Below are positions 1 to 64,000 of a stretch of 64,000 bases of DNA, one piece after another. Position numbers and translations under genes: made by a program. Location: positions 2,232,001-2,296,000 of the forward strand of contig NZ_CP024903.1 of NCBI RefSeq assembly GCF_003330765.1, written 5' to 3'. This DNA comes from Burkholderia pyrrocinia. GTDB taxonomy: Bacteria > Pseudomonadota > Gammaproteobacteria > Burkholderiales > Burkholderiaceae. The notes under the pieces were generated by a model, which did no database searches, was not told where the DNA came from, and saw nothing but the letters and a program-made list of their open reading frames with translations. The first letter of the stretch is position 1; every line of letters starts with the position of its first letter.

Positions 1-867
1 TCGCAGATGATCGTCACGCTGAGCGTCGTGTCGCTCGCCGGGATGATCCTGATCGCACTGTCGCAGCGCTTCGCGAAGCGGCCGATCATGCGGCTGTCGC
101 TGATGCGCAACCCGCGCTACGCGAGCGTGATCGTGATCGTGTCCGCGGTCGGCGCCGGGCTGTACGGCGTGTCCTACCTGCTGCCGCAGTTCCTCGCGAT
201 CGTCGCCGGCTACAACGCGGAACAGGCCGGCGCGATCATGCTGCTGTCGGGGCTGCCGGCCTTTCTCGTGATGCCGATCCTGCCGCGCCTGCTCGGCAAG
301 GTCGATTTCCGCATCCTCGTGATCTCGGGGCTGCTGCTGTTCTGCCTGAGCTGCATGCTCGACATCAGCCTGACCGCGCAGAGCGTCGGCCACGACTTCG
401 TGTGGTCGCAACTGATCCGCGGCGTCGCGCAGATGCTCGCGATGATGCCGCTCAACCAGGCGTCGATGGCGGCCGTCGCGCGCGAGGACTCGGGCGATGC
501 AGCCGGGCTCTACAACATGGCCCGCAATCTCGGCGGCTCGATCGGGCTCGCGATCATCGGCACCGTGATCGACCGGCGCACGACCTTCCATACGGCCGCG
601 CTCCGCGAATCGGTGACCGCGAATTCGCTGATCGGGCAGGACCGGCTGTCGGCCTATGCGGCCAACTGGTTCGCGCACACCGGTGACCTCGCGTATTCGA
701 ACATGCGCGCGCTCGGCCAGCTGGCGCAGCAGATCCAGATCCAGGCCGTCGTGATGACCTATTCCGAAACCTTTTATCTGCTGGGCCTCGCACTGCTCGC
801 CTGCGTGCCGCTCGCGCTTCTGCTGAGAACGCCGCGCGGGCCGCAGCCGATGTCGTCCGGCCATTGA
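1..867 (+). CDS. MFS drug exporter, DHA2/EmrB type (5'-truncated by window edge)
   Basis: The reading frame is open from base 1, so this is the C-terminal 288 residues of a longer protein. It is strongly hydrophobic, with about seven membrane segments separated by short charged loops (for example KRPIMRLSLMRNPRY near residue 25, and a GLYNMARNLGGSIGLAI segment near residue 168). That last segment resembles the conserved 14-TM DHA2 motif around TM11. DHA2 exporters such as EmrB use the proton gradient and work with an EmrA-type adaptor and an outer-membrane channel. The channel gene follows after 13 bp, so an emrA-like gene probably lies just upstream of the window. The last residues (PQPMSSGH) form a short cytoplasmic tail. 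The substrate cannot be read from the sequence. Confidence 0.85.
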   Translation, partial: SQMIVTLSVVSLAGMILIALSQRFAKRPIMRLSLMRNPRYASVIVIVSAVGAGLYGVSYLLPQFLAIVAGYNAEQAGAIMLLSGLPAFLVMPILPRLLGKVDFRILVISGLLLFCLSCMLDISLTAQSVGHDFVWSQLIRGVAQMLAMMPLNQASMAAVAREDSGDAAGLYNMARNLGGSIGLAIIGTVIDRRTTFHTAALRESVTANSLIGQDRLSAYAANWFAHTGDLAYSNMRALGQLAQQIQIQAVVMTYSETFYLLGLALLACVPLALLLRTPRGPQPMSSGH

Positions 868-880
868 ACCGTCTTACGCA

Positions 881-2368
881 ATGAAACCCTTCTCCCTGCC
901 CCGCCGCCCTGCGCTCACGCTGTGCGCGACCGCGTGCCTGCTCGCCGGCTGCACGGTCGGCCCCGACTACCGCGGCGCGCCCGCCGCGCCGGATGCACCG
1001 ACCTTCGTGCGCGCGCCGGCATCCGGCATCGACACCGGCGCACCCGCGCCGAGCGCGTGGTGGCACGCGCTGAACGATCGCCAGCTCGACGAGCTGATCG
1101 CCGCCGCGCTCGCGCACAACCCCGATCTGCACGCCGCGCAGGCACGATTGCGCGCATCGCGCGCGCAGCTCTCGCAACAGCGCGCGGCCCAGCTGCCGAA
1201 ATCGTTGGCCACCGTCGCGGCAATCCGCATGCGCGAGCCGGACGTCAGCGCGCTCGGTTCGCTGCTGCCGTCGAACGGTTCGAACCCGTCGAGCGGCACG
1301 TCCCCGTCGCTGGGCGGCTCGGGGCCGTTGCAGCTCTATTCGGCAGGCTTCGACGCGACCTGGGAAATCGACCTGTTCGGCGGCACGCGCCGCGCGGTCG
1401 AAGCCGCGTCCGCCCAGGCGGAAGCGGTCGACGCCGATCTCGCCGATACGCAGGTGTCGATCGCGGCCGAAGTCGCGAACGCGTATGTCGACCTGCGCGA
1501 CCAGCAGCAGCGTTTTGCACTGTCGCAACGCACCGCCCGGTTGCAGCAGACCATGCTCGAACTCACGCAGCAGCGCCGCGCGCGCGGCGTCGCGGCCGAT
1601 GTGGACATCGAACGCCTGACGACGCAGGTCGAAACCACGCGTGCGTCGCTGATCCCTCTCGACGCGCAAGTGACGGAATCGCTCGACCGGCTCGCGATCC
1701 TGACGGGCCGCGCGCCGGGTGCGCTCGACGCGGTGCTGTCGGCACCGGACGCGCCGCTGCCGACGCTGCCGGGCAGCGTCGCGATCGGCGATCCGGCCGC
1801 GCTGCTGAAGCAGCGCCCCGACATTCGCGCGGCCGAACGCCGGTTCGCGTCGAGCAATGCGCAGATCGGCGAGCATGTCGCCGACTATTTCCCGAAGGTG
1901 ACCCTGCTCGGCGATCTCGGCTTCAGCGCGACGGACCCGGGCCATCTGTTCCGCAAGCAGAACTTCACGTGGGTCGGTGCGCCATACCTGCAATGGAACA
2001 TTCTCGACTTCGGGCGCACACGCGGCGCGGTGCGCGCGGCCGAAGCGTCGCGCGACGAAGCGCAAGCGAACTATCAGAAGGCGGTGCTCGGCGCGTTGCA
2101 GGACGCGAACACGGCATTGCAGCGCTACGGGCACCAGCGCGAGCACGTCGTCGCATTGACGAAGGTGCAGACGTCGGCCGTGCATTCCCGTTCGTTGATG
2201 GACGAGCGCTATCGCGCGGGCGTCGCATCGATGATCGACCTGCTCGATACGCAACGCGAAGCGCTGTCCGCGCAGCAGAACGTGATCGCCGGGCAAGCCG
2301 AGCTGATCAAGGACTACGTATCGCTGCAGAAGAGCCTCGGGCTCGGGTGGCAGGCGAACGCAGGTTGA
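881..2368 (+). CDS. Outer-membrane efflux lipoprotein, NodT family
   Basis: This 495-residue protein starts with a lipoprotein signal (lipobox LLAGC, Cys near residue 24) followed by the TVGPDY motif typical of NodT/OprM channels. Two repeats of the outer-membrane efflux domain follow. The repeat signatures ATWEIDLFGG (around residue 160) and PYLQWNILDFGR (around residue 370) mark the periplasmic barrel-to-coil transitions. The expected role is as a trimeric TolC-like exit duct. It lies 13 bp behind the DHA2 exporter and is probably co-transcribed with it, forming an EmrAB-type tripartite pump. The ATG at 881 is preferred because it places the signal peptide directly at the N-terminus. Confidence 0.9.
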   Translation: MKPFSLPRRPALTLCATACLLAGCTVGPDYRGAPAAPDAPTFVRAPASGIDTGAPAPSAWWHALNDRQLDELIAAALAHNPDLHAAQARLRASRAQLSQQRAAQLPKSLATVAAIRMREPDVSALGSLLPSNGSNPSSGTSPSLGGSGPLQLYSAGFDATWEIDLFGGTRRAVEAASAQAEAVDADLADTQVSIAAEVANAYVDLRDQQQRFALSQRTARLQQTMLELTQQRRARGVAADVDIERLTTQVETTRASLIPLDAQVTESLDRLAILTGRAPGALDAVLSAPDAPLPTLPGSVAIGDPAALLKQRPDIRAAERRFASSNAQIGEHVADYFPKVTLLGDLGFSATDPGHLFRKQNFTWVGAPYLQWNILDFGRTRGAVRAAEASRDEAQANYQKAVLGALQDANTALQRYGHQREHVVALTKVQTSAVHSRSLMDERYRAGVASMIDLLDTQREALSAQQNVIAGQAELIKDYVSLQKSLGLGWQANAG

Positions 2369-2426
2369 TGGTGCCTGCGCGGTACAAGGAAACGATCGCG
2401 CGTGCCGCCCGCGAACACCTGCGGAT

Positions 2427-2630
2427 TCAGAAGAACTCGTCGAGCAGTCGATAGAAGGCGATCCGCTCCGGGTCTGGATGTTCGATCCCGTACCGCGCGA
2501 AGAAAGGCGCGAGCCGCATCATTTCGAGGTTTTCGCCGCGCACGGCACTCAGCAGCGTCCACTCCCGCCCCGCCGGCTCGGTCTTGACGAACCGGCACGA
2601 TCCGTCGCGCGCATCGAGCGGGAATACAGC
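2427..2630 (-). pseudogene. Remnant of an APH(3') aminoglycoside phosphotransferase
   Basis: On the minus strand, 67 codons ending at a TGA carry three blocks that match separate parts of APH(3')-II-type kinases as I know them. These are an N-lobe piece ending in FVKTEPAG (compare FVKTDLSG), a hinge piece REWTLLSAVRGENL (compare RDWLLLGEVPGQDL), and the extreme C-terminus ARYGI-PDPERIAFYRLLDEFF. The stretches between them, including the catalytic HGD loop and the DxD/DFG-like metal site, are missing. The three blocks are fused in one frame, so this is an internally deleted, inactive gene. A longer open frame continues to 2762, but its extra N-terminal part does not look like the family. The remnant sits between two multidrug efflux operons. 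Confidence 0.75.
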
Positions 2631-2799
2631 GCCGCGCCCATTCGTCCGAGCATTGCGAGGACCGCCGACACCCGCATTTCCGCGCCTTTCGCCCGCTCCA
2701 TCGAATCTCCATCTTTCCGCATAAAAGACGCCAACTATCCAACGCAGACTCCGACCCGTCAAAGCAGGCAGTGGGCTGCCTGCGCTTCCTGGAGTCGCT

Positions 2800-3957
2800 A
2801 TGAAGAATCAAAAACGATGCTGCTACGGCGCCGTCTGCGCGCTGGTGGCGGCAATGCTGGCGGGTTGCGGGCCCGCCGAACAGCAGGCCGCCGCACCGGC
2901 CACCCCGGTTGCGGCGATGACCCTGGCAGCCTCGCGCCTCGACGTGAGCGAAGACCTGCCGGGCCGCGTCGCGGCCGTGCGGGTCGCCGAGATCCGGCCG
3001 CAGGTCAGCGGCATCGTGCAGCGCCGGCTGTTCGAGCAAGGCACCGAAGTACGCATGGGCCAGCCGCTGTTCCAGATCAATCCGGCGCCGTTCAAGGCCG
3101 AAATGGACACGGCCGCCGCGTCGCTGCAGCGCGCGCAGGCCGCGCTCGAGCGCGCGAAGGTGCAGACGGTGCGCTTCAAGCCGCTCGTCGAGGCCGATGC
3201 GATCAGCCGCCAGGTATACGACGACGCCGTGTCGCAACGCGACCAGGCCGCCGCCGACGTCGCACAGGCCCGCGCGACGCTCGCGCGCCGCCAGCTCGAC
3301 CTGAAATTCGCAACCGTGGAAGCGCCGATCGCCGGCCGCATCGACCAGGCGCTCGTGACCGAAGGTGCGCTGGTGTCGAGCAGCGACAGCCAGCCGATGG
3401 CGCGGATCCAGCAGATCGACCAGGTCTACGTGGACGTGCGCCAGCCGGCTGCATCGCTCGAATCGCTGCGCGGCGCACTCGCGGCACAGCCGGAAGCCTC
3501 GGGCAACGGCCTGCCGGTCGACGTGCTGCGCGGCGACGACACGCGCTACGACGTGAAGGGCCGCATGCTGTTCTCGGGCGTCAACGTCGACCCGGGCACC
3601 GGCGACGTGCTGCTGCGCGTGCTGGTCGACAACCCGAAGCGCCAGTTGCTGCCGGGGATGTACGTGCGTGCCCGCATTCCGCGTGCGCACTACGCGAACG
3701 CGCTGACGGTACCGCAGCAGGCGGTCGTGCGCGCAGACGGCAAACCGCAGGTGTGGGTGCTCGACGCAAAGGGGCATGCGCATCTGAAGGCCGTCGAGGT
3801 GGGCGAGCTGACGAACCGCAGCTACCGCATCCAGTCCGGCCTGCAGGCCGGCCAGAAGGTCGTCGTCGAAGGGATGGAGCGCCTGACCGACGGCGCGGCC
3901 GTGACCGCGACCGACTGGAAGTCGCCTGACGCGGCAACGACCGCGGCTGCGCGCTGA
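2800..3957 (+). CDS. RND efflux periplasmic adaptor (membrane fusion) lipoprotein
   Basis: This 385-residue protein begins with a lipoprotein signal (MLAGC, Cys near residue 24). It then shows the AcrA/MexA layout: a biotinyl-lipoyl half ending VSGIVQRRLFEQGTEV (about residue 70), an alpha-hairpin rich in Ala and Arg (about 100-165), the second lipoyl half with APIAGRID (near 180), a beta-barrel domain and a membrane-proximal domain. It links the inner-membrane pump to the outer-membrane duct. A GGAG ribosome site lies about 6 nt before the ATG at 2800. The pump gene follows after 20 bp and the channel gene after that, so the operon is complete in itself. Confidence 0.93.
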   Translation: MKNQKRCCYGAVCALVAAMLAGCGPAEQQAAAPATPVAAMTLAASRLDVSEDLPGRVAAVRVAEIRPQVSGIVQRRLFEQGTEVRMGQPLFQINPAPFKAEMDTAAASLQRAQAALERAKVQTVRFKPLVEADAISRQVYDDAVSQRDQAAADVAQARATLARRQLDLKFATVEAPIAGRIDQALVTEGALVSSSDSQPMARIQQIDQVYVDVRQPAASLESLRGALAAQPEASGNGLPVDVLRGDDTRYDVKGRMLFSGVNVDPGTGDVLLRVLVDNPKRQLLPGMYVRARIPRAHYANALTVPQQAVVRADGKPQVWVLDAKGHAHLKAVEVGELTNRSYRIQSGLQAGQKVVVEGMERLTDGAAVTATDWKSPDAATTAAAR

Positions 3958-3977
3958 ATCGAGGGGACCACTGCATC

Positions 3978-6900
3978 ATGGCTCAATTCTTTATCCGGCG
4001 TCCGGTGTTCGCGTGGGTGATCGCCCTCTTCATCATCCTGATGGGGCTGATCGCGATCCCGCAACTGCCGATCGCACGCTATCCGACGGTCGCGCCGCCG
4101 TCCGTCACGATCTACGCCACCTATCCGGGTGCGACGCCCCAGACCATGAGCGACGGGGTGCTGAGCCTCATCGAGCGGGAACTGTCGGGCGTCAAGAACC
4201 TGCTCTACTTCGAGTCGTCGGCCGACACCTCCGGCATGGCGCAGATCACCGTGACCTTCAAGCCCGGCACGGACCCGGCGCTCGCGCAGGTCGACGTGCA
4301 GAACAAGATCAAGGCCGTCGAGCCGCGCCTGCCATCTGCGGTGCGCCAGAACGGCCTGATCGTTGAATCGGCGTCGTCCGGCTTCCTGATGTTCGTCAGC
4401 CTCCAGTCCGCCAACGGCCGCTTCAGCGAAGCCGAACTCAGCGACTACATGGCGCGCAACATCGTCGAGGAACTGCGGCGAACCGAAGGGGTCGGGCGCG
4501 TGCAGTTGTTCGGTTCCGAGCGCGCGATGCGCATCTGGGTCGATCCGAACAAGCTGATCACCTATGGCCTGTCGATGACCGACCTGACCGCCGCGGTCGC
4601 GCAGCAGAACGTGCAGATCTCGCCGGGCAGCCTCGGCGCGTCGCCGGCGCTGCCGGGCCAGCGGGTCACCGTGCCGCTGACCGCCCAGGGCCAGTTGACG
4701 ACACCCGAGCAGTTCGCCGCAATCGTGCTGCGCGCCAACGCCAACGGCTCGAAGGTCGTGCTGGGCGACGTCGCGCGCGTCGAACTGGGCTCGCAGTCCT
4801 ACACCTACCTGAGCCGCCAGGGCGGCAAGCCCGCGACCTTCGCGGCCGTGCAACTGTCGTCGGGCGCGAATGCGGTCAAGACCGCCGACGCGCTGCGCAC
4901 GCGCCTCGCGGAACTGAGCAAGTCGATGCCGTCCGGCATGAGCTACTCGATTCCGTTCGACACCTCACCGTTCGTCAAGATCTCGATCGAGAAGGTGCTG
5001 CACACGCTGCTCGAAGCCATGGTGCTGGTGTTCCTCGTGATGTACCTGTTTCTGCAGAACGTCCGCTACACGCTGATTCCGGCCATCGTCGCGCCGGTGG
5101 CGCTGCTCGGCACCTTCACGGTGATGCTGGCGACCGGCTTCTCGATCAACGTGCTGACCATGTTCGGCATGGTGCTCGCGATCGGCATCATCGTCGACGA
5201 TGCCATCGTGGTCGTCGAGAACGTCGAGCGCCTGATGGCGGAGGAAGGCCTGTCGCCGAAGGAGGCGACGATCAAGGCGATGAAGGAGATCACCGGCGCG
5301 ATCATCGGCATCACGCTGGTGCTGACCGCCGTGTTCATTCCGATGGGGCTCGCGAGCGGCTCGGTCGGCGTGATCTACCAGCAGTTCACGCTGTCGATGG
5401 CGGTCTCGATCCTGTTCTCGGCGCTGCTCGCGCTGACGCTGACGCCCGCCCTGTGCGCAACGATGCTCAAGCCGCTCGAACCCGGCCATCACGAGAAGCG
5501 CGGCTTCTTCGGCTGGTTCAACCGCCGCTTCGATCGCCTGACGCAATGGTACGAAACCCGCGTCGGCCGGCTGGTCGGCCGCACGGGCCGCGTCATGCTG
5601 CTGTTCGTCGCGATCTGCGGCGCGCTCGTGATCGGGTTCCGCACGCTGCCGTCGTCGTTCCTGCCCGAGGAAGACCAGGGCTACTTCATCACCAGCTTCC
5701 TGATGCCCGCGGATTCGACGACCGAACGCACGATCGACGTCGTCAAGACGCTCGAGAAGCATCTCGAGTCGCGGCCGTCGATCAAGTCGAACGTCTCGGT
5801 GATCGGCTACGGCTTCTCCGGATCGGGGCCGAACGCGGCGCTGAACTTCAGCGTGTTGAAGGACTGGGACGCGCGCAACGGCGCGACCGCCTATGACGAA
5901 TCGATGCGTGCACAACAGGCGATGTCCGGCGTGACCGAGGGGATGGTGATGAGCTTGATGCCGCCCGCGATCGACGAACTAGGCAACAGCTCGGGCTTCA
6001 CGATGCGACTGCAGGATCGCGCGAACCAGGGCACCGCGGCGCTCAAGGCCGCCGAAACGAAGCTGCTCGAACTCGCGGCGCAAAGCAAGATCGTCACCGG
6101 CGTCTACCCGGACAGCCTGCCGCCGGGCACCAGCATCCGTCTGGAAATCGATCGGCAGAAAGCCGAAGCGCTCGGCGTGTCGTTCGCGAGCATCAGCGAC
6201 ACGCTGTCGGCCGCGATGGGCTCGACCTACGTGAACGACTTCCCGAACGCGGGCCGCATGCAGCAGGTAATCATCCAGGCCGACGCGCCGTCGCGGATGC
6301 AGATCGACAACGTGATGAAGCTCTACGTGCGCAACACGGGCGGCGGCATGGTGCCGCTGTCCGAAGTGGTCCGCCCCGTGTGGGCCGAGACGCCGCTGCA
6401 GATGGTGCGCTTCAAGGGCTACCCGTCCGCGCGCATCTCGGGCACCGCCGCGCCCGGCTACTCGAGCGGGGCCGCCATGATCGAGATGGAACGTCTTGCC
6501 GCGCAACTGCCCCCGGGCTTCGCGGTCGAGTGGACCGGCCAGTCGCTGCAGGAACGCCAGTCGGCGTCGCAAGCGCCGATGCTGATGGTGCTGTCGATGA
6601 TCGTCGTGTTCCTGGTGCTCGCCGCGCTGTATGAAAGCTGGTCGATCCCGCTGTCGGTGATGCTGGTGGTGCCGCTCGGCCTGGTCGGCGCGATCGGCGC
6701 GGTGCTGCTGCGCGGCTTGCCGAACGACGTGTTCTTCAAGGTCGGGATGATCACCGTGATCGGCCTGTCCGCGAAGAACGCGATCCTGATCGTCGAGTTC
6801 GCGAAGCAGTTGCGCGAGGAAGGCAAGGGGCTCATCGAAGCAGCCGTGCAATCGTCGAAGCTGCGCCTGCGCCCGATCCTGATGACCTCGCTTGCGTTCG

Positions 6901-7121
6901 GCCTCGGCGTGGTGCCGCTGATGATCGCGACCGGCGCGAGCGCCGAAACGCAGCACGCGATCGGCACCGGCGTGTTCGGCGGCATGGTGGCTGCCACGGT
7001 GCTGGCCATTTTCTTCGTTCCTGTTTTCTTTGTGTTCGTGATGAGTATCCAGGAGCGCATCGGCGCATGGCGGGCCTCCCGCAAGCAGCCCGCCGCCCCG
7101 ATTCACGGACAAGAAGGTTGA
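3978..7121 (+). CDS. RND multidrug efflux pump, HAE1/AcrB family
   Basis: The 1047 residues are full length for AcrB/MexB-type pumps. TM1 is at the N-terminus (PVFAWVIALFIILMGL), and a large periplasmic loop precedes TM2-6. The proton-relay aspartates are visible in GIIVDDAIVVVEN (around residue 408), and the matching lysine in GLSAKNAILIVEF (around residue 935). A second periplasmic loop separates the two halves. The protein exports amphiphilic drugs from the periplasm and outer leaflet using the proton gradient. It sits between the adaptor gene (20 bp upstream) and the outer-membrane channel (4 bp downstream). Which named Burkholderia RND system this is cannot be settled from the sequence alone. 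Confidence 0.96.
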   Translation: MAQFFIRRPVFAWVIALFIILMGLIAIPQLPIARYPTVAPPSVTIYATYPGATPQTMSDGVLSLIERELSGVKNLLYFESSADTSGMAQITVTFKPGTDPALAQVDVQNKIKAVEPRLPSAVRQNGLIVESASSGFLMFVSLQSANGRFSEAELSDYMARNIVEELRRTEGVGRVQLFGSERAMRIWVDPNKLITYGLSMTDLTAAVAQQNVQISPGSLGASPALPGQRVTVPLTAQGQLTTPEQFAAIVLRANANGSKVVLGDVARVELGSQSYTYLSRQGGKPATFAAVQLSSGANAVKTADALRTRLAELSKSMPSGMSYSIPFDTSPFVKISIEKVLHTLLEAMVLVFLVMYLFLQNVRYTLIPAIVAPVALLGTFTVMLATGFSINVLTMFGMVLAIGIIVDDAIVVVENVERLMAEEGLSPKEATIKAMKEITGAIIGITLVLTAVFIPMGLASGSVGVIYQQFTLSMAVSILFSALLALTLTPALCATMLKPLEPGHHEKRGFFGWFNRRFDRLTQWYETRVGRLVGRTGRVMLLFVAICGALVIGFRTLPSSFLPEEDQGYFITSFLMPADSTTERTIDVVKTLEKHLESRPSIKSNVSVIGYGFSGSGPNAALNFSVLKDWDARNGATAYDESMRAQQAMSGVTEGMVMSLMPPAIDELGNSSGFTMRLQDRANQGTAALKAAETKLLELAAQSKIVTGVYPDSLPPGTSIRLEIDRQKAEALGVSFASISDTLSAAMGSTYVNDFPNAGRMQQVIIQADAPSRMQIDNVMKLYVRNTGGGMVPLSEVVRPVWAETPLQMVRFKGYPSARISGTAAPGYSSGAAMIEMERLAAQLPPGFAVEWTGQSLQERQSASQAPMLMVLSMIVVFLVLAALYESWSIPLSVMLVVPLGLVGAIGAVLLRGLPNDVFFKVGMITVIGLSAKNAILIVEFAKQLREEGKGLIEAAVQSSKLRLRPILMTSLAFGLGVVPLMIATGASAETQHAIGTGVFGGMVAATVLAIFFVPVFFVFVMSIQERIGAWRASRKQPAAPIHGQEG

Positions 7122-7125
7122 TGCC

Positions 7126-8556
7126 ATGCGATTGCTTATTCTTCCCCTCGTCCTTGCCCTGTCGGCCTGCTCGCTGGCGCCGACGCTGGTCAGGCCCGCC
7201 ATGCCGGTGCCGACGGCCTACACGGCCGCCGCTGCCGCCGACCAGCACGCGAACGCGGCCGATCTCGGCTGGCGCACGATGTTCGGCGACCGCCGCCTGC
7301 AGCGCCTGATCGAGATCGCGCTCGACAACAACCGCGACCTGCGCCTGGCGGCGCTGAATGTCGATGCCGCCGAAGCGCAGTACGGCATCCAGCGCGCCGC
7401 GCACCTGCCGTCCATCGGCGCCGGCGCGAGCTTCACGCGCCAGCGCACGGCGGCCGACCCACAGTCGAACCCACCGCTGTTCGAAACAACGCAGAACCAG
7501 TACGGCGTGAACGTCGGCATCAGCGCGTTCGAGATCGACCTGTTCGGCCGCGTGAAGTCGCAGTCGGATGCGGCATTCGCGCGCTACCTCGCGACCGATC
7601 ATGGCCGCCGCGCGGTGCAGATCTCGCTCGTCGGCGCGGTGGCGGACGCTTATTTCGCGGAACGCCTCGCGCAGGAGCAGCGCCAGCTGTCCGAGCGCAC
7701 GCTCGGCGACTGGCAGCAGTCGCTCGATCTCGCGCGCCGCCTCAAGGAAGCGCATCAGGCGAGCGGCGTCGACATCGCGCAGGCCGAAGGCCAGGTCGCG
7801 AGCGCCACCGCCGATCTGGAAGCGCGCACGCGTGCCGTCGAGCAGGCGCGCAACGCGCTGCGCCTGCTGCTCGGCACCGAGCCGCCGAAGGACCTGCCCG
7901 ATGCGCTGCCGCTGGAGCGTCAGCCGGTGATGACGCAACTGCCGGCCGGCCTGCCGTCCGAGCTGCTGTTCCGTCGGCCGGATATCCAGCAGGCCGAACA
8001 GAACCTCGTCGCCGCGAATGCGGACATCGGTGCCGCGCGCGCCGCGTTCTTTCCGCGCCTGTCGCTGACGTCGTCGATCGGTTTCCTCAGCCCTGCGATG
8101 GGCAGCCTGTTCGACGGCGGCCAGCGCGTGTGGAGCTTCGCGCCGCAGGTCACAGTGCCGATCTTCCAGGGCGGCCGGCTGCGGTCCGAACTGCGTCTCG
8201 CGGAAGTGCGCAAGTCCAGCGCGGTCGTCGAATACGAACGCTCGATCCAGACCGCGTTCCGCGAAGTGGCCGACGGCCTCGCCGGGCGCGAAACCTTCAG
8301 CCGCCAGATCGAAGCGCAGACGCGCGTGGTCGGCTCGGCCGAACGCCGCACCGACCTGTCGAACCTGCGCTATCGCGCGGGCGTCGAGGGACGGCTGGAG
8401 TTGCTGGATTCGCAACGGCAGCTCTACTCGGCACGGCAGGCGCTGCTCGACCTGCGTCGCAGCGAGCTCGGCAATGCCGTCGCGCTGTACAAGGCGCTCG
8501 GCGGCGGCCTGACGGAAACGGACGTCGCGCCGTCGAAGAGCATGGTGCAGAACTGA
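7126..8556 (+). CDS. RND efflux outer-membrane channel, NodT/OprM family
   Basis: This 476-residue lipoprotein has a LSACS lipobox near residue 17. Two outer-membrane-efflux repeats contain FEIDLFGRVKS (about residue 140) and APQVTVPIFQGGRL (about residue 345), the two equivalent turns of TolC-like trimers. The start ATG at 7126 lies 4 bp after the pump stop, and its ribosome site (AGAAGG) is inside the end of the pump gene, so the two are translationally close. It completes the adaptor-pump-channel set. It differs clearly from the channel at 881-2368, so the two neighbouring efflux systems do not need to share one. Confidence 0.94.
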   Translation: MRLLILPLVLALSACSLAPTLVRPAMPVPTAYTAAAAADQHANAADLGWRTMFGDRRLQRLIEIALDNNRDLRLAALNVDAAEAQYGIQRAAHLPSIGAGASFTRQRTAADPQSNPPLFETTQNQYGVNVGISAFEIDLFGRVKSQSDAAFARYLATDHGRRAVQISLVGAVADAYFAERLAQEQRQLSERTLGDWQQSLDLARRLKEAHQASGVDIAQAEGQVASATADLEARTRAVEQARNALRLLLGTEPPKDLPDALPLERQPVMTQLPAGLPSELLFRRPDIQQAEQNLVAANADIGAARAAFFPRLSLTSSIGFLSPAMGSLFDGGQRVWSFAPQVTVPIFQGGRLRSELRLAEVRKSSAVVEYERSIQTAFREVADGLAGRETFSRQIEAQTRVVGSAERRTDLSNLRYRAGVEGRLELLDSQRQLYSARQALLDLRRSELGNAVALYKALGGGLTETDVAPSKSMVQN

Positions 8557-8565
8557 ACGAAGGGC

Positions 8566-8601
8566 GCTGTTCCGTCCCGCGCAGCAGCGGGACGGAACAG
8601 C
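8566..8601. terminator. Perfect 15-bp hairpin after the RND operon
   Basis: GCTGTTCCGTCCCGC and its exact complement flank a 6-nt loop (gcagca). The hairpin lies 10 bp after the channel stop and 56 bp before the response-regulator start. No T-run follows, so it may be an mRNA-stabilising or attenuating hairpin rather than a classic intrinsic terminator. Confidence 0.5.
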
Positions 8602-8657
8602 ACGATTCAGCCCGGCAACGGGCTGCCCCGATTGTTCGACATCGCACGGCAAACTCC

Positions 8658-9350
8658 ATGACGAATTCCCTGATACTGATTGCAGAAGACGAGCCCGACA
8701 TCTCGGACATCCTCGACGCGTATCTGACGCATGACGGCTTTCGCACCTACCGCGTGGCCGACGGGCAAGCGGTGCTCGACGTGCAACCGCACCTGAAGCC
8801 CGACCTGATCCTGCTCGACGTGAAGATGCCTCTAAAGAACGGCTGGGACGTCCTCGCCGAGCTTCGGCGGCGCGGCAATACACCCGTCGTCGTCGTCACC
8901 GCGTTCGACCGCGACCTCGACCGGCTGCAGGCACTGCACTCCGGCGCGGACGACTACATCGTCAAGCCGTTCAACCCGGCCGAAGTCGTCGCGCGGCTTC
9001 GCGCGATCCTGCACCGGTCGGGCACGCCGCCGACCGCGCGCATGCTTCGCGTCGGCGGCCTGGAGATCGACACCGACAGCTATCTGGCCCGCGTGCGAAC
9101 GGAATCCGCCGAGGTGCCGATTACGCTGACGCTGACGGAATTCCGGCTGCTCGCGCACATGGCGAGATCGCCGAGCCGCGTCTTCACGCGCGGCGAACTG
9201 CTTGACGCGTGCATGGCCGACGTGAGTGCGCTGGAGCGCACGGTCGACAGCCACATCAGCAGGCTGCGCAAGAAGCTCGAACAGGCCGGCGCGCCGGGCA
9301 TGCCCGAAGTGATGCGCGGCGTCGGCTACCGGCTGCGGGGCGCGCAATGA
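8658..9350 (+). CDS. OmpR-family response regulator (AdeR/BaeR-like)
   Basis: This 230-residue protein has an N-terminal receiver domain with the acidic pair in IAEDEPD (residues 9-12), the phospho-acceptor Asp in LILLDVKMP (about residue 53) and the switch lysine in IVKPFNP (about 103). A winged-helix DNA-binding domain with SRVFTRGELL and HISRLRKKLE follows. The PFNP motif and the overall sequence recall AdeR of the Acinetobacter AdeABC pump. It lies directly behind the RND operon and overlaps the next gene by 4 bp (ATGA), so it is the probable activator or modulator of the pump. Its usual partner kinase is degenerate here (see 9347-9961). Confidence 0.9.
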   Translation: MTNSLILIAEDEPDISDILDAYLTHDGFRTYRVADGQAVLDVQPHLKPDLILLDVKMPLKNGWDVLAELRRRGNTPVVVVTAFDRDLDRLQALHSGADDYIVKPFNPAEVVARLRAILHRSGTPPTARMLRVGGLEIDTDSYLARVRTESAEVPITLTLTEFRLLAHMARSPSRVFTRGELLDACMADVSALERTVDSHISRLRKKLEQAGAPGMPEVMRGVGYRLRGAQ

Positions 9351-9961
9351 GCGTGCCGGCAAGGCCGGGCCGGCAAATCGGGCAGGCGATCGGCCTGAGC
9401 ACGATCGTCGTCATGCTGATTGCCTGCACCGTTGCATTCTTCATCGACGCATTGCGTGAGCCGTTTGCGTTGCCGCTCGACGCAACGATCCCCACGTACC
9501 TCGTGCTCGCGACGACGCTGTTCCTCGGCCTGCTGGCGGCCGCGTTCGACCTGTTCAGGCTGATTCGCCGCACGCTCGGGTCGCTCGACTCAGTGGCGGA
9601 AAGCGCCGGCCGCAGCGTCGCCGGCGATCCTTCGGCGCACGCGGTTTCCCGCGACGACTGCCCGACCGACATGTCGCGATTCATCGAAGACTTCAATGCC
9701 ATGACCGTTCAACTGAAACACACGACTTCGTTCAATGCGACAGCCGCTGCCGCCAGCGGTAGCAGCGATTTGCTCGCCCCGCTCGCGGAACTCGAAACCC
9801 GGCTCGAAGAGATCAAGGGGCTCGCCACCGAAGCAGATGCATCGTCGCGCGAAGCCCTGCTTCACCGTGTCGACGAGCTGTTCCGGCTCGTCGACGACCT
9901 TCAGGTCGCCGAACAACCGCACGCGCTGACATTCGATCTGCGACCGAAGCAACCGTCGTGA
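9347..9961 (+). CDS. Degenerate sensor-kinase remnant: TM-HAMP-like protein without H-box or ATPase domain
   Basis: The ATG overlaps the regulator stop by 4 bp, as in an intact two-component pair, but the product is only 204 residues. It has two membrane segments (about 14-35 and 48-70) and a HAMP-like linker. A dimerisation-domain-like stretch follows, where an AdeS-type kinase should read FNA-x-HELRTPL; here it reads FNATAAAASGSSDLLAPL (about residues 128-145). The phospho-acceptor His and the ELRT are gone, while the flanking helix (LETRLEEIKG, then LLHRVDELFRLVDDLQ) is kept. The protein stops right after the second helix, so the N, G1 and G2 ATP boxes are absent. It cannot autophosphorylate. 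It could be a decaying gene or a membrane binding partner of the regulator. Confidence 0.8.
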   Translation: MSVPARPGRQIGQAIGLSTIVVMLIACTVAFFIDALREPFALPLDATIPTYLVLATTLFLGLLAAAFDLFRLIRRTLGSLDSVAESAGRSVAGDPSAHAVSRDDCPTDMSRFIEDFNAMTVQLKHTTSFNATAAAASGSSDLLAPLAELETRLEEIKGLATEADASSREALLHRVDELFRLVDDLQVAEQPHALTFDLRPKQPS

Positions 9962-10676
9962 CATGCAACGGTGCGTGCAGCCGGCAAGCCGTTCTCGAAT
10001 TCGACATCCCCGGCACGCGTCGGCAATTCGAGCGTTTCCTCGATAACGATCGCTCATTACAGGACAAATCAGAAATGATCGGCGAATCGCCTCCGGCATT
10101 ACCTGCGGTGGCAGTTTTGAAAATTACAAAATACTGCCGATCTTTTCAAAAACATTGCGCCTTATTCGATTTAATTTTGTTTCATATAATCAAAAAAAGT
10201 TTGACACTCCGCTTTCGTTCTTGATACCGTCCGATGCAAGCAATCTGACGAATTGCAAACCACGCAATCGATTCCGCACTACGTTTTTTCGCTTCCGCCG
10301 CACCGAAGTGCTCGCCGCCGGCTGTGTCGTTTGCGCGCCGGCGCATGCAACATCCCGATGCATCTCATTGGACGGCTGCCATCCGGCAGCGGGCCGAAGG
10401 ATCGAATCAAATGAGCAGGATAACGAAGCTGTTGCTCTAGCAATCCCGCCCGCGTCATGTCCGGCGCGGCTGCCCCGCAGCGCGGCGCAGCCCTCCCGTT
10501 ACCGCGTTTTCCGTATTTCGCCCCCGGAGCAAAACCACCTTTCCGGATCGGGCGAAAGGCCCTGTCGCGTCCGTGCCATCCGCACGCGTGCGACAGAAAA
10601 CGGCGGTGCACGACCCGCACCGCTGTCGACCGTTGTTGTTCGTGCCGTTCGATGTTCAACCGGAGGGGTAATTCAA
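9962..10676. other. 715-bp intergenic region, AT-rich centre, upstream of S53 peptidase
   Basis: No convincing gene is present. Bases ~10115-10230 are far richer in A+T than the neighbourhood and contain a TATAAT at 10185-10190 and a consensus TTGACA at 10201-10206, so promoter activity for the peptidase is likely here. That would leave an mRNA leader of about 450 nt, which is unusually long. No recognisable riboswitch fold was identified by eye. Confidence 0.5.
10185..10230 (+). promoter_or_regulatory. Candidate promoter elements of the S53 peptidase gene
   Basis: TATAAT stands at 10185-10190. A perfect TTGACA at 10201-10206 is followed, 17 bp later, by a weak -10 (ATACCG). The two could be alternative promoters. 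The AT-rich patch around them would also suit an H-NS-like silencer. Strength and use are inference. Confidence 0.35.
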
Positions 10677-12509
10677 ATGAATCAGGTTGCAGACAAGAAA
10701 CAAAAGCACATTCGCATCGTCAAGCTCGCATGCGCAGCCGCCGCGGCCGCTTCGTTCGGCATGGCGACCGCCCACGCCGCACCGGCAGCCGGCTGGACGG
10801 AAACGCGCACCAAGGGCTTCCTGCCGCTCGTGCAGCAGAGTGAAAGCGGCGCTGCCGGCGCGCCTGCCGCGAGCACGGCCGCCGCTGCAGCCGCGGCAAT
10901 CGAAATGGCGCCCGGCGAGTCGGTGGACATCGTGCTCGGGCTGAACCTGCGCAACGACGCGCAACTCGACCAGTACCTGCGCGACCTGCATACGCCCGGC
11001 TCGCCGCACTACCGGCAGTTCCTCACGCCGGCGCAGTTCGCGGCGCAATATGCGCCAACCGACCAGCAGGTCGCGTCCGTCGTCGCGCACCTGCGCAAAG
11101 AAGGCTTCGTGAATATCGTGGTCGCGCCGAACCGCCTGCTGGTATCCGCGTCCGGCACCGCGGCGACCATCAAGTCCGCGTTCCGCACGACGCTCAAGCG
11201 CTTCACGCGCAACGGCCGCAGCGTCTATGCGAATACCGACGCCGCGCAAGTTCCGAACGCGATCGGCGGCATCGTGGGCGCGGTGCTGGGCCTGCAGAAC
11301 GTCGAGCTGATGCATACGGGCGCGGGCAGCAAGCCGCAAGGCAACACCAGCAACCTGACGATCCCGGCCGGCGCTTCGGCGGTGCCGCACAACCCGACCG
11401 AATTTTCGTCGATCTACGGCGGCGACGGTACACCGACGGCCTCGCAAACCACCGTCGGCATCATCTCCGAAGGCGACCTGTCGCAAACGGTGAGCGACCT
11501 CAATACCTTCGCCGCGAACAACGGCCTCGGCACGATCAGCAGCACCATCGTGCAGACAGGCCCTGCCGGCAGTTCGTACACCGACACATCCGGCACCGTC
11601 GAATGGAACCTCGACAGCCAGTCGATCGTCGGCTCGGCCGGCGGCAGCGTGAAGCAGGTCGTGTTCTACGCCGCGCCGTCGATGACGCTGACCGCGATCA
11701 CGGCCGCGTACAACAAGGTGGTGACCGACAACCTCGCGAAGGTGATCAACGTGTCGCTCGGCGTGTGCGAATCGTCCGCGAACAGCACCGGCTCGCAGGC
11801 AACCGACGACACCATCTTCAAGCAGGCGGTCGCGCAGGGGCAGACCTTCTCCGTATCCGCCGGCGACCACGGTGCGTACGAATGCGCGAGCGGCACGCCG
11901 TCCCGCTCGACCTACACGGTGAGCGAGCCGGCAACGTCGCCGTACGTGATCTCGGTGGGCGGCACGACGCTGTTCACCAATACGTCGACCAATGCGTACA
12001 ACAGCGAGATCGTCTGGAACGATCCGAGCTGGCAGCCGGGCACCGTGTGGTCGACGGGCGGCGGGTACAGCAAGTACGAGGCCGCGCCGTCGTGGCAATC
12101 GTCGAGCCTCACCGGGTCGACCAAGCGCGCGCTGCCGGACGTCGGCTTCGATGCCGACCTGCGCACCGGCGCGATCCTCGTCGTGAACGGCCAGACGTCC
12201 GACACGCTGTGGGGCTCGGGCTATCTGAACAACGAAGGCGGCACGAGCCTCGCTGCGCCGATCTTCACGGGCATCTGGGCGCGGCTGCAGTCGGCGAACA
12301 ACAATGCGCTCGGGTTCCCTGCGTCGAGCATCTACAAGTACTTCCCGGCCAACGCAGCGCTGCTGCACGACGTCACGTCCGGCAACAACGGCAGCGGCAC
12401 CTATGGTTACAAGGCCAAGGCCGGCTGGGACGCGACGACGGGCTTCGGCAGCGTGAACATCTCGAAGCTGAACGCGTTCATCCAGAGCACATCGGATTTC
12501 GCGCGCTGA
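10677..12509 (+). CDS. Secreted serine-carboxyl peptidase, family S53 (sedolisin)
   Basis: This 610-residue preproprotein has a signal peptide (hydrophobic AACAAAAAASFGMATAHAA) and an N-terminal activation domain (residues ~50-210, with HTPGSPHYRQFLTPAQFAAQYAP, a typical pro-kumamolisin region). The catalytic domain shows the S53 residues: Glu and Asp in EWNLDSQ (about 309 and 313), the oxyanion Asp in SAGDHG (about 397) and the nucleophile in GGTSLAAP (about Ser524). A C-terminal calcium-site-like segment (DVTSGNNGSGTYGYKAKAGWDATTGFGS) follows. These enzymes are acid-active endopeptidases that mature by self-cleavage. The start at 10677 follows a good GGAGG site (10662-10666). The gene stands alone and is followed by a terminator. 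Confidence 0.93.
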   Translation: MNQVADKKQKHIRIVKLACAAAAAASFGMATAHAAPAAGWTETRTKGFLPLVQQSESGAAGAPAASTAAAAAAAIEMAPGESVDIVLGLNLRNDAQLDQYLRDLHTPGSPHYRQFLTPAQFAAQYAPTDQQVASVVAHLRKEGFVNIVVAPNRLLVSASGTAATIKSAFRTTLKRFTRNGRSVYANTDAAQVPNAIGGIVGAVLGLQNVELMHTGAGSKPQGNTSNLTIPAGASAVPHNPTEFSSIYGGDGTPTASQTTVGIISEGDLSQTVSDLNTFAANNGLGTISSTIVQTGPAGSSYTDTSGTVEWNLDSQSIVGSAGGSVKQVVFYAAPSMTLTAITAAYNKVVTDNLAKVINVSLGVCESSANSTGSQATDDTIFKQAVAQGQTFSVSAGDHGAYECASGTPSRSTYTVSEPATSPYVISVGGTTLFTNTSTNAYNSEIVWNDPSWQPGTVWSTGGGYSKYEAAPSWQSSSLTGSTKRALPDVGFDADLRTGAILVVNGQTSDTLWGSGYLNNEGGTSLAAPIFTGIWARLQSANNNALGFPASSIYKYFPANAALLHDVTSGNNGSGTYGYKAKAGWDATTGFGSVNISKLNAFIQSTSDFAR

Positions 12510-12876
12510 TGGAACGATGATCGGCGCGGTTCCGGGCGCCCGGAACCGCATGCATCCGCGTAAAAGAACCCGCGAAGGCTGCAAAGCCATCGCGGGTTTT
12601 CTGCATTCAGCGGCATCTCGCGGAGCAGCATCCGGCGGGCGACGCGCCCATTCACCTTTCAATCGTTGCGCAAGCAACTTTCATGTCGCTTACCCGGCCG
12701 GCGCCCGCCTGCTTACGGACTGCAAGGCACACACACTGTTACATAACACCCCGACACCTTCCGCGCGTGTCGTGCGTTTAACAGAATATATCGATTCGTC
12801 GCGGGACAACGCCCATGCGAACACGACCTTGCGGCCCGCGTGCCTGCCAACGCCGCCACAACACCGAGCGAACTAC
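12510..12876. other. 367-bp intergenic region between S53 peptidase and DUF3300 gene
   Basis: It holds the terminator at 12567-12600 and, closer to the DUF3300 gene, an AT-richer stretch (12735-12795, including GAATATATCG) that may contain its promoter. No gene is seen. Confidence 0.5.
12567..12600 (+). terminator. Rho-independent terminator of the S53 peptidase gene
   Basis: AACCCGCGA-aGGCT-gcaa-AGCCa-TCGCGGGTT forms a long stem that is followed by TTCTG. It begins about 57 bp after the stop codon. Confidence 0.75.
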
Positions 12877-14619
12877 ATGAACAACACACGTGCACACTGC
12901 CGCCCCGTCAGAACGCTGATCGCGTCGTCCATCATCGTGTCGCTGCTCGGCCTGTCGGCCTGCAACAAGAACAACGACAGCAGCGCCGCAGCGCCGGCCA
13001 TCGACGCGAGCGCAGCCTCCGCGGCGCAGCCCGCATCGACACCCGTCGCCTACACGCCGCCGACTGCCGACCAGCTCTACCAGATGGTCTCGCCGATCGC
13101 GCTGTTCCCCGACAAGCTCGTCGCACTGGTGCTTGCGGGTGCAACGTATCCGGACCAGGTGACGGCCGCCAATACCTGGGTTACGCAGAATCCGTCGTTG
13201 AAGGGACCGGCACTCGCGACTGCCGCCGATACGCAACCGTGGGATCCGTCCGTCAAGGGGTTGACCGCGTTCCCTGCGGTGCTGTCGCAAATGGCATCGA
13301 ACCCGGCCTGGGCCACGTCGCTCGGCCAGGCGTACTACAACGATCCGACCGACGTGATGAACGCGATCCAGGTGATGCGCCAGCGCGCGCAGACGTCCGG
13401 CCATCTCCGCTCGGGAGGCCAGATGCGGGTCACGCAAGTCGCGCAGGCCGCGCCGACCGGCTATACGCCGACCAACGACGCGCCCGTGGTCTACGCCGGG
13501 CCGGCGATCGTGCCGCCGCCCGCGCAGGCGATCGAGATCGAATCCGCGCAGCCCGACGTTGTCTACGTCCCGTCGTACAACCCGACTGTCGTCTACGGCG
13601 AGCCGGTGTCGTCCTACCCTGGCTACGTGTATCGGCCGCCCGCATACAGCACCGGCGAAGTCGTTACGGCCGGCGTGATCACGTTCGGCGTCGGCATCGC
13701 CGTCGGTGCCGCGATCTTCGGGCACCACGACTGGGGCTGGCATGCATGGGGCATGAACTGGGGCGCGCCGCATCCGGACGGCCCGCGCTGGAACGGCGGC
13801 TGGCAACGCCCGGCCGTGGTGTACAACCACACCACGTACGTGTCGAAGTCGACCACCGTGATCAACAACATCACCAATATCCATAACACGCGAATCACGA
13901 ACAACTACGGCGGCAACGTCACCAACAATACGACGATCGAACGCAACGCGATGCCGCCGGGTGCGGAGCCGATGCGCGGGCAGGCCATGCAGCAACGCCC
14001 GGGCGCCGCGCCGATGACGATGCCGCACTTCGCAGCGAACGACACGCGCCCCGGCGTCCGGCCGGCGCCGGAAGGCTTCGCGCAGAACCGCGCGAACGCG
14101 CCGCATGCCGAAGCACCGGCGCAGCATCCGCCCGGCGCGATGCACGAGGAGCGGCAGCAGGCAATGCAGCAGGAACGCGCCGCGCAGGAAAACCATTCGG
14201 CCGCGCAGCAGCAGCAACGCGAAGAGATGCAGCAACGCAACGCGGCACAACAGCAGCAACGTGCGGAGGCACGGCAACGCAACGAGGCCCAGCAGCAGCA
14301 ACGTGCGGAGGCGCAACAACACAACGAGGCTCAGCAGCAGCAACGCGTGGAAGCGCAACAACATAACGAGGCTCAGCAGCAGCAACGCGCGGAGGCGCAA
14401 CAACACAACGAGGCTCAGCAGCAGCAACGCGCGGAGGCGCAACAACACGCGGAAGCGCAGCAACAACACAAGGAGATGCAGCAACGCAACGAAGCGCCGC
14501 AGCAGGAACACGCGGCGGCGCCGCCGCGGCAACCGGCGCCCGAGCACGCGCCCGCGCCGCATCCACACCCTGCTCAATCGCATCCGCCGCACGAGTCGCG
14601 CGAGCATCGCCCGGAGTGA
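12877..14619 (+). CDS. DUF3300 lipoprotein with Gln-rich repeat tail
   Basis: This 580-residue protein has a lipoprotein signal (LLGLSACNK, Cys near residue 28). The DUF3300 core starts at about residue 62 (ADQLYQMVSPIALFPDKLVALVL) and includes the conserved ATYPDQVTAANTW and PWDPSVKGLTAFP stretches. A small glycine/tryptophan segment (GHHDWGWHAWG, about 285-300) is followed by an Asn-rich stretch. The last ~200 residues are a low-complexity Q/A/E/R tail with five 14-residue repeats (RAEAQQHNEAQQQQ), likely an extended helix in the periplasm. The function of DUF3300 is unknown. The ATG at 12877 is chosen because it begins the signal peptide. Confidence 0.85.
   Translation: MNNTRAHCRPVRTLIASSIIVSLLGLSACNKNNDSSAAAPAIDASAASAAQPASTPVAYTPPTADQLYQMVSPIALFPDKLVALVLAGATYPDQVTAANTWVTQNPSLKGPALATAADTQPWDPSVKGLTAFPAVLSQMASNPAWATSLGQAYYNDPTDVMNAIQVMRQRAQTSGHLRSGGQMRVTQVAQAAPTGYTPTNDAPVVYAGPAIVPPPAQAIEIESAQPDVVYVPSYNPTVVYGEPVSSYPGYVYRPPAYSTGEVVTAGVITFGVGIAVGAAIFGHHDWGWHAWGMNWGAPHPDGPRWNGGWQRPAVVYNHTTYVSKSTTVINNITNIHNTRITNNYGGNVTNNTTIERNAMPPGAEPMRGQAMQQRPGAAPMTMPHFAANDTRPGVRPAPEGFAQNRANAPHAEAPAQHPPGAMHEERQQAMQQERAAQENHSAAQQQQREEMQQRNAAQQQQRAEARQRNEAQQQQRAEAQQHNEAQQQQRVEAQQHNEAQQQQRAEAQQHNEAQQQQRAEAQQHAEAQQQHKEMQQRNEAPQQEHAAAPPRQPAPEHAPAPHPHPAQSHPPHESREHRPE
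14248..14457 (+). repeat. Five 42-bp tandem repeats within the DUF3300 gene
   Basis: Units start at 14248, 14290, 14332, 14374 and 14416, each with a CAGCAGCAGCAACG-like head and a GCGCAACAACACAACGAGGC-like tail. Units two to four differ at only a few positions. Unit length is a multiple of three, so copy-number change would lengthen or shorten the tail without a frameshift. Less regular copies flank the array on both sides. Confidence 0.9.
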
Positions 14620-14700
14620 AACGGCCAGCGGCAGATTCAGGCGCCTCCTGATCGGCCTCGCATCGAGTGCCGGTGCGCTTTCGGCTGCACCGGCAAGCGC

Positions 14701-14820
14701 GACGGCCGCCGGTACAACGGCTTCGTGCTGGGGTATTCCGGGCTGGGCGACGCGACGATCGAGGCAGCAACGATGCAGTTCGCGGCCGTCATCGAGAAGC
14801 ACGGCCGCACGCAGTGCTGA
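14701..14820 (+). pseudogene. C-terminal remnant of a MocR/GntR-type PLP-dependent regulator
   Basis: The frame DGRRYNGFVLGYSGLGDATIEAATMQFAAVIEKH, ending at the TGA of 14818-14820, resembles the closing segment of MocR-type proteins (aminotransferase-fold regulators). In those, a beta strand (xxLLLGF) is followed by an xxIxxAVxxLAxxI helix. No start codon, ribosome site or upstream homologous part is present between here and the DUF3300 stop 82 bp before, so this is the 3' scrap of a deleted gene. The assignment rests on one short motif. Confidence 0.45.
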
Positions 14821-14842
14821 GCGTCGCACGCCGCATCGTCGC

Positions 14843-16393
14843 TCACAGTTGCGATTCGATCGGAAACAACCCGAGAAACCAGACTTCCATCCGCCGCGCA
14901 GCCGAAACTTCCGGTTCGTGATCGAGTTCGGTGACTTTCCCGTCCGCATCGGTCTGAACCCACTTGAGCCGCCCTTTCCCCGCCGGATCGGTCCTCGGCT
15001 CGACACGCCACGCGATCCGGTCGAGTCGCGATTCCAGATCGTTGGCAACCTGGGACGCAATCGCCGGACTCTCGCAGTAAACGCCGATCTCCGTATTGAG
15101 GTTCAGCGAGCGCGGATCGAGATTCATCGACCCGATGAAAATGCTCTTGTGGTCGAACACGTAGGTCTTCGCATGCAGCGACGCGCGCGACGACCCGATG
15201 ATGACCTGCTTCGAAATGCTCTTGTCGCCCGATGGCCGCCGTTCGTAAAGCCGCACACCGGCCGCCACGAGCGCGCTTCGGTAGCGCCGGTAGCCGGCAT
15301 GCACGGCCGCCACGTCGGTCGACGCGAGCGAGTTGGTCAGGACCGTCACGCGCACGCCGCGCGCCGTGAGTGTGCGCAGCCGCTCGACGACGTCCTTGCC
15401 CGGCACGAAATACGGCGACACGATCAAGAGGTCATGTTCGGGCTGCAATACGAGCGCCCGCAGCTGTGGCATCAGGTGCCCGTCGCTGTCCTTCGGCGCG
15501 TGCGCGATCTTCGACGGATCGTCGTACAGCACCGTCGCATGCCCCCACGACAATTCCGTGCCCTGCCCATGAACGATCCGGTCGAGCCGTTGCCGGGCTT
15601 CGAGCACGTACGGATTGTCCTCCATGGCCCTCAGGTAGTCGCGCAACCGTTCGCGTTCGCGGTCCAGCCCGCCCGGCGCCGCATCGTGCCCGACCAGCGC
15701 GCTGATCGGATACGCATACGGGGAATTCCAGAACGTATCGAATTCCGTCGAGATGTTCTTCACGACCGGACCGTGGACGACGACATCGAGATCGCCGAAC
15801 TCCAGCATCGACGACGCGCCGAAGTATTCGTCGCCGATGTTGCGGCCACCGACGATCGCCGCCTGGTTGTCCGCGATCATCGCCTTGTTGTGCATGCGCC
15901 GATTGATGCGCGAGAACTCGAACACCGTGCCGATCTTCTTGAACCGGCGCGTGGCAACCGGATTGAAGAGCCGGATCTCGATGTTCGGATGCGAACTGAT
16001 CTCGAGCAGCTTGCGATCGTCCGCGTTCGTGCCGAGATCGTCGAGCAGCGCGCGGACGCGGACGCCACGATCGGCCGCACGAATGATCGCGTCGGCCAGT
16101 TCATGCCCGGTCAGGTCGTCGTGCCAGATGTAGTACTGAAGATCCAGCGACCGGTCTGCGCGATCGGCAAGCAGCACGCGCGCATCCAGCGCGTCGACTG
16201 GATCGGTCAGCAGATGAAACGCGTCCTGCCCCGGATGCGTGCCGGCCTGCTGGCGGAACGCAGCGCCCAGCCGCGTGTTTTCCGTGTCGGTGAACGCATG
16301 CGTCGGCGCGCGATCGGCCTGCGGCGGAAGGCTGGCGCATGCAACGAGCGCCAGCAACGAAAGAATCGCACCCCACGAACGCAGCATGATCAT
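14843..16393 (-). CDS. Phospholipase D/cardiolipin-synthase-type lipoprotein
   Basis: This 516-residue protein starts MIMLRSW with a lipoprotein signal (ALVACA). It contains two phospholipase D HKD motifs, HNKAMIADNQAAIVGGRN (about residue 178) and HAKTYVFDHKSIFIGSMN (about residue 405), each followed by the usual G-S/G-x-N. Conserved stretches LDLQYYIWHDDLTG and LIVSPYFVPG match the YmdC/ClsC-like branch. It probably transfers or hydrolyses phosphatidyl groups at the membrane surface. An in-frame ATG two codons downstream (16387) is an alternative start. It is convergent with the MocR remnant and has no operon partner. A cardiolipin-synthase role is likely but not certain. Confidence 0.85.
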   Translation of the reverse strand: MIMLRSWGAILSLLALVACASLPPQADRAPTHAFTDTENTRLGAAFRQQAGTHPGQDAFHLLTDPVDALDARVLLADRADRSLDLQYYIWHDDLTGHELADAIIRAADRGVRVRALLDDLGTNADDRKLLEISSHPNIEIRLFNPVATRRFKKIGTVFEFSRINRRMHNKAMIADNQAAIVGGRNIGDEYFGASSMLEFGDLDVVVHGPVVKNISTEFDTFWNSPYAYPISALVGHDAAPGGLDRERERLRDYLRAMEDNPYVLEARQRLDRIVHGQGTELSWGHATVLYDDPSKIAHAPKDSDGHLMPQLRALVLQPEHDLLIVSPYFVPGKDVVERLRTLTARGVRVTVLTNSLASTDVAAVHAGYRRYRSALVAAGVRLYERRPSGDKSISKQVIIGSSRASLHAKTYVFDHKSIFIGSMNLDPRSLNLNTEIGVYCESPAIASQVANDLESRLDRIAWRVEPRTDPAGKGRLKWVQTDADGKVTELDHEPEVSAARRMEVWFLGLFPIESQL

Positions 16394-16866
16394 GATGGCC
16401 GCCCCACTCCCGGCGAAGTCTGTCTGTTTATTCTGGCCACCGGATGGATCACGGGGCTCGTCGGCGGCCCGAGCGCCCGACAGGCATCGCGCACCGGCCG
16501 TGCCGCGCCACAGCATACTTCGATTGCCATCGGCACGGCACCCTCTCCGTATTTTCCCGATGGCGGTGATGCGACATGCCCGGCCGGCATGCTCGCCGTT
16601 GAGTCCTATGTGCAGCAGGCGAATCGGATTCCGCTGTCGCTCGCGGCAGAAACGCTTGCGGAAATGTTCAGGGTGGAGATCGATGCGGGCGCGCATCCAC
16701 ACAAAGAAAAACCCGCGATGCATGAAGCCATCACGGGTTTTCTGCATGCGTGCCGTTAACGTGGCGCGATTCCGAATAACATGAACTCCAGTTCGATGCT
16801 GATGAGCTATCGGTGCCGGGGACCACGCCCCCATGTCGGTAGTTCGACGGAGAACAGGAGAGGATC
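16394..16866. other. 473-bp region upstream of the phospholipase D gene
   Basis: No supported gene is present. It contains the probable promoter of the phospholipase D gene near its right-hand start, and a strong hairpin at 16709-16745. The remainder shows nothing recognisable. Confidence 0.5.
16709..16745. terminator. Intrinsic terminator-like hairpin
   Basis: AAACCCGCGATGcatgaagcCATCACGGGTTTT forms a near-perfect stem (one G-T/C-A position), flanked by A-runs and T-runs on both sides. Its sequence closely recalls the terminator at 12567-12600. It lies upstream of the gene at 16867 and has no obvious gene to terminate on the plus strand, so a deleted gene may once have preceded it. Confidence 0.55.
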
Positions 16867-17115
16867 ATTCCTATCTGGAAAATCGTCCCGGTGAATGACG
16901 AACCAGGCGTTTCGCTCCTCCAGTGGAGCATGCTGGAGAATGATGGCGGAACCCGGCATTTCGTCGGCGCCGACGAGCGAGATTTCACGGGTCGCGTCAG
17001 TTCCGAGGTCGTTACGTTCGACCGTCTCACCTTGCGAGGCCAGACGCAGTCCGGGCGCATCTATCAGCTCATTGGTCTCTCGGATTTCAACGATTTTCAT
17101 GGCGAGATCTCGTGA
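16867..17115 (+). CDS. Small conserved-looking hypothetical protein, possible ATT start
   Basis: The open frame codes for a soluble, acidic protein of about 82 residues. Its core is QWSMLEND-GGTRHFVGADERDFTGRVSSEVVTFD and T-SGRIYQLIG. I recognise this as the look of a small Burkholderia hypothetical family (WKIV...TRHFVG...GRVSS...SGRVYQL), but its role is unknown. There is no ATG. A GTG occurs at 16891, but the family-like beginning (IPIWKIVPV) lies before it, and a GGAGAGG ribosome site (16858-16863 region) sits correctly upstream of an ATT at 16867. A rare ATT start is therefore likely, with GTG 16891 as the alternative. The antisense frame was rejected. Confidence 0.6.
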   Translation: MPIWKIVPVNDEPGVSLLQWSMLENDGGTRHFVGADERDFTGRVSSEVVTFDRLTLRGQTQSGRIYQLIGLSDFNDFHGEIS

Positions 17116-17117
17116 GA

Positions 17118-17192
17118 ATGCCTCCGACCTCGCGCAAAGGGCCAGATAAGATTCGAAAGTTCTTTTACGTCGTCAAGGACCTGCGGGAAAAC
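17118..17192 (+). pseudogene. Truncated 5' end of an unknown gene at the cluster border
   Basis: An ATG at 17118, 3 bp after the previous stop, opens a frame reading MPPTSRKGPDKIRKFFYVVKD and then LRENLK. After this the frame runs into the antisense of the SDR gene and ends. The first ~26 residues look like real, charged protein sequence, and the change of character near 17190 could be the left junction of the accessory cluster. I do not recognise the gene. Confidence 0.3.
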
Positions 17193-17897
17193 TTAAAGAG
17201 AAGCGCCGCCGCACATAACGACTTGTTGTCCGGTGATTGCGCCTGCGCTTTCGCTCAATAAGAAAGTCGTGAGCGCCGCCACCTCTTCAGGAGCGATGAA
17301 GCGTCCAATCGGCGGTAGTTTCGGCGGCGTTGCGGCACGCCCAGGATCGCGAAGAAACGGGGTGTCCGTGGCGCCTGGGGCCACCACGTTCACGGTGATG
17401 CCACGCGGCGCCAATTCTGCCGCCCAAGACCTGGCCAGGCCAATCAAAGCCGACTTGGTCGCGGCATATTGGCTACGTCCAGCAGCGCCGTTTGCAGTTC
17501 GACTACCGACTAATACAATCCGCGCACCGTCTGGCATCCTGGCAATCAACCGGTCGGCGAGAAACATCGCAGACTCGACGTGCAGGCGCCACATCCCCGC
17601 CGCATCGTCGGTTGACAGGTGACCAAGCTGTGCCGTGCGCATAAACCCCGCTGCATGCACCAACCCGTCCACCGGACCGAGTTCATCGCAGACAGACGCG
17701 AGCGCGTCGAAGTCTGTGATGTCGACCGGGACGATTCTCAAAGCATCGTTGGTCTCGGCAACCTGCGACCGGCAGAGTCCAGTTACCCGCCAACCGTCAG
17801 ACAGCAGACGCTCAACGATTGCCCGGCCGATGCCCGAGGAGGCGCCGGTCACTACTGCATGACGCAATGCGGCGCTAGACTGCTCCGATGTATCCAC
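17193..17897 (-). CDS. Short-chain dehydrogenase/reductase (SDR)
   Basis: This classical SDR of 234 residues has the cofactor motif TGASSGIGRA (about residues 17-26), LVHAAGF (NAG-like, about 82) and the catalytic Ser and YAATK (about 145). The C-terminal ITGQQVVMCGG is typical of the 3-oxoacyl-reductase-like branch. The Arg after the first strand (LCRSQV) suggests NADP(H). It is the last gene of the minus-strand catabolic cluster, 14 bp after the DeoR regulator. It may oxidise or reduce the hydroxy-acid substrate of the pathway. The stop is close to the left edge of the low-G+C segment. Confidence 0.85.
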   Translation of the reverse strand: MDTSEQSSAALRHAVVTGASSGIGRAIVERLLSDGWRVTGLCRSQVAETNDALRIVPVDITDFDALASVCDELGPVDGLVHAAGFMRTAQLGHLSTDDAAGMWRLHVESAMFLADRLIARMPDGARIVLVGSRTANGAAGRSQYAATKSALIGLARSWAAELAPRGITVNVVAPGATDTPFLRDPGRAATPPKLPPIGRFIAPEEVAALTTFLLSESAGAITGQQVVMCGGASL

Positions 17898-17911
17898 GAT
17901 GGCTCCCGCTG

Positions 17912-18715
17912 CTATTGGACCGGCAAAGACCCGTCAGTTGAGGTTGCAGGTTTGACAGTGACTGCGCGAACGGTGATGCGCTCTAGGGCGTGGAATGGTT
18001 CGAGTTGCTCATGCTGCGCCGCATCGTCAGTAATTAGCGTCCAGCTGCGTTCCAATGGAGTCCAGTGTTGCTGACTTGCGCGTCCAAGCTTGTCGGCAGT
18101 GACCAGGACAAATAGATGGGCCGCCTGTCGCATCACGCATTCCTTCAAATACGACTGCTCGCTACTTGCCTCGCACAAACCGAGTTCAGCGACCACGCCG
18201 TCAGCGCCGAAGAACGCCTTGTCGACACTAAGACGGCTTAGTGCAAGTTGCGCCAGCGGCCCAAGCGTGCTCATGCTCGTCGACCGAACCTCGCCTCCAA
18301 TAACCGTCACGTTCACTCCCGATGCGACAAGTGGACCTACCACCAAGAGATTGTTAGTCACGACATGCACCGTGGTCCGGCCGGACAGCAGTCGGGCAAG
18401 GGCCGCCGTCGTTGTCCCACCGTCCAGGAACACCGTGTCGCCATCTTCGACGAACGTGCTTGCCGCTTGTGCAATCGCTTCCTTCTGCACCTGAGAACTG
18501 ACTCGGCGCTCTTCGAGCGACGGCTCACGCTCGTGGGAGCCGACCGCAGCAGCACCGCCGTACGTGCGAAGAATACGGTTGTCGCTTGCAAGAGCGCGCA
18601 AATCGCGACGGACAGTTGCTTCCGACATACCAAAGTGCTCGCATAGCGTCGCAACGTCCGTCATCCCACCCAACACTGCCTGCAGCATCGCCTCCCGGCG
18701 CTTGGTCACTTTCAT
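17912..18715 (-). CDS. DeoR-family transcriptional regulator
   Basis: This 267-residue protein has an N-terminal helix-turn-helix (RREAMLQAVLGGMTDVATLCEHFGMSEATVRRDLRAL reads as the DeoR motif) and a C-terminal DeoRC sugar-phosphate sensor domain. The latter shows FLDGGTTTAALARLL, VVTNNL and the FFGADGV segment. DeoR proteins usually repress a catabolic operon until a phosphorylated intermediate binds. Here the likely effector is the acid-sugar phosphate made by the DUF1537 kinase. The ATG at 18715 (MKVTKRREAML) fits the family length; an upstream extension in frame was rejected. It is embedded between the BNR protein and SDR genes. Confidence 0.9.
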   Translation of the reverse strand: MKVTKRREAMLQAVLGGMTDVATLCEHFGMSEATVRRDLRALASDNRILRTYGGAAAVGSHEREPSLEERRVSSQVQKEAIAQAASTFVEDGDTVFLDGGTTTAALARLLSGRTTVHVVTNNLLVVGPLVASGVNVTVIGGEVRSTSMSTLGPLAQLALSRLSVDKAFFGADGVVAELGLCEASSEQSYLKECVMRQAAHLFVLVTADKLGRASQQHWTPLERSWTLITDDAAQHEQLEPFHALERITVRAVTVKPATSTDGSLPVQ

Positions 18716-18819
18716 GTGCGTGTATTCTTGGTCGATTCGAGTTCGCGCTTGCGTTCGCGCGGCCTGACCACCAAGTTTATCCGCTCCCCCTGGCGACTGT
18801 CGATTTGCGCCGGAAAGGC

Positions 18820-20007
18820 TCATCGACCGCGAACCCACGATTCGTCGATGCATACGTACTTAATCTTCTGGCGGAACCACGTGAATGCGATGTGCAGCGC
18901 GCCGTCTTTTGATTGCACGATGGACGGGTAGGAGTATTCGCGATTGCGCTGGTCAGCGGAGTTGTTCGTCATGCAATAACCGTCTCCGATTTCCAGATTG
19001 CGCCGACGCCGCCATGTTTTGCCACCGTCTTCGGAAATTGCAAGAGACATCGGTGCGCGAGGCGCGCCCCAGAATGCGGTTCCGCGCTCGGAGGCCTTCT
19101 GGTCACGCAACTCACCGCTGTCCTCCGAATCCTCGATGTCGTCATACAGAGAAGCCCGACGCTCCTTGCTGTGCGATGCGTCGCTTTCGTTGAAAACGAG
19201 CGCAAGATGACCGTTGTTCAACACCGTGAATTGAACAGACGAGTTGTTGTTCGGAACCTCGGTGGGCTGCGGAGTGCTCCATTTTCGGCCGTCCGTCGAG
19301 CGGCTCGAGTACACGAAGTCGGCCCAGCGGCTGCGGTAGAGCGCCAAGAGTGAGCCATCCTGCAGAACATGGACGTTCATGTGAACGCATCCGACGCTCT
19401 CCGGGACCTCATGCAGCGTCCACGACGCACCTTGGTCATCGGACGCCATGACCGCACTGACGTCGTTGTTGCCGACCCAGCGTTCGCCCGGTTCCGTGCG
19501 GCACTGGAAGACGGGACAAATCCAGGTGCCACTTTCGAGAAAGATAATCGGTTGCCGGACGAAGGTTCCCGGACTATCGAACAGCGTTTCGACCGGACCC
19601 CACGTGTAACCGCCGTCCGTCGAGACTCGACGGCGGACAATTGCGGTGTTTTGATGCCCGGACAACTGCGCTGTATAGATTAGCCACAGGCGACCGTCGG
19701 GTGCCGAAAAGAGCACGGGGTTCTGTTCAGAGCGCGTCGGGTCATCCGAGAGCTTCAGGGGCGCCGACCATTCCTCAGTCCCCGCTGCCAAACGCGACAT
19801 GTAAATCGATACGTCCGGGATACCTTCCTGCGTGCCGCCGAACCACACGCACAGCAAGTCGCCGTTGTCGAGGCTATGCAGATTCGCGGCGTGGTTCTGG
19901 ACGCAAGAAGTCGGGAGGAAAGCTTCCTTTCGTTCTGCGTCGGCGTAGGCCGTGCGGACGCAATTGTCCTGGGCCGTGTTGGCATTCTCAATCCTGCTCG
20001 AGTTCAT
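18820..20007 (-). CDS. BNR/Asp-box sialidase-fold protein, apparently cytoplasmic
   Basis: The 395 residues form a predicted six-bladed propeller. Four Asp-boxes are visible: STDGGYTW (about 142), SDDQGASW (about 205), STDGRKW (about 255) and SEDGGKTW (about 345). The N-terminal part HAANLHSLDNGDLLCVWFGGTQEG matches the predicted-neuraminidase branch (BNR_2). The usual sialidase FRIP arginine motif is at best represented by FVRQP. No signal peptide or lipobox is present (start MNSSRIENAN), so the protein should act inside the cell on an imported compound, unlike secreted sialidases. It lies 25 bp after the symporter gene. Glycosidase or isomerase-like activity is possible; the substrate is unknown. 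Confidence 0.8.
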   Translation of the reverse strand: MNSSRIENANTAQDNCVRTAYADAERKEAFLPTSCVQNHAANLHSLDNGDLLCVWFGGTQEGIPDVSIYMSRLAAGTEEWSAPLKLSDDPTRSEQNPVLFSAPDGRLWLIYTAQLSGHQNTAIVRRRVSTDGGYTWGPVETLFDSPGTFVRQPIIFLESGTWICPVFQCRTEPGERWVGNNDVSAVMASDDQGASWTLHEVPESVGCVHMNVHVLQDGSLLALYRSRWADFVYSSRSTDGRKWSTPQPTEVPNNNSSVQFTVLNNGHLALVFNESDASHSKERRASLYDDIEDSEDSGELRDQKASERGTAFWGAPRAPMSLAISEDGGKTWRRRRNLEIGDGYCMTNNSADQRNREYSYPSIVQSKDGALHIAFTWFRQKIKYVCIDESWVRGR

Positions 20008-20032
20008 GATGTATATCCGATGTTCTTTGCGG

Positions 20033-21457
20033 TCAGTGCGATTCACGATGCGTGAGACGCTTGTTCTGGATGTCTGAATCTTCTGATGCACCGTGGAACA
20101 GGAGCTTGCTCAAGACCAGGACGATTGCCGGCGTGACAAGTGCGACATACATGTTGTCGATGCCGAACGGGTTGCCAAGCAGGTACCAAGCCGTCGTAGC
20201 GAGCGTGGCGAGCACCAGGCCCCAGATTGCGGCACGCTTGCCACTGAAGAACGGCATGTAGATACCAATCAGCGCAACAACCGACACAGACAGGCGAAGT
20301 GCACGGGTGAAGAACGACAGCGCGAGAATTTTCGGAGCGAACAGGACGAAGACCAGCGGGAGGAAACCGACCGCCAAGGAAATCCAGCGCGTCATACGGA
20401 ACTCAAGTTCCGGGGAGGGGTTGAATCGCGGCACATAGAAATCCTTCACAATCAGCGAGGCGATTGCGAGTGCGACCGTGCAGACGCTCACGAAGATTGA
20501 CGCTACAAGCGAGGTCGTGACGATGCCTGCCAGGACGGGGTTCATGTGCTGGAGGAACACCGGCAGCGCATACAGGCTCTTGATGTTCGGGTACAGATAC
20601 TTGGCGGTCACGCCAAGGAAGCCGAGCGCCAGTGCGATGGGCAAACACAGGAATGCTGCCATCAACGAAGAAGCGCGCGCGCCTTCAGGACTCTTGGTCG
20701 CGGAAATGGCTTGAATAATAAACTGCGTCGAGAAAATCGCGCCGGCCGTACCAATAATCCATGCACCAATCGTACCGCCCGACAGCGAGCCGGACCACGT
20801 GAAGTAGTGCGCGGGCATGCTTTGCACCATCGGCTTGATGCCGCCGGAGAGGTTCCAGGCCACAGCCACCAGAATCCCGATACCAAAAATCTTGACGGCA
20901 CTATGAATAATCGTCAGATAGGCGACGCTCTTCAGGCCGCCCCAGACGAAGTAGATGGTACTGACAACTGCCGTGATGATTGCAGCCGTGGTCAGGTCGA
21001 TGTGCATGACAGTGGAGATTGCTGCGGCACCGCTGACATAGTTGCCCACATTCACAAGGAAGAGTGCATAAATCATGATGGCTGAAACGACCAGCTTTGC
21101 GCCTTTGCCATACCTCTTCGCGATAAAACCGGAGATTGTGAACTCGCCCGATGAATACAGGCGCTTGGCCATGAAAAGGCCAAAGAAAAGGAAGCCGATT
21201 GACGCCGAAACGACTGACCAAGACGCAGCCATACCCGCTGAAAACGCTTCCTGCGACGTTCCAACCGTCGATTTCGCACCGATGAACTCCGACATCAGCA
21301 GGATGGCGACGACCACCGCAGGCATCGAGCGCCCCGCCACCATGAACTCGCCGGTATTCTTGCTGCGCAGACGAATGCTGAGCAGGCTAGTAACTAAAAT
21401 ATAGGCGACGACCATGCCAATGATGATGGCGGTATCCCAGTAACTGAAGGTGGTCAT
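20033..21457 (-). CDS. Sodium:solute symporter (SSS family)
   Basis: This 474-residue integral membrane protein has about 13 hydrophobic helices. SSS signatures include FMVAGRSMP and SEFIGAKSTVGTSQEAF near TM2, and the Na+-site region around YFVWGGLKSVAYL. Family members import sugars, sialic acid, pantothenate, proline or carboxylates with sodium. Its place between the BNR protein and the PdxA2-type gene makes it the uptake system for the cluster's substrate. The ATG at 21457 is preceded by a GGAG site. A longer open frame up to 21574 adds a non-conserved, charged N-terminus and is not used. Confidence 0.9.
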   Translation of the reverse strand: MTTFSYWDTAIIIGMVVAYILVTSLLSIRLRSKNTGEFMVAGRSMPAVVVAILLMSEFIGAKSTVGTSQEAFSAGMAASWSVVSASIGFLFFGLFMAKRLYSSGEFTISGFIAKRYGKGAKLVVSAIMIYALFLVNVGNYVSGAAAISTVMHIDLTTAAIITAVVSTIYFVWGGLKSVAYLTIIHSAVKIFGIGILVAVAWNLSGGIKPMVQSMPAHYFTWSGSLSGGTIGAWIIGTAGAIFSTQFIIQAISATKSPEGARASSLMAAFLCLPIALALGFLGVTAKYLYPNIKSLYALPVFLQHMNPVLAGIVTTSLVASIFVSVCTVALAIASLIVKDFYVPRFNPSPELEFRMTRWISLAVGFLPLVFVLFAPKILALSFFTRALRLSVSVVALIGIYMPFFSGKRAAIWGLVLATLATTAWYLLGNPFGIDNMYVALVTPAIVLVLSKLLFHGASEDSDIQNKRLTHRESH

Positions 21458-21570
21458 AGCTTGTCTCCAAATAGCCTTCGGTTGATGCGCGTCAGGTTGC
21501 ATTGAGCCACCCGGCATGTTCCTGCCGGTGTCGCTCGGTGCTTTGTCCTTGCGTGTCTTTCGCCAAACGT

Positions 21571-22596
21571 TCACATGTCGCTGGTCGCCGGTGATTGCTC
21601 GGTGCGTCGGGTAGCCAGTTCAAGAGCCTGCTTGAACGCCTCCAGCATGCTGCGTTCGTCAGCGATACCCGTCCCAGCAATGTCAAACGCGGTGCCGTGG
21701 TCCACCGAAGTGCGGATGACGGGCAAGCCAACGGTGACGTTCACGCCTGCTTCCAGGCCCATGACCTTGACCGGTCCGTGTCCCTGGTCGTGGTACATCG
21801 CAACCACCACATCGAAGTCGCCCCGGCCGGCGCGGAAGAACAAGGTGTCGGCAGGAAGAGGACCTTCCACATCCCAGCCGCGCTCCTGGAGTACCTTCAC
21901 TGCCGGGATAATTTTTTCCTCTTCCTCTCCGTACCCGAAGAGACCGTTCTCGCCTGCGTGAGGATTGATGCCGCAAACGCCGATGCACGGATTCGAGATG
22001 CCGGCACGTACGAGCGTTTCATGAGCGCGCTCAATCGTGCGTTGGACAAGGCCCGGTTCAATTTTGCGAATCGCGTCAAGCAGACCGATGTGCGTCGTCA
22101 CGTGAATGACTCGTAGATTGGGCGCGACAAGCATCATTGACACTTCTTCGATGCCCGTCAGGTGAGCGAGCATTTCAGTATGTCCAGGGAAAATGTGGCC
22201 GCCAGCGTGCAGAGCTTCCTTGTTCAGCGGCGCCGTGCAGATGGCGTCGAGTTCGCCTTTGGTGGTCAACTCGACCGTACGGGCGATGTACTGATACGCG
22301 GCGTCGCCCGCTACAGACGAAAGTTTTCCATACGGGAGGTCCGCCGGAATCAGCTTCATGTCGATGCAATCGACAACGCCGTGTTTGAACTGGCCCTCAG
22401 ACGGCTCATTGATTGCCCGCACGTCCAGACTTACGCCGGCTCGACGGCCGGCATCACGCAAGCGAGCGGCGTCACCGATGACTACCGGGCGGCATTGCTC
22501 GTACACCGAGGCGTGAGCCAGGCTCTTCATGATGATTTCCGGACCGACACCGGCTGCATCGCCCATGGTGATGCCGATAATGGGACGGTTGTTCAT
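21571..22596 (-). CDS. pdxA2: PdxA2-type 4-phospho-threonate/erythronate dehydrogenase (decarboxylating)
   Basis: This 341-residue member of the PdxA family starts MNNRPIIGITMGDAAGVGPEI. Metal-binding histidines are visible in PGHTEML (about 139), NPHAGE (about 210) and YHDQGHG (about 266), and the substrate loop is TAPLNKEALHAGG. True PdxA makes vitamin B6, but a PdxA next to a DUF1537 kinase is the known signature of four-carbon acid-sugar degradation. There, D-threonate 4-phosphate (or an isomer) is oxidised and decarboxylated to dihydroxyacetone phosphate with NAD+. The kinase gene lies 12 bp upstream. The pair therefore defines the core chemistry of this cluster. Which four-carbon acid is used remains open. 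Confidence 0.88.
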   Translation of the reverse strand: MNNRPIIGITMGDAAGVGPEIIMKSLAHASVYEQCRPVVIGDAARLRDAGRRAGVSLDVRAINEPSEGQFKHGVVDCIDMKLIPADLPYGKLSSVAGDAAYQYIARTVELTTKGELDAICTAPLNKEALHAGGHIFPGHTEMLAHLTGIEEVSMMLVAPNLRVIHVTTHIGLLDAIRKIEPGLVQRTIERAHETLVRAGISNPCIGVCGINPHAGENGLFGYGEEEEKIIPAVKVLQERGWDVEGPLPADTLFFRAGRGDFDVVVAMYHDQGHGPVKVMGLEAGVNVTVGLPVIRTSVDHGTAFDIAGTGIADERSMLEAFKQALELATRRTEQSPATSDM

Positions 22597-22608
22597 AGCT
22601 GGATTCCT

Positions 22609-23886
22609 TTACACGTTTGCTTGAGCCGTATTGGCCGTCTTGCTTTTATCAGCGAGCCAACGCCATGCGTTGTAGAGTGACTCGGGTTGGCCAAAGCCAC
22701 CCGCCTTGGTAACTACCGGCAGCGCTCTCCCACCAAGATGACACGCGAGAAGAGGCATACCGTCTTCAATTTCTTCAACGACATGCAGGGCACTTGCGCC
22801 GGCTTCGCCGAGAAGCGCACGCGCCGTCTCTCCACCGGTAGCGATGATTCCCCCGGCAATGGGCACAGCCGGAGCCAGCAAGGAAGCAAGACGCCCGCAG
22901 AAGCGCAATCCATCATTCACATCGCCCCGGTTCGTTTGACTTAACGACACCACGACATGTTGTCCTCGACGAAGCGCTTCACATACAACCGTCGTGAAGT
23001 CGGCATCGAGCGTTTCGAGCGCGGAGGTGGCAACTTCAAGAGCGAGAAGGTTGTCGCCAGCATTCGCCTTCAGACAGTCCAGTTGAGCATGCGACACGCT
23101 CGACATGCTGCCCACTACGGTGAGTACCGGGCCACCCGTTGCTTCGTCGCTTTTCGTCACTTCAGAAGCGTGTCGGCTCAGCTTCAATGCGTCCATCACC
23201 GCCGACGCGAGACCGGCCGACCCAACCCAAAAGACTTTCTCGAGCTGAGCAGACGCACAAGCGATAAGCCGCAGGTCGTCGTCCGTTTCCGCATCGCAAA
23301 CGACGGCCTGCACGCCATCCATTTGCATCTGTTTCATCTGCCTCGCGAGCGCATCGGCCTCAATGCGGACTGCGTCGATTGAAATGTGACCCACCTTAAG
23401 TTCTTCACCGGACAGCATTGCAACGAGGTCTGCCTTGCCCAAAATGCCTTCATTGCGCCAGAACTCGCTTTCCTCGACTGCAACGCCTCGTACCCACTGA
23501 CGCCCGTCACGCGTGGTGCGACCGGCTACCGGGTAAGCAGGACAGAAAACGGCCATTCCGATACGTGAAACGAGAGCCGCTACCTCAGGAGCGAAGTTGC
23601 CTCGCACAGTCGAATCCATCTTCTTGTAGACCCGCGTGCCAACGCGACCAAGCGCATTCACTGCAACCACGTTACGTTGCGCGGCTTCCTCCTTCGACGC
23701 GCGGCGTGAGTCCAGGTCGACGGCAAGGACCTCAACGTTCGCCGTTGAAGTCGGAGCACCGTTCGTGTCGAGCAGCACCATGGCTTGCAAGCCGTGCCGA
23801 AGTCCTGCGACGGCGCAATCGGCAGCGCCAGAAAGGTCATCGGCGACAATCAGAAGCTGCGCTTGGTCGTGCGTGGCAGAATTCAT
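22609..23886 (-). CDS. DUF1537 four-carbon acid sugar kinase (threonate/erythronate kinase type)
   Basis: The 425 residues show the N-terminal substrate domain beginning LLIVADDLSGAADCAVAGL (about residues 11-30). The C-terminal nucleotide-binding domain contains GGIIATGGETARALL (about 345) and a closing GGFGQPESL. Characterised members (D-threonate, L-threonate, D-erythronate and 3-dehydrotetronate kinases) phosphorylate the 4-hydroxyl with ATP. It partners the downstream pdxA2. The start ATG overlaps the stop of the alcohol dehydrogenase gene by 4 bp (ATGA), showing translational coupling. Stereospecificity cannot be read by eye. Confidence 0.88.
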   Translation of the reverse strand: MNSATHDQAQLLIVADDLSGAADCAVAGLRHGLQAMVLLDTNGAPTSTANVEVLAVDLDSRRASKEEAAQRNVVAVNALGRVGTRVYKKMDSTVRGNFAPEVAALVSRIGMAVFCPAYPVAGRTTRDGRQWVRGVAVEESEFWRNEGILGKADLVAMLSGEELKVGHISIDAVRIEADALARQMKQMQMDGVQAVVCDAETDDDLRLIACASAQLEKVFWVGSAGLASAVMDALKLSRHASEVTKSDEATGGPVLTVVGSMSSVSHAQLDCLKANAGDNLLALEVATSALETLDADFTTVVCEALRRGQHVVVSLSQTNRGDVNDGLRFCGRLASLLAPAVPIAGGIIATGGETARALLGEAGASALHVVEEIEDGMPLLACHLGGRALPVVTKAGGFGQPESLYNAWRWLADKSKTANTAQANV

Positions 23887-25049
23887 GGCAGCAGACGGCT
23901 GTAGATGGACTTCATGTCGTCGAGGGTAAGTGTCTTCGGATTGTTGCCAAGAAGGCGCTTCACCTTCGATGCTGCTTCAGCGAGTGCGTCGAGATGTTCT
24001 TCCGACACACCAAACTTGCGCAGGTCCTGAGGAATCTCGACTGCCGCAGTCCACTCCTCCATCTTGTCAATCAACTTTTGCGCCGCGATCTGGTCCGACT
24101 CGGCTTTGGTCGCAAGGTCGAGAGCGCGTGCCACGTTGGCGAGTCGGTCCTCAATGGCGTCTAAATTGAAGGCCATCACGTGCGGGAGCAGCATGGCATT
24201 TGCGACACCATGCGTGACGTTGAACATGCCACCCAAGGGATAGGCCAGCGCGTGAACAGCGGCGGTACCTGCAGCGGTAAGTGCGAGCCCACCGTACATC
24301 GAGCCCAGCATCATTGCCTCACGCGCCTTGAGCGAATTACCGTTCTCGTACGCTTCAACGATGTTGGCTCCAATCAGTCGCATCGAGTCCATCGCGAACA
24401 TATCGCTGATGGGATTCGCCTTGGTGGAGATGTACGACTCCAGCGAGTGAACGAATGCGTCCATGCCGGTGGCTGCCGTAATGGGCTTCGGCAGGCCGAG
24501 AGTGAGTTCGGCGTCCAGAATTACGATTTGAGGCAGGAGGTGACGGCTGACGATGCCGACCTTCAGGGACTCATCCGGCAGCGTCACGATCGCGTTCGGG
24601 GTAACCTCCGAACCCGTGCCAGCGGTTGTCGGGACCAAAATCATCGGCACGCCAGGCTTTTTGATGAGATCGATGCCGAGCCAGTTTCGCAGCGGTTCGT
24701 CGTTTGTGAGGCGAACCGCGAAGAGCTTGGCAGCGTCCAGCACGCTTCCGCCGCCGATGGACAGAATTGCCTGAGGAGCGAAGGGCTCGATTTGCTCCTT
24801 AAAGACCGTCTCTACATTTTGGATGGTCGGCTCAGGTTCGACGTCGCGGACAATGCGTACTTCGACTTCCTTCGACTTGAGCAATTCAATCACGCGACCG
24901 ACGATGCCAAGGTCTTCCATGATGGGCTGCGTGATGAGCGCGATGCGCTGAACCGGCGTGTCGAGCAACGACAGCTTTTCGGGGAGTTCATTGAGGCTGC
25001 CGGCACCATGAATAATGTGCTTGACCGTCTGGAAGTGGTAAGTTGCCAT
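23883..25049 (-). CDS. Iron-containing (group III) alcohol dehydrogenase
   Basis: This 388-residue protein has the NAD(P) motif IGGGSVLDAAK (about 98) and the PTTAGTGSEVTPNAI segment (about 138). Metal ligands lie in TGMDAFVHSLE (Asp about 197, His about 201) and NVTHGVANAMLLPHVM (His about 266 and about 280). Family members reduce small aldehydes or oxidise alcohols and hydroxy acids. In this cluster it may handle the aldehyde released by the DapA-like lyase, or oxidise a precursor of the four-carbon acid. The ATG at 25049 has an AGGTG site 7 nt upstream; a GTG three codons earlier is possible. It overlaps the kinase gene by 4 bp. Confidence 0.88.
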   Translation of the reverse strand: MATYHFQTVKHIIHGAGSLNELPEKLSLLDTPVQRIALITQPIMEDLGIVGRVIELLKSKEVEVRIVRDVEPEPTIQNVETVFKEQIEPFAPQAILSIGGGSVLDAAKLFAVRLTNDEPLRNWLGIDLIKKPGVPMILVPTTAGTGSEVTPNAIVTLPDESLKVGIVSRHLLPQIVILDAELTLGLPKPITAATGMDAFVHSLESYISTKANPISDMFAMDSMRLIGANIVEAYENGNSLKAREAMMLGSMYGGLALTAAGTAAVHALAYPLGGMFNVTHGVANAMLLPHVMAFNLDAIEDRLANVARALDLATKAESDQIAAQKLIDKMEEWTAAVEIPQDLRKFGVSEEHLDALAEAASKVKRLLGNNPKTLTLDDMKSIYSRLLP

Positions 25050-25067
25050 GCTGTTCACCTGTTTCAG

Positions 25068-25955
25068 TTACTGCGCGTCACGGTAGATGGAGAGCGCTTG
25101 GGACAGCCGCTCACGGGCACTCGCGTCAAGGGGTTGAGCGGGAGCGCGCGCAGGACCGGCCGGCATTCCAAGCATCTGCGCCGCAGTCTTCAGAACGACC
25201 GGCATCGTACCCAGCGCGAAAGCGTCTCGAAGCGCACGGAGCGACTCCTGTGCAGCACGTGCGCCGGCGACATCGCCCGATTGAAACTTGTTCCAGATGG
25301 ACATCACGACGTTGGGGACAGCGTTCGTCGTCGCGGCCACCGCGCCGTCGCCACCCGCAATCAACGTCCAGAGAATCATCGAATCCGTACCGGTGAACAC
25401 AGCGAAGTCGTCGCGGCGAAGGTTGATGAGTTGCAGCAGACGGTCGAAGTCGCCACCGCTGTCTTTGATGCCGCGAATGTTCGGAATCTCCGACAGGCGG
25501 CGCACGGTATCGACGCTCAACGTGATGCCGGCTTTGGCCGGAATCGTGTAGAGCATGACCGGCAGCGGCGTTGCCTCAGCAATCTTCTTGTAGTGGGTGA
25601 AGAGTTCCAGCTGCGTCGCACCATTGAAGTACGGTGTAATGACTGAGACGGCATCGACGCCAACATCGACCATCTTCTGATTGAGATTGATGACATCGCG
25701 CGTGGCGTAGGCGCCAGTACCCGCGATGACGGGCACGCGCGAACGGGCTTGATTGACCGCAATGCTTGCGATGCGCAGCTTCTCTTCTTCGCTCAGCGCA
25801 ATGAACTCGCCATTGGTGCCAAGCACAAAGAGTCCGTGCACGCCCGACTCGATGAGTCGCTCGATAAGTTCGCGCAGGCCGTCCTCATCGATGCTCTCGT
25901 CCGCCGTCATCGGCGTAATCAGAGCGGGAACGATTCCTTTGAACGAAATAGACAT
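25068..25955 (-). CDS. DapA/NAL-superfamily lyase, not a true dihydrodipicolinate synthase
   Basis: The 295 residues match the (beta/alpha)8 N-acetylneuraminate lyase superfamily. They show the pyruvate-binding GTNGE (46-50), the Tyr of MLYTIP (Tyr136) and the Schiff-base Lys of RGIKDSGG (Lys164). True dihydrodipicolinate synthase has an Arg in a PxRTG-like loop after the Tyr; here the loop reads IPAKAG, so lysine synthesis is unlikely. A 2-keto-3-deoxy-acid aldolase or dehydratase role is more probable. It is now the first intact gene of the cluster. A GGAG site precedes the ATG. It lies 18 bp before the alcohol dehydrogenase gene and 59 bp after the porin remnant. Confidence 0.85.
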   Translation of the reverse strand: MSISFKGIVPALITPMTADESIDEDGLRELIERLIESGVHGLFVLGTNGEFIALSEEEKLRIASIAVNQARSRVPVIAGTGAYATRDVINLNQKMVDVGVDAVSVITPYFNGATQLELFTHYKKIAEATPLPVMLYTIPAKAGITLSVDTVRRLSEIPNIRGIKDSGGDFDRLLQLINLRRDDFAVFTGTDSMILWTLIAGGDGAVAATTNAVPNVVMSIWNKFQSGDVAGARAAQESLRALRDAFALGTMPVVLKTAAQMLGMPAGPARAPAQPLDASARERLSQALSIYRDAQ

Positions 25956-26014
25956 GCTTACTCCATCGCTGAAGGGAAGACGTTGATTTCATCTTTCCCT
26001 TGTGTTGTTAGCGG
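25956..26014 (-). promoter_or_regulatory. Leader of the cluster with a small inverted repeat, no clear promoter
   Basis: On the plus strand AAGGGAA-GA-(13 nt)-TC-TTTCCCTT forms a stem around the short gap between porin remnant and lyase gene. No -35/-10 pair is seen, so the first gene probably relied on transcription coming from the now-deleted porin promoter. Confidence 0.4.
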
Positions 26015-26200
26015 TTAGAACTTGTGTCGCAGACCAATGGCCGCCACGACCTGATGGTCATTGCTCGACGCGGTCATGGGCCACAGCGCGGCCGTCGCCG
26101 TCTTGCCCGTTGAGTCAATCCCGCTCGCGTCCTGATAGCCTGCTGTCAGGTAGACGTCGGTCCGCTTCGAAAACGAAGTAGTCAACGCCTGCTCGTTTCA
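26015..26200 (-). pseudogene. C-terminal remnant of an OmpC-like trimeric porin
   Basis: Translated on the minus strand, the last 60 codons include SKRTDVYLTAGYQDASGIDS and end in NDHQVVAAIGLRHKF before a TAA. This is the typical closing pair of beta strands of Burkholderia porins, with the terminal Phe that outer-membrane assembly needs. The frame is closed upstream by a stop at 26198-26200, and no earlier porin sequence exists before the IS element. About 300 codons and the promoter are therefore missing. The porin was presumably the first gene of the catabolic operon and the outer-membrane entry for its substrate. Confidence 0.85.
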
Positions 26201-26331
26201 ATCACTTAAAATTGATCGATGCGTGCATTCTAGCCGTATTCCTGACAAAATCAGTCAATGAAAACTGTCAAACGCATTTGAAATCTGAGCCACTTCGCGC
26301 CTGATCGCGCAAAGTAAAACTGAGCCAGTCG

Positions 26332-28130
<1,799 letters not shown>

Positions 28131-28222
28131 CGCCAGCCTTTGCGCGCAAAAGGCTGACTGTACTGAAAGGTGGCTCAGATTTACTTCGCGCGAAGTGGCT
28201 CATTATTACTTTGCGCCCAACA

Positions 28223-28556
28223 AAAACCCTTATCCGCGCGATTCGGTCATTTCATAGGGTCACCCAAACGAACAAAATGACCAATTCGCGCAGTTTGGTC
28301 GAGAAGATTCGCCGTTCGACAGAGTCGCTCACGCAGCCGAGGGCCACCGGCGGACATCGAGTCACGGGGTCAAAGCGGCAGTCGCGGCCGGGCGGGCTGT
28401 TTAGAAACTTGCAAGCCTGAAAGGAGGACGGCTGAGCGCAAAGCTACGCGTTGGGAGAAACGCGATAGCGTCTCCGGGTGGACTAGGACGAGTGAAATGA
28501 CCGACCGACAGGCAAAAATGAGCGGAAAATGATCGACTTGGTGGATGCTGCCAGCG
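28223..28556. other. 334-bp region right of the IS element with a large inverted repeat
   Basis: No gene is supported. Bases 28237-28253 and 28273-28290 are imperfect inverted copies (CGCGATTCGGTCATTT against CGCGAATTGGTCATTTT). The rest has no recognisable content. Confidence 0.45.
28237..28290. repeat. 17-bp imperfect inverted repeat
   Basis: The arms differ at three positions and enclose about 20 nt. It lies 15 bp outside the IS right end. It could be an operator, an old attachment site or the border of a lost element. Confidence 0.5.
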
Positions 28557-28916
28557 TCAATGCGGGCCGACACCGACACCCTGTGCTTGTGTCCAATACC
28601 CTTGGGGAGCGGGCGAAGATGCCGGTCGAACGCCTTGCTTTTGCGCGTTCTGGAGATTCTGCGGATAGTCAACCTGGTCGCCGCCCGGGTTGTAGCCATT
28701 CTTTTCCAACTGGCTCAATTCCGCATTCTTCTTTGCGCCGTTTGCCTTACGTTCAACTTTCCGCTGTGCCTTCTGCGCTTGCTTCGCAGTGGCCGAGTCA
28801 ACCGGCGCGGTCGTGGGGTCGCTCGCGTTTTGCGCGTTCGCAGATGGCGCTGCTACAACCACGGCGCTTAGCGCCACGGCGAACCGCCGAGCACACCGAC
28901 GCCGACCGACGCGCAC
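28557..28916 (-). CDS. Small exported hypothetical protein (KNAELxxLExNGYNP type)
   Basis: This 119-residue protein has a signal peptide (ARRFAVALSAVVVAAPSANAQ, cleavage after about residue 29). The mature part is Lys/Ala/Gln-rich with KKNAELSQLEKNGYNPGGD and YPQNLQNAQKQG. This resembles small periplasmic proteins that occur many times in Burkholderia genomes and have no known function. The only in-frame start is a GTG at 28914-28916. An in-frame stop lies 10 codons further up, so the N-terminus may have been altered. It lies between the IS element and the tRNA. Confidence 0.6.
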   Translation of the reverse strand: MRVGRRRCARRFAVALSAVVVAAPSANAQNASDPTTAPVDSATAKQAQKAQRKVERKANGAKKNAELSQLEKNGYNPGGDQVDYPQNLQNAQKQGVRPASSPAPQGYWTQAQGVGVGPH

Positions 28917-29031
28917 GATTGAGCGGACGGCATCTGCACATCCAGTTCAACCGGGATTTCCTGATTGCCACATGCCCCCGGTCGACCGGGAAGGCCTGCG
29001 GCAGGTTCCTCCGCAGCGCGGCGTCAAGGTG

Positions 29032-29176
29032 AACGAGAGGCTTTACCATCCTCGCCGACAGCAAGCCCATCAACCTGTGCGAGCTCAACGTTCGTATACC
29101 CAAGAAGATCCCGGGCAGCATCCAAGGCGTCATCGACGTACTTCAGGAGGTCAAGGAGGCGCTCGGCGTGAGCTAG
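29032..29176 (+). pseudogene. 3' fragment of an unidentified gene
   Basis: After an in-frame stop (about 29028-29030) the plus strand reads RGFTILADSKPINLCELNVR then IPKKIPGSIQGVIDVLQEVK and EALGVS before a TAG at 29174-29176. The sequence is well-formed protein with no start codon, and it is followed by a good terminator, so it is the end of a once longer gene. I do not recognise the family. Confidence 0.4.
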
Positions 29177-29201
29177 GCGACCTCGGGTACCTCAGCAACG
29201 C

Positions 29202-29232
29202 AAAAGCCGGCCACACGGGCCGGCTTTTTTAC
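29202..29232 (+). terminator. Rho-independent terminator
   Basis: AAAAGCCGGCCcacacGGGCCGGCTTTTTT: an 8-bp or longer G+C stem followed by six T residues, 26 bp after the gene fragment's stop codon. Confidence 0.8.
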
Positions 29233-29311
29233 GTCCATTCGCGGCAGCACAACGCGAACAGAACGTTCGACGCTACCACCGATTCCCGATAAAACAAAAT
29301 GCGTCCCATCG

Positions 29312-29352
29312 GGAAATAAAGCATAACGTGCCCAGGTGGCCACTTTATGCTT
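29312..29352 (-). terminator. Terminator of tRNA-Ile2
   Basis: On the minus strand AAGCATAAAGTG-(10 nt)-CACGTTATGCTT forms a 12-bp stem with one mismatch, followed by TATTT. It lies about 40 nt downstream of the tRNA 3' end. Confidence 0.6.
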
Positions 29353-29391
29353 AACGGCACAGATTTCCTTGGATAACCTTGGAAGTGAATC

Positions 29392-29467
<76 letters not shown>

Positions 29468-29550
29468 TGATGAGAAGCGAAGCGTGCTACACGCGCTCCC
29501 GGCAGATACGCCGGGCCGGCATTGTAACAACAAAGGGAACCAAGGAGACA

Positions 29551-29586
29551 AACGCCACCGGCATCACGCAGATGCCGGCGGCGTTC
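29551..29586 (-). terminator. Terminator of rpoD
   Basis: On the minus strand AACGCCGCCGGCATC-tgcgt-GATGCCGGTGGCGTT forms a 15-bp stem with one wobble, followed by TGTCTCC. It begins 20 nt after the rpoD stop. Confidence 0.65.
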
Positions 29587-29605
29587 GCAGGAGAGACGCC
29601 GGAAA

Positions 29606-32023
<2,418 letters not shown>

Positions 32024-32069
32024 CGCGATTCTCGCCTCTGCTTAGAAAACAAACCGCTGGAAACCTTAT

Positions 32070-32075
32070 ATTATA
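32070..32075 (-). promoter_or_regulatory. -10 element of an rpoD promoter
   Basis: A perfect TATAAT on the minus strand lies 47 nt before the rpoD ATG, in the dnaG-rpoD gap. It suggests independent rpoD transcription in addition to operon readthrough. Confidence 0.55.
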
Positions 32076-32111
32076 GCACGCTGGGGAGCCCTCTCTAAGC
32101 GCCCCGGCCGC

Positions 32112-33983
32112 CTACAGCCCGAGCCGACGCTTCATGTCGGTTCGCTGCTGGTTCAATCCCGTCAATTCGGTCAGTTCCTCGGGTGTGAAAGTGGATTGCC
32201 GCGCGAGCCGGTCAAGCCGGTCGCAGCAGGCGTCATAGCGCATCTTGAGCACCGCCGCCTGCAGCTCCTCCCCCGCGATCCGTTCCTGTTCACGCTGCCG
32301 CTCGGGCACCGTCTCGTCTTCCGGATTCTGTAACAGCAAATCGCGGACGTTTTCATCATAGTCCAGAATTTCGCGGAAGATTTCCTCGTAAGTCGCCCCG
32401 TTCGAGGACGCCCGCAGGACATCCGACAGCAGCCGGAACTCCGCGCCCTCGCCCAGCGCACGTGCATGATCGACGACTTCGGCGAACAGTTCGCCGATGC
32501 GCGGCAACGCACGCAGGGTCGCAATCTGTTCGTCGTCGAGCTGCGACGCGATACGCGGATGCATCACGAGCGTGCGCAACGCACGCTTTTCGCTGTTCGT
32601 CACGCGGCGCCGATCGCTGCGCGCGGGCGCCTGGCGCGGCGGCGCCGCGATCCGCGTATCGACGTCGGATAACCCCGCGACCTCTTCGAACGGGATATCG
32701 AGACGGTCCGCGAACATGTGCATGATCTGCGCGCGCAACGCGTTCGCGGGCAGCGCCTGCAGCAGCGGCTTCGCATCGAACAGCGCTTTCGCGCGGCCTT
32801 CCGGCTGATCGAGCGCCTTGTCGGCAATTGCTTCGTTCAGCAGAAATTGTGACAGCGGCATCGCGCGCTCGACCTGTTCGGAGAACGCCTCCGCGCCGAA
32901 CTCGCGCACATAGCTGTCGGGATCGTGCTCGGTCGGCAGAAAAAGGAACCGGATCGTACGGTTGTCTGCCGCATGCGGCAGGCATGCCTCGAGCGCGCGC
33001 CGGGCTGCACGCCGCCCGGCCGAATCGCCGTCGAAACTGAAAATGACCGTGTCGGTCTGGCGCAGCAGCTTCTGCACGTGAATCGGCGTGCACGCAGTGC
33101 CGAGCGTCGCGACCGCGTTCGGGAAACCGAGCTGCGCGAGCGCGACGACGTCCATGTAGCCTTCGACGACCAGCACATACTTGCGCTCGCGAATCGCGAG
33201 CCGCGCCTCGAATAAGCCGTACAGTTCGCTGCCCTTGTTGAACAGCGGCGTTTCGGGTGAGTTCAGGTACTTCGGCTCGCCGCTGCCGAGCACGCGGCCG
33301 CCGAAACCGATCACCTGCCCCTTCACGTTGCGGATCGGGAACATGATCCGCTCGCGGAACCGGTCGTAGCGACGCGCGACGCCCTGCGCGTCGGTTTTCT
33401 CGCTGACGATCACGAGCCCCGACTCGACGAGCGACTCGTCGCGATAGTCCGGAAACGCGGTTTCGAGGTTCTGCCAGCCGTCCGGCGCATAGCCGAGCCC
33501 GAAGCGCGCGGCGATCTCGCCGGTCAGGCCCCGGTTCTTCAGGTACTGGATCGCGACGGTCGCGCCGCGCAACTGCTTGCGGTAGTAGTCGCACGCGGCG
33601 GACATCGCGTCGGACAATGCGGTCGCGACCGATTTCGACACCGGCGCCGGATAGTCGCCGCCCCCGCCCCCACCGCCGCCACGCATCGACGGCTCGTGCG
33701 GCACGGTCAGCCCGACGGACTGCGCGAGTTCCTGCACGGCTTCCGGGAACGTGAGCCCCGCGTGCTCCATCAGGAAGCCGATCGCCGTGCCGTGCGCGCC
33801 GCATCCGAAGCAGTGATAGAACTGCTTGGTCGGGCTGACGGTAAACGACGGGCTCTTCTCGTTATGGAACGGGCACAGCCCCATGAAATTGGCGCCGCCC
33901 TTCTTGAGCTGCACGTACCGACCCACCACGTCGACGATATCGACGCGGTTCAGCAAATCCTGCAGGAACGAATGCGGAATCAC
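32112..33983 (-). CDS. dnaG: DNA primase DnaG
   Basis: The 623 residues carry an N-terminal zinc ribbon (CPFHNEKSPSF and FYHCFGCGAHG, about 40-65). The RNA-polymerase/Toprim core has VLVVEGYMDVVALAQLG and FSFDGDSAGRRAARRA (about 270-320). The C-terminal DnaB-interacting helical domain lies after about residue 470. The translation V/M-IPHSFLQDLL fixes the start at a GTG (33981-33983), where the family begins; the longer frame to 34025 is not conserved. A run of eight glycines (about residues 104-111) links the zinc and polymerase domains. It lies between yqeY and rpoD, the usual order. Confidence 0.97.
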   Translation of the reverse strand: MIPHSFLQDLLNRVDIVDVVGRYVQLKKGGANFMGLCPFHNEKSPSFTVSPTKQFYHCFGCGAHGTAIGFLMEHAGLTFPEAVQELAQSVGLTVPHEPSMRGGGGGGGGDYPAPVSKSVATALSDAMSAACDYYRKQLRGATVAIQYLKNRGLTGEIAARFGLGYAPDGWQNLETAFPDYRDESLVESGLVIVSEKTDAQGVARRYDRFRERIMFPIRNVKGQVIGFGGRVLGSGEPKYLNSPETPLFNKGSELYGLFEARLAIRERKYVLVVEGYMDVVALAQLGFPNAVATLGTACTPIHVQKLLRQTDTVIFSFDGDSAGRRAARRALEACLPHAADNRTIRFLFLPTEHDPDSYVREFGAEAFSEQVERAMPLSQFLLNEAIADKALDQPEGRAKALFDAKPLLQALPANALRAQIMHMFADRLDIPFEEVAGLSDVDTRIAAPPRQAPARSDRRRVTNSEKRALRTLVMHPRIASQLDDEQIATLRALPRIGELFAEVVDHARALGEGAEFRLLSDVLRASSNGATYEEIFREILDYDENVRDLLLQNPEDETVPERQREQERIAGEELQAAVLKMRYDACCDRLDRLARQSTFTPEELTELTGLNQQRTDMKRRLGL

Positions 33984-34053
33984 CGTGGGATCGAGCGAAA
34001 AAAGACAATACGACGCCCGGCGCACGCATCGCTGGGCGCGCCGGGCACGGGTT

Positions 34054-34500
34054 TTACTTCGTGAGCGCGGCCTTGACCTGCGCGGAAACGGCCGTCATGT
34101 CGGCGCGGCCGGCGAGCTTGCCCTTCAGCACGCCCATCACCTTGCCCATGTCCTGCGGGCCGGCTGCGCCGGTTTGCGCGACCGCCGCCTGGACTTCGGC
34201 CGCCACTTCGGCGTCCGAAAGTTGCGCGGGCATGTAGCCGCCCAGCACGATCAGTTCGGCCTGCTCCTTCGCGACGAGATCGTCGCGGCCGGCGGCCTGG
34301 AACTGGCTGATCGAATCCTTGCGCTGCTTGATCATCTTGTCGATCACGGCCGTGATGTCCGCGTCGCCGAGCGTGACCCGATCATCGACCTCGCGCTGCT
34401 TGATCGCGGCCATCAGCAGCCGAATCGTCGCCAGGCGCTCGCTTTCCTTCGCGCGCATCGCGGCCTTCATGTCTTCGCTGATCTGCTCTTTCAAACTCAT
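34054..34500 (-). CDS. GatB/YqeY domain protein
   Basis: This 148-residue helical protein begins MSLKEQISEDMKAAMRAKES and has the family segments RLATIRLLMAAIKQREVD, YMPAQLSDAEVAA and QDMGKVMGVLKGKLAGRADM. YqeY proteins share the tRNA-binding tail domain of GatB, but their function is not settled. It lies between rpsU and dnaG, as in many proteobacteria. Confidence 0.93.
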   Translation of the reverse strand: MSLKEQISEDMKAAMRAKESERLATIRLLMAAIKQREVDDRVTLGDADITAVIDKMIKQRKDSISQFQAAGRDDLVAKEQAELIVLGGYMPAQLSDAEVAAEVQAAVAQTGAAGPQDMGKVMGVLKGKLAGRADMTAVSAQVKAALTK

Positions 34501-34556
34501 CTTTCACCCGGGATGGAAACGTGAATCCGACGCCCGTGAACAGGCGTCAACACAAA

Positions 34557-34591
34557 AACCCGCTTGGGACAGTGTCTCAAGCGGGTTGCTC
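34557..34591 (-). terminator. Terminator between rpsU and yqeY
   Basis: On the minus strand AACCCGCTTGAGACACTGTCCCAAGCGGGTT forms a 10-bp stem followed by TTTTG. It would uncouple part of the abundant rpsU transcript from dnaG and rpoD, as known for the E. coli operon. Confidence 0.75.
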
Positions 34592-34714
34592 GAATCCGGC
34601 ATCGGCGGCTCGCTGCCTGATCGGCTAGCCGATCGCGCTTGATCGTCCGTCATCACGCCCGATCGCATGGAACCGCCGGTGCGCCGCTCAGCGAACCACG
34701 CGGCGCCCAATCAT

Positions 34715-34927
34715 TCAGTACAGCTTCTTCGGCAACGTCTGGCTGCGGATACGCTTGTAATGACGCTTCACCGCAGCAGCTTTCTTGCGCTTGCGCTCCG
34801 CGGTCGGCTTCTCGAAAAACTCGCGCGCTCGAAGTTCGGTCAACAAACCGTTCTTCTCGATCGTGCGCTTGAAGCGACGCATTGCAACTTCGAACGGCTC
34901 GTTCTCTTTAACGCGAATGATCGTCAT
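34715..34927 (-). CDS. rpsU: 30S ribosomal protein bS21
   Basis: The 70-residue basic protein reads [20 protein letters not shown] with the highly basic tail [20 protein letters not shown], a full match to bS21. It is needed for initiation on 30S subunits. It heads the macromolecular-synthesis operon rpsU-yqeY-dnaG-rpoD. A GGAGG-like site (gAGGGAAAG/GGAGGG region) precedes the start. Confidence 0.96.
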
Positions 34928-34966
34928 GATCCGACACGAATAAAGGTTTGGAGGGAAAGACTACCG

Positions 34967-34972
34967 AGTATA
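34967..34972 (-). promoter_or_regulatory. -10 element of the rpsU promoter
   Basis: TATACT on the minus strand, 40 nt upstream of the rpsU ATG. No good -35 was found at the normal distance. Confidence 0.5.
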
Positions 34973-35034
34973 GCAGAGCGATTGCCTGAAGACACAGGGG
35001 CCTGGTCCCACTAAAACGGGGCTTGCCCGACGCG

Positions 35035-36255
35035 TCAGGCGCCGCGCGAATACTCCGCCGCGGCCTGCCCGGCCGCCGTGCCGGACGCCCACGCCCACTG
35101 GAAGTTGTAGCCGCCGAGCCAGCCTGTGACGTCCACCGCCTCGCCGATGAAGAACAGCCCCGGTACGCGCGCGCTCATCATCGTCGCCGACGACAGTTCC
35201 CGCGTATCGACACCGCCCTTCGTCACTTCGGCCTTCTTGTAGCCCTCGGTGCCGTTCGGCGTCAGCGTCCAGCCGGACAGCGCATCGCCGATCTGGCGCA
35301 GCGTCTTGTCGGGCAGGTCCGCGAGCCGCGCGTCGGCTGCGACGCGATGCGTGTCGAGCCACGCATGCGCGAGGCGCGACGGCACCCAGTCCGCGAGCAG
35401 CGAACCGATCTGGCGTTTCGACGTGCGCTTCGCGTCGAGCAGATCGGCCACCGTGTCGCGCTGCGGCAGCAGGTCGACACGAATCGGGTCGCCAGGCTGC
35501 CAGTAGCTCGAGATCTGCAGGATGCCGGGCCCGGACAGCCCGCGATGGGTCAGCAGCAGGTCCTCGACGAATTCGCCGCCGCGCTTCTTGTCGCCGGTCG
35601 ACACGCGCACTTCGAGCGACACGCCGGACAACGCCGCGAACGGCTCCCAGTCCTGCGGTGCGAATGTGAGCGGCACGAGCGCGGGCCGCGTATCGATGAG
35701 CTTGTGGCCGAACTGCTTCGCGAGCCGGTAGCCGAAGTCGGTCGCGCCGATCTTCGGGATCGACAGGCCGCCGGTCGCGACAATCAGTGCGCGCGCACCG
35801 ATCGGCCCCGCCTGCTGCGTGTCGAGCGTGAAGCCGTCGGCCGGCGCGTGGCGCACCGCGTCGACGACGACGGGCCGGCGCCACGCGACGCCGCCCGCGT
35901 CGCATTCGTGCTTCAGCGCGTCGATGACCGCGTCGCTGCCGTGGTCGCAAAAGAGCTGGCCCTTGTGCTTTTCGTGCCAGGTCACGTGATGGCGCTTGAG
36001 CAGCCCGAGGAAGTCGCGCGGCGTATAGCGCGCCAGCGCCGAGCGCGCGAAATGCGGATTCGCCGACAGATAGTTGTCGGGGCCTGCGTACAGGTTCGTG
36101 AAGTTGCAGCGGCCGCCGCCCGAGATGCGGATTTTCTCGGCGAGCCGCGGCGCGTGATCGATCAGCACGACGCGGCGGCCGAGCTGCCCGGCGACCGCGG
36201 CGCTCATCATCCCGGCGGCGCCCGCGCCGATCACGGCGATGTCATAAGTTTCCAT
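35035..36255 (-). CDS. BaiN/YhiN (HI0933)-family FAD-dependent oxidoreductase
   Basis: This 406-residue flavoprotein starts [16 protein letters not shown] (Rossmann GxGxxG). It has the family-specific [14 protein letters not shown] (about 42-55), [18 protein letters not shown] (about 165) and a C-terminal [27 protein letters not shown]. Members are flavoenzymes of mostly unknown physiological substrate. It is transcribed divergently from tsaD with a 130-bp gap, and its stop is close to the rpsU promoter. Confidence 0.9.
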
Positions 36256-36321
36256 GGCGCGGATTGTACCTGCCCGGCATCGGGCCCGGGCCGCCGCCAG
36301 CGGCGGCCGGCCCTCGCCTGC

Positions 36322-36327
36322 TATACT
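36322..36327 (+). promoter_or_regulatory. -10 element of the tsaD promoter
   Basis: TATACT lies 59 nt upstream of the tsaD ATG in the divergent gap. No convincing -35 is present. Confidence 0.45.
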
Positions 36328-36385
36328 TTCCGGTTACGTTGACCTTCCTGCGGCGCGCTCGATACAGCGCGCCCCGCCCCCACCC

Positions 36386-37426
36386 ATGCTCGTTCTCGGC
36401 ATCGAAAGCTCCTGCGACGAAACCGGCCTCGCGCTCTACGACACGCAGCGCGGCCTGCTCGCGCACGCGCTCCACTCGCAGATCGCGATGCACCGTGACT
36501 ACGGCGGCGTCGTGCCCGAACTCGCGTCGCGCGACCACATCCGCCGCGCGCTGCCGCTGCTCGAGGAAGTGATGGCGCAAAGCGGCACGCACCGCGACGA
36601 CATCGACGCGATCGCATTCACGCAGGGCCCCGGTCTCGCCGGCGCGCTGCTGGTCGGCGCGAGCATCGCGAATGCGCTCGCACTCGCATGGAACAAACCG
36701 ACCGTCGGCATCCATCACCTCGAAGGCCACCTGCTGTCGCCGCTGCTCGTCGAGCAGCCGCCGCCATTCCCGTTCGTCGCGCTGCTGGTTTCCGGCGGCC
36801 ACACGCAACTGATGCGCGTGACCGACGTCGGCGTGTACGAGACGCTCGGCGAAACGCTCGACGACGCGGCCGGCGAAGCGTTCGACAAGACGGCGAAGCT
36901 GATCGGCCTCGGCTACCCGGGCGGCCCGGAAGTGTCGAAACTCGCTGAAACGGGCACACCGGGCGCGGTCGTGCTGCCGCGCCCGATGCTGCATTCGGGC
37001 GATCTCGACTTCAGCTTCAGCGGCCTGAAGACGGCCGTGCTCACGCAGATGAAGAAGTTCGAAGCGGCGAAGCTGTCCGGCGAAGCGCTCGAACGCGCGA
37101 AAGCCGACCTCGCGCGCGGCTTCGTCGATGCGGCCGTCGACGTGCTCGTCGCGAAGTCGCTCGCCGCGCTGAAGAAGACGAAGCTCAAGCGCCTCGTGGT
37201 CGCGGGCGGCGTCGGCGCGAACCTCCAGTTGCGCGCGGCGCTGTCGGCTGCCGCGGCCAAGCGCGGCTTCGACGTGCACTACCCCGATCTCGCGCTCTGC
37301 ACCGACAACGGCGCGATGATCGCGCTCGCGGGCGCACTGCGGCTCGGCCGCTGGCCCGAGCAGGCGAATGCCGACTACGCCTTCACGGTAAAGCCGCGCT
37401 GGGATCTCGCATCGCTTGCACGCTGA
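36386..37426 (+). CDS. tsaD: tRNA N6-adenosine threonylcarbamoyltransferase TsaD
   Basis: This 346-residue ASKHA-fold protein begins [19 protein letters not shown]. It shows the iron/zinc-binding [10 protein letters not shown] (about 110), the [11 protein letters not shown] strand and the closing [13 protein letters not shown] plus [12 protein letters not shown]. With TsaB, TsaC and TsaE it makes t6A37 in tRNAs that read ANN codons, including the tRNA-Ile2 encoded in this window. It appears monocistronic, with a shared terminator downstream. Confidence 0.97.
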
Positions 37427-37460
37427 GCCGCGCAACGCGACGCCCACGCCAGAAAATGAA

Positions 37461-37487
37461 AAGGCCGCTCAAACGAGCGGCCTTCTT
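37461..37487. terminator. Bidirectional terminator between tsaD and folE2
   Basis: AAGGCCGCTC-aaac-GAGCGGCCTT with A-rich left and T-rich right flanks. It lies 34 bp after tsaD and 30 bp after folE2, which converge here. Confidence 0.85.
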
Positions 37488-37513
37488 CATCGGCACGACA
37501 AAACGACGCAGCG

Positions 37514-38323
37514 TTATGCAGCCTGCCGCTTGTCGCGTTCGATCAGCGCATACGCGCTGTGATTGTGGATCGACTCGAAGTTTTCGGCTTCGAGCACGTA
37601 CGCGACCACACGCTCGTCCGCATCGAGACGCTGCGCGACATCGCGCACGAGATCCTCGACGAACTTCGGGTTCTCGTACGCGCGCTCGGTGACGAACTTC
37701 TCGTCCGGACGCTTCAGCAGGCCCCACAGCTCGCACGACGCCTCTTCCTCCGCGATGCGAATCAGCGCCTCGACCGGCAGGTCAGCCGCGAGTTCGGCAT
37801 CGATCGTCACGTGCGAACGCTGGTTGTGTGCGCCGTACTGCGAGATCTTCTTCGAGCACGGGCACAGGCTCGTCACGGGCACCAGCACCTTCAGGAACAG
37901 GCGCGTGTCGCCGTTGCGGCTTTCGCCCGCGAGCGTCACTTCATAGTCGAGCAGGCTCTGCACGCCGGACACCGGCGCCGTCTTGTTCACGAAGTACGGG
38001 AACGTGACCTCGATGCGGCCGGCCTCGGCTTCGAGCTTTTCGAGCATCGACGCGAGCATCGCGCGGAAACGCTCGACCGTCAGCGGCGCGCGGTTCTCTT
38101 CGAGCAGCGCGACGAAGCGCGACATGTGCGTGCCCTTCTGGTCGGCCGGCAGGCGGACGTCGAGGTTCCAGACGCCGACGGTCGGCTGAACGTCGCCGCT
38201 TTCGGTACACACCGTCAACGGATGCCGGACCGCCTTCACGCCCACGCGCTGAATCGGAATCTGACGGGTATCCACCGTGCTCTGCACGTCGGGCATCACG
38301 AAGGCGGGATTCATCTGGTTCAT
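37514..38323 (-). CDS. folE2: GTP cyclohydrolase I type 2 (FolE2)
   Basis: This 269-residue protein has the COG1469 signatures, among them the catalytic Cys in [11 protein letters not shown] and the AHNQRSH segment. The family-typical start region [16 protein letters not shown] is also present. It converts GTP to 7,8-dihydroneopterin triphosphate for folate and can work with metals other than zinc. The ATG at 38323 ([12 protein letters not shown]) is chosen; three more codons upstream also read in frame. No FolE1 is visible in the window. Confidence 0.95.
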
Positions 38324-38395
38324 CTTCTTGTTCAATCCTTGTAAGCCGCGCGTTCGACGACGCGCACGCCGCGTCATGCGGCAGCCGGAAAAGCA

Positions 38396-38421
38396 ACATG
38401 GGCCCGCAGGCCCATGTTTTC
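38396..38421. terminator. Hairpin between folE2 start and dxs end
   Basis: ACATGGGCC-cgca-GGCCCATGT followed by TTTT on the plus strand and by TTGCTTTT on the minus strand. It is most likely the dxs operon terminator. Confidence 0.65.
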
Positions 38422-38480
38422 CGCATCAATGAAGACCGGTTGCGCCAGTCGCACCCGCACCGCCCGAAGGCGGCGCCAGC

Positions 38481-40385
38481 TTACGCGACGCGCTTCGCCT
38501 GACCGGCGACATCGGCCGCCGGGTTCAGGAAGCGTTCGCGAATCGATTTCGCGATGCCCGCGCCATCGAGGCCACATTGCGACAGCAGCTTCGCGGGATC
38601 GCCGTGATCGACGAACAGGTCAGGGAGGCCCAATTGTAGTACGGGTCGGATAACCCCACTCTCCATCAGGGCTTCCACGCAGGCCGAGCCCGCGCCACCC
38701 ATCACGCAGCCTTCCTCGACGGTGACGAGGTAGTCGTGCGTCTCGGCGAGTTCGCGCACGAGTGCCGCGTCGACCGGCTTCACGAAGCGCATGTTCGCGA
38801 CGGTGGCGTCGAGTTCCTCGGCCGCGGCGAGCGACGGTGCGACCATCGTGCCGAACGCGAGGATCGCGACGCGCTTGCCTTCCGGCTGCGACGTCCGGCG
38901 ACGCACTTCACCCTTGCCGAGCGGGATCTCGGTGAATTCCTTCACCGTCGGCACGCCCGTGCCCGCGCCGCGCGGATAGCGCACCGCGGTCGGGTTCGGC
39001 TGCTGCAACGCCGTGTGCAGCATCTGACGGCATTCGTTCTCGTCGGACGCCACCATGACCGTCATGTTCGGGATGCAGCGCATGAACGCGAGATCGTACG
39101 CGCCCGCATGCGTCGCGCCGTCCGCGCCGACGAGGCCCGCACGGTCGATCGCGAACACGACCGGCAGGTTCTGCAGCGCGACGTCGTGGATCAGTTGGTC
39201 GTAACCACGCTGCAGGAACGTCGAGTAGATCGCGACGACCGGCTTGAGCCCTTCGGTCGCGAGGCCGCCGGCGAACGTCACCGCGTGCTGCTCGGCGATG
39301 CCGACGTCGTAGTAGCGATCCTTGAAGCGCTTTTCGAACTCGACCATACCCGAGCCTTCGCGCATCGCGGGCGTGATGCCGACGACGCGCGAATCGCGCT
39401 CGGCTTCATCGCACAGCCACTCGCCGAACACTTGCGTGTACGTCTTCTTCGCGGGCGCGATCGACGGCTTGATGCCTTCGGCCGGATTGAACTTGCCGGG
39501 GCCGTGATAGAGCACGGGATCGGCTTCGGCGAGCTTGTAGCCCTGGCCTTTCTTCGTCACCACGTGCAGGAACTGCGGGCCGCGCAGTTCGCGGATGTTC
39601 TGCAGCGTCGGGATCAGCGAATCGAGATCGTGACCGTCGATCGGGCCGATGTAGTTGAAGCCGAACTCCTCGAACAGCGTGGCCGGCACGACCATGCCCT
39701 TCGCGTGCTCCTCGAGCTTGCGCGCGAGTTCGAGCACCGGCGGCGCAACGCTCAGCACGCGCTCGACGCCCGCGCGCGCGGCCGCATAGAAGCGGCCCGA
39801 CATCAGGCGGGCGAGATGGCGATTCAGCGCGCCGACCGGCGGCGAAATCGACATGTCGTTGTCGTTCAGGATCACGAGCAGCTTCGCATCTTCCGACACG
39901 CCCGCGTTGTTCATCGCCTCGAACGCCATGCCGGCCGTCATCGCGCCGTCGCCGATCACGGCGATCGAGAAGCGGTCGTCGCCGTTCAGCTGGCTGCCGA
40001 TCGCCATGCCGAGCGCGGCCGAGATCGACGTGCTCGAGTGCGCGGTGCCGAACGTGTCGTATTCCGACTCGCTGCGGCGCGGGAAGCCCGAGATGCCGTC
40101 GTACTGGCGCAGCGAATGCATCTGGTCGCGGCGGCCCGTCAGGATCTTGTGCGGATAGGTCTGGTGGCCCACATCCCAGACGATGCGATCGTTCGGCGTG
40201 TTGAACACGTAGTGCAACGCGATCGTCAGCTCGACCGTCCCGAGGTTGGACGACAAATGGCCGCCCGTCTTCGACACGCTGTCGAGCACGAACGCGCGCA
40301 GTTCATCCGCGAGCGGGTGAAGTTGGCGACGATCGAGGCGGCGCAAATCCGCCGGGTCGTCGATGGTTTTCAGCAAGTCGTACAT
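38481..40385 (-). CDS. dxs: 1-deoxy-D-xylulose-5-phosphate synthase
   Basis: The 634 residues match Dxs. The thiamine-diphosphate motif is [18 protein letters not shown]...LNDNDMS (about 150-180). The catalytic His region is in [15 protein letters not shown], and the transketolase central and C-terminal domains follow ([18 protein letters not shown]). It makes DXP from pyruvate and glyceraldehyde 3-phosphate, the first step of the MEP isoprenoid route. It follows ispA by 81 bp and xseB beyond that, the conserved xseB-ispA-dxs cluster. The start at 40385 (MYDLLKTID) is the family start. Confidence 0.97.
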
Positions 40386-40466
40386 CGTCGTTCCATTGTA
40401 GGAAATCAAACGCGCCCGCATTCTTTTGCACGCACCGTAGCGTGTGCGCGGCGGCGGGCTTTCGCG

Positions 40467-41351
40467 TCAGCTGACCCGGTTCACCACCAGGTCGGCAAGT
40501 TCGGCGAGACGCTGTGCGCGTGCGCCGAACGGTTTCAGCGCGTCGTGCGCTTCGGCGCGCAGCTGCGCTGCGAGCTCGCGCGACGCCTCGAGGCCGAGGA
40601 TCGATACGTAGGTCGGCTTGTCGTTCGCCGCGTCCTTGCCGGCCGTCTTGCCGAGCGTCGCCGAATCGGTCGTTACGTCGAGAATATCGTCGACGACCTG
40701 GAAGGCCAGGCCCACGGCCCCCGCGTAAACATCGAGCGCGGCCATCGTTTCCGACGACGGCGTCTCGCCGGCCAGCGCGCCCATCCGCACGGCCGCGCGC
40801 AGCAGTGCGCCCGTCTTCATCCGGTGCATCGTCTCGAGCTGCTCGCGCGTCAGCTTGAGGCCGACGCTCGCCAGGTCGATCGCTTGCCCGCCGGCCATGC
40901 CGAGCGAGCCGCTCGCGAGCGCAAGCTCGCGCACGAGCGCCGCCTGCTGCACCGGCGACAGCGCATCGGCATCGGTCAGCGCAACGAACGCCTGCGACTG
41001 CAGCGCATCGCCGACCAGCAGTGCCGTCGGCTCGTCGTACTGCACGTGCACGGTCGGCTTGCCGCGGCGCAGTGCGTCGTCGTCCATGCACGGCATGTCG
41101 TCGTGCACGAGCGAATAGACGTGGATCATCTCCAGCGCCGCCGCCGCCGCGTTGCGCGCCGCTTCCGTCGCGCCGGTCAGTTCGCCTGCTGCATGGCACA
41201 GCAGCGGGCGAACGCGTTTGCCGCCGCCGAGAACCGCGTAGCGCATCGCCTCGTGGAGTTGCGCAGGCATCGCGGTTTCAGCGGGCAAATAGTGGCCAAG
41301 TGCGTCCTCGACACGGTCAAGCACGGACCGCATCCATTGTTCGAATGTCAT
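40467..41351 (-). CDS. ispA: Farnesyl diphosphate synthase (geranyltranstransferase)
   Basis: This 294-residue prenyltransferase has the first aspartate-rich motif in HDDMPCMDDDALRRG (about 90) and the second in QVVDDILDVT (about 225). The small residues before the first motif fit a C15 chain length. It condenses isopentenyl diphosphate with dimethylallyl and geranyl diphosphate. Its ATG overlaps the xseB stop by 4 bp. Confidence 0.96.
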   Translation of the reverse strand: MTFEQWMRSVLDRVEDALGHYLPAETAMPAQLHEAMRYAVLGGGKRVRPLLCHAAGELTGATEAARNAAAAALEMIHVYSLVHDDMPCMDDDALRRGKPTVHVQYDEPTALLVGDALQSQAFVALTDADALSPVQQAALVRELALASGSLGMAGGQAIDLASVGLKLTREQLETMHRMKTGALLRAAVRMGALAGETPSSETMAALDVYAGAVGLAFQVVDDILDVTTDSATLGKTAGKDAANDKPTYVSILGLEASRELAAQLRAEAHDALKPFGARAQRLAELADLVVNRVS

Positions 41352-41641
41352 AGATCGTCGTCTTCGCTGTCCGTGGCGGCCGTTCCGGACGAAAGCGGCT
41401 TCAGCGTCGCGCCGTCAAGCACGCGAACCTGCTGCTCCACCTTCTCGAGCTGCTGTTGGCAAAACGCAACGAGGGTCGCACCGCGGCGATACGCCGCCAG
41501 CGAATCCTCGAGGCTCAACGCGCCGCCTTCCATCCGGGCAACCAGCGTCTCGAGTTCCGAGAGCGCCATCTCGTAATTGTCCGGCAACGGTTCGGTGCCA
41601 TTACCGGGCGGCGTGGCGCCTGGGGATGCGGTTTTCGCCAT
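41348..41641 (-). CDS. xseB: Exodeoxyribonuclease VII small subunit
   Basis: This 97-residue protein has the XseB core NYEMALSELETLVARMEGGALSLEDSLAAYRRG and a following coiled segment QQQLEKVEQQVRVL. It forms the many-copy small subunit of exonuclease VII with XseA. The ATG at 41641 (MAKTASPG) is likely; five codons further up another start exists. It is translationally coupled to ispA. Confidence 0.93.
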   Translation of the reverse strand: MAKTASPGATPPGNGTEPLPDNYEMALSELETLVARMEGGALSLEDSLAAYRRGATLVAFCQQQLEKVEQQVRVLDGATLKPLSSGTAATDSEDDDL

Positions 41642-41833
41642 GGACGAGGGTGTCAAATTTCAAAACAGTCGGACATTCTACGGCAAAAGAGAATTTTCCG
41701 ACCTGACGACTTGGGCACCCGGGCACATATTCCGGCCCCATCACCGATACACATTGTGCGCCTCTCGATTGTCGCCCGACAAAAAAATGACACAAATCAG
41801 GCACTTAATCCTAGCCTTGCGGGGCGAACCGGG

Positions 41834-41839
41834 TATAAT
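41834..41839 (+). promoter_or_regulatory. -10 element of the Rieske oxygenase promoter
   Basis: A perfect TATAAT lies 73 nt upstream of the ATG at 41912, in an AT-richer stretch (41780-41870). No clear -35 is seen. Confidence 0.5.
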
Positions 41840-41911
41840 TCCCCGTTTCCCTAAATCGATTTTTCGATGGTTGGGTTGTTCACTGCTTTCACGCTAACAC
41901 CGGGAGTGGGA

Positions 41912-43018
41912 ATGTCCAATCTGAGCGATGCGCTTCAGTTGAAGTCGGCTCACAGCCAGCTTCCAGTCACTGCATACTTCGATGAGGCGCTGCTCGAGCG
42001 CGAGATCGAAACCCTCTTCAAGAAAGGACCTCGTTACGTCGGGCACGAGTTGATGGTGCCCGAGGCGGGGGATTATTTTGCGCTGCCGTCCGAGAAGGAA
42101 GGCCGCGTGCTGGTTCGCAACCAGGCGAACCAGATCGACCTGCTGTCGAACGTCTGCCGCCACCGGCAGGCCATCATGCTCAACGGGCGCGGGCACACGC
42201 AGAACATCGTGTGCCCGCTGCACCGCTGGACGTACGACCTGCAAGGCGAGTTGCTCGGCGCGCCGCACTTCCCCGACAAGCCGTGCCTGAACCTCGGCAA
42301 GAGCCCGCTGCAGAACTGGCAGGGGCTGCTGTTCGAAGCCGAAGGCCGGAACGTCGCGCGCGACCTCGCCAACCTCGGCACGAAGCATCACTTCGACTTC
42401 TCCGAGTACCACTTCGATCACGTCGAAGTGCACGAGTGCGATTACAACTGGAAGACGTTCATCGAGGTCTACCTCGAGGATTATCACGTCGTCCCGTTCC
42501 ACCCGGGCCTCGGCAGCTTCGTGTCGTGCGACGACCTCAAGTGGGAGTTCGGCGACTGGTACAGCGTGCAGACGGTCGGCGTGCACAACGCACTCGCGAA
42601 ACCGGGCAGCGCGACTTACCAGAAATGGCACGAGCAGGTGCTGAAATTCCGCAACGGCGTGCCGCCGGAATTCGGGGCGATCTGGATGGTCTACTACCCG
42701 GGCCTGATGATCGAGTGGTATCCGCACGTGCTCGTCGTGTCGTGGCTGATCCCGCGCGGCCCGCAGAAGACGACCAACATCGTCGAGTTCTATTACCCCG
42801 AGGAAATCGCGCTGTTCGAACGCGAATTCGTCGAGGCCGAGCGCGCCGCCTACATGGAAACGGCCGTCGAGGATGACGAGATCGCAATGCGGATGGACGC
42901 AGGCCGCCGTGCGCTGATGGCACGCGGCGAGTCGCAGGTCGGCCCGTACCAGAGCCCGATGGAAGACGGCATGCAGCACTTCCACGAGTTCCTGCGCCGC
43001 CACCTCGGCGACATCTGA
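41912..43018 (+). CDS. Rieske-type aromatic-ring-hydroxylating oxygenase alpha subunit
   Basis: The 368 residues contain a Rieske [2Fe-2S] site, CRHRQAIML (about 86-94) and CPLHRWTYD (about 106-114). A catalytic domain carries the mononuclear-iron ligands in NWKTFIEVYLEDYHVVPFH (two His, about 196-204) and a later acidic residue. Enzymes of this group insert oxygen using electrons from a separate reductase; no reductase gene is nearby. The closest known subgroups act on quaternary amines and aromatic acids. It has its own promoter and terminator. Confidence 0.88.
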   Translation: MSNLSDALQLKSAHSQLPVTAYFDEALLEREIETLFKKGPRYVGHELMVPEAGDYFALPSEKEGRVLVRNQANQIDLLSNVCRHRQAIMLNGRGHTQNIVCPLHRWTYDLQGELLGAPHFPDKPCLNLGKSPLQNWQGLLFEAEGRNVARDLANLGTKHHFDFSEYHFDHVEVHECDYNWKTFIEVYLEDYHVVPFHPGLGSFVSCDDLKWEFGDWYSVQTVGVHNALAKPGSATYQKWHEQVLKFRNGVPPEFGAIWMVYYPGLMIEWYPHVLVVSWLIPRGPQKTTNIVEFYYPEEIALFEREFVEAERAAYMETAVEDDEIAMRMDAGRRALMARGESQVGPYQSPMEDGMQHFHEFLRRHLGDI

Positions 43019-43063
43019 CGGCCGGTGCGGCGCAACCGGCACCGCACGGCATCCTGCATGACG

Positions 43064-43093
43064 AAAAGACGGGTTTCGGCCCGTCTTTTTTTG
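43064..43093 (+). terminator. Rho-independent terminator of the Rieske oxygenase gene
   Basis: AAAAGACGGGtttcggCCCGTCTTTTTTTG: an 8-10 bp stem with a seven-T tail, 45 nt after the stop. Confidence 0.85.
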
Positions 43094-43137
43094 TTTAGAC
43101 TTGGGGTATCAGGCCGTTTGCACTCCAGGGAGCCGTC

Positions 43138-44007
43138 ATGCCACACACCCACTACACCACGCTCATCTCCGCGGCCAATCTTGCCGAACGGCTCGCCGCC
43201 GCACCCGGCAGCGTCGTGCTGCTCGACTGCCGCTTCGATCTCGCCGACCCGGGCGCCGGCGAAGCCGCCTACGCGGCCGGCCACATTCCCGGCGCGCAAT
43301 ATCTCCACCTCGACCGCGACCTGTCGGGCCGCAAGACAGGCACCAACGGCCGCCATCCGCTGCCGACGCGCGACGCACTCGTCGCGACACTCGCCGATCG
43401 CGGCCTGAAGCAGGGCCAGCAGGTCGTCGCCTACGATGCGCAGGGCGGCTCGTATGCGGCCCGCCTGTGGTGGCTGCTGCGCTGGCTCGGACACGATTCG
43501 GTCGCCGTGCTCGACGGCGGCCTGCAGGCCTGGCAAGCGGCCGGCCAGCCGCTGACGACTGAAACGCAGCACCCGTCGCACGGCGACTTCCGTGCGCAGG
43601 CACCGCTCGAATCGACGGTCGACACGCCGGCCGTGCTCGCGAACCTGACGTCGCACGCGCGCATCGTGATCGACGCGCGTGCGGCAGACCGCTATCGTGG
43701 AGAAAATGAAACGATCGACCCGGTCGGCGGCCATATTCCGGGCGCACGCAACCACTTCTTCAAGGACAACCTTGCGGCGGACGGCCGCTTCAAGTCCGGT
43801 CACGAGTTGCGCGAAGCATTTTCCGCGGTGCTCGCCGGCACCGAGCCGAATCTCGCGATCCTGCAATGCGGCTCGGGCGTGACCGCGTGCCACAACGCGC
43901 TCGCGATGGAAATCGCGGGCCTGCACGGTGCATCGCTCTATGCCGGCTCGTGGAGCGAATGGAGCGCCGATCCGTCGCGGCCGGTCGCGACCGGCCCGAA
44001 CCCGTAA
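43138..44007 (+). CDS. Two-domain sulfurtransferase (rhodanese, SseA type)
   Basis: This 289-residue protein has two rhodanese repeats. The first, inactive, repeat has VLLDCRFDLADP (about 24). The second carries the catalytic loop CGSGVTACHNALAM (Cys about 243). The CGSGVTA loop is typical of 3-mercaptopyruvate sulfurtransferases rather than thiosulfate rhodaneses (CRxGxR/T). The motif AGHIPGA occurs in both halves. It is cytoplasmic, with no signal peptide. Confidence 0.9.
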   Translation: MPHTHYTTLISAANLAERLAAAPGSVVLLDCRFDLADPGAGEAAYAAGHIPGAQYLHLDRDLSGRKTGTNGRHPLPTRDALVATLADRGLKQGQQVVAYDAQGGSYAARLWWLLRWLGHDSVAVLDGGLQAWQAAGQPLTTETQHPSHGDFRAQAPLESTVDTPAVLANLTSHARIVIDARAADRYRGENETIDPVGGHIPGARNHFFKDNLAADGRFKSGHELREAFSAVLAGTEPNLAILQCGSGVTACHNALAMEIAGLHGASLYAGSWSEWSADPSRPVATGPNP

Positions 44008-44036
44008 TCCGGCGCGCGTCGCGCCGGCAAAGCGAA

Positions 44037-44060
44037 GCGGCGGCCAGTCGGCCGCCGCGT
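44037..44060. terminator. Hairpin between convergent sulfurtransferase and DLH genes
   Basis: GCGGCGGCC-agtc-GGCCGCCGC; an 8-9 bp G+C stem with no long T-run. It may terminate transcription in both directions. Confidence 0.45.
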
Positions 44061-44065
44061 TCCGT

Positions 44066-44941
44066 TTACATCACGCCGTACTTGTGGAGCCACTCGATCG
44101 CGCGCTTCCAGCTGTCCTCGGCGTCGCCCTTCACGTAGCTCGGCCGATAGTCGGCGAAGAACGCGTGGCCCGCATCGGGATACACGACGATCTCCGATGC
44201 ACGCGCGAGCTTCGAGTCGCTCGTCTGGATCGCCTTGCGCATGTCCGCGAGCGACGCCTGCGTGATGTTCGCGTCCTTCTCGCCGTACAGCCCCAGCACC
44301 GGCACCTTCAGCGACGACGCGTGATCGACCGGATTGAACGGCGTCATCTCGTCGGTCTTGCCTTCGACGAATCCGTACCACGCGACGGCCGCCCGCACGT
44401 GCGGATTGTGCTCCGCATACAGCCAGGCCTGGCGGCCGCCCCAGCAGAACCCCGTGACGCCGAGGCGCGACAGGTCGCCGCCGTTCTTGCCGGCCCATGC
44501 GACGGTCGCGTCGAGATCCTCGGTCACTTGACGGTCCGGCACCTTGCTGACGATGTTCTCGCTGAGCGCCTGGATCGTCGGATATTTCGATGGATCGCCC
44601 TGCCGCGCAAACAGGTTCGGCGCGATCGCAAGATAGCCGAGCTTCGCGAAGCGGCGGCAGACGTCGGCGATGTGCGCGTGCACGGCGAAGATTTCGTGGA
44701 TCACGATGACGACGGGCAGGTTCGTCTTGCCTGCCGGCTGCGCACGATACGCAGGCACGCTCGAATCGCCCGAGCGGATCTCGACGGTATCGACGTCCAG
44801 CCCGGTGCTGTCGGTCGTGACCGTCTGCGCCGACACGGGCAGCACGGCCGCCGCGAAGGTACCGCCCAGCGCGGCCTGCATGAACTTGCGGCGCGAGAAC
44901 GGAACGTGGGGGACCAGGCTGTCGACTTCGGGTTTCAACAT
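44066..44941 (-). CDS. Tat-exported dienelactone hydrolase-family protein
   Basis: This 291-residue alpha/beta hydrolase has a twin-arginine signal (SRRKFMQAALGGTFAAAVLPVSAQ, about 16-39). The nucleophile elbow is GFCWGG (Cys about 168), the acid is in LYGEKDAN and the His in DAGHAFF, matching the Cys-His-Asp triad of dienelactone hydrolases. Classic enzymes are cytoplasmic and act in chloroaromatic degradation; an exported version probably has another ester or lactone substrate. It is convergent with the sulfurtransferase. Confidence 0.88.
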   Translation of the reverse strand: MLKPEVDSLVPHVPFSRRKFMQAALGGTFAAAVLPVSAQTVTTDSTGLDVDTVEIRSGDSSVPAYRAQPAGKTNLPVVIVIHEIFAVHAHIADVCRRFAKLGYLAIAPNLFARQGDPSKYPTIQALSENIVSKVPDRQVTEDLDATVAWAGKNGGDLSRLGVTGFCWGGRQAWLYAEHNPHVRAAVAWYGFVEGKTDEMTPFNPVDHASSLKVPVLGLYGEKDANITQASLADMRKAIQTSDSKLARASEIVVYPDAGHAFFADYRPSYVKGDAEDSWKRAIEWLHKYGVM

Positions 44942-45329
44942 GAATGCACTCCTCGATTGGGTGCCGCCGTCACGACGACGATTGCGGCATGACGGGGCAT
45001 CGCGCCGGCGCGCGGCGCGGATGTCGCGGCGGTTGGCACCCCGCCGCAAACGGAAACCCGAACAAGATGCCCAATAATCCGTTGTGGCGTCAACTGTCAG
45101 ATATGTAAGACTCGATTACGACGGATCGATCCGGCCGCTCCGACCGCGGCGCGGCCTGCGTGTGTCGATCGCCGTTGCGCGACCGGATGCTTGCGAATTG
45201 AAAAGAAAAACGCGCGGGCGATGTCGCCCGGCAAGCGCGCGCACGGCTGTCCGGCTGCCGCAAACAACAACGGGCGGAGAACACGCACGACGTGCGCACT
45301 CCCCGCCCGCTCCCAGCGCGAACGCGCGG
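44942..45329. other. 388-bp intergenic region
   Basis: It contains the promoter side of the exported hydrolase and a G+C-rich hairpin near the ndh end (45268-45312). No gene is recognised. Confidence 0.5.
45268..45312 (-). terminator. Probable terminator of ndh
   Basis: GGGCGGAG...CTCCCCGCCC forms an outer stem around an inner GCACGAC/GTGCGC-like stem. It lies 18 bp after the ndh stop and is followed on the minus strand by TTGTTGTTTG. Confidence 0.5.
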
Positions 45330-46664
45330 TCAGTGCAGCTTGACCCGCGGCAGCGTCGTACGGCGCAGCCAGTGCGCGAAGGTGTCGAGGATCATCCGCG
45401 GATAGCCGTGCAGCGCCGCGATATGCAGCCGGTACAGCGACATGTACATGAAGCGCGCGAACAGCCCTTCGATCAGCATGTTGCCACCGATCAGCCCGCC
45501 CATCAGGTTGCCGACCGCGCTGAAGTGGCCAAGCGACACGAGCGAACCGAAATCGCGATACGTGAACTCGGGCAGCGGCCGCCCTTCGAACCGGCAGCCG
45601 ATCGCCTTCAGCAGGAAGCTTGCCTGCTGGTGCGCGGCCTGCGCACGCGGCGGCACGTTGCGTTCGTTGCCGGGCCACACGCATGCCGCGCAATCGCCGA
45701 GCGCGAACACGTTGTCGTCGGTGAAGGTCTGCAGCGTGCGGCGCACGTCGAGCTGGCCGAGCTTGTTGACCTGGAGGCCGTCGAGATGCGAGAGCACGGA
45801 CGGCGCCTTGATGCCGGCCGCCCAGACCGTCAGGTCCGCGCGTACTGTCTTGCCGCTCGCGGTATGTACGAGCCCCGGCGCGACCTCGGTCACGCGCTCG
45901 CTGAGCATCAGCCGTACGCCGAGCTTTTCGAGCAGCTCGGCCGTCGCCGACGACACGCGCTCCTGCAACGCCGGCAGAATCCGCGGCCCCGATTCGATCA
46001 GCACGATGCCGACGTCATGGCGCGGGTCGAGCTTGTGCAGGCCGTACACGGACAGCACCTGCGCCGTGTTGCGCAGTTCCGCGGACAACTCGACGCCCGT
46101 CGCGCCGCCGCCGACGATCACGACCTGGATGCGCGGCTCGGCCGACTCACCCGGTGCGGTCGGCGCCGGCGCCTGGTGCTCGGCGCGCATGCACGCGGCG
46201 ATCAGCCGCTTGCGGAAGCGCTCGGCCTCCCCAACCGTATCGAGCGCGATCGCGTTTTCCGGCGCGCCCTGCACGCCGAAGAAGTGGGTCGTGCTGCCGA
46301 TGGCGATCACGAGCGTGTCATATTCCAGCTCGCGCTCCGGCAGCAGTTCCGCGCCGTCGCTATCGTTGAGGGGCGACAGCGTGACACGCTTCGCCGCGCG
46401 GTCGAGCCCGGTCAGCTCGCCCTGCTGGAACTCGAAGCCGTGCCAGCGCGCCTGCGCCGCATATTCGAGTTCCTGCGTGAACGGGTCCATGCTGCCGGCC
46501 GCGACCTCGTGCAGCAGCGGTTTCCAGATGTGGGTCGGATTGCGGTCGACGAGCGTGACAAGCGCACGCGCGGGACGATTGCCGCGCGCGCCGTAACGGT
46601 CGCCGAGCCGCGTCGCCAGTTCCAGGCCGCCCGCGCCTCCGCCTACGATGATGATCCGATGCAT
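45330..46664 (-). CDS. ndh: Type II NADH:quinone oxidoreductase
   Basis: This 444-residue flavoprotein has the FAD motif IIIVGGGAGGLELATRLG (2-19) and the NADH motif VVIVGGGATGVELSAEL (about 175). It also has LTVWAAGIKAP, NVFALGDCA and a C-terminal amphipathic membrane-binding segment. It oxidises NADH and reduces ubiquinone without pumping protons. A very strong ribosome site (AAAGGGGGG) precedes the ATG at 46664. It appears monocistronic. Confidence 0.92.
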   Translation of the reverse strand: MHRIIIVGGGAGGLELATRLGDRYGARGNRPARALVTLVDRNPTHIWKPLLHEVAAGSMDPFTQELEYAAQARWHGFEFQQGELTGLDRAAKRVTLSPLNDSDGAELLPERELEYDTLVIAIGSTTHFFGVQGAPENAIALDTVGEAERFRKRLIAACMRAEHQAPAPTAPGESAEPRIQVVIVGGGATGVELSAELRNTAQVLSVYGLHKLDPRHDVGIVLIESGPRILPALQERVSSATAELLEKLGVRLMLSERVTEVAPGLVHTASGKTVRADLTVWAAGIKAPSVLSHLDGLQVNKLGQLDVRRTLQTFTDDNVFALGDCAACVWPGNERNVPPRAQAAHQQASFLLKAIGCRFEGRPLPEFTYRDFGSLVSLGHFSAVGNLMGGLIGGNMLIEGLFARFMYMSLYRLHIAALHGYPRMILDTFAHWLRRTTLPRVKLH

Positions 46665-46949
46665 CTGATTCCCCCCTTTGCGATTCGAAACTGCTGCCGC
46701 CGGACGCTGCGAACGCGATGCATTCGTCACGCCCGGTGGATTAACCGGTTCGGACATCATCGATGTGCAGTTCGAAGCACTTCGATGCGCCCGCCCCCGG
46801 AACGCGGGACGGGACGCGCCGCCCCGCATCAATGACATGACCGACATGCATTGTCCGGGAGCTTGCGCGTTGACCACAAGCAAACCATCTCGATATTCAG
46901 CATCCCTGCAACAATATGCCGCAGGAAACGGGAACCGCGCAGCGGTGCG

Positions 46950-49703
46950 TCAGTGTGCCTCCTCCCAGTTCGCGCCGGCGCCCACTTCGGCGACGAGCGG
47001 CACCTTCAGCTTCGCGACGCCGCACATCATTTCCGGCAGCTTCTCGCGCACGATCGACAGTTCGTCGTCGGGCACCTCGAGCACCAGTTCATCGTGCACC
47101 TGCATGATCATCCGCGATGCAAGCTTGTCGCGCGTGAGCCAGTCGTCCACCGCGATCATCGACAGCTTGATCAGGTCGGCCGCCGTGCCCTGCATCGGCG
47201 CATTGATTGCCGCGCGCTCGGCCGCCTGGCGGCGCGGGCCGTTGCCGCCGTTGATCTCCGGCAGCCACAGGCGGCGGCCGAAAACGGTTTCGACGTAACC
47301 CTTCTCCTTCGCGGTCGCGCGCGTGTTTTCCATGTACTGCGCGACGCCCGGGTAGCGCGCGAAATAGCGGTCGATGTAAAGCTTCGCCGCGTCGCGCGTG
47401 ATGCCGATGTTCGACGCAAGCCCGAACGCGCTCATCCCGTAGATGAGCCCGAAGTTGATCACCTTCGCGATCCGGCGCTGGTCGGAATTGACCTCCAGCG
47501 GCGTCACGCCGAACACCTCGGCGGCCGTCGCGCGGTGGATGTCTTCGCCCTGCGAGAACGCGCGCAGCAGCGACGCGTCGCCCGAGATGTGCGCCATGAT
47601 CCGCAGTTCGATCTGCGAATAGTCGGCCGACACGATCCGGTGGCCCGGCGACGCGATGAACGCCTCGCGGATCCGCCGGCCTTCGGCCGTGCGCACCGGA
47701 ATGTTCTGAAGATTCGGATCGTTCGATGCGAGGCGGCCCGTCACCGCGACGGCCTGCGCATAGTTCGTATGCACGCGGCCCGTTGCAGGGTTCACCATGC
47801 GCGGCAGCTTGTCGGTATAGGTCGACTTCAGCTTCGACAGCCCGCGATGCTCGAGCAGCAGCTTCGGCAGCGGGTAATCCTCGGCCAGCTTCTGCAGCAC
47901 CTCTTCGTCGGTCGACGGCGCACCGCTCGGCGTCTTCTTCACGACCGGCAACTGCAGCTTCTCGAAGAAGATCTGCCCGATCTGCTTCGGCGAGCCGAGG
48001 TTGAATTCGCCGCCCGCCAGTTCGTACGCCTGCGCTTCGAGTTCGATCAGACGCGTCGCGATTTCGGTGCTCTGCGCCTGCAGGCGCGCGTCGTCGATCA
48101 GCACGCCCGTGCGCTCCATCTTGCGCAGCACGAGCGAGACGGGCATCTCGATCTCGCGATACACACGCTCGAGGCCCGGCTCACGCGCGACCTGCGGATA
48201 CAGCGCGTGATGAAGCTGCAGCGTGACATCCGCATCTTCGGCCGCGTATTCGGCGGCCTGCGCGAGCGCGACGTCGTCGAAGCCGATCTGCTTCGCGCCC
48301 TTGCCGGCCACGTCTTCATACTTGATCGTCTTGACGCCCAGATGACGCAGCGCGAGGCTGTCCATGTCGTGCGTGCGGTGCGATTCGACCACGTACGATT
48401 CGAGCAGCGTGTCGTGCTCGATGCCGTTCAGCGCGATGTCGTAGTTCGCGAGCACCTGCGCGTCGTACTTCAGGTGCTGGCCGACCTTCTTGCGATCGGC
48501 CGATTCGAGCCACGGCTTCAGGCGTGCGAGCACTTCGTCGAGCGGAAGCTGCTCGGGCATGTCGGGGCCGCGGTGCGCGACCGGCAGATAGGCGGCCTTG
48601 CCCGGCTCGACCGAGAACGACAGGCCGACGAGCCGCGCGAGCATCGGGTCGAGCGCGGTCGTCTCGGTGTCGAACGCGGTCAGCGCGGCCGCGTCGATCT
48701 TCGCGAACCACGCGTCGAACTGCTCCCAGGTCTGGATCGTGTCGTATTCGCGCGTGATGTCGGCCGCCACCACCGGTGCCGGCTCGCCTTCCGGCGCATC
48801 GGCGCCGCCACCTTCCGCCGGTGCGCTGTCGACTTCGCGCAGCCAGGTCTTGAAGCCGTAGCGCGCGAAGATGTCGCGCATCAGGTCGCGCGCTTCGCCG
48901 TCGCTCTTCAGCGACGCTTCGATCGATTCGAGATGCGGCGCGAGATCGCAGGCCGTCTCGACGGTCACGAGCGTGCGGCCGAGCGGCAGGAAGTCGAGCG
49001 CGCGGCGCAGGTTGTCGCCGACCACGCCCTTGATCTCGCCCGCGTGCTCGATGACGCCGTCGAGGCTGTCGTATTGCGACAGCCATTTCACGGCCGTCTT
49101 CGGCCCGCACTTCTCGACGCCCGGCACATTGTCGACGGTGTCGCCGATCAGCGCCAGGTAGTCGATGATCCGCTCGGGCGGCACGCCGAACTTCGCGATC
49201 ACGCCGTTGCGGTCGAGCGTCTCGTTGGTCATCGTGTTGACGAGCGTGACGTGATCGGTCACGAGCTGCGCGAGATCCTTGTCACCCGTCGACACGACCA
49301 CGTTCATCCCGTGCCGTTCGGCTTCGCGCGCGAGCGTGCCGATCACGTCGTCGGCCTCGACGCCTTCGACCATCAGCAGCGGCCAGCCGAGCGCGCGCAC
49401 GGCGCCGTGGATCGGCTCGACCTGCAATGCGAGGTCGGGCGGCATCGACGGACGGTTTGCCTTATAGTCGGCATAAAGGTCGTCACGGAACGTCTTGCCC
49501 TTTGCATCGAACACGCAAGCGCTATACTCTGCACTGACTTCCTTGCGCATACGGCGCAGCATGTTGATGATTCCGTAGAGCGCTCCGGTCGGCTCCCCGC
49601 CAGGGCCACGCAAATCAGGCATCGCATGGTAAGCCCGATACAGATAGCTCGAACCGTCAACCAATAGCAGGGTCTTACCTTCCAGATTTCGTTCTTCAGG
49701 CAT
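46950..49703 (-). CDS. polA: DNA polymerase I
   Basis: This 917-residue, full-length three-domain enzyme has a 5'-3' exonuclease (LLLVDGSSYLYRAYHA, residues 12-27; GDKDLAQLV), a 3'-5' exonuclease (TAFDTETTALDP, about 335) and the polymerase with VSADYSQIELRIMAHISGD (about 690). The O-helix RRIAKVINFGLIYGMSAFGL and a late VHDELVLEV complete the polymerase. The ATG at 49703 is separated by a single base from the divergent ATG at 49705, and no Shine-Dalgarno sequence is visible for polA. Confidence 0.97.
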   Translation of the reverse strand: MPEERNLEGKTLLLVDGSSYLYRAYHAMPDLRGPGGEPTGALYGIINMLRRMRKEVSAEYSACVFDAKGKTFRDDLYADYKANRPSMPPDLALQVEPIHGAVRALGWPLLMVEGVEADDVIGTLAREAERHGMNVVVSTGDKDLAQLVTDHVTLVNTMTNETLDRNGVIAKFGVPPERIIDYLALIGDTVDNVPGVEKCGPKTAVKWLSQYDSLDGVIEHAGEIKGVVGDNLRRALDFLPLGRTLVTVETACDLAPHLESIEASLKSDGEARDLMRDIFARYGFKTWLREVDSAPAEGGGADAPEGEPAPVVAADITREYDTIQTWEQFDAWFAKIDAAALTAFDTETTALDPMLARLVGLSFSVEPGKAAYLPVAHRGPDMPEQLPLDEVLARLKPWLESADRKKVGQHLKYDAQVLANYDIALNGIEHDTLLESYVVESHRTHDMDSLALRHLGVKTIKYEDVAGKGAKQIGFDDVALAQAAEYAAEDADVTLQLHHALYPQVAREPGLERVYREIEMPVSLVLRKMERTGVLIDDARLQAQSTEIATRLIELEAQAYELAGGEFNLGSPKQIGQIFFEKLQLPVVKKTPSGAPSTDEEVLQKLAEDYPLPKLLLEHRGLSKLKSTYTDKLPRMVNPATGRVHTNYAQAVAVTGRLASNDPNLQNIPVRTAEGRRIREAFIASPGHRIVSADYSQIELRIMAHISGDASLLRAFSQGEDIHRATAAEVFGVTPLEVNSDQRRIAKVINFGLIYGMSAFGLASNIGITRDAAKLYIDRYFARYPGVAQYMENTRATAKEKGYVETVFGRRLWLPEINGGNGPRRQAAERAAINAPMQGTAADLIKLSMIAVDDWLTRDKLASRMIMQVHDELVLEVPDDELSIVREKLPEMMCGVAKLKVPLVAEVGAGANWEEAH

Positions 49704-49704
49704 T

Positions 49705-50463
49705 ATGAACAAGAGAAAAGTGATTCCGAGTCTGCGTTCGCTCGCAGATCAAGAACGCGCGACGGCCAAGAAGGCCCGCGCATCGTGGCAGATGTTCACG
49801 ATTATGGCAGAGTTTATCGAGGCGACCGAGTACCTGTCGGAGATCCGCCCGGCTGTCAGCATCTACGGTTCTGCCCGCCTCAAACCCGACACGCCGCACT
49901 ACAAGCTGGCCGTGCAGATCGCGCGCAAGCTGTCCGACGCCGGCTTCGCCGTGATCTCCGGCGGCGGCCCCGGCATCATGGAAGCCGCGAACAAGGGCGC
50001 GCACGCCGGCAAGGCACCGTCGGTCGGCCTGAACATCGAGCTGCCGCACGAGCAGGCCGGCAACCACTACCAGGACATCTCGCTGCGCTTCCGCCACTTC
50101 TTCACGCGCAAGGTCACGTTCGTGAAGAATTCGGATGCGGTGATCGTGATGCCGGGCGGCTTCGGCACGCTCGACGAGCTGTCCGAAGTACTCACGCTGA
50201 TCCAGACGAAAAAATCGCGCCTCGTGCCGATCATTCTCGTCGGCAGCACGTTCTGGCAGGGGCTGCTGCAATGGTTCCGCGACCAACTGATTCCGATGGG
50301 CCTGATCAATCCGGAAGACATGAATCTGATGCAGGTGATCGACGATCCCGACCAGGTGCTCGACGCGGTGCTCGCGTTCTACGAGGACAGCGGCGAGGAA
50401 GAAGGTTCGGAGGAAGAGGGGCATCCGCCGCGGCCCGAAGAAGACCGGATGTTCTATCTGTAA
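49705..50463 (+). CDS. LOG-family (TIGR00730) nucleoside-monophosphate phosphoribohydrolase
   Basis: The 252 residues contain the Rossmann-like LOG signatures ISGGGPGIMEAANKGA (about 91) and the catalytic PGGFGTLDELSEVLT (about 150). Such proteins hydrolyse nucleoside 5'-monophosphates (cytokinin type or AMP/GMP type) to base and ribose 5-phosphate. The C-terminus is a Glu/Pro-rich tail (EEEGSEEEGHPPRPEEDRMF). The start at 49705 is 1 bp from the polA start; only a weak AGG site lies before it. A later ATG (MFTIMAEF) is an alternative. Confidence 0.88.
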   Translation: MNKRKVIPSLRSLADQERATAKKARASWQMFTIMAEFIEATEYLSEIRPAVSIYGSARLKPDTPHYKLAVQIARKLSDAGFAVISGGGPGIMEAANKGAHAGKAPSVGLNIELPHEQAGNHYQDISLRFRHFFTRKVTFVKNSDAVIVMPGGFGTLDELSEVLTLIQTKKSRLVPIILVGSTFWQGLLQWFRDQLIPMGLINPEDMNLMQVIDDPDQVLDAVLAFYEDSGEEEGSEEEGHPPRPEEDRMFYL

Positions 50464-50855
50464 TCCGTCCGTGACGACAGCCGGCCCGACGGCCGGCGTA
50501 CTGCTTCCCGCGCGGCAGGCATCGCGATCCGGCCGCCTGCCGCGCGTCACTTTGTAACGCGCCGTTAATCCCGCTTCGCGGCCGCGCGCCGCCGAATGTC
50601 AAATCCGCGCAGCCGACGCTGCGCAATGCGGCGTGGTCGTCCACACCCGCGGCCCGCCATTGTCAAATTGCGCGGCGAGGTACCTGCATCCCGCGCCTGC
50701 CGGCCGCCAACCCGCCGTAATAAACACGCCTCGCCTTTTCCGTCGCACGCCAGCACACTGCATTTCGTCGGCGCGGCGTTTCCCCCGGTGGAACGGCCCC
50801 CCTCGCTTCCATCGCGTCGCGCCGGCCTCTTCACAACGATCTCACGGAAAAGAAC
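50464..50855. other. 392-bp intergenic region
   Basis: No gene is supported. There is a G+C hairpin just after the LOG gene (CCGGCCCGACGGCCGG, 50480-50500). The region before 50856 should hold the promoter of the next gene, but no clear element is seen. Confidence 0.45.
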
Positions 50856-51155
50856 ATGCAACGCTCGCTGATCGCCCTCGCCTTCGCCGGCCTCGGACTC
50901 TCGCTGTCCAGCCTCGCTCATGCCGTCAACGTCGACGTCAATATCGGCACGCCCGCGCCGGTCGTCGTCGCGCCTGCGCCCGTCATGGTCGCCCCGGCGC
51001 CTGCGGTCATCGTCGGCTGGCATGGCGACCGCTACTGGGACGGCCGCCGCTACTGGGAACGCCGCGACTGGGAAGATCATCAGCGCCATCGCGGCCATGA
51101 CGATCGCGGCGGCTATCACTGCCCGCCGGGACACGCGAAGAAGGGCGAGTGCTGA
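50856..51155 (+). CDS. Small exported hypothetical protein
   Basis: The 99-residue product has a clear signal peptide (LIALAFAGLGLSLSSLAHA, cleavage near residue 22). A Pro/Val/Ala repeat (APVVVAPAPVMVAPAPAVIV) follows, then a basic, aromatic tail with WDGRRYWERRDWEDHQRH and a closing CPPGHAKKGEC. The style resembles small YXWXXGRXW-type Burkholderia envelope proteins. The function is unknown. Confidence 0.75.
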   Translation: MQRSLIALAFAGLGLSLSSLAHAVNVDVNIGTPAPVVVAPAPVMVAPAPAVIVGWHGDRYWDGRRYWERRDWEDHQRHRGHDDRGGYHCPPGHAKKGEC

Positions 51156-51202
51156 GCGTATGACCATCGGGCCGTCTGGCCCTGGCGCTGAAGCGGAAAG
51201 AC

Positions 51203-51240
51203 AAAGGCCTCACGCGAACCTGCGTTCGCGTGAGGCCTTT
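51203..51240. terminator. Bidirectional 17-bp perfect hairpin terminator
   Basis: AAAGGCCTCACGCGAAC and its exact complement around ctgc, with a T-rich end on each strand. It lies between the small exported protein gene and the convergent amn. Confidence 0.8.
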
Positions 51241-51269
51241 GTCGTTGCAGGCGCCGCCACGCCGTGCCG

Positions 51270-52802
51270 TTACTGAAACGCCACTTCCGCAAAGCTTCGC
51301 AGCTTCCGACTGTGCAGCTTGTCGAGCCCGTTCGTGCGCAGGATCTCCATCGCCTTCACGCCGATCTGCAGATGTTGATCGACCTGCCCGCGATAGAACT
51401 GATCGGCCATGCCCGGCAGCTTCAGCTCGCCGTGCAGCGGCTTGTCCGATACGCACAGCAGCGTGCCGTACGGCACGCGGAAGCGGAAGCCGTTCGCGGC
51501 GATCGTCGCGCTTTCCATGTCGAGCGCGACCGCGCGGCTCTGCGACAGCCGCTGCACCGGCTCGCGATGGTCGCGCAACTCCCAGTTGCGGTTGTCGACG
51601 CTCGCGACCGTGCCCGTGCGCATCACGCGCTTCAGTTCGACGCCTTCGAGCTGCGTGACGTCGGCCACCGCGCGCTCGAGCGCGAGCTGCACTTCGGCGA
51701 GCGCCGGAATCGGCACCCACAGCGGGAGATCGGCGTCGAGCACGTGGTCCTCGCGCACGTAACCGTGCGCGAGCACGTAATCGCCCAGACGCTGTGTGTT
51801 GCGCAGCCCTGCGCAGTGGCCGAGCATCACCCATGCGTGCGGACGCAGCACCGCGATGTGATCGGTGATCGTCTTCGCGTTCGACGGACCGACGCCGATG
51901 TTGACCATCGTGATCCCGCTGCCGTCCGCGCGCTTCAGGTGATAGGCGGGCATCTGCGGCAGACGCGGCGGCGCGACGCCTTCGGACGGCTCGCTGCCCA
52001 GGTTCTCGTTGTACGTGACGACATCGCCCGGTTCAACGAACGCGCTGTACTGGCTGCGGTACGCGCGCACCTCGGGATCGTCGCTCTCCATCATCATCGT
52101 GCGGCCGAGCTTCACGAACTCGTCGATATAGAACTGGTAGTTCGTGTAGAGCACATAGTTCTGGAAATGCGTCGGCAACGTCGCCGTGTAGTGGCGCAAT
52201 CGGTGCAGCGAGAAGTCGACGCGCGCGGCCGTAAACAGCGCGAGCGGATGCGGCTCGCCCGGCGCCGGCTCGAACGTGCCGTTGACGATGCGATCGTCGA
52301 GATACGACAGGTCGGGCGTGTCGAAGATGTCGCGCATCGCCAGCAGGCGATCGCGGTCGAGCTCGCCCTCGAGATGGATGCCTTCCGGAAACGCGAAATG
52401 AATCGGAATCGGCTGCGACGACACGCCGACCTCGATCTTGACGTGGTGGTTTTTCGCCAGCAGGCGCAGTTGCTCGCGATAGTAATTCGCGAAGAGATCG
52501 GGGCGCGTGACCGTCGTCTCGAACACGCCGGGGCCGGCGACGAAGCCGTACGAGCGACGGGAATCGACGTGCGTGTTGACATCGGTGCGGATCCGCACGA
52601 ACGGGTAGCACGCGCGCACGTGCTCGGTGATCGGTTCGTGGCGGCGATAGCGCGCGAATGCGTCGCGCAGGAAGCCCGTATTCGTGTCGTAGATGGCGGA
52701 CAGCCGCGCGACGGCAGCGATCGAATCGTCGAAAGCCTCGATCGACGGGCTTTCGGGCGTCAGCACACGGTGCCGGCGGCTCAAATCGTTCTTCATTTTC
52801 AT
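51270..52802 (-). CDS. amn: AMP nucleosidase
   Basis: The 510 residues combine the AMP-nucleosidase N-terminal domain (YPFVRIRTDVNTHVDSRRSYGFVAGPG, about 75) and a C-terminal purine-phosphorylase-like domain. The latter shows ITMVNIGVGPSNAKTITDHIAVLRPH and the base-site VALDMESATIAANGF. It splits AMP to adenine and ribose 5-phosphate and regulates adenylate level. The ATG at 52802 has a weak site; a TTG/GTG extension is not conserved. Confidence 0.93.
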   Translation of the reverse strand: MKMKNDLSRRHRVLTPESPSIEAFDDSIAAVARLSAIYDTNTGFLRDAFARYRRHEPITEHVRACYPFVRIRTDVNTHVDSRRSYGFVAGPGVFETTVTRPDLFANYYREQLRLLAKNHHVKIEVGVSSQPIPIHFAFPEGIHLEGELDRDRLLAMRDIFDTPDLSYLDDRIVNGTFEPAPGEPHPLALFTAARVDFSLHRLRHYTATLPTHFQNYVLYTNYQFYIDEFVKLGRTMMMESDDPEVRAYRSQYSAFVEPGDVVTYNENLGSEPSEGVAPPRLPQMPAYHLKRADGSGITMVNIGVGPSNAKTITDHIAVLRPHAWVMLGHCAGLRNTQRLGDYVLAHGYVREDHVLDADLPLWVPIPALAEVQLALERAVADVTQLEGVELKRVMRTGTVASVDNRNWELRDHREPVQRLSQSRAVALDMESATIAANGFRFRVPYGTLLCVSDKPLHGELKLPGMADQFYRGQVDQHLQIGVKAMEILRTNGLDKLHSRKLRSFAEVAFQ

Positions 52803-52895
52803 TACCTCGTCTGATCCGACGACATTACCACGGAACCCTGTCACCCTCGTGGCTGCCCGTACGCACGCGGGGGCCGGATGGTGCGCAGTATTTGC

Positions 52896-52901
52896 TAAAA
52901 T
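52896..52901 (+). promoter_or_regulatory. -10 element upstream of DUF2782-thrB
   Basis: TAAAAT, 25 nt before the ATG at 52926 and 13 nt before a GGAG ribosome site. The leader would be very short. Confidence 0.4.
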
Positions 52902-52925
52902 CGGTGGGTTCACTGGAGACTCATC

Positions 52926-53321
52926 ATGAAGCCGCTCATTCTCGTCGTCGCTGCCGCCGCGTTTGCCGCCGCCAGCGGCGCCCACGCCGCCGGCGCCAAG
53001 CCTGACGCCGACGCGCAGGCCCGGGCCGAGGCCAACGAAGCCGCCGGCCTGCCCGATCTCCGCAAGATCAACCGGCCGGGCGCCGAAGTCACGTCGAAAG
53101 TCGACTTCGAAAACATCCGCCGTACGCCGAGCTTCCACGAAAAGAGCAAGAACGGCACCGAGGTCACCGAGTACCGCGACCGCGGCAAGCCGGTCGAGAT
53201 CGACGTGAAGTCGAACTTCGGCACGCGCTACCAGATGAGCTCGACGCCTGACACGTCGCCGAAGCCGCACGACGCGGGCATCCCGATCACGCGCCTGCCG
53301 TCGCTGAACCTGCGCTACTGA
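52926..53321 (+). CDS. DUF2782 exported protein
   Basis: This 131-residue protein has a signal peptide (LILVVAAAAFAAASGAHA). A conserved core reads GAEVTSKVDFENIRRTPSFHEKSKNGTEVTEYRDRGKPVEI, with SNFGTRYQM near the end. DUF2782 proteins of beta- and gamma-proteobacteria often precede polA or thrB; their role is unknown. It lies 102 bp upstream of thrB and on the same strand. Confidence 0.85.
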   Translation: MKPLILVVAAAAFAAASGAHAAGAKPDADAQARAEANEAAGLPDLRKINRPGAEVTSKVDFENIRRTPSFHEKSKNGTEVTEYRDRGKPVEIDVKSNFGTRYQMSSTPDTSPKPHDAGIPITRLPSLNLRY

Positions 53322-53423
53322 TTCCGTGGCGCGCCGCGTCGATCGCGGCGCACCGCCTCCCCTTCACCTGCTGTCGCGCCGCACGCTGTTCGCGTGCCGA
53401 CACCCTGACCTGACGCATCCCGC

Positions 53424-54422
53424 ATGGCCGTTTTCACTGCTGTTTCCGACTCCGATCTCGCGCAATGGATGCGCCACTACGAACTGGGCGACGTGCTTGC
53501 GTTCCGCGGCATTCCGTCCGGTATCGAAAACAGCAATTTCTTCCTGACGACGACGCGCGGCGAGTACGTCCTCACGATCTTCGAAAAGCTCACGGCGCAA
53601 CAGCTGCCGTTCTACCTCGACCTGATGCGCCATCTGGCCGGCCACGGCGTGCCGGTGCCGGATCCGGTCCCGCGTGACGACGGCGCGCTGTTCGGCGCAC
53701 TGCACGGCAAGCCGGCCGCGATCGTCACAAAGCTCGACGGCGCAGCCGAACTCGCGCCGGGGGTCGAACACTGCATCGAGGTCGGGCAGATGCTCGCGCG
53801 CCTGCACCTCGCGGGACGCGACTATCCGCGCAACCAGCCGAACCTGCGCAGCCTGCCGTGGTGGCAGGACAACGTGCCGGCGATCGTGCCGTTCATCACG
53901 GACGCGCAACGCACGCTGCTCGAAGGCGAGCTCGCGCACCAGGCGAGCTTCTTCGCGTCGGACGACTACGCGGCGCTGCCGGCCGGGCCGTGCCATTGCG
54001 ACCTGTTCCGCGACAACGTGCTGTTCGCGCACGCGGCGCCCGGCACCGGCCACGACGTGCGGCTCGGCGGCTTCTTCGATTTCTATTTCGCGGGCTGCGA
54101 CAAGTGGCTGTTCGACGTAGCGGTAACCGTCAACGACTGGTGCGTCGACCTCGCGACCGGCGTGCTCGACCTCGCGCGCGCCGATGCGCTGCTGCGCGCA
54201 TACCAGACCGTGCGGCCGTTCACGGCCGAGGAACGCCGCCACTGGAGCGACATGCTGCGCGCGGGCGCGTACCGCTTCTGGGTGTCGCGCCTGTACGACT
54301 TCCACCTGCCGCGCACGGCCGAGATGCTCAAGCCGCACGACCCCGGCCATTTCGAACGCATTCTGCGTGAGCGTATCGCGCATACGCCCGCGCTTCCCGA
54401 GATCCAAACCGCATGCAACTGA
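53424..54422 (+). CDS. thrB: Homoserine kinase, APH-fold type
   Basis: This 332-residue kinase of the choline/aminoglycoside-kinase fold has [15 protein letters not shown] (about 26-40), the catalytic [13 protein letters not shown] (about 190) and the metal-site [17 protein letters not shown] (about 213). This is the ThrB2-type homoserine kinase of beta-proteobacteria, which makes O-phosphohomoserine for threonine. It overlaps the downstream membrane-protein gene by 10 bp. Confidence 0.93.
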
Positions 54423-55222
54423 TCGAAGTGCCCGCCAAAACGGGCTATGTCTGGTTCCGTCAAGGCATCTGGCTGTTCCGCAGGAACCCGCTCGCGTTCA
54501 TCACGCTGTTCTTCACGTACCTGCTGGCGATCACGCTGGTGTCGATGGTGCCCTTGGTCGGCTCGGCGCTGCCGCTGGTGTTCATTCCCGGCATCGCGGT
54601 CGGCTTCATGGCCGCGTGCCGCGACACGGTGGCCGGCAAGCCCGTGATGCCGACGATCCTCATCGACGGCTTCCGCTCGTACGGCACCATTGCGACCCGA
54701 CGGCTGCTCGTGCTCGGCGTGATCTACGTCGCGTCGATGGTGCTCGTGTTCGCCGCTTCGTCGTTCGTGGACGGCGGCGCGCTGTTCCACGTGATGATGG
54801 GCGCGGCGGACGAAGCGAGCACGACGCCGGAAACGCTCGCCGCGCAAGGCACGCTCGGCGCGCTGTTCTTCGCGACGCTGCTCTATCTGCCGGTCTCGAT
54901 GCTGTTCTGGTTCGCGCCGGTGCTCGTCGCGTGGCATGACGTGCCGCCCGCCAAGGCGATGTTCTTCAGCGTCGTCAGTTGCTGGCGCAATCGCGGCGCG
55001 TTCGCCGTGTACGGCGTGCTGTGGTTCGGTGTCGCGCTCGGCACGTCGCTCGCGCTGTCGCTGCTGCTGCAGGCGCTCGGCGCCGGTGCCTATGCGCTGA
55101 CGATCATGATGCCGGTGACGATCCTCATCGTCACGATGCTGTACTGCTCGTTCTACGCGACCTATCGCGGCTGCTTCGGCGTACAGGAGCCGGGCGCGAC
55201 GACCACCACGTCGGGCCGCTGA
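54413..55222 (+). CDS. BPSS1780-family membrane protein
   Basis: This 269-residue integral membrane protein has about six to seven helices, for example [24 protein letters not shown] and a late [24 protein letters not shown]. It has the N-terminal [22 protein letters not shown] characteristic of this Burkholderiales family. Its function is unknown. It is translationally coupled to thrB by a 10-bp overlap. Confidence 0.82.
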
Positions 55223-55364
55223 AGCCTCCCCGGCCGGCGCGCGTCGCCGGCCGTCACGCTGTTCCCCGCGCCGGGTTGCCTCCCGGCGCATCTCCCGATC
55301 GCGCCCCCTTCCCGGCATCCGTCACCGGTCTCCCCTGTTCAACCCGATCTTTTGCGCGCAAAAT

Positions 55365-55380
55365 AATTTGCGTACAAATT
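55365..55380. promoter_or_regulatory. Candidate OhrR operator upstream of ohrR
   Basis: AATTTG-CGTA-CAAATT is a perfect 16-bp palindrome, 30 nt before the ohrR ATG, in an otherwise G+C-rich region. Organic-peroxide regulators of this family bind such A/T-rich palindromes, so autorepression is likely. Confidence 0.65.
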
Positions 55381-55409
55381 GTTCGCGCGTTCGCCGCGCC
55401 TTCCGAATC

Positions 55410-55862
55410 ATGGACCGCCCGCCCCCGCTGCCCCAGACGCTCGACGAGCAACTGTGCTTCGCGCTCTACTCGACTTCGCATGCGATGACGAAGACGTACA
55501 AGCCGCTGCTCGACAAGCTGTCGCTGACCTATCCCCAATATCTCGCCATGCTCGTGCTGTGGGAGCGCGACGACATCGCAGTGAAAGACATCGCCGCGCG
55601 GCTCGACCTCGACCCGGCCACGGTCACGCCGCTGCTCAAGCGGCTGGAAGCGCTCGGCTATGTCGAACGCGTGCGCAGCGCGGCCGACGAGCGCGTCGTG
55701 AACGTGCGCGTGACGCGGGAAGGACGCGCGCTGAAGGACAAGGCGCGCTCGGTGCCCGCCGATCTCTTTTGCGCGATGCAGCAGACGCCCGAGTTCCTGG
55801 TCAGGCTGCGCGCCGATCTCCAGCAGTTGCGCGACGCGCTGTCGGCCGCCAACGAACGCTGA
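55410..55862 (+). CDS. ohrR: MarR-family organic hydroperoxide sensor OhrR
   Basis: This 150-residue winged-helix regulator has the reactive Cys in EQLCFALYSTSHAM (about Cys16) and the tyrosines that hold it (YKPLLDKLSLTYPQYLAML). The DNA-binding part is VKDIAARLDLDPATVTPLLKRLEALG. Oxidation of the Cys by organic peroxides releases DNA. It lies directly upstream of ohr in the same direction. Confidence 0.92.
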   Translation: MDRPPPLPQTLDEQLCFALYSTSHAMTKTYKPLLDKLSLTYPQYLAMLVLWERDDIAVKDIAARLDLDPATVTPLLKRLEALGYVERVRSAADERVVNVRVTREGRALKDKARSVPADLFCAMQQTPEFLVRLRADLQQLRDALSAANER

Positions 55863-55920
55863 CAAGCCGAGCGTCGGCCGACCGGCCCGGCACTGTCGGG
55901 CTTTTTCTTTAAAATTTCAT

Positions 55921-55949
55921 TTGCACACTAATGATTTGTGTTCTATATT
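55921..55949 (+). promoter_or_regulatory. ohr promoter overlapping a second operator-like site
   Basis: TTGCAC (55921-55926), a 17-bp spacer and TATATT (55944-55949) make a good sigma-70 promoter. The start of this region (CATTTGCACACTAATG) is an imperfect version of the upstream OhrR-like palindrome, so OhrR should occlude the -35. Confidence 0.65.
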
Positions 55950-56019
55950 TTCTTCGTGGCCGGCGACATCCCGTTCGACCGGGCCGCTTTTCTCCCCTTT
56001 TCCCGACAGGAGCTGCACG

Positions 56020-56439
56020 ATGAACATTCTGTACAAGACCAGCGCTACGAGCACGGGTGGCCGCGACGGCCGTGCGGTATCCGACGACAACAAGCTGGAA
56101 GTGAAGCTGGCCGCGCCGCGCGAACTCGGCGGCACGGGCGCGGAAGGCACGAATCCGGAGCAACTGTTTGCCGCAGGTTACTCGGCCTGCTTCCTGAGCG
56201 CGATGAAATTCGTCGCCGGCCAGAACAAGCAGGCGCTGCCGGCCGATACGCAGGTCACGGCGGAAGTGGGTATCGGCCCGAACGACGCAGGCGGCTTCGG
56301 GCTCGACATCGAGCTGCGCGTGTCGCTGCCGGGGCTCGACAAGGCCGACGCGCAGGCGCTGGTCGACAAGGCGCACCACGTGTGCCCGTATTCGAACGCG
56401 ACGCGCAACAACGTGCCGGTGCGCCTGACGGTCGTCTGA
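56020..56439 (+). CDS. ohr: Organic hydroperoxide resistance protein Ohr
   Basis: This 139-residue OsmC/Ohr-family peroxidase has the first catalytic Cys in FAAGYSACFLSAMKF (about Cys59) and the second in HHVCPYSNATRNN (about Cys124). It detoxifies organic peroxides with lipoylated proteins as electron donors. A good AGGAG site lies before the ATG. Its position after ohrR matches the known system. Confidence 0.96.
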   Translation: MNILYKTSATSTGGRDGRAVSDDNKLEVKLAAPRELGGTGAEGTNPEQLFAAGYSACFLSAMKFVAGQNKQALPADTQVTAEVGIGPNDAGGFGLDIELRVSLPGLDKADAQALVDKAHHVCPYSNATRNNVPVRLTVV

Positions 56440-56462
56440 CGCGACGCAGGATCACGCATGCA

Positions 56463-56503
56463 AAAAGGGCGCGTGCGGCTACATGCCGCACGCGCCCTTT
56501 TGC
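56463..56503 (+). terminator. Terminator of ohr
   Basis: AAAAGGGCGCGTGCGGC-tacat-GCCGCACGCGCCCTTTT: a 17-bp perfect stem that ends in a T-run. Confidence 0.85.
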
Positions 56504-56547
56504 GTGACTCGCCGGAACGGCGGCCCGGCTGGCCCGCCCTGCGCTGC

Positions 56548-56724
56548 TTAGCGCGCGCCGATCGAATACGGGCGGTTGATCGACGCTTCGCGATCGATCT
56601 TGCGCATGCGGAATTCGAGATCGTAGATGTCGGTCGCTTCGGACAGGTACGCCTCGGCGCGCTCTTTCGCGGCCTTTTCAGCGTTCTTGGTCAGCATCAG
56701 GAAGAGGTGGCTCAGCAGGTACAT
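56548..56724 (-). CDS. DUF3563 small protein
   Basis: This 58-residue protein reads MYLLSHLFLMLTKNAEKAAK, then SEATDIYDLEFRMRKIDREAS and ends SIGAR. I recognise the YLSEATDxYDLEFRMRKxDRE core of DUF3563, a Burkholderiales-specific family of unknown function. The N-terminus is amphipathic. It stands alone, and its promoter sits inside a large palindrome (56753-56790). Confidence 0.8.
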   Translation of the reverse strand: MYLLSHLFLMLTKNAEKAAKERAEAYLSEATDIYDLEFRMRKIDREASINRPYSIGAR

Positions 56725-56752
56725 GTTCGATCTCGCAATCCAAAGGTTCTTT

Positions 56753-56790
56753 GACTAGGGTTTTCCCGAATTATAGGGAAAACCCTAGTC
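56753..56790 (-). promoter_or_regulatory. Palindromic operator enclosing the -10 of the DUF3563 gene
   Basis: GACTAGGGTTTTCCC (56753-56767) and its exact complement (56776-56790) flank 8 bp. On the minus strand those 8 bp read TATAATTC, so the TATAAT -10 (complement of 56770-56775) lies in the centre, 46 nt before the ATG. A dimeric repressor or activator should bind here. As a hairpin it has no T-run, so a terminator is less likely. Confidence 0.7.
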
Positions 56791-56805
56791 TTTGGCTAGC
56801 GTCGA

Positions 56806-57915
56806 TCAGACGATGCGTCGTTCCGCCGCCACAGCGCGGCGCTGTGTTTCGAAAAAGGTCCAGATCATTGCACTCGCGTCGGGGCCGACAGCCGCATGAA
56901 ACGGCACGGCTTCGTCGCCGCCGGCCCACGCATGATCGAGCCCTTTCACATGGCAGAGCCGCACGACCGGTTCGCCGTCGCGGCAGACATCGGTGATCTG
57001 TGCGCCCGCGTCGCGCGTCTCGACCCGCTCGCCGCCGCGCAGCGCGCCGCGGCTGTCGGCCAGCCCGTTCAGGCGCATGAACTGCACCGTCAGCTGGTCG
57101 GCATTCTTCGGCGCGACGACATGGTCGCCGTCGCCCTGGACGATCAGCGCGGGCATGCCCGGATACGCGCCGGCATCGACCAGCGCATCGACGGCCGCGG
57201 CCGGGTTCTGCCGCACGCCGCGCCGCATCACGTCCATCGCGGTGATGCCGGAATTCGCCTCGCCGAGCGCGGGGCCCGAGTGCAGCGCCACCGCCGCGAA
57301 GCGGTCCGGATGGTGCAGCGCAATAAGCGACGCGAGGCCCGCGCCGGCCGATAGCCCCGCGACGTAGACGCGCGATGCGTCGAAACCGTGTTCGTCGACG
57401 AGCGCGTCGACGAGCGACGCAACCGCGTTCGCCTCGCCGCGTCCCGCGCGCTCGGTGTCTTCATACCAGTGCCAGCAGCCGTGCGCGTGCGCGCGCTGCG
57501 ACTGTTCCGGATACAGCACCGCGAAGCCGTGCTTGTCGGCCAGCAGGTTCATCCGCGTGCCCTGCACGAATTCGTCGACGGACTGCTGGCAGCCGTGCAG
57601 CATCACGACGAGCGGCATCGCACCGCGCCGGCGGCCGGGCGGCACGTAGAGGCCATACGCGAGATTCTGGACGAGGCGCCCGAGCGCGGGCGCCATCGGA
57701 TGCTCGCCGCGCGTCCACTCACCTGCCGCCCATGCGGCCGCACGCGGACGCACGCGCGATTCGCGCGGCGGGGACAAATCGGATACGGCGGGAGAGGCGG
57801 CGGCCTCGAGTACGTCGCGTGTAATGCGCTGCGCATCGCGCGCCGCACGCTTGGCGGCCGGTGACAGCATGCGTTTCATGCCGCCCAGCCACACCTTGGT
57901 CAGACTTTTGGTCAT
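56806..57915 (-). CDS. PHB-depolymerase-family esterase
   Basis: This 369-residue alpha/beta hydrolase contains LVVMLHGCQQSVDEF (about 105), the lipase box GLSAGAG (Ser about 192), an Asp in VQGDGDHVV and the His in KGLDHAWAGG. The family covers intra- and extracellular poly-3-hydroxybutyrate depolymerases and feruloyl-esterase-like proteins. No secretion signal is seen (MTKSLTKVWLGGMKRM is basic and amphipathic), so an intracellular or membrane-associated form is likely. Confidence 0.87.
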   Translation of the reverse strand: MTKSLTKVWLGGMKRMLSPAAKRAARDAQRITRDVLEAAASPAVSDLSPPRESRVRPRAAAWAAGEWTRGEHPMAPALGRLVQNLAYGLYVPPGRRRGAMPLVVMLHGCQQSVDEFVQGTRMNLLADKHGFAVLYPEQSQRAHAHGCWHWYEDTERAGRGEANAVASLVDALVDEHGFDASRVYVAGLSAGAGLASLIALHHPDRFAAVALHSGPALGEANSGITAMDVMRRGVRQNPAAAVDALVDAGAYPGMPALIVQGDGDHVVAPKNADQLTVQFMRLNGLADSRGALRGGERVETRDAGAQITDVCRDGEPVVRLCHVKGLDHAWAGGDEAVPFHAAVGPDASAMIWTFFETQRRAVAAERRIV

Positions 57916-58066
57916 CGATCGGGCTCGCAGTCAGGAAAAATAGGGGCACCACAACGGATGCATCGTTTGGCTTTGTGCAATGCACCATAACATTGTTTCT
58001 GGGATTTTTCCTGCACGCCGATAGTTCCCGGCGGCGCAAAAAACGGGCCTCGAACGCACGCGGCGC

Positions 58067-58072
58067 TATACT
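58067..58072 (+). promoter_or_regulatory. -10-like element upstream of the PAP2 gene
   Basis: TATACT, 92 nt before the ATG at 58164. The -35 is not clear. Confidence 0.35.
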
Positions 58073-58163
58073 GGGGCTTCGCCGCTTGTATCCGTTGTAG
58101 TCGTTCTTCCCGGCTCGCGCGTTGATTTAAGCATCGTCCCCGGCTCCGTTCGTCCCCTTCCCG

Positions 58164-58862
58164 ATGTTCGACCTGTCGTCTCACCTGTGGATCATGATCA
58201 CCGCGTTCGGCGGCGCCGGCCTGACCTTGCCGCTCGCGATCACGATCGCCGTCTGGCTCGCGCTCGGCTACTCGTGGCAGCGCGCGACCGCGTGGCTCGG
58301 TGTGCTCGCGGCCGCGATCGGCGTGGTCGCGCTCACGAAGATCGCGTTCCTCGGCTGGGGCATCGGCATCCGCAAGTGGGATTTCACGGGGTTCAGCGGC
58401 CATGCGATGCTGTCGACGTCGGTCTATCCGGTCGCGATTTTCCTGATGCTGATCCGCACGCGCACGCCGGTGCGGATCGTCGGCATTGCGCTCGGGCTCG
58501 CGGCCGGCGTTGCGGTCGGCGTGTCGCGCGTCGCGCTCGACGCGCATTCGCCGTCCGAATCGATCACCGGCTGCATTGTCGGCGCGATCGCCGCGCTGGC
58601 GTTCATCGCCGGCTCGTGGCGCGCGGTGCCGCACCGCTGGTCGGTGCCCGCGGTCATCGCGAGCCTCGCGCTCGTTACCGTCGCGCTGCACGGCATCGCG
58701 GTCCCGTCGCATCGCTGGGTCACCAAGGTTGCGCTGCAACTGTCGGGCCACGAACGCCCGTTCGTCCGTGCGCGCTGGAAGGCCAATCCGAACTACCGCC
58801 CGGCGTCGCAACCGTCGTCGCTGCAGCGCACCGAATCGTCGCCGCACACGCTCCACGCGTGA
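58164..58862 (+). CDS. PAP2-superfamily membrane phosphatase
   Basis: This 232-residue protein has five to six membrane helices and the PAP2 catalytic signature parts TGFSGHAML (about 75, P/FSGH) and SRVALDAHSPSES (about 118, SR-x5-H). The first motif (KxxxxxxRP) is only weakly represented (IGIRKWDF). It probably dephosphorylates lipid phosphates such as undecaprenyl diphosphate or phosphatidate. The C-terminus is hydrophilic. There is no obvious operon partner. Confidence 0.82.
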   Translation: MFDLSSHLWIMITAFGGAGLTLPLAITIAVWLALGYSWQRATAWLGVLAAAIGVVALTKIAFLGWGIGIRKWDFTGFSGHAMLSTSVYPVAIFLMLIRTRTPVRIVGIALGLAAGVAVGVSRVALDAHSPSESITGCIVGAIAALAFIAGSWRAVPHRWSVPAVIASLALVTVALHGIAVPSHRWVTKVALQLSGHERPFVRARWKANPNYRPASQPSSLQRTESSPHTLHA

Positions 58863-58941
58863 CGGGCCGCCCGGCCGTCACGCCCGCCCCTCTTCAGGTC
58901 TGACCATTTCATGCGCACCGTCGCATGAGCGGTATGTCGAG

Positions 58942-58965
58942 CGTTATAACCCACCCTATATTACG
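58942..58965 (+). promoter_or_regulatory. ModE-binding site upstream of modA
   Basis: CGTTATA-(8 nt)-TATATTACG is a near-inverted repeat that matches the known ModE box (CGNTATATA-N6-TATATAACG). It lies 34 nt before the modA ATG. ModE with bound molybdate should repress the operon here; modE itself is at 61425-62267. Confidence 0.75.
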
Positions 58966-58998
58966 ATTACGGTTTCCACCCATTCAAACGAATCCACC

Positions 58999-59799
58999 AT
59001 GCGCTCAACCGTCCGTCCGCTTCGCCGTACCCTGCTCCGCCTGCTGCCGATCGCCACGCTTGCCGCCGCCGGCATCGCGTTCAGCGCGCCCGCTTGCGCC
59101 GCCGACGAACTGGTCGTGTCGGCCGCCGCCAGCCTGACGAACGCGTTCAAGGCCGTGGGCGACGCGTACGAGAAGCAGCATCCGGGCACCAAGGTGCTGT
59201 TCAACTTCGGCGCGTCGGACGTGCTGATGCAGCAGATCGCCAAGGGCGCGCCGGCCGACGTGTTCGCATCGGCCGACCAGAAGGCGATGGATCGTGCGGC
59301 CGACGAAAAGGTGATCGTGCCCGGCACGCGCCGCGATTTCGCGGCGAACTCGCTCGTGCTGATCGTGCCGGCGGACAGCCACGCGGCCGTGCCGACGTCG
59401 TTGAACGACCTGGCGGCGCCCGGCGTGAAGCGCATCGCGTACGGCGACCCGGCATCGGTGCCGGTCGGCCGCTACACCGAAGGCGCGCTGCGCGCGGCCG
59501 GCGTGTGGGACGCCGTCAGCGCGAAGGGCGTGCTGGCCGCCAACGTGCGCCAGAGCCTCGACTACGTCGCGCGCGGCGAGGTCGACGCGGGCTTCGTGTT
59601 CGGTACCGACGCCGCGATCATGCCCGGCCGCGTGAAGGTCGCGCTGACGGTGCCGACGAAGACGGCCATCACCTATCCGATCGCCGTGGTCAAGGACAGC
59701 CGCCACGCCGCGCAGGCGCAGTCGTTCGTCGATTTCGTCTCGTCGCCGCAGGGCCAGGCCGTGCTGTCGACGTTCGGCTTCAAGCCTGCGGGCAAGTGA
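58999..59799 (+). CDS. modA: Molybdate ABC transporter, periplasmic binding protein
   Basis: This 266-residue exported protein has a signal peptide (LLRLLPIATLAAAGIAFSAPACA). The mature start LVVSAAASLTNAFKAVG, ADVFASADQKAMD and the YGDPASVPVGRY and TDAAIMPGRVKV segments match ModA. It binds molybdate and tungstate. It is first in the modABC operon, 10 bp before modB. Confidence 0.95.
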   Translation: MRSTVRPLRRTLLRLLPIATLAAAGIAFSAPACAADELVVSAAASLTNAFKAVGDAYEKQHPGTKVLFNFGASDVLMQQIAKGAPADVFASADQKAMDRAADEKVIVPGTRRDFAANSLVLIVPADSHAAVPTSLNDLAAPGVKRIAYGDPASVPVGRYTEGALRAAGVWDAVSAKGVLAANVRQSLDYVARGEVDAGFVFGTDAAIMPGRVKVALTVPTKTAITYPIAVVKDSRHAAQAQSFVDFVSSPQGQAVLSTFGFKPAGK

Positions 59800-59809
59800 G
59801 CGCATCGCG

Positions 59810-60487
59810 ATGCAAGACGTCTGGGTACCGCTGCTGCTGTCGCTGAAGGTTGCCGGCTGGGCGACCGCGCTCGACATCGTGCTCGGCGTCGCGGCCGCGT
59901 TCGCGCTCGCGCGCTGGCGCTCGCCGCTGCGCGACGTCGTCGATTCGCTGCTGACGCTGCCGCTGGTCCTGCCGCCGACGGTGCTCGGCTATTACCTGCT
60001 CGTGCTGCTCGGCCGGCGCGGCGTGTTCGGCGCCTGGCTCGACACGCTCGGCATCGAGCTCGTCTTCACGTGGCAAGGCGCGGTGATCGCTTCGATGGTC
60101 GTCGCGTTTCCGCTGATCCTGAAGTCGGCACGTGCCGCGTTCGAAGGCGTCGATCCGCATCTCGAACGCGCCGCGCGCACGCTCGGGCTCGGCGAAGCCG
60201 CGGTGTTCTTCCGCGTGACGCTGCCGCTCGCCACGCGTGGCATCCTTGCGGGCGCACTGCTCGCGTTCGCACGCGCGCTCGGCGAGTTCGGCGCGACGCT
60301 GATGATCGCGGGCAACCTGCCCGGCCGCACGCAGACGCTGTCGGTCGCGATCTACGCGGCCGTGCAGGCCGGCGACGACAGCACGGCCAACTTCCTCGTG
60401 CTGGTGACATCGATCACCTGCGTGCTCGTGCTGCTCGCGACCGGCTGGCTCGTGCCGTCGCGCGCCCGGCGGAGCCAGCTGACATGA
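59810..60487 (+). CDS. modB: Molybdate ABC transporter, permease
   Basis: This 225-residue permease has five to six helices and the EAA loop typical of ABC importers (EGVDPHLERAARTLGLGEAAVFFRVTLP, about 110), followed by RALGEFGATLMIAGN. It pairs with ModA and ModC. It begins 10 bp after modA. Confidence 0.95.
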   Translation: MQDVWVPLLLSLKVAGWATALDIVLGVAAAFALARWRSPLRDVVDSLLTLPLVLPPTVLGYYLLVLLGRRGVFGAWLDTLGIELVFTWQGAVIASMVVAFPLILKSARAAFEGVDPHLERAARTLGLGEAAVFFRVTLPLATRGILAGALLAFARALGEFGATLMIAGNLPGRTQTLSVAIYAAVQAGDDSTANFLVLVTSITCVLVLLATGWLVPSRARRSQLT

Positions 60488-60551
60488 AGCGCCCGTCTCG
60501 CCCGTATCGCCTGCCTCGTTCGGCAGCCGGATTGCTTCGGCGGAGGCCCGC

Positions 60552-61253
60552 ATGAGCCTCGTCGTCGACATCCGCAAGACCTACGCGAACGCCGAGCGCC
60601 GCTTCACGCTCGACATGTCGTTCACGGCGACGACGCAGCGCGTCGTGCTGTTCGGGCCGTCCGGCGCAGGCAAGAGCATGACGCTGCAGGCGATCGCCGG
60701 CCTGCTGTCGCCCGACGAAGGCACGATCACGCTGAACGGCGAACCGTTGTTCGACGCCGCGCGCCGCATCGACGTGCCGACCCGCGAACGCCGCGTCGCG
60801 TACCTGTTCCAGGATTACGCGCTGTTTCCGCATCTGAACGTGCGCCAGAACATCGCGTTCGGGCTCACGTCGGGGCTGCGCAACCCGCGCGCGAAGACGG
60901 CGCCACCCGAAGTCGCGTACTGGCTGCGCGCGTTCGACCTCGAAGCGCTTGCGGGGCAGTATCCGTCGCAACTGTCGGGTGGGCAGAAGCAGCGCGTCGC
61001 GCTCGCGCGCGCACTGGTCGCGCAACCGCGGATCCTGCTGCTCGACGAACCGTTCGCGGCGCTCGACGGCGCAATGCGCCAGCGCATGCGCCACGAGCTC
61101 GCCGAACTGCAGGCGCGGCTCGATATCCCGATGGTGCTGATCTCGCACGACCCCGACGACGTCGCCGCGTTCGGCGACCAGGTCGTGCAGTTGAGCGAAG
61201 GACGCGTGCTGGCGACACCGCCGCACGCCGAGTGGCCGACGCGCGTCGCTTGA
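60552..61253 (+). CDS. modC: Molybdate ABC transporter, ATPase (short form)
   Basis: This 233-residue ATPase has Walker A GPSGAGKS (about 36), the signature LSGGQKQRVALARAL (about 140), Walker B ILLLDEPFAALD and the switch His in LISHDPDD. Typical ModC proteins have about 350 residues with a C-terminal TOBE/Mop domain; that domain is absent here, so feedback by bound molybdate must come from ModE. It lies 64 bp after modB. Confidence 0.93.
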   Translation: MSLVVDIRKTYANAERRFTLDMSFTATTQRVVLFGPSGAGKSMTLQAIAGLLSPDEGTITLNGEPLFDAARRIDVPTRERRVAYLFQDYALFPHLNVRQNIAFGLTSGLRNPRAKTAPPEVAYWLRAFDLEALAGQYPSQLSGGQKQRVALARALVAQPRILLLDEPFAALDGAMRQRMRHELAELQARLDIPMVLISHDPDDVAAFGDQVVQLSEGRVLATPPHAEWPTRVA

Positions 61254-61333
61254 GCGCGCGAGGCCGTGGTCGTGGCAGTCCCGCAGGAGCCTGAGAGAAG
61301 CCGCGCGTCGCGGCATAAGCTGAAAACGGAAAC

Positions 61334-61375
61334 GAAGCCGGTGCCGCGCAGATGCTGCGCGATGCCGGCTTCGCT
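61334..61375. terminator. Hairpin between convergent modC and modE
   Basis: GAAGCCGG...CCGGCTTC outer stem with an inner GCGCAG-atg-CTGCGC stem; it may terminate both operons. Confidence 0.5.
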
Positions 61376-61424
61376 CCGCCTCGCGTGCGATGGTCGAAGC
61401 GCGTCCGTTCGCGCCGTCAGCCCA

Positions 61425-62267
61425 TCAACCCGTCACTGCAAGAATCACGCTCGACGCCTTGAACAGCGCGATCGCCCGCCGGCCGGCGTCGAGTTCCAGT
61501 GCAGCGACGCTGTCGTTGGTCACGACGGCCGTCAGCGTCCCGCCGCCGTCGAGCGCCAGCGTCACTTCGCTATTCACCGCGCCCGCCGCGACGGATTCGA
61601 CGCTGCCGCGCAGCCGGTTCCGCGCGGACACTTTCAGTTCGGGCCCGCCATCGTCGACCGCCAGCACGACCCACGACGCCTTCACCAGCGCGCATGCGTC
61701 CGCGCCAGCCTGCAGGCCGAGCGCATCGGCACTTTCGTGCGTCAGCACGGCAACGACCGGCTGCCCGCCGGGCAGCGTGAGCGTCACCTCGTCGTTGACC
61801 GTGCCGCGCACGATCGACACGATCTTGCCGAACAGCTGGTTGCGCGCGCTGGTCTTCATCCCGATCCGGCCGATCAGCGCCCAGTCGACGTCGAAGCCGG
61901 CAACGGCCGCGCTCGCGGCCTCGATGAAACGGCGATGCTCGCGCTCGATCGTGCGGAACGCGGCGATCAGCGACGTCGCGCGCGGCGTCAGCGTGGTGCC
62001 GCCGCCGCCCTTGCCGCCCGTCGAACGCGCGACGAGCGGCTCGCCGGCGAGATTGTTCATCGTGTCGACCGCATCCCAGGCGGCCTTGTAGCTGAGGCCG
62101 ACGGCCTTTGCCGCGCGCGTGATCGAACCGGTATCGCCGATCGCCGCGAGCAGCGCGATGCGCGTGGCGCCGCCGAGCGTCTGCTCGCCCGCGCGCAGCC
62201 ACAGCTCGCCGCCCAGTTCGAGCGGTTCGGCGGACGGGGAAGAATGCGGTGCGTCGGTCATCGGCAT
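61425..62267 (-). CDS. modE: Molybdate-responsive regulator ModE
   Basis: This 280-residue protein has an N-terminal LysR-like winged helix (LLAAIGDTGSITRAAKAVGLSYKAAWDAVDTMN, about 38-70). Two molybdate-binding TOBE/Mop domains follow, starting with SARNQLFGKIVSI (about 140) and SARNRLRGSVESV (about 214). It represses modABC through the box at 58942-58965. It converges with modABC. Confidence 0.94.
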   Translation of the reverse strand: MPMTDAPHSSPSAEPLELGGELWLRAGEQTLGGATRIALLAAIGDTGSITRAAKAVGLSYKAAWDAVDTMNNLAGEPLVARSTGGKGGGGTTLTPRATSLIAAFRTIEREHRRFIEAASAAVAGFDVDWALIGRIGMKTSARNQLFGKIVSIVRGTVNDEVTLTLPGGQPVVAVLTHESADALGLQAGADACALVKASWVVLAVDDGGPELKVSARNRLRGSVESVAAGAVNSEVTLALDGGGTLTAVVTNDSVAALELDAGRRAIALFKASSVILAVTG

Positions 62268-62309
62268 GCGTGCAGGAAACGGGCGGCCATTATAGTCAGC
62301 GCGCGCCGC

Positions 62310-63926
62310 TCAGCCCGACTTGCCGTCGAGCTTCGGCGGACGCAGGCTGGCCAGCAGCGTCTCGGCGTCGCGCGCCGCGCGCTGCTCGAGCGCCGCGCCG
62401 TAGCCGCGCACGAAGCCGAGCTGGTACGGCGGCGCGGCCAGTTGCTCGAGATGATGCAGCGCGACCATCGTGTCGTTCGCTTCGCCAAGCACGCTCTGCA
62501 CACGCGCGAGCGTCTTGACGGTCTCGCTGCGCGTGCGGCGCGACGCCAGCGACGCGAAGAATTCGAGCGCATAGCGCAGCCGCTTCGCATCGATCCGCAC
62601 CCGATGGCGCGCAGCCGTGTCGAGCGAAGTGAGCGACGGCGATGCGTACAGATGGCCGAACAGCCGACGCACCCGCTTCGTCGCGTGACGCCGCAGCGAT
62701 GGCGCGTCGCCGCCGTCGGCAGGCGGCAGCGCGAGCGTGCTCAGCCATTCGAGCCAGCCGAGCGTCAGCCGCGCGTAGCGGGCCGAATGCAGCGCCTGCC
62801 GCAGTTCGACGCGTGCCGTCATGCATTGCGCGCGCGCGGCGTCGAGCGTGCCGTTCCAGTCGGCGCCGCCGCCGTCGGCCGCGATCAGCGCAGGCAGGCT
62901 TTCGGTCGAGAACACGTCCCAGTCGCGCACCGTGCCGAGCAGCGCGGCGAGCCAGCGCAGGTCGACACCGAACGTGTCCTGCCACTGGCGGTCGGCAAAG
63001 AGCGGGAAGAAGCGCATCAGCGTGCGCAGGCGGCGCAGCGCGACGCGCATCTGGTGCACGAATTCGGGATCGTCGCGATCGAGCACACCGCCCTCGTTGC
63101 CGAGCCATTGCGCGACGATGTCGCCGGACAGCGCGAACAGCGCGGCGCGCTGCGAGCGGATGCCGGTCAGGTCGACGAGTTGCGCCTTGACCGGCCCGGC
63201 GGCCACCGCTTCGCCCGCACATGCGCGGTCGATCACGCTCGTCAGTTGCACGAATGCGGGCCACGCGCCGCTCAGTTCGCGCGCCGCGGCAAACAGCGCG
63301 TGCAGCGCGGCCGTGCGCGCGGCGAAGGTTTCCCAGTCGGGCGCTGTGAGACGCAGCTCGACGTAGCGGCGCGGCGGCTCGCCACCGCCGTACAGCGTGA
63401 CGTCGTCAAGCGTCATCTCGACCACGACGCCGCTGTCGTCGGCCCACCGCCCGCGCCGCCGTTCGCTGACGAGGCGCAGGGCCGACGGTTCGGGCTGCGC
63501 GGTGGTGTCCGGCGCGACGCCGTCGACTTCGCCGATCGGCGCGTCGGCATCGGGCGCGGCGGCCGTCGCGGGCACGGGTAGCGGCATTGCGACGACGATG
63601 CCCGCATGCTCCGCGTCGAACAGTTCGCGCTGCGTGACGCCTGGCGCGAACGCCTTGCTGCGGGACGCGACGACCCGCCTTCCGTGCGCATTCGACTCGA
63701 CCCAGGTCCACCAGCTCGCGCCGGGGCTCGGCTCGGCCTCCTCGACCTGGCACGGCTCGATCGTCACGCGCTCATGGCCCCGACGCATCCGGACCTGCGG
63801 GCAGATCCGCCACGCGCGCACGAGTTCGGTGCCGAAGTCGCGCTGCGCGCCACGGGCGCGACTTGCAGCCTTGACCGGCCAACCATCCAGCGACAGCGAC
63901 AACACGATTTCCAGCACACGCGACAT
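62310..63926 (-). CDS. CHAD-domain protein with degenerate CYTH-like N-terminus
   Basis: The 538 residues show a C-terminal CHAD domain (about 265-520) with the conserved histidines and arginines in FVHQMRVALRRLRTLMRFF, TVRDWDVF and ARHRVRIDAKRLRYALEFF. CHAD binds polyphosphate granules. The N-terminal half (LEIVLSLSLDGWPVKAAS...RYVELRL) has the beta-rich look of a CYTH/triphosphatase domain but lacks the ExExK signature. The start ATG at 63926 has a GGAG-like site. It is 42 bp upstream of modE on the same strand. Confidence 0.82.
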   Translation of the reverse strand: MSRVLEIVLSLSLDGWPVKAASRARGAQRDFGTELVRAWRICPQVRMRRGHERVTIEPCQVEEAEPSPGASWWTWVESNAHGRRVVASRSKAFAPGVTQRELFDAEHAGIVVAMPLPVPATAAAPDADAPIGEVDGVAPDTTAQPEPSALRLVSERRRGRWADDSGVVVEMTLDDVTLYGGGEPPRRYVELRLTAPDWETFAARTAALHALFAAARELSGAWPAFVQLTSVIDRACAGEAVAAGPVKAQLVDLTGIRSQRAALFALSGDIVAQWLGNEGGVLDRDDPEFVHQMRVALRRLRTLMRFFPLFADRQWQDTFGVDLRWLAALLGTVRDWDVFSTESLPALIAADGGGADWNGTLDAARAQCMTARVELRQALHSARYARLTLGWLEWLSTLALPPADGGDAPSLRRHATKRVRRLFGHLYASPSLTSLDTAARHRVRIDAKRLRYALEFFASLASRRTRSETVKTLARVQSVLGEANDTMVALHHLEQLAAPPYQLGFVRGYGAALEQRAARDAETLLASLRPPKLDGKSG

Positions 63927-64000
63927 GGAGGCTCCTGCACATGAAGAATCGCCGGCGCATCGACCGCGCCGGCGTCGCCCGTGAAGCAACTTCCATAGTA

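What the first reader, a model, noticed from the sequence alone, without database searches (positions are those of the whole stretch)
17193..26014. Low-G+C catabolic cluster combining four-carbon acid-sugar enzymes with a cytoplasmic BNR protein and a DapA-like lyase
Seen: eight minus-strand genes (lyase, Fe-alcohol dehydrogenase, DUF1537 kinase, PdxA2, SSS symporter, BNR/sialidase fold, DeoR, SDR) with 4-bp couplings. Known: DUF1537 plus PdxA2 degrades threonate/erythronate-type acids to DHAP. Inference: the known pathways do not need a BNR propeller, a DapA-like lyase and an alcohol dehydrogenase. The cluster may therefore take apart a larger imported compound (for example a glycosylated or longer aldonic or keto-deoxy acid). 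The BNR protein would release it, the lyase split it, and the four-carbon part pass through kinase and PdxA2. I know of no described pathway with this set.
Basis: partly seen in the sequence, partly recalled or inferred. Interest (0 to 1): 0.78.

Follow-up and report, generated by a model that had tools for sequence, protein, structure and literature searches.

The report
Predicted pathway for keto-deoxy sugar acid
A block of eight neighbouring bacterial genes, kept with changing parts in many soil- and plant-associated bacteria, looks like an undescribed route for eating an acidic seven-carbon sugar such as one found in plant cell walls.

Summary
The eight genes are there (17193-25955, minus strand, 58.7% G+C against 66-67% around). 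The set is co-conserved: of 96 loci holding a BNR relative (41% identity or more), 81 also hold a DapA-family lyase, a DUF1537 kinase, a PdxA paralogue and a reductase within 10-12 kb, in Beta-, Gamma- and Alphaproteobacteria and Bacillota. Importers vary (SSS, TctABC, Opp-type ABC, CitMHS), as does the reductase (Fe-ADH; GarR-like in six halomonad-type loci). In Pectobacterium the cluster's kinase and PdxA pass the curated D-threonate kinase and D-threonate-4-phosphate dehydrogenase cut-offs; the window's own do not. Best reading: the lyase splits a 7-carbon 2-keto-3-deoxy diacid into pyruvate and a 4-carbon semialdehyde, the reductase makes D-threonate, kinase and PdxA give DHAP. Dha, an acid sugar of pectin RG-II and algal scales, fits carbon count, charge and stereochemistry. 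The BNR protein has a sialidase fold, no apparent signal peptide and perhaps an altered catalytic set. The enzyme families are known; ten library searches found no such pathway. No activity was measured; the substrate is inferred. New variant of a known kind.

The parts
25068..25955 (-). DapA-family class I lyase (predicted 2-keto-3-deoxy acid aldolase)
   Evidence: PF00701 E 5e-80; Tyr136, Lys164 and Thr47 invariant in 29 cluster lyases; 28-34% to five paralogues elsewhere in the genome
23883..25046 (-). iron-containing alcohol dehydrogenase (predicted semialdehyde reductase)
   Evidence: PF00465/PF25137; Asp196, His200, His265, His279 invariant in 25 cluster members; missing, with a GarR-like enzyme present, in six halomonad-type loci
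22609..23886 (-). DUF1537 four-carbon acid sugar kinase (predicted D-threonate 4-kinase)
   Evidence: PF07005/PF17042; best NCBIfam model D-threonate kinase, 185.3 bits, under its cut-off of 450
21571..22596 (-). PdxA paralogue (predicted D-threonate-4-phosphate dehydrogenase giving DHAP and CO2)
   Evidence: PF04166 E 3e-107; D-threonate-4-P dehydrogenase model 332.7 bits, under its cut-off of 583; in one open frame with the kinase in 30 of 75 loci
20033..21457 (-). sodium:solute symporter (SSS), predicted importer
   Evidence: PF00474; other loci have TctABC, Opp-type ABC or CitMHS genes instead
18820..20004 (-). BNR_2 / sialidase-fold protein, no signal peptide apparent by eye
17912..18715 (-). 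DeoR-family regulator
   Evidence: PF08220/PF00455
17193..17897 (-). short-chain dehydrogenase (accessory, role unassigned)
   Evidence: PF13561; a match in 60 of 81 complete loci
26018..26173 (-). C-terminal remnant (52 codons) of a porin; a porin gene of that kind precedes the lyase in relatives
   Evidence: tblastn 77-79% to L007/L010 porins; family 22 in 17 of 87 loci, in 16 of them just upstream of the lyase
26186..26265 (-). upstream segment resembling the DNA before the lyase in L003-L006
   Evidence: blastn 74-77.5%; no sigma-70-type promoter match in 25950-26330

Best explanation
The cluster is a catabolic operon for a seven-carbon 2-keto-3-deoxy sugar diacid, most likely Dha (3-deoxy-D-lyxo-2-heptulosaric acid, found in pectin rhamnogalacturonan II and in scales and theca of some green algae). 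The compound, or a small glycoside or internal ketoside of it, is imported by the SSS symporter. The cytoplasmic sialidase-fold BNR protein frees or opens the ketosidic ring. The DapA-family lyase splits the open acid by retro-aldol cleavage into pyruvate and a four-carbon acid semialdehyde (D-threuronate). The Fe-alcohol dehydrogenase reduces this to D-threonate, DUF1537 phosphorylates it at O4, and the PdxA paralogue oxidises and decarboxylates it to DHAP. It is the one-carbon-longer analogue of galactarate/glucarate catabolism (aldolase, tartronate semialdehyde reductase, glycerate kinase; recalled). Shown here: gene set, co-conservation, predicted BNR fold, conserved catalytic residues of lyase, ADH and PdxA, and D-threonate assignment of kinase and PdxA by curated models in the Pectobacterium cluster. 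Inferred: every reaction in the window's own enzymes, the substrate, the direction of the ADH, the BNR reaction. Unassigned: SDR.
For: Co-conservation: 81 of 96 loci, down to 41% BNR identity in Subdoligranulum L145; two BNR relatives at 26-29% (L146, L147) lack the four enzymes; 20 control stretches of 20 kb from the window's own genome hold no match at E 1e-3 to lyase, ADH, kinase, PdxA, SSS, BNR or DeoR. Eight-gene colinear order in 26 of 80 loci. D-threonate: Pectobacterium L054 kinase 615.7 bits against cut-off 450, PdxA 682.4 against 583, Dickeya L066 PdxA 682.7; the L054 kinase aligns over all 437 residues with PDB 4xfm/4xgj at 853 bits; the D-threonate kinase model beats the 3-oxo-tetronate kinase model in all 6 cluster kinases tested. 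Kinase and PdxA in one open frame in 30 of 75 loci with both on one strand. Reductase role: in 6 halomonad-type loci Fe-ADH is missing and a GarR-like gene stands beside lyase, kinase and PdxA; the L036 one is NAD_binding_2/11 with tartronate semialdehyde reductase as best model, below cut-off. Keto-deoxy acid: a DUF386 (YhcH-type) gene in 24 of 87 loci (one checked), in 20 of these just after BNR; YhcH is an anomerase giving an aldolase the open form of Neu5Ac (PMC8141875, passages). Acidic substrate: TctABC (L036) and CitMHS (L145) occur where SSS is absent. DHAP: triosephosphate isomerase genes in 5 of 96 loci. Dha occurrence: PMC12282258, PMC6811678, PMC10762512 (passages). Stereochemistry worked out by hand: D-lyxo C5/C6 give D-threonate.
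Against: No activity data. The window's own kinase and PdxA fall well short of the D-threonate equivalog cut-offs (185 of 450; 333 of 583), and so do the Rhizobium, Azospirillum and Subdoligranulum ones and the halomonad kinase tested. The window lyase passes the curated dapA cut-off (242 against 206). Ten of 96 loci have BNR without any of the four other enzymes nearby, five more are partial. The 80 nearest loci are many Burkholderiales and Pectobacterium, so counts are not independent. Fe-ADH could oxidise rather than reduce. A pectin gene near the cluster was seen once (GH28 in L081), but neighbours were not systematically annotated. TctABC and CitMHS importers suggest a monomer, which makes a glycosidase role for BNR less obvious. 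The D-xylo epimer of Dha would fit equally.
Confidence: 0.5

Rival explanations
1. The lyase makes pyruvate plus a C2 or C3 aldehyde that Fe-ADH reduces to a waste diol, while a separate D-threonate or erythronate moiety (ester or glycoside partner) goes through kinase and PdxA. The compound is then a conjugate opened by the BNR protein.
For: Fe-ADH models matching the window protein include lactaldehyde reductase (278 of 523 bits); the PDB lists YagE (2-keto-3-deoxy-galactonate aldolase) among lyase relatives; sialidase fold.
Against: A GarR-like gene in place of Fe-ADH, whose best models act on acid semialdehydes, is not expected; it needs two unrelated moieties in all lineages.
Confidence: 0.17
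2. The core is an ordinary D-threonate utilisation operon; BNR, lyase, Fe-ADH and SDR serve unrelated or only loosely related acids.
For: Kinase and PdxA are sufficient for D-threonate (known pathway, recalled; curated models).
Against: 81 of 96 BNR loci keep lyase, kinase, PdxA and a reductase together across phyla; unrelated genes would not be kept.
Confidence: 0.08
3. Substrate is a sialic-acid-like or Kdo-like monocarboxylic ulosonate; the lyase product is a longer sugar handled elsewhere, and kinase/PdxA act on a shortened C4 acid.
For: Sialidase fold, DUF386 anomerase relatives, SSS symporter.
Against: N-acetylneuraminate lyase models score 153-171 bits, below cut-offs of 281-382; I saw no aminosugar-catabolic enzyme among the annotated neighbours listed; Kdo or Neu5Ac cleavage does not give C4.
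Confidence: 0.13
4. The BNR protein is not a glycosidase but a mutarotase or an enzyme opening an internal (anhydro or lactone) ring for the lyase, the rest of the pathway as in the best explanation.
For: No apparent signal peptide; several importer families, some of monomer type; usual catalytic Glu position aligned with an invariant His while a Tyr is kept; NanM and YhcH show that such helpers exist (PMC8141875, passages).
Against: DUF386 occurs beside BNR in many loci, so anomerase function would be doubled there; alignment to PDB sequences is weak (about 21 bits).
Confidence: 0.35

Closest known systems
D-threonate catabolism (DtnK kinase plus PdxA2; DUF1537 work of Zhang et al. 2016, seen only as a citation in PMC10580937; paper itself not held)
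   Same: same two enzyme families; the Pectobacterium cluster members pass both curated models
   Different: here accompanied by a lyase, a reductase and a sialidase-fold protein, so D-threonate would be an intermediate
D-glucarate/galactarate catabolism (GarL aldolase, GarR tartronate semialdehyde reductase, GarK kinase; recalled)
   Same: logic: keto-deoxy diacid, aldolase, semialdehyde reductase, kinase; a GarR-like gene is present in halomonad-type clusters
   Different: DapA-type aldolase, mostly Fe-ADH instead of GarR, C4 instead of C3 product, PdxA step to DHAP
Sialic acid catabolism (NanA lyase, YhcH anomerase; PMC8141875, passages; SSS transporter recalled)
   Same: DapA-family lyase, SSS, DUF386 in part of the loci, sialidase fold
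   Different: lyase below NanA cut-offs; kinase and PdxA point to threonate
GH143 Dha hydrolase of Bacteroides thetaiotaomicron (PMC6811678, passage)
   Same: sialidase-like propeller acting on Dha
   Different: GH143 is described there as five-bladed and acting on RG-II; the cluster protein is apparently cytoplasmic and its listed structural matches are sialidases; GH143 itself was not compared

Membership tests
D-threonate kinase (NF047819) | curated score cut-off 450 bits | tested here: not met
   window kinase 185.3; Pectobacterium cluster kinase 615.7, met
D-threonate 4-phosphate dehydrogenase (NF002891) | curated score cut-off 583 bits | tested here: not met
   window PdxA 332.7; L054 682.4 and L066 682.7, met
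PdxA superfamily (TIGR00557) | cut-off 290.35 bits and conserved His ligands (role recalled) | tested here: met
   368.6 bits; His169, His213 invariant and His269 with one exception among 29 cluster members
DHDPS-type class I lyase (PF00701) | Pfam cut-off; Schiff-base Lys and Tyr (roles recalled) | tested here: met
   268.7 bits; Lys164 and Tyr136 invariant
DapA, lysine biosynthesis (TIGR00674) | curated cut-off 206.15 bits | tested here: met
   242.1 bits; but eleven further family matches lie elsewhere in the genome, the Rhizobium cluster lyase scores 141.7, and the second Thr and the Arg of DHDPS (recalled positions) are Asn48 and Lys141 here
Group III Fe-alcohol dehydrogenase | Asp and three His metal ligands (recalled) | tested here: met
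   Asp196, His200, His265, His279 invariant in 25 cluster members
GH33 exo-sialidase | sialidase fold with Asp boxes | tested here: met
GH33 exo-sialidase | catalytic Tyr/Glu pair | tested here: inconclusive
   Tyr359 aligns to a Tyr of 9eob, but His208 aligns to a Glu of NanB/NanC (recalled as the catalytic one); alignments of 6-21 bits
GH33 exo-sialidase | hydrolysis of alpha-sialosides | not testable with these tools
   needs assay

The most novel reading that the evidence does not exclude
This is the catabolic route for Dha, the seven-carbon keto-deoxy diacid of rhamnogalacturonan II and algal scales, spread over several bacterial classes, with a new intracellular sialidase-fold enzyme that uses His in place of the usual Glu. 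It was re-assembled repeatedly from different subfamilies of the same enzyme families.
Probability: 0.35. Interest if true: 0.8.

Novelty: new variant of a known kind. Interest (0 to 1): 0.6.

Why it matters
If right, it gives a role to a sialidase-fold family often annotated as exo-alpha-sialidase or predicted neuraminidase in bacteria (315 plasmid records hold a match at E 1e-5, distant ones included), corrects dapA and pdxA annotations, explains how D-threonate can arise inside cells, and makes the fate of Dha from plant cell walls and algae testable with five purified enzymes.

Tried and rejected
Ordinary lysine and vitamin B6 genes: rejected as the main reading, since other family members sit elsewhere in the genome and the set is co-conserved. 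SDR and SSS as the invariant core: suggested by the 80 nearest loci, rejected when eight rhizobial loci showed the other five enzymes with an Opp-type ABC importer and no SSS or SDR match. An SDR plus FAA-hydrolase route to tartrate: among 87 loci the FAA hydrolase matched only in four Azospirillum ones, plus a weak match in L142, so not general. The ten loci with BNR but none of the four enzymes: the nine genomes tested (L039 not tested) each hold a DUF1537 gene somewhere, but of twelve short loci (2.2-3.7 kb) around such genes only L130 shows kinase, PdxA and Fe-ADH together (L123 has a weak GarR-like match, L126 a TctA match); unresolved. Independent origins of the lyase: the tree shows deep groups (one branch of 4 changes per site) but does not rule out one origin, and its only outgroups were five paralogues of the same genome; the cluster PdxA proteins outside the window's type are 42-52% identical to the window's, closer than its two paralogues (35-40%), which does not favour independent recruitment of PdxA. 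GH143 is not among the 50 rows listed, which is no evidence either way. Promoter scan upstream of the lyase: nothing. One literature search returned 111,159 papers and was useless. The PNAS 2016 paper on DUF1537 is not held.
Full report
What is there. Eight minus-strand genes fill 17193-25955 in the order lyase, Fe-ADH, DUF1537 kinase, PdxA, SSS, BNR, DeoR, SDR (transcription right to left). The block has 58.7% G+C against 66.2% and 66.8% in the flanks, and only 6 of 65 genomes of the genus, the window's own included, hold the BNR gene at E 1e-50, so it looks acquired. The genome has 8.0 Mb in three contigs and other members of the kinase, lyase and PdxA families. Upstream of the lyase lies a 52-codon porin remnant. 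A gene of that porin family occurs in 17 of 87 related loci, in 16 of them just upstream of the lyase. An IS21-type element follows. A segment at 26186-26265 resembles the DNA before the lyase in L003-L006.

Is the set real. A scan of public genomes with the BNR protein found 272 relatives, of which the best 80 loci were kept. Among these 80, DapA matches in 68, DUF1537 in 65, PdxA in 70, Fe-ADH in 60, SSS in 66, SDR in 64 and DeoR in 63; 41 have all eight, and 26 keep all eight in the window's order and strand. The 80 are the nearest relatives, many of them Burkholderiales, so counts are not independent events. I therefore added 5 plasmid loci and 11 more, mostly more distant ones. Of these 96, 75 hold BNR, lyase, Fe-ADH, kinase and PdxA, and 81 if a GarR-like reductase is allowed for Fe-ADH. 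Of the 15 others, ten show none of the four, and five (L016, L030, L063, L072, L090) are partial, three of them on short contigs. BNR relatives at 26-29% identity (L146, L147) lack the set. As background, 20 stretches of 20 kb of the window's own genome hold no match at E 1e-3 to seven of the eight proteins; the SDR matches in 3 of 20. Other genomes were not used as background.

The parts change, the reactions stay. In 28 loci compared with the window, those outside the window's own type have BNR 42-66% identical, while their lyases are 27-43% identical (64-72% in three halomonad-type loci); 11 of 21 such lyases are no closer than the 28-34% of five paralogues in the same genome. Kinases fall to 24-30% (33-43% in five loci) against 23% for a paralogue; PdxA stays at 42-52% or more against 35-40% for two paralogues. 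A tree of 34 lyases shows deep, well-supported groups, but a single origin is not excluded. Among the 81 complete loci the importer match is SSS in 61 (with an OppA match too in three), OppA alone in 8 rhizobial ones, TctA in 7 and none of these in 5; of the five, L145 has a CitMHS gene, L138 a TctC and L050 an Nramp-family gene before the lyase. TctC, TctB and TctA were checked in L036. In six halomonad-type loci Fe-ADH is missing and a GarR-like gene stands with lyase, kinase and PdxA. The one scanned (L036) is NAD_binding_2/NAD_binding_11; its best model is tartronate semialdehyde reductase, below cut-off (182 against 341-397 bits), with L-threonate dehydrogenase at 150.

The lower half of the pathway. 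In Pectobacterium (L054) the kinase of this cluster aligns over its whole length with the solved protein 4xfm/4xgj at 853 bits and passes the curated D-threonate kinase model; its PdxA passes the D-threonate 4-phosphate dehydrogenase model, as does Dickeya's. The window's own two enzymes and those of Azospirillum, Rhizobium and Subdoligranulum, and the L036 kinase, fail these cut-offs; the D-threonate kinase model is still the best one for all six kinases. Kinase and PdxA lie in one open frame in 30 of 75 loci with both on one strand (three of the 30 spans are shorter than a full fusion), one of them annotated as a single protein of 768 aa. Triosephosphate isomerase genes lie in five of the 96 loci (four confirmed by Pfam), two of them (L046, L070) lacking the other four enzymes nearby. 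Together this points to DHAP as product and D-threonate as the four-carbon intermediate.

The upper half. A DapA-type lyase with the Schiff-base Lys and Tyr can split 2-keto-3-deoxy acids to pyruvate and an aldehyde. To reach D-threonate by a reductase, the aldehyde must be a C4 acid semialdehyde, so the substrate must be a C7 diacid with a keto-deoxy end. Worked by hand, cleavage of 3-deoxy-D-lyxo-2-heptulosaric acid (Dha) between C3 and C4 and reduction of C4 gives D-threonate; only the D-lyxo and D-xylo isomers do so. Dha is known from RG-II (PMC12282258 and PMC6811678, passages) and from prasinophyte scales and Tetraselmis theca (PMC10762512, passages). This suits carriers such as Pectobacterium, Dickeya, Pantoea, Herbaspirillum and rhizobia on one hand and halomonads on the other, though habitat was not tested. 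A DUF386 family gene occurs in 24 of 87 loci by all-against-all BLAST, 20 of them just after BNR (one direct tblastn query found 17 of 87; one member checked by Pfam). It fits, since YhcH opens the ring of Neu5Ac for its aldolase (PMC8141875, passages).

What is known. Ten searches of the held library showed no paper on such a pathway in their listings (one search was too broad to count). I read passages of seven papers, none whole. Most subscription journals are not held, so this is not proof of absence. A 2026 GWAS in Sinorhizobium lists four-carbon acid sugar kinase and dihydrodipicolinate synthase family genes on pSymB (PMC12904279, passages); whether they are this cluster was not checked.

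Verdict. The reaction order is moderately supported, the substrate is a specific testable guess.

Noticed in passing
window 26286-28216: IS21-type element: istB 26332-27105 and istA 27102-28130, with 21-bp inverted repeats, 90% complementary (26307-26327 / 28196-28216).
   Followed up: partly
window 26018-26173: Porin reduced to its last 52 codons, with an upstream-like segment 26186-26265 retained; two related porins matched nothing else in the window at E 1.
   Followed up: partly
window 29392-29467: tRNA-Met beside the low-G+C block and IS element, a possible island boundary.
   Followed up: no
L089:6097-8403: Kinase and PdxA annotated as one 768-aa fusion protein in Caballeronia sp. SBC2; similar open frames in other loci, most of them Burkholderiales.
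   Followed up: partly
L007:12900-14066, L010, L033, L043, L078, L139: A mandelate racemase/enolase-superfamily gene stands next to or near the SDR or BNR genes in a few loci; role unknown.
   Followed up: no
L091:13236-13997: FAA-hydrolase family gene between BNR and SDR in four Azospirillum loci.
   Followed up: partly
L081:4638-6047: GH28 (polygalacturonase family) gene about 2.4 kb before the SSS-BNR-SDR genes in Pantoea rwandensis.
   Followed up: no
L050:4331-5692: Nramp-family membrane protein directly before the lyase in a locus without SSS or TctA.
   Followed up: no
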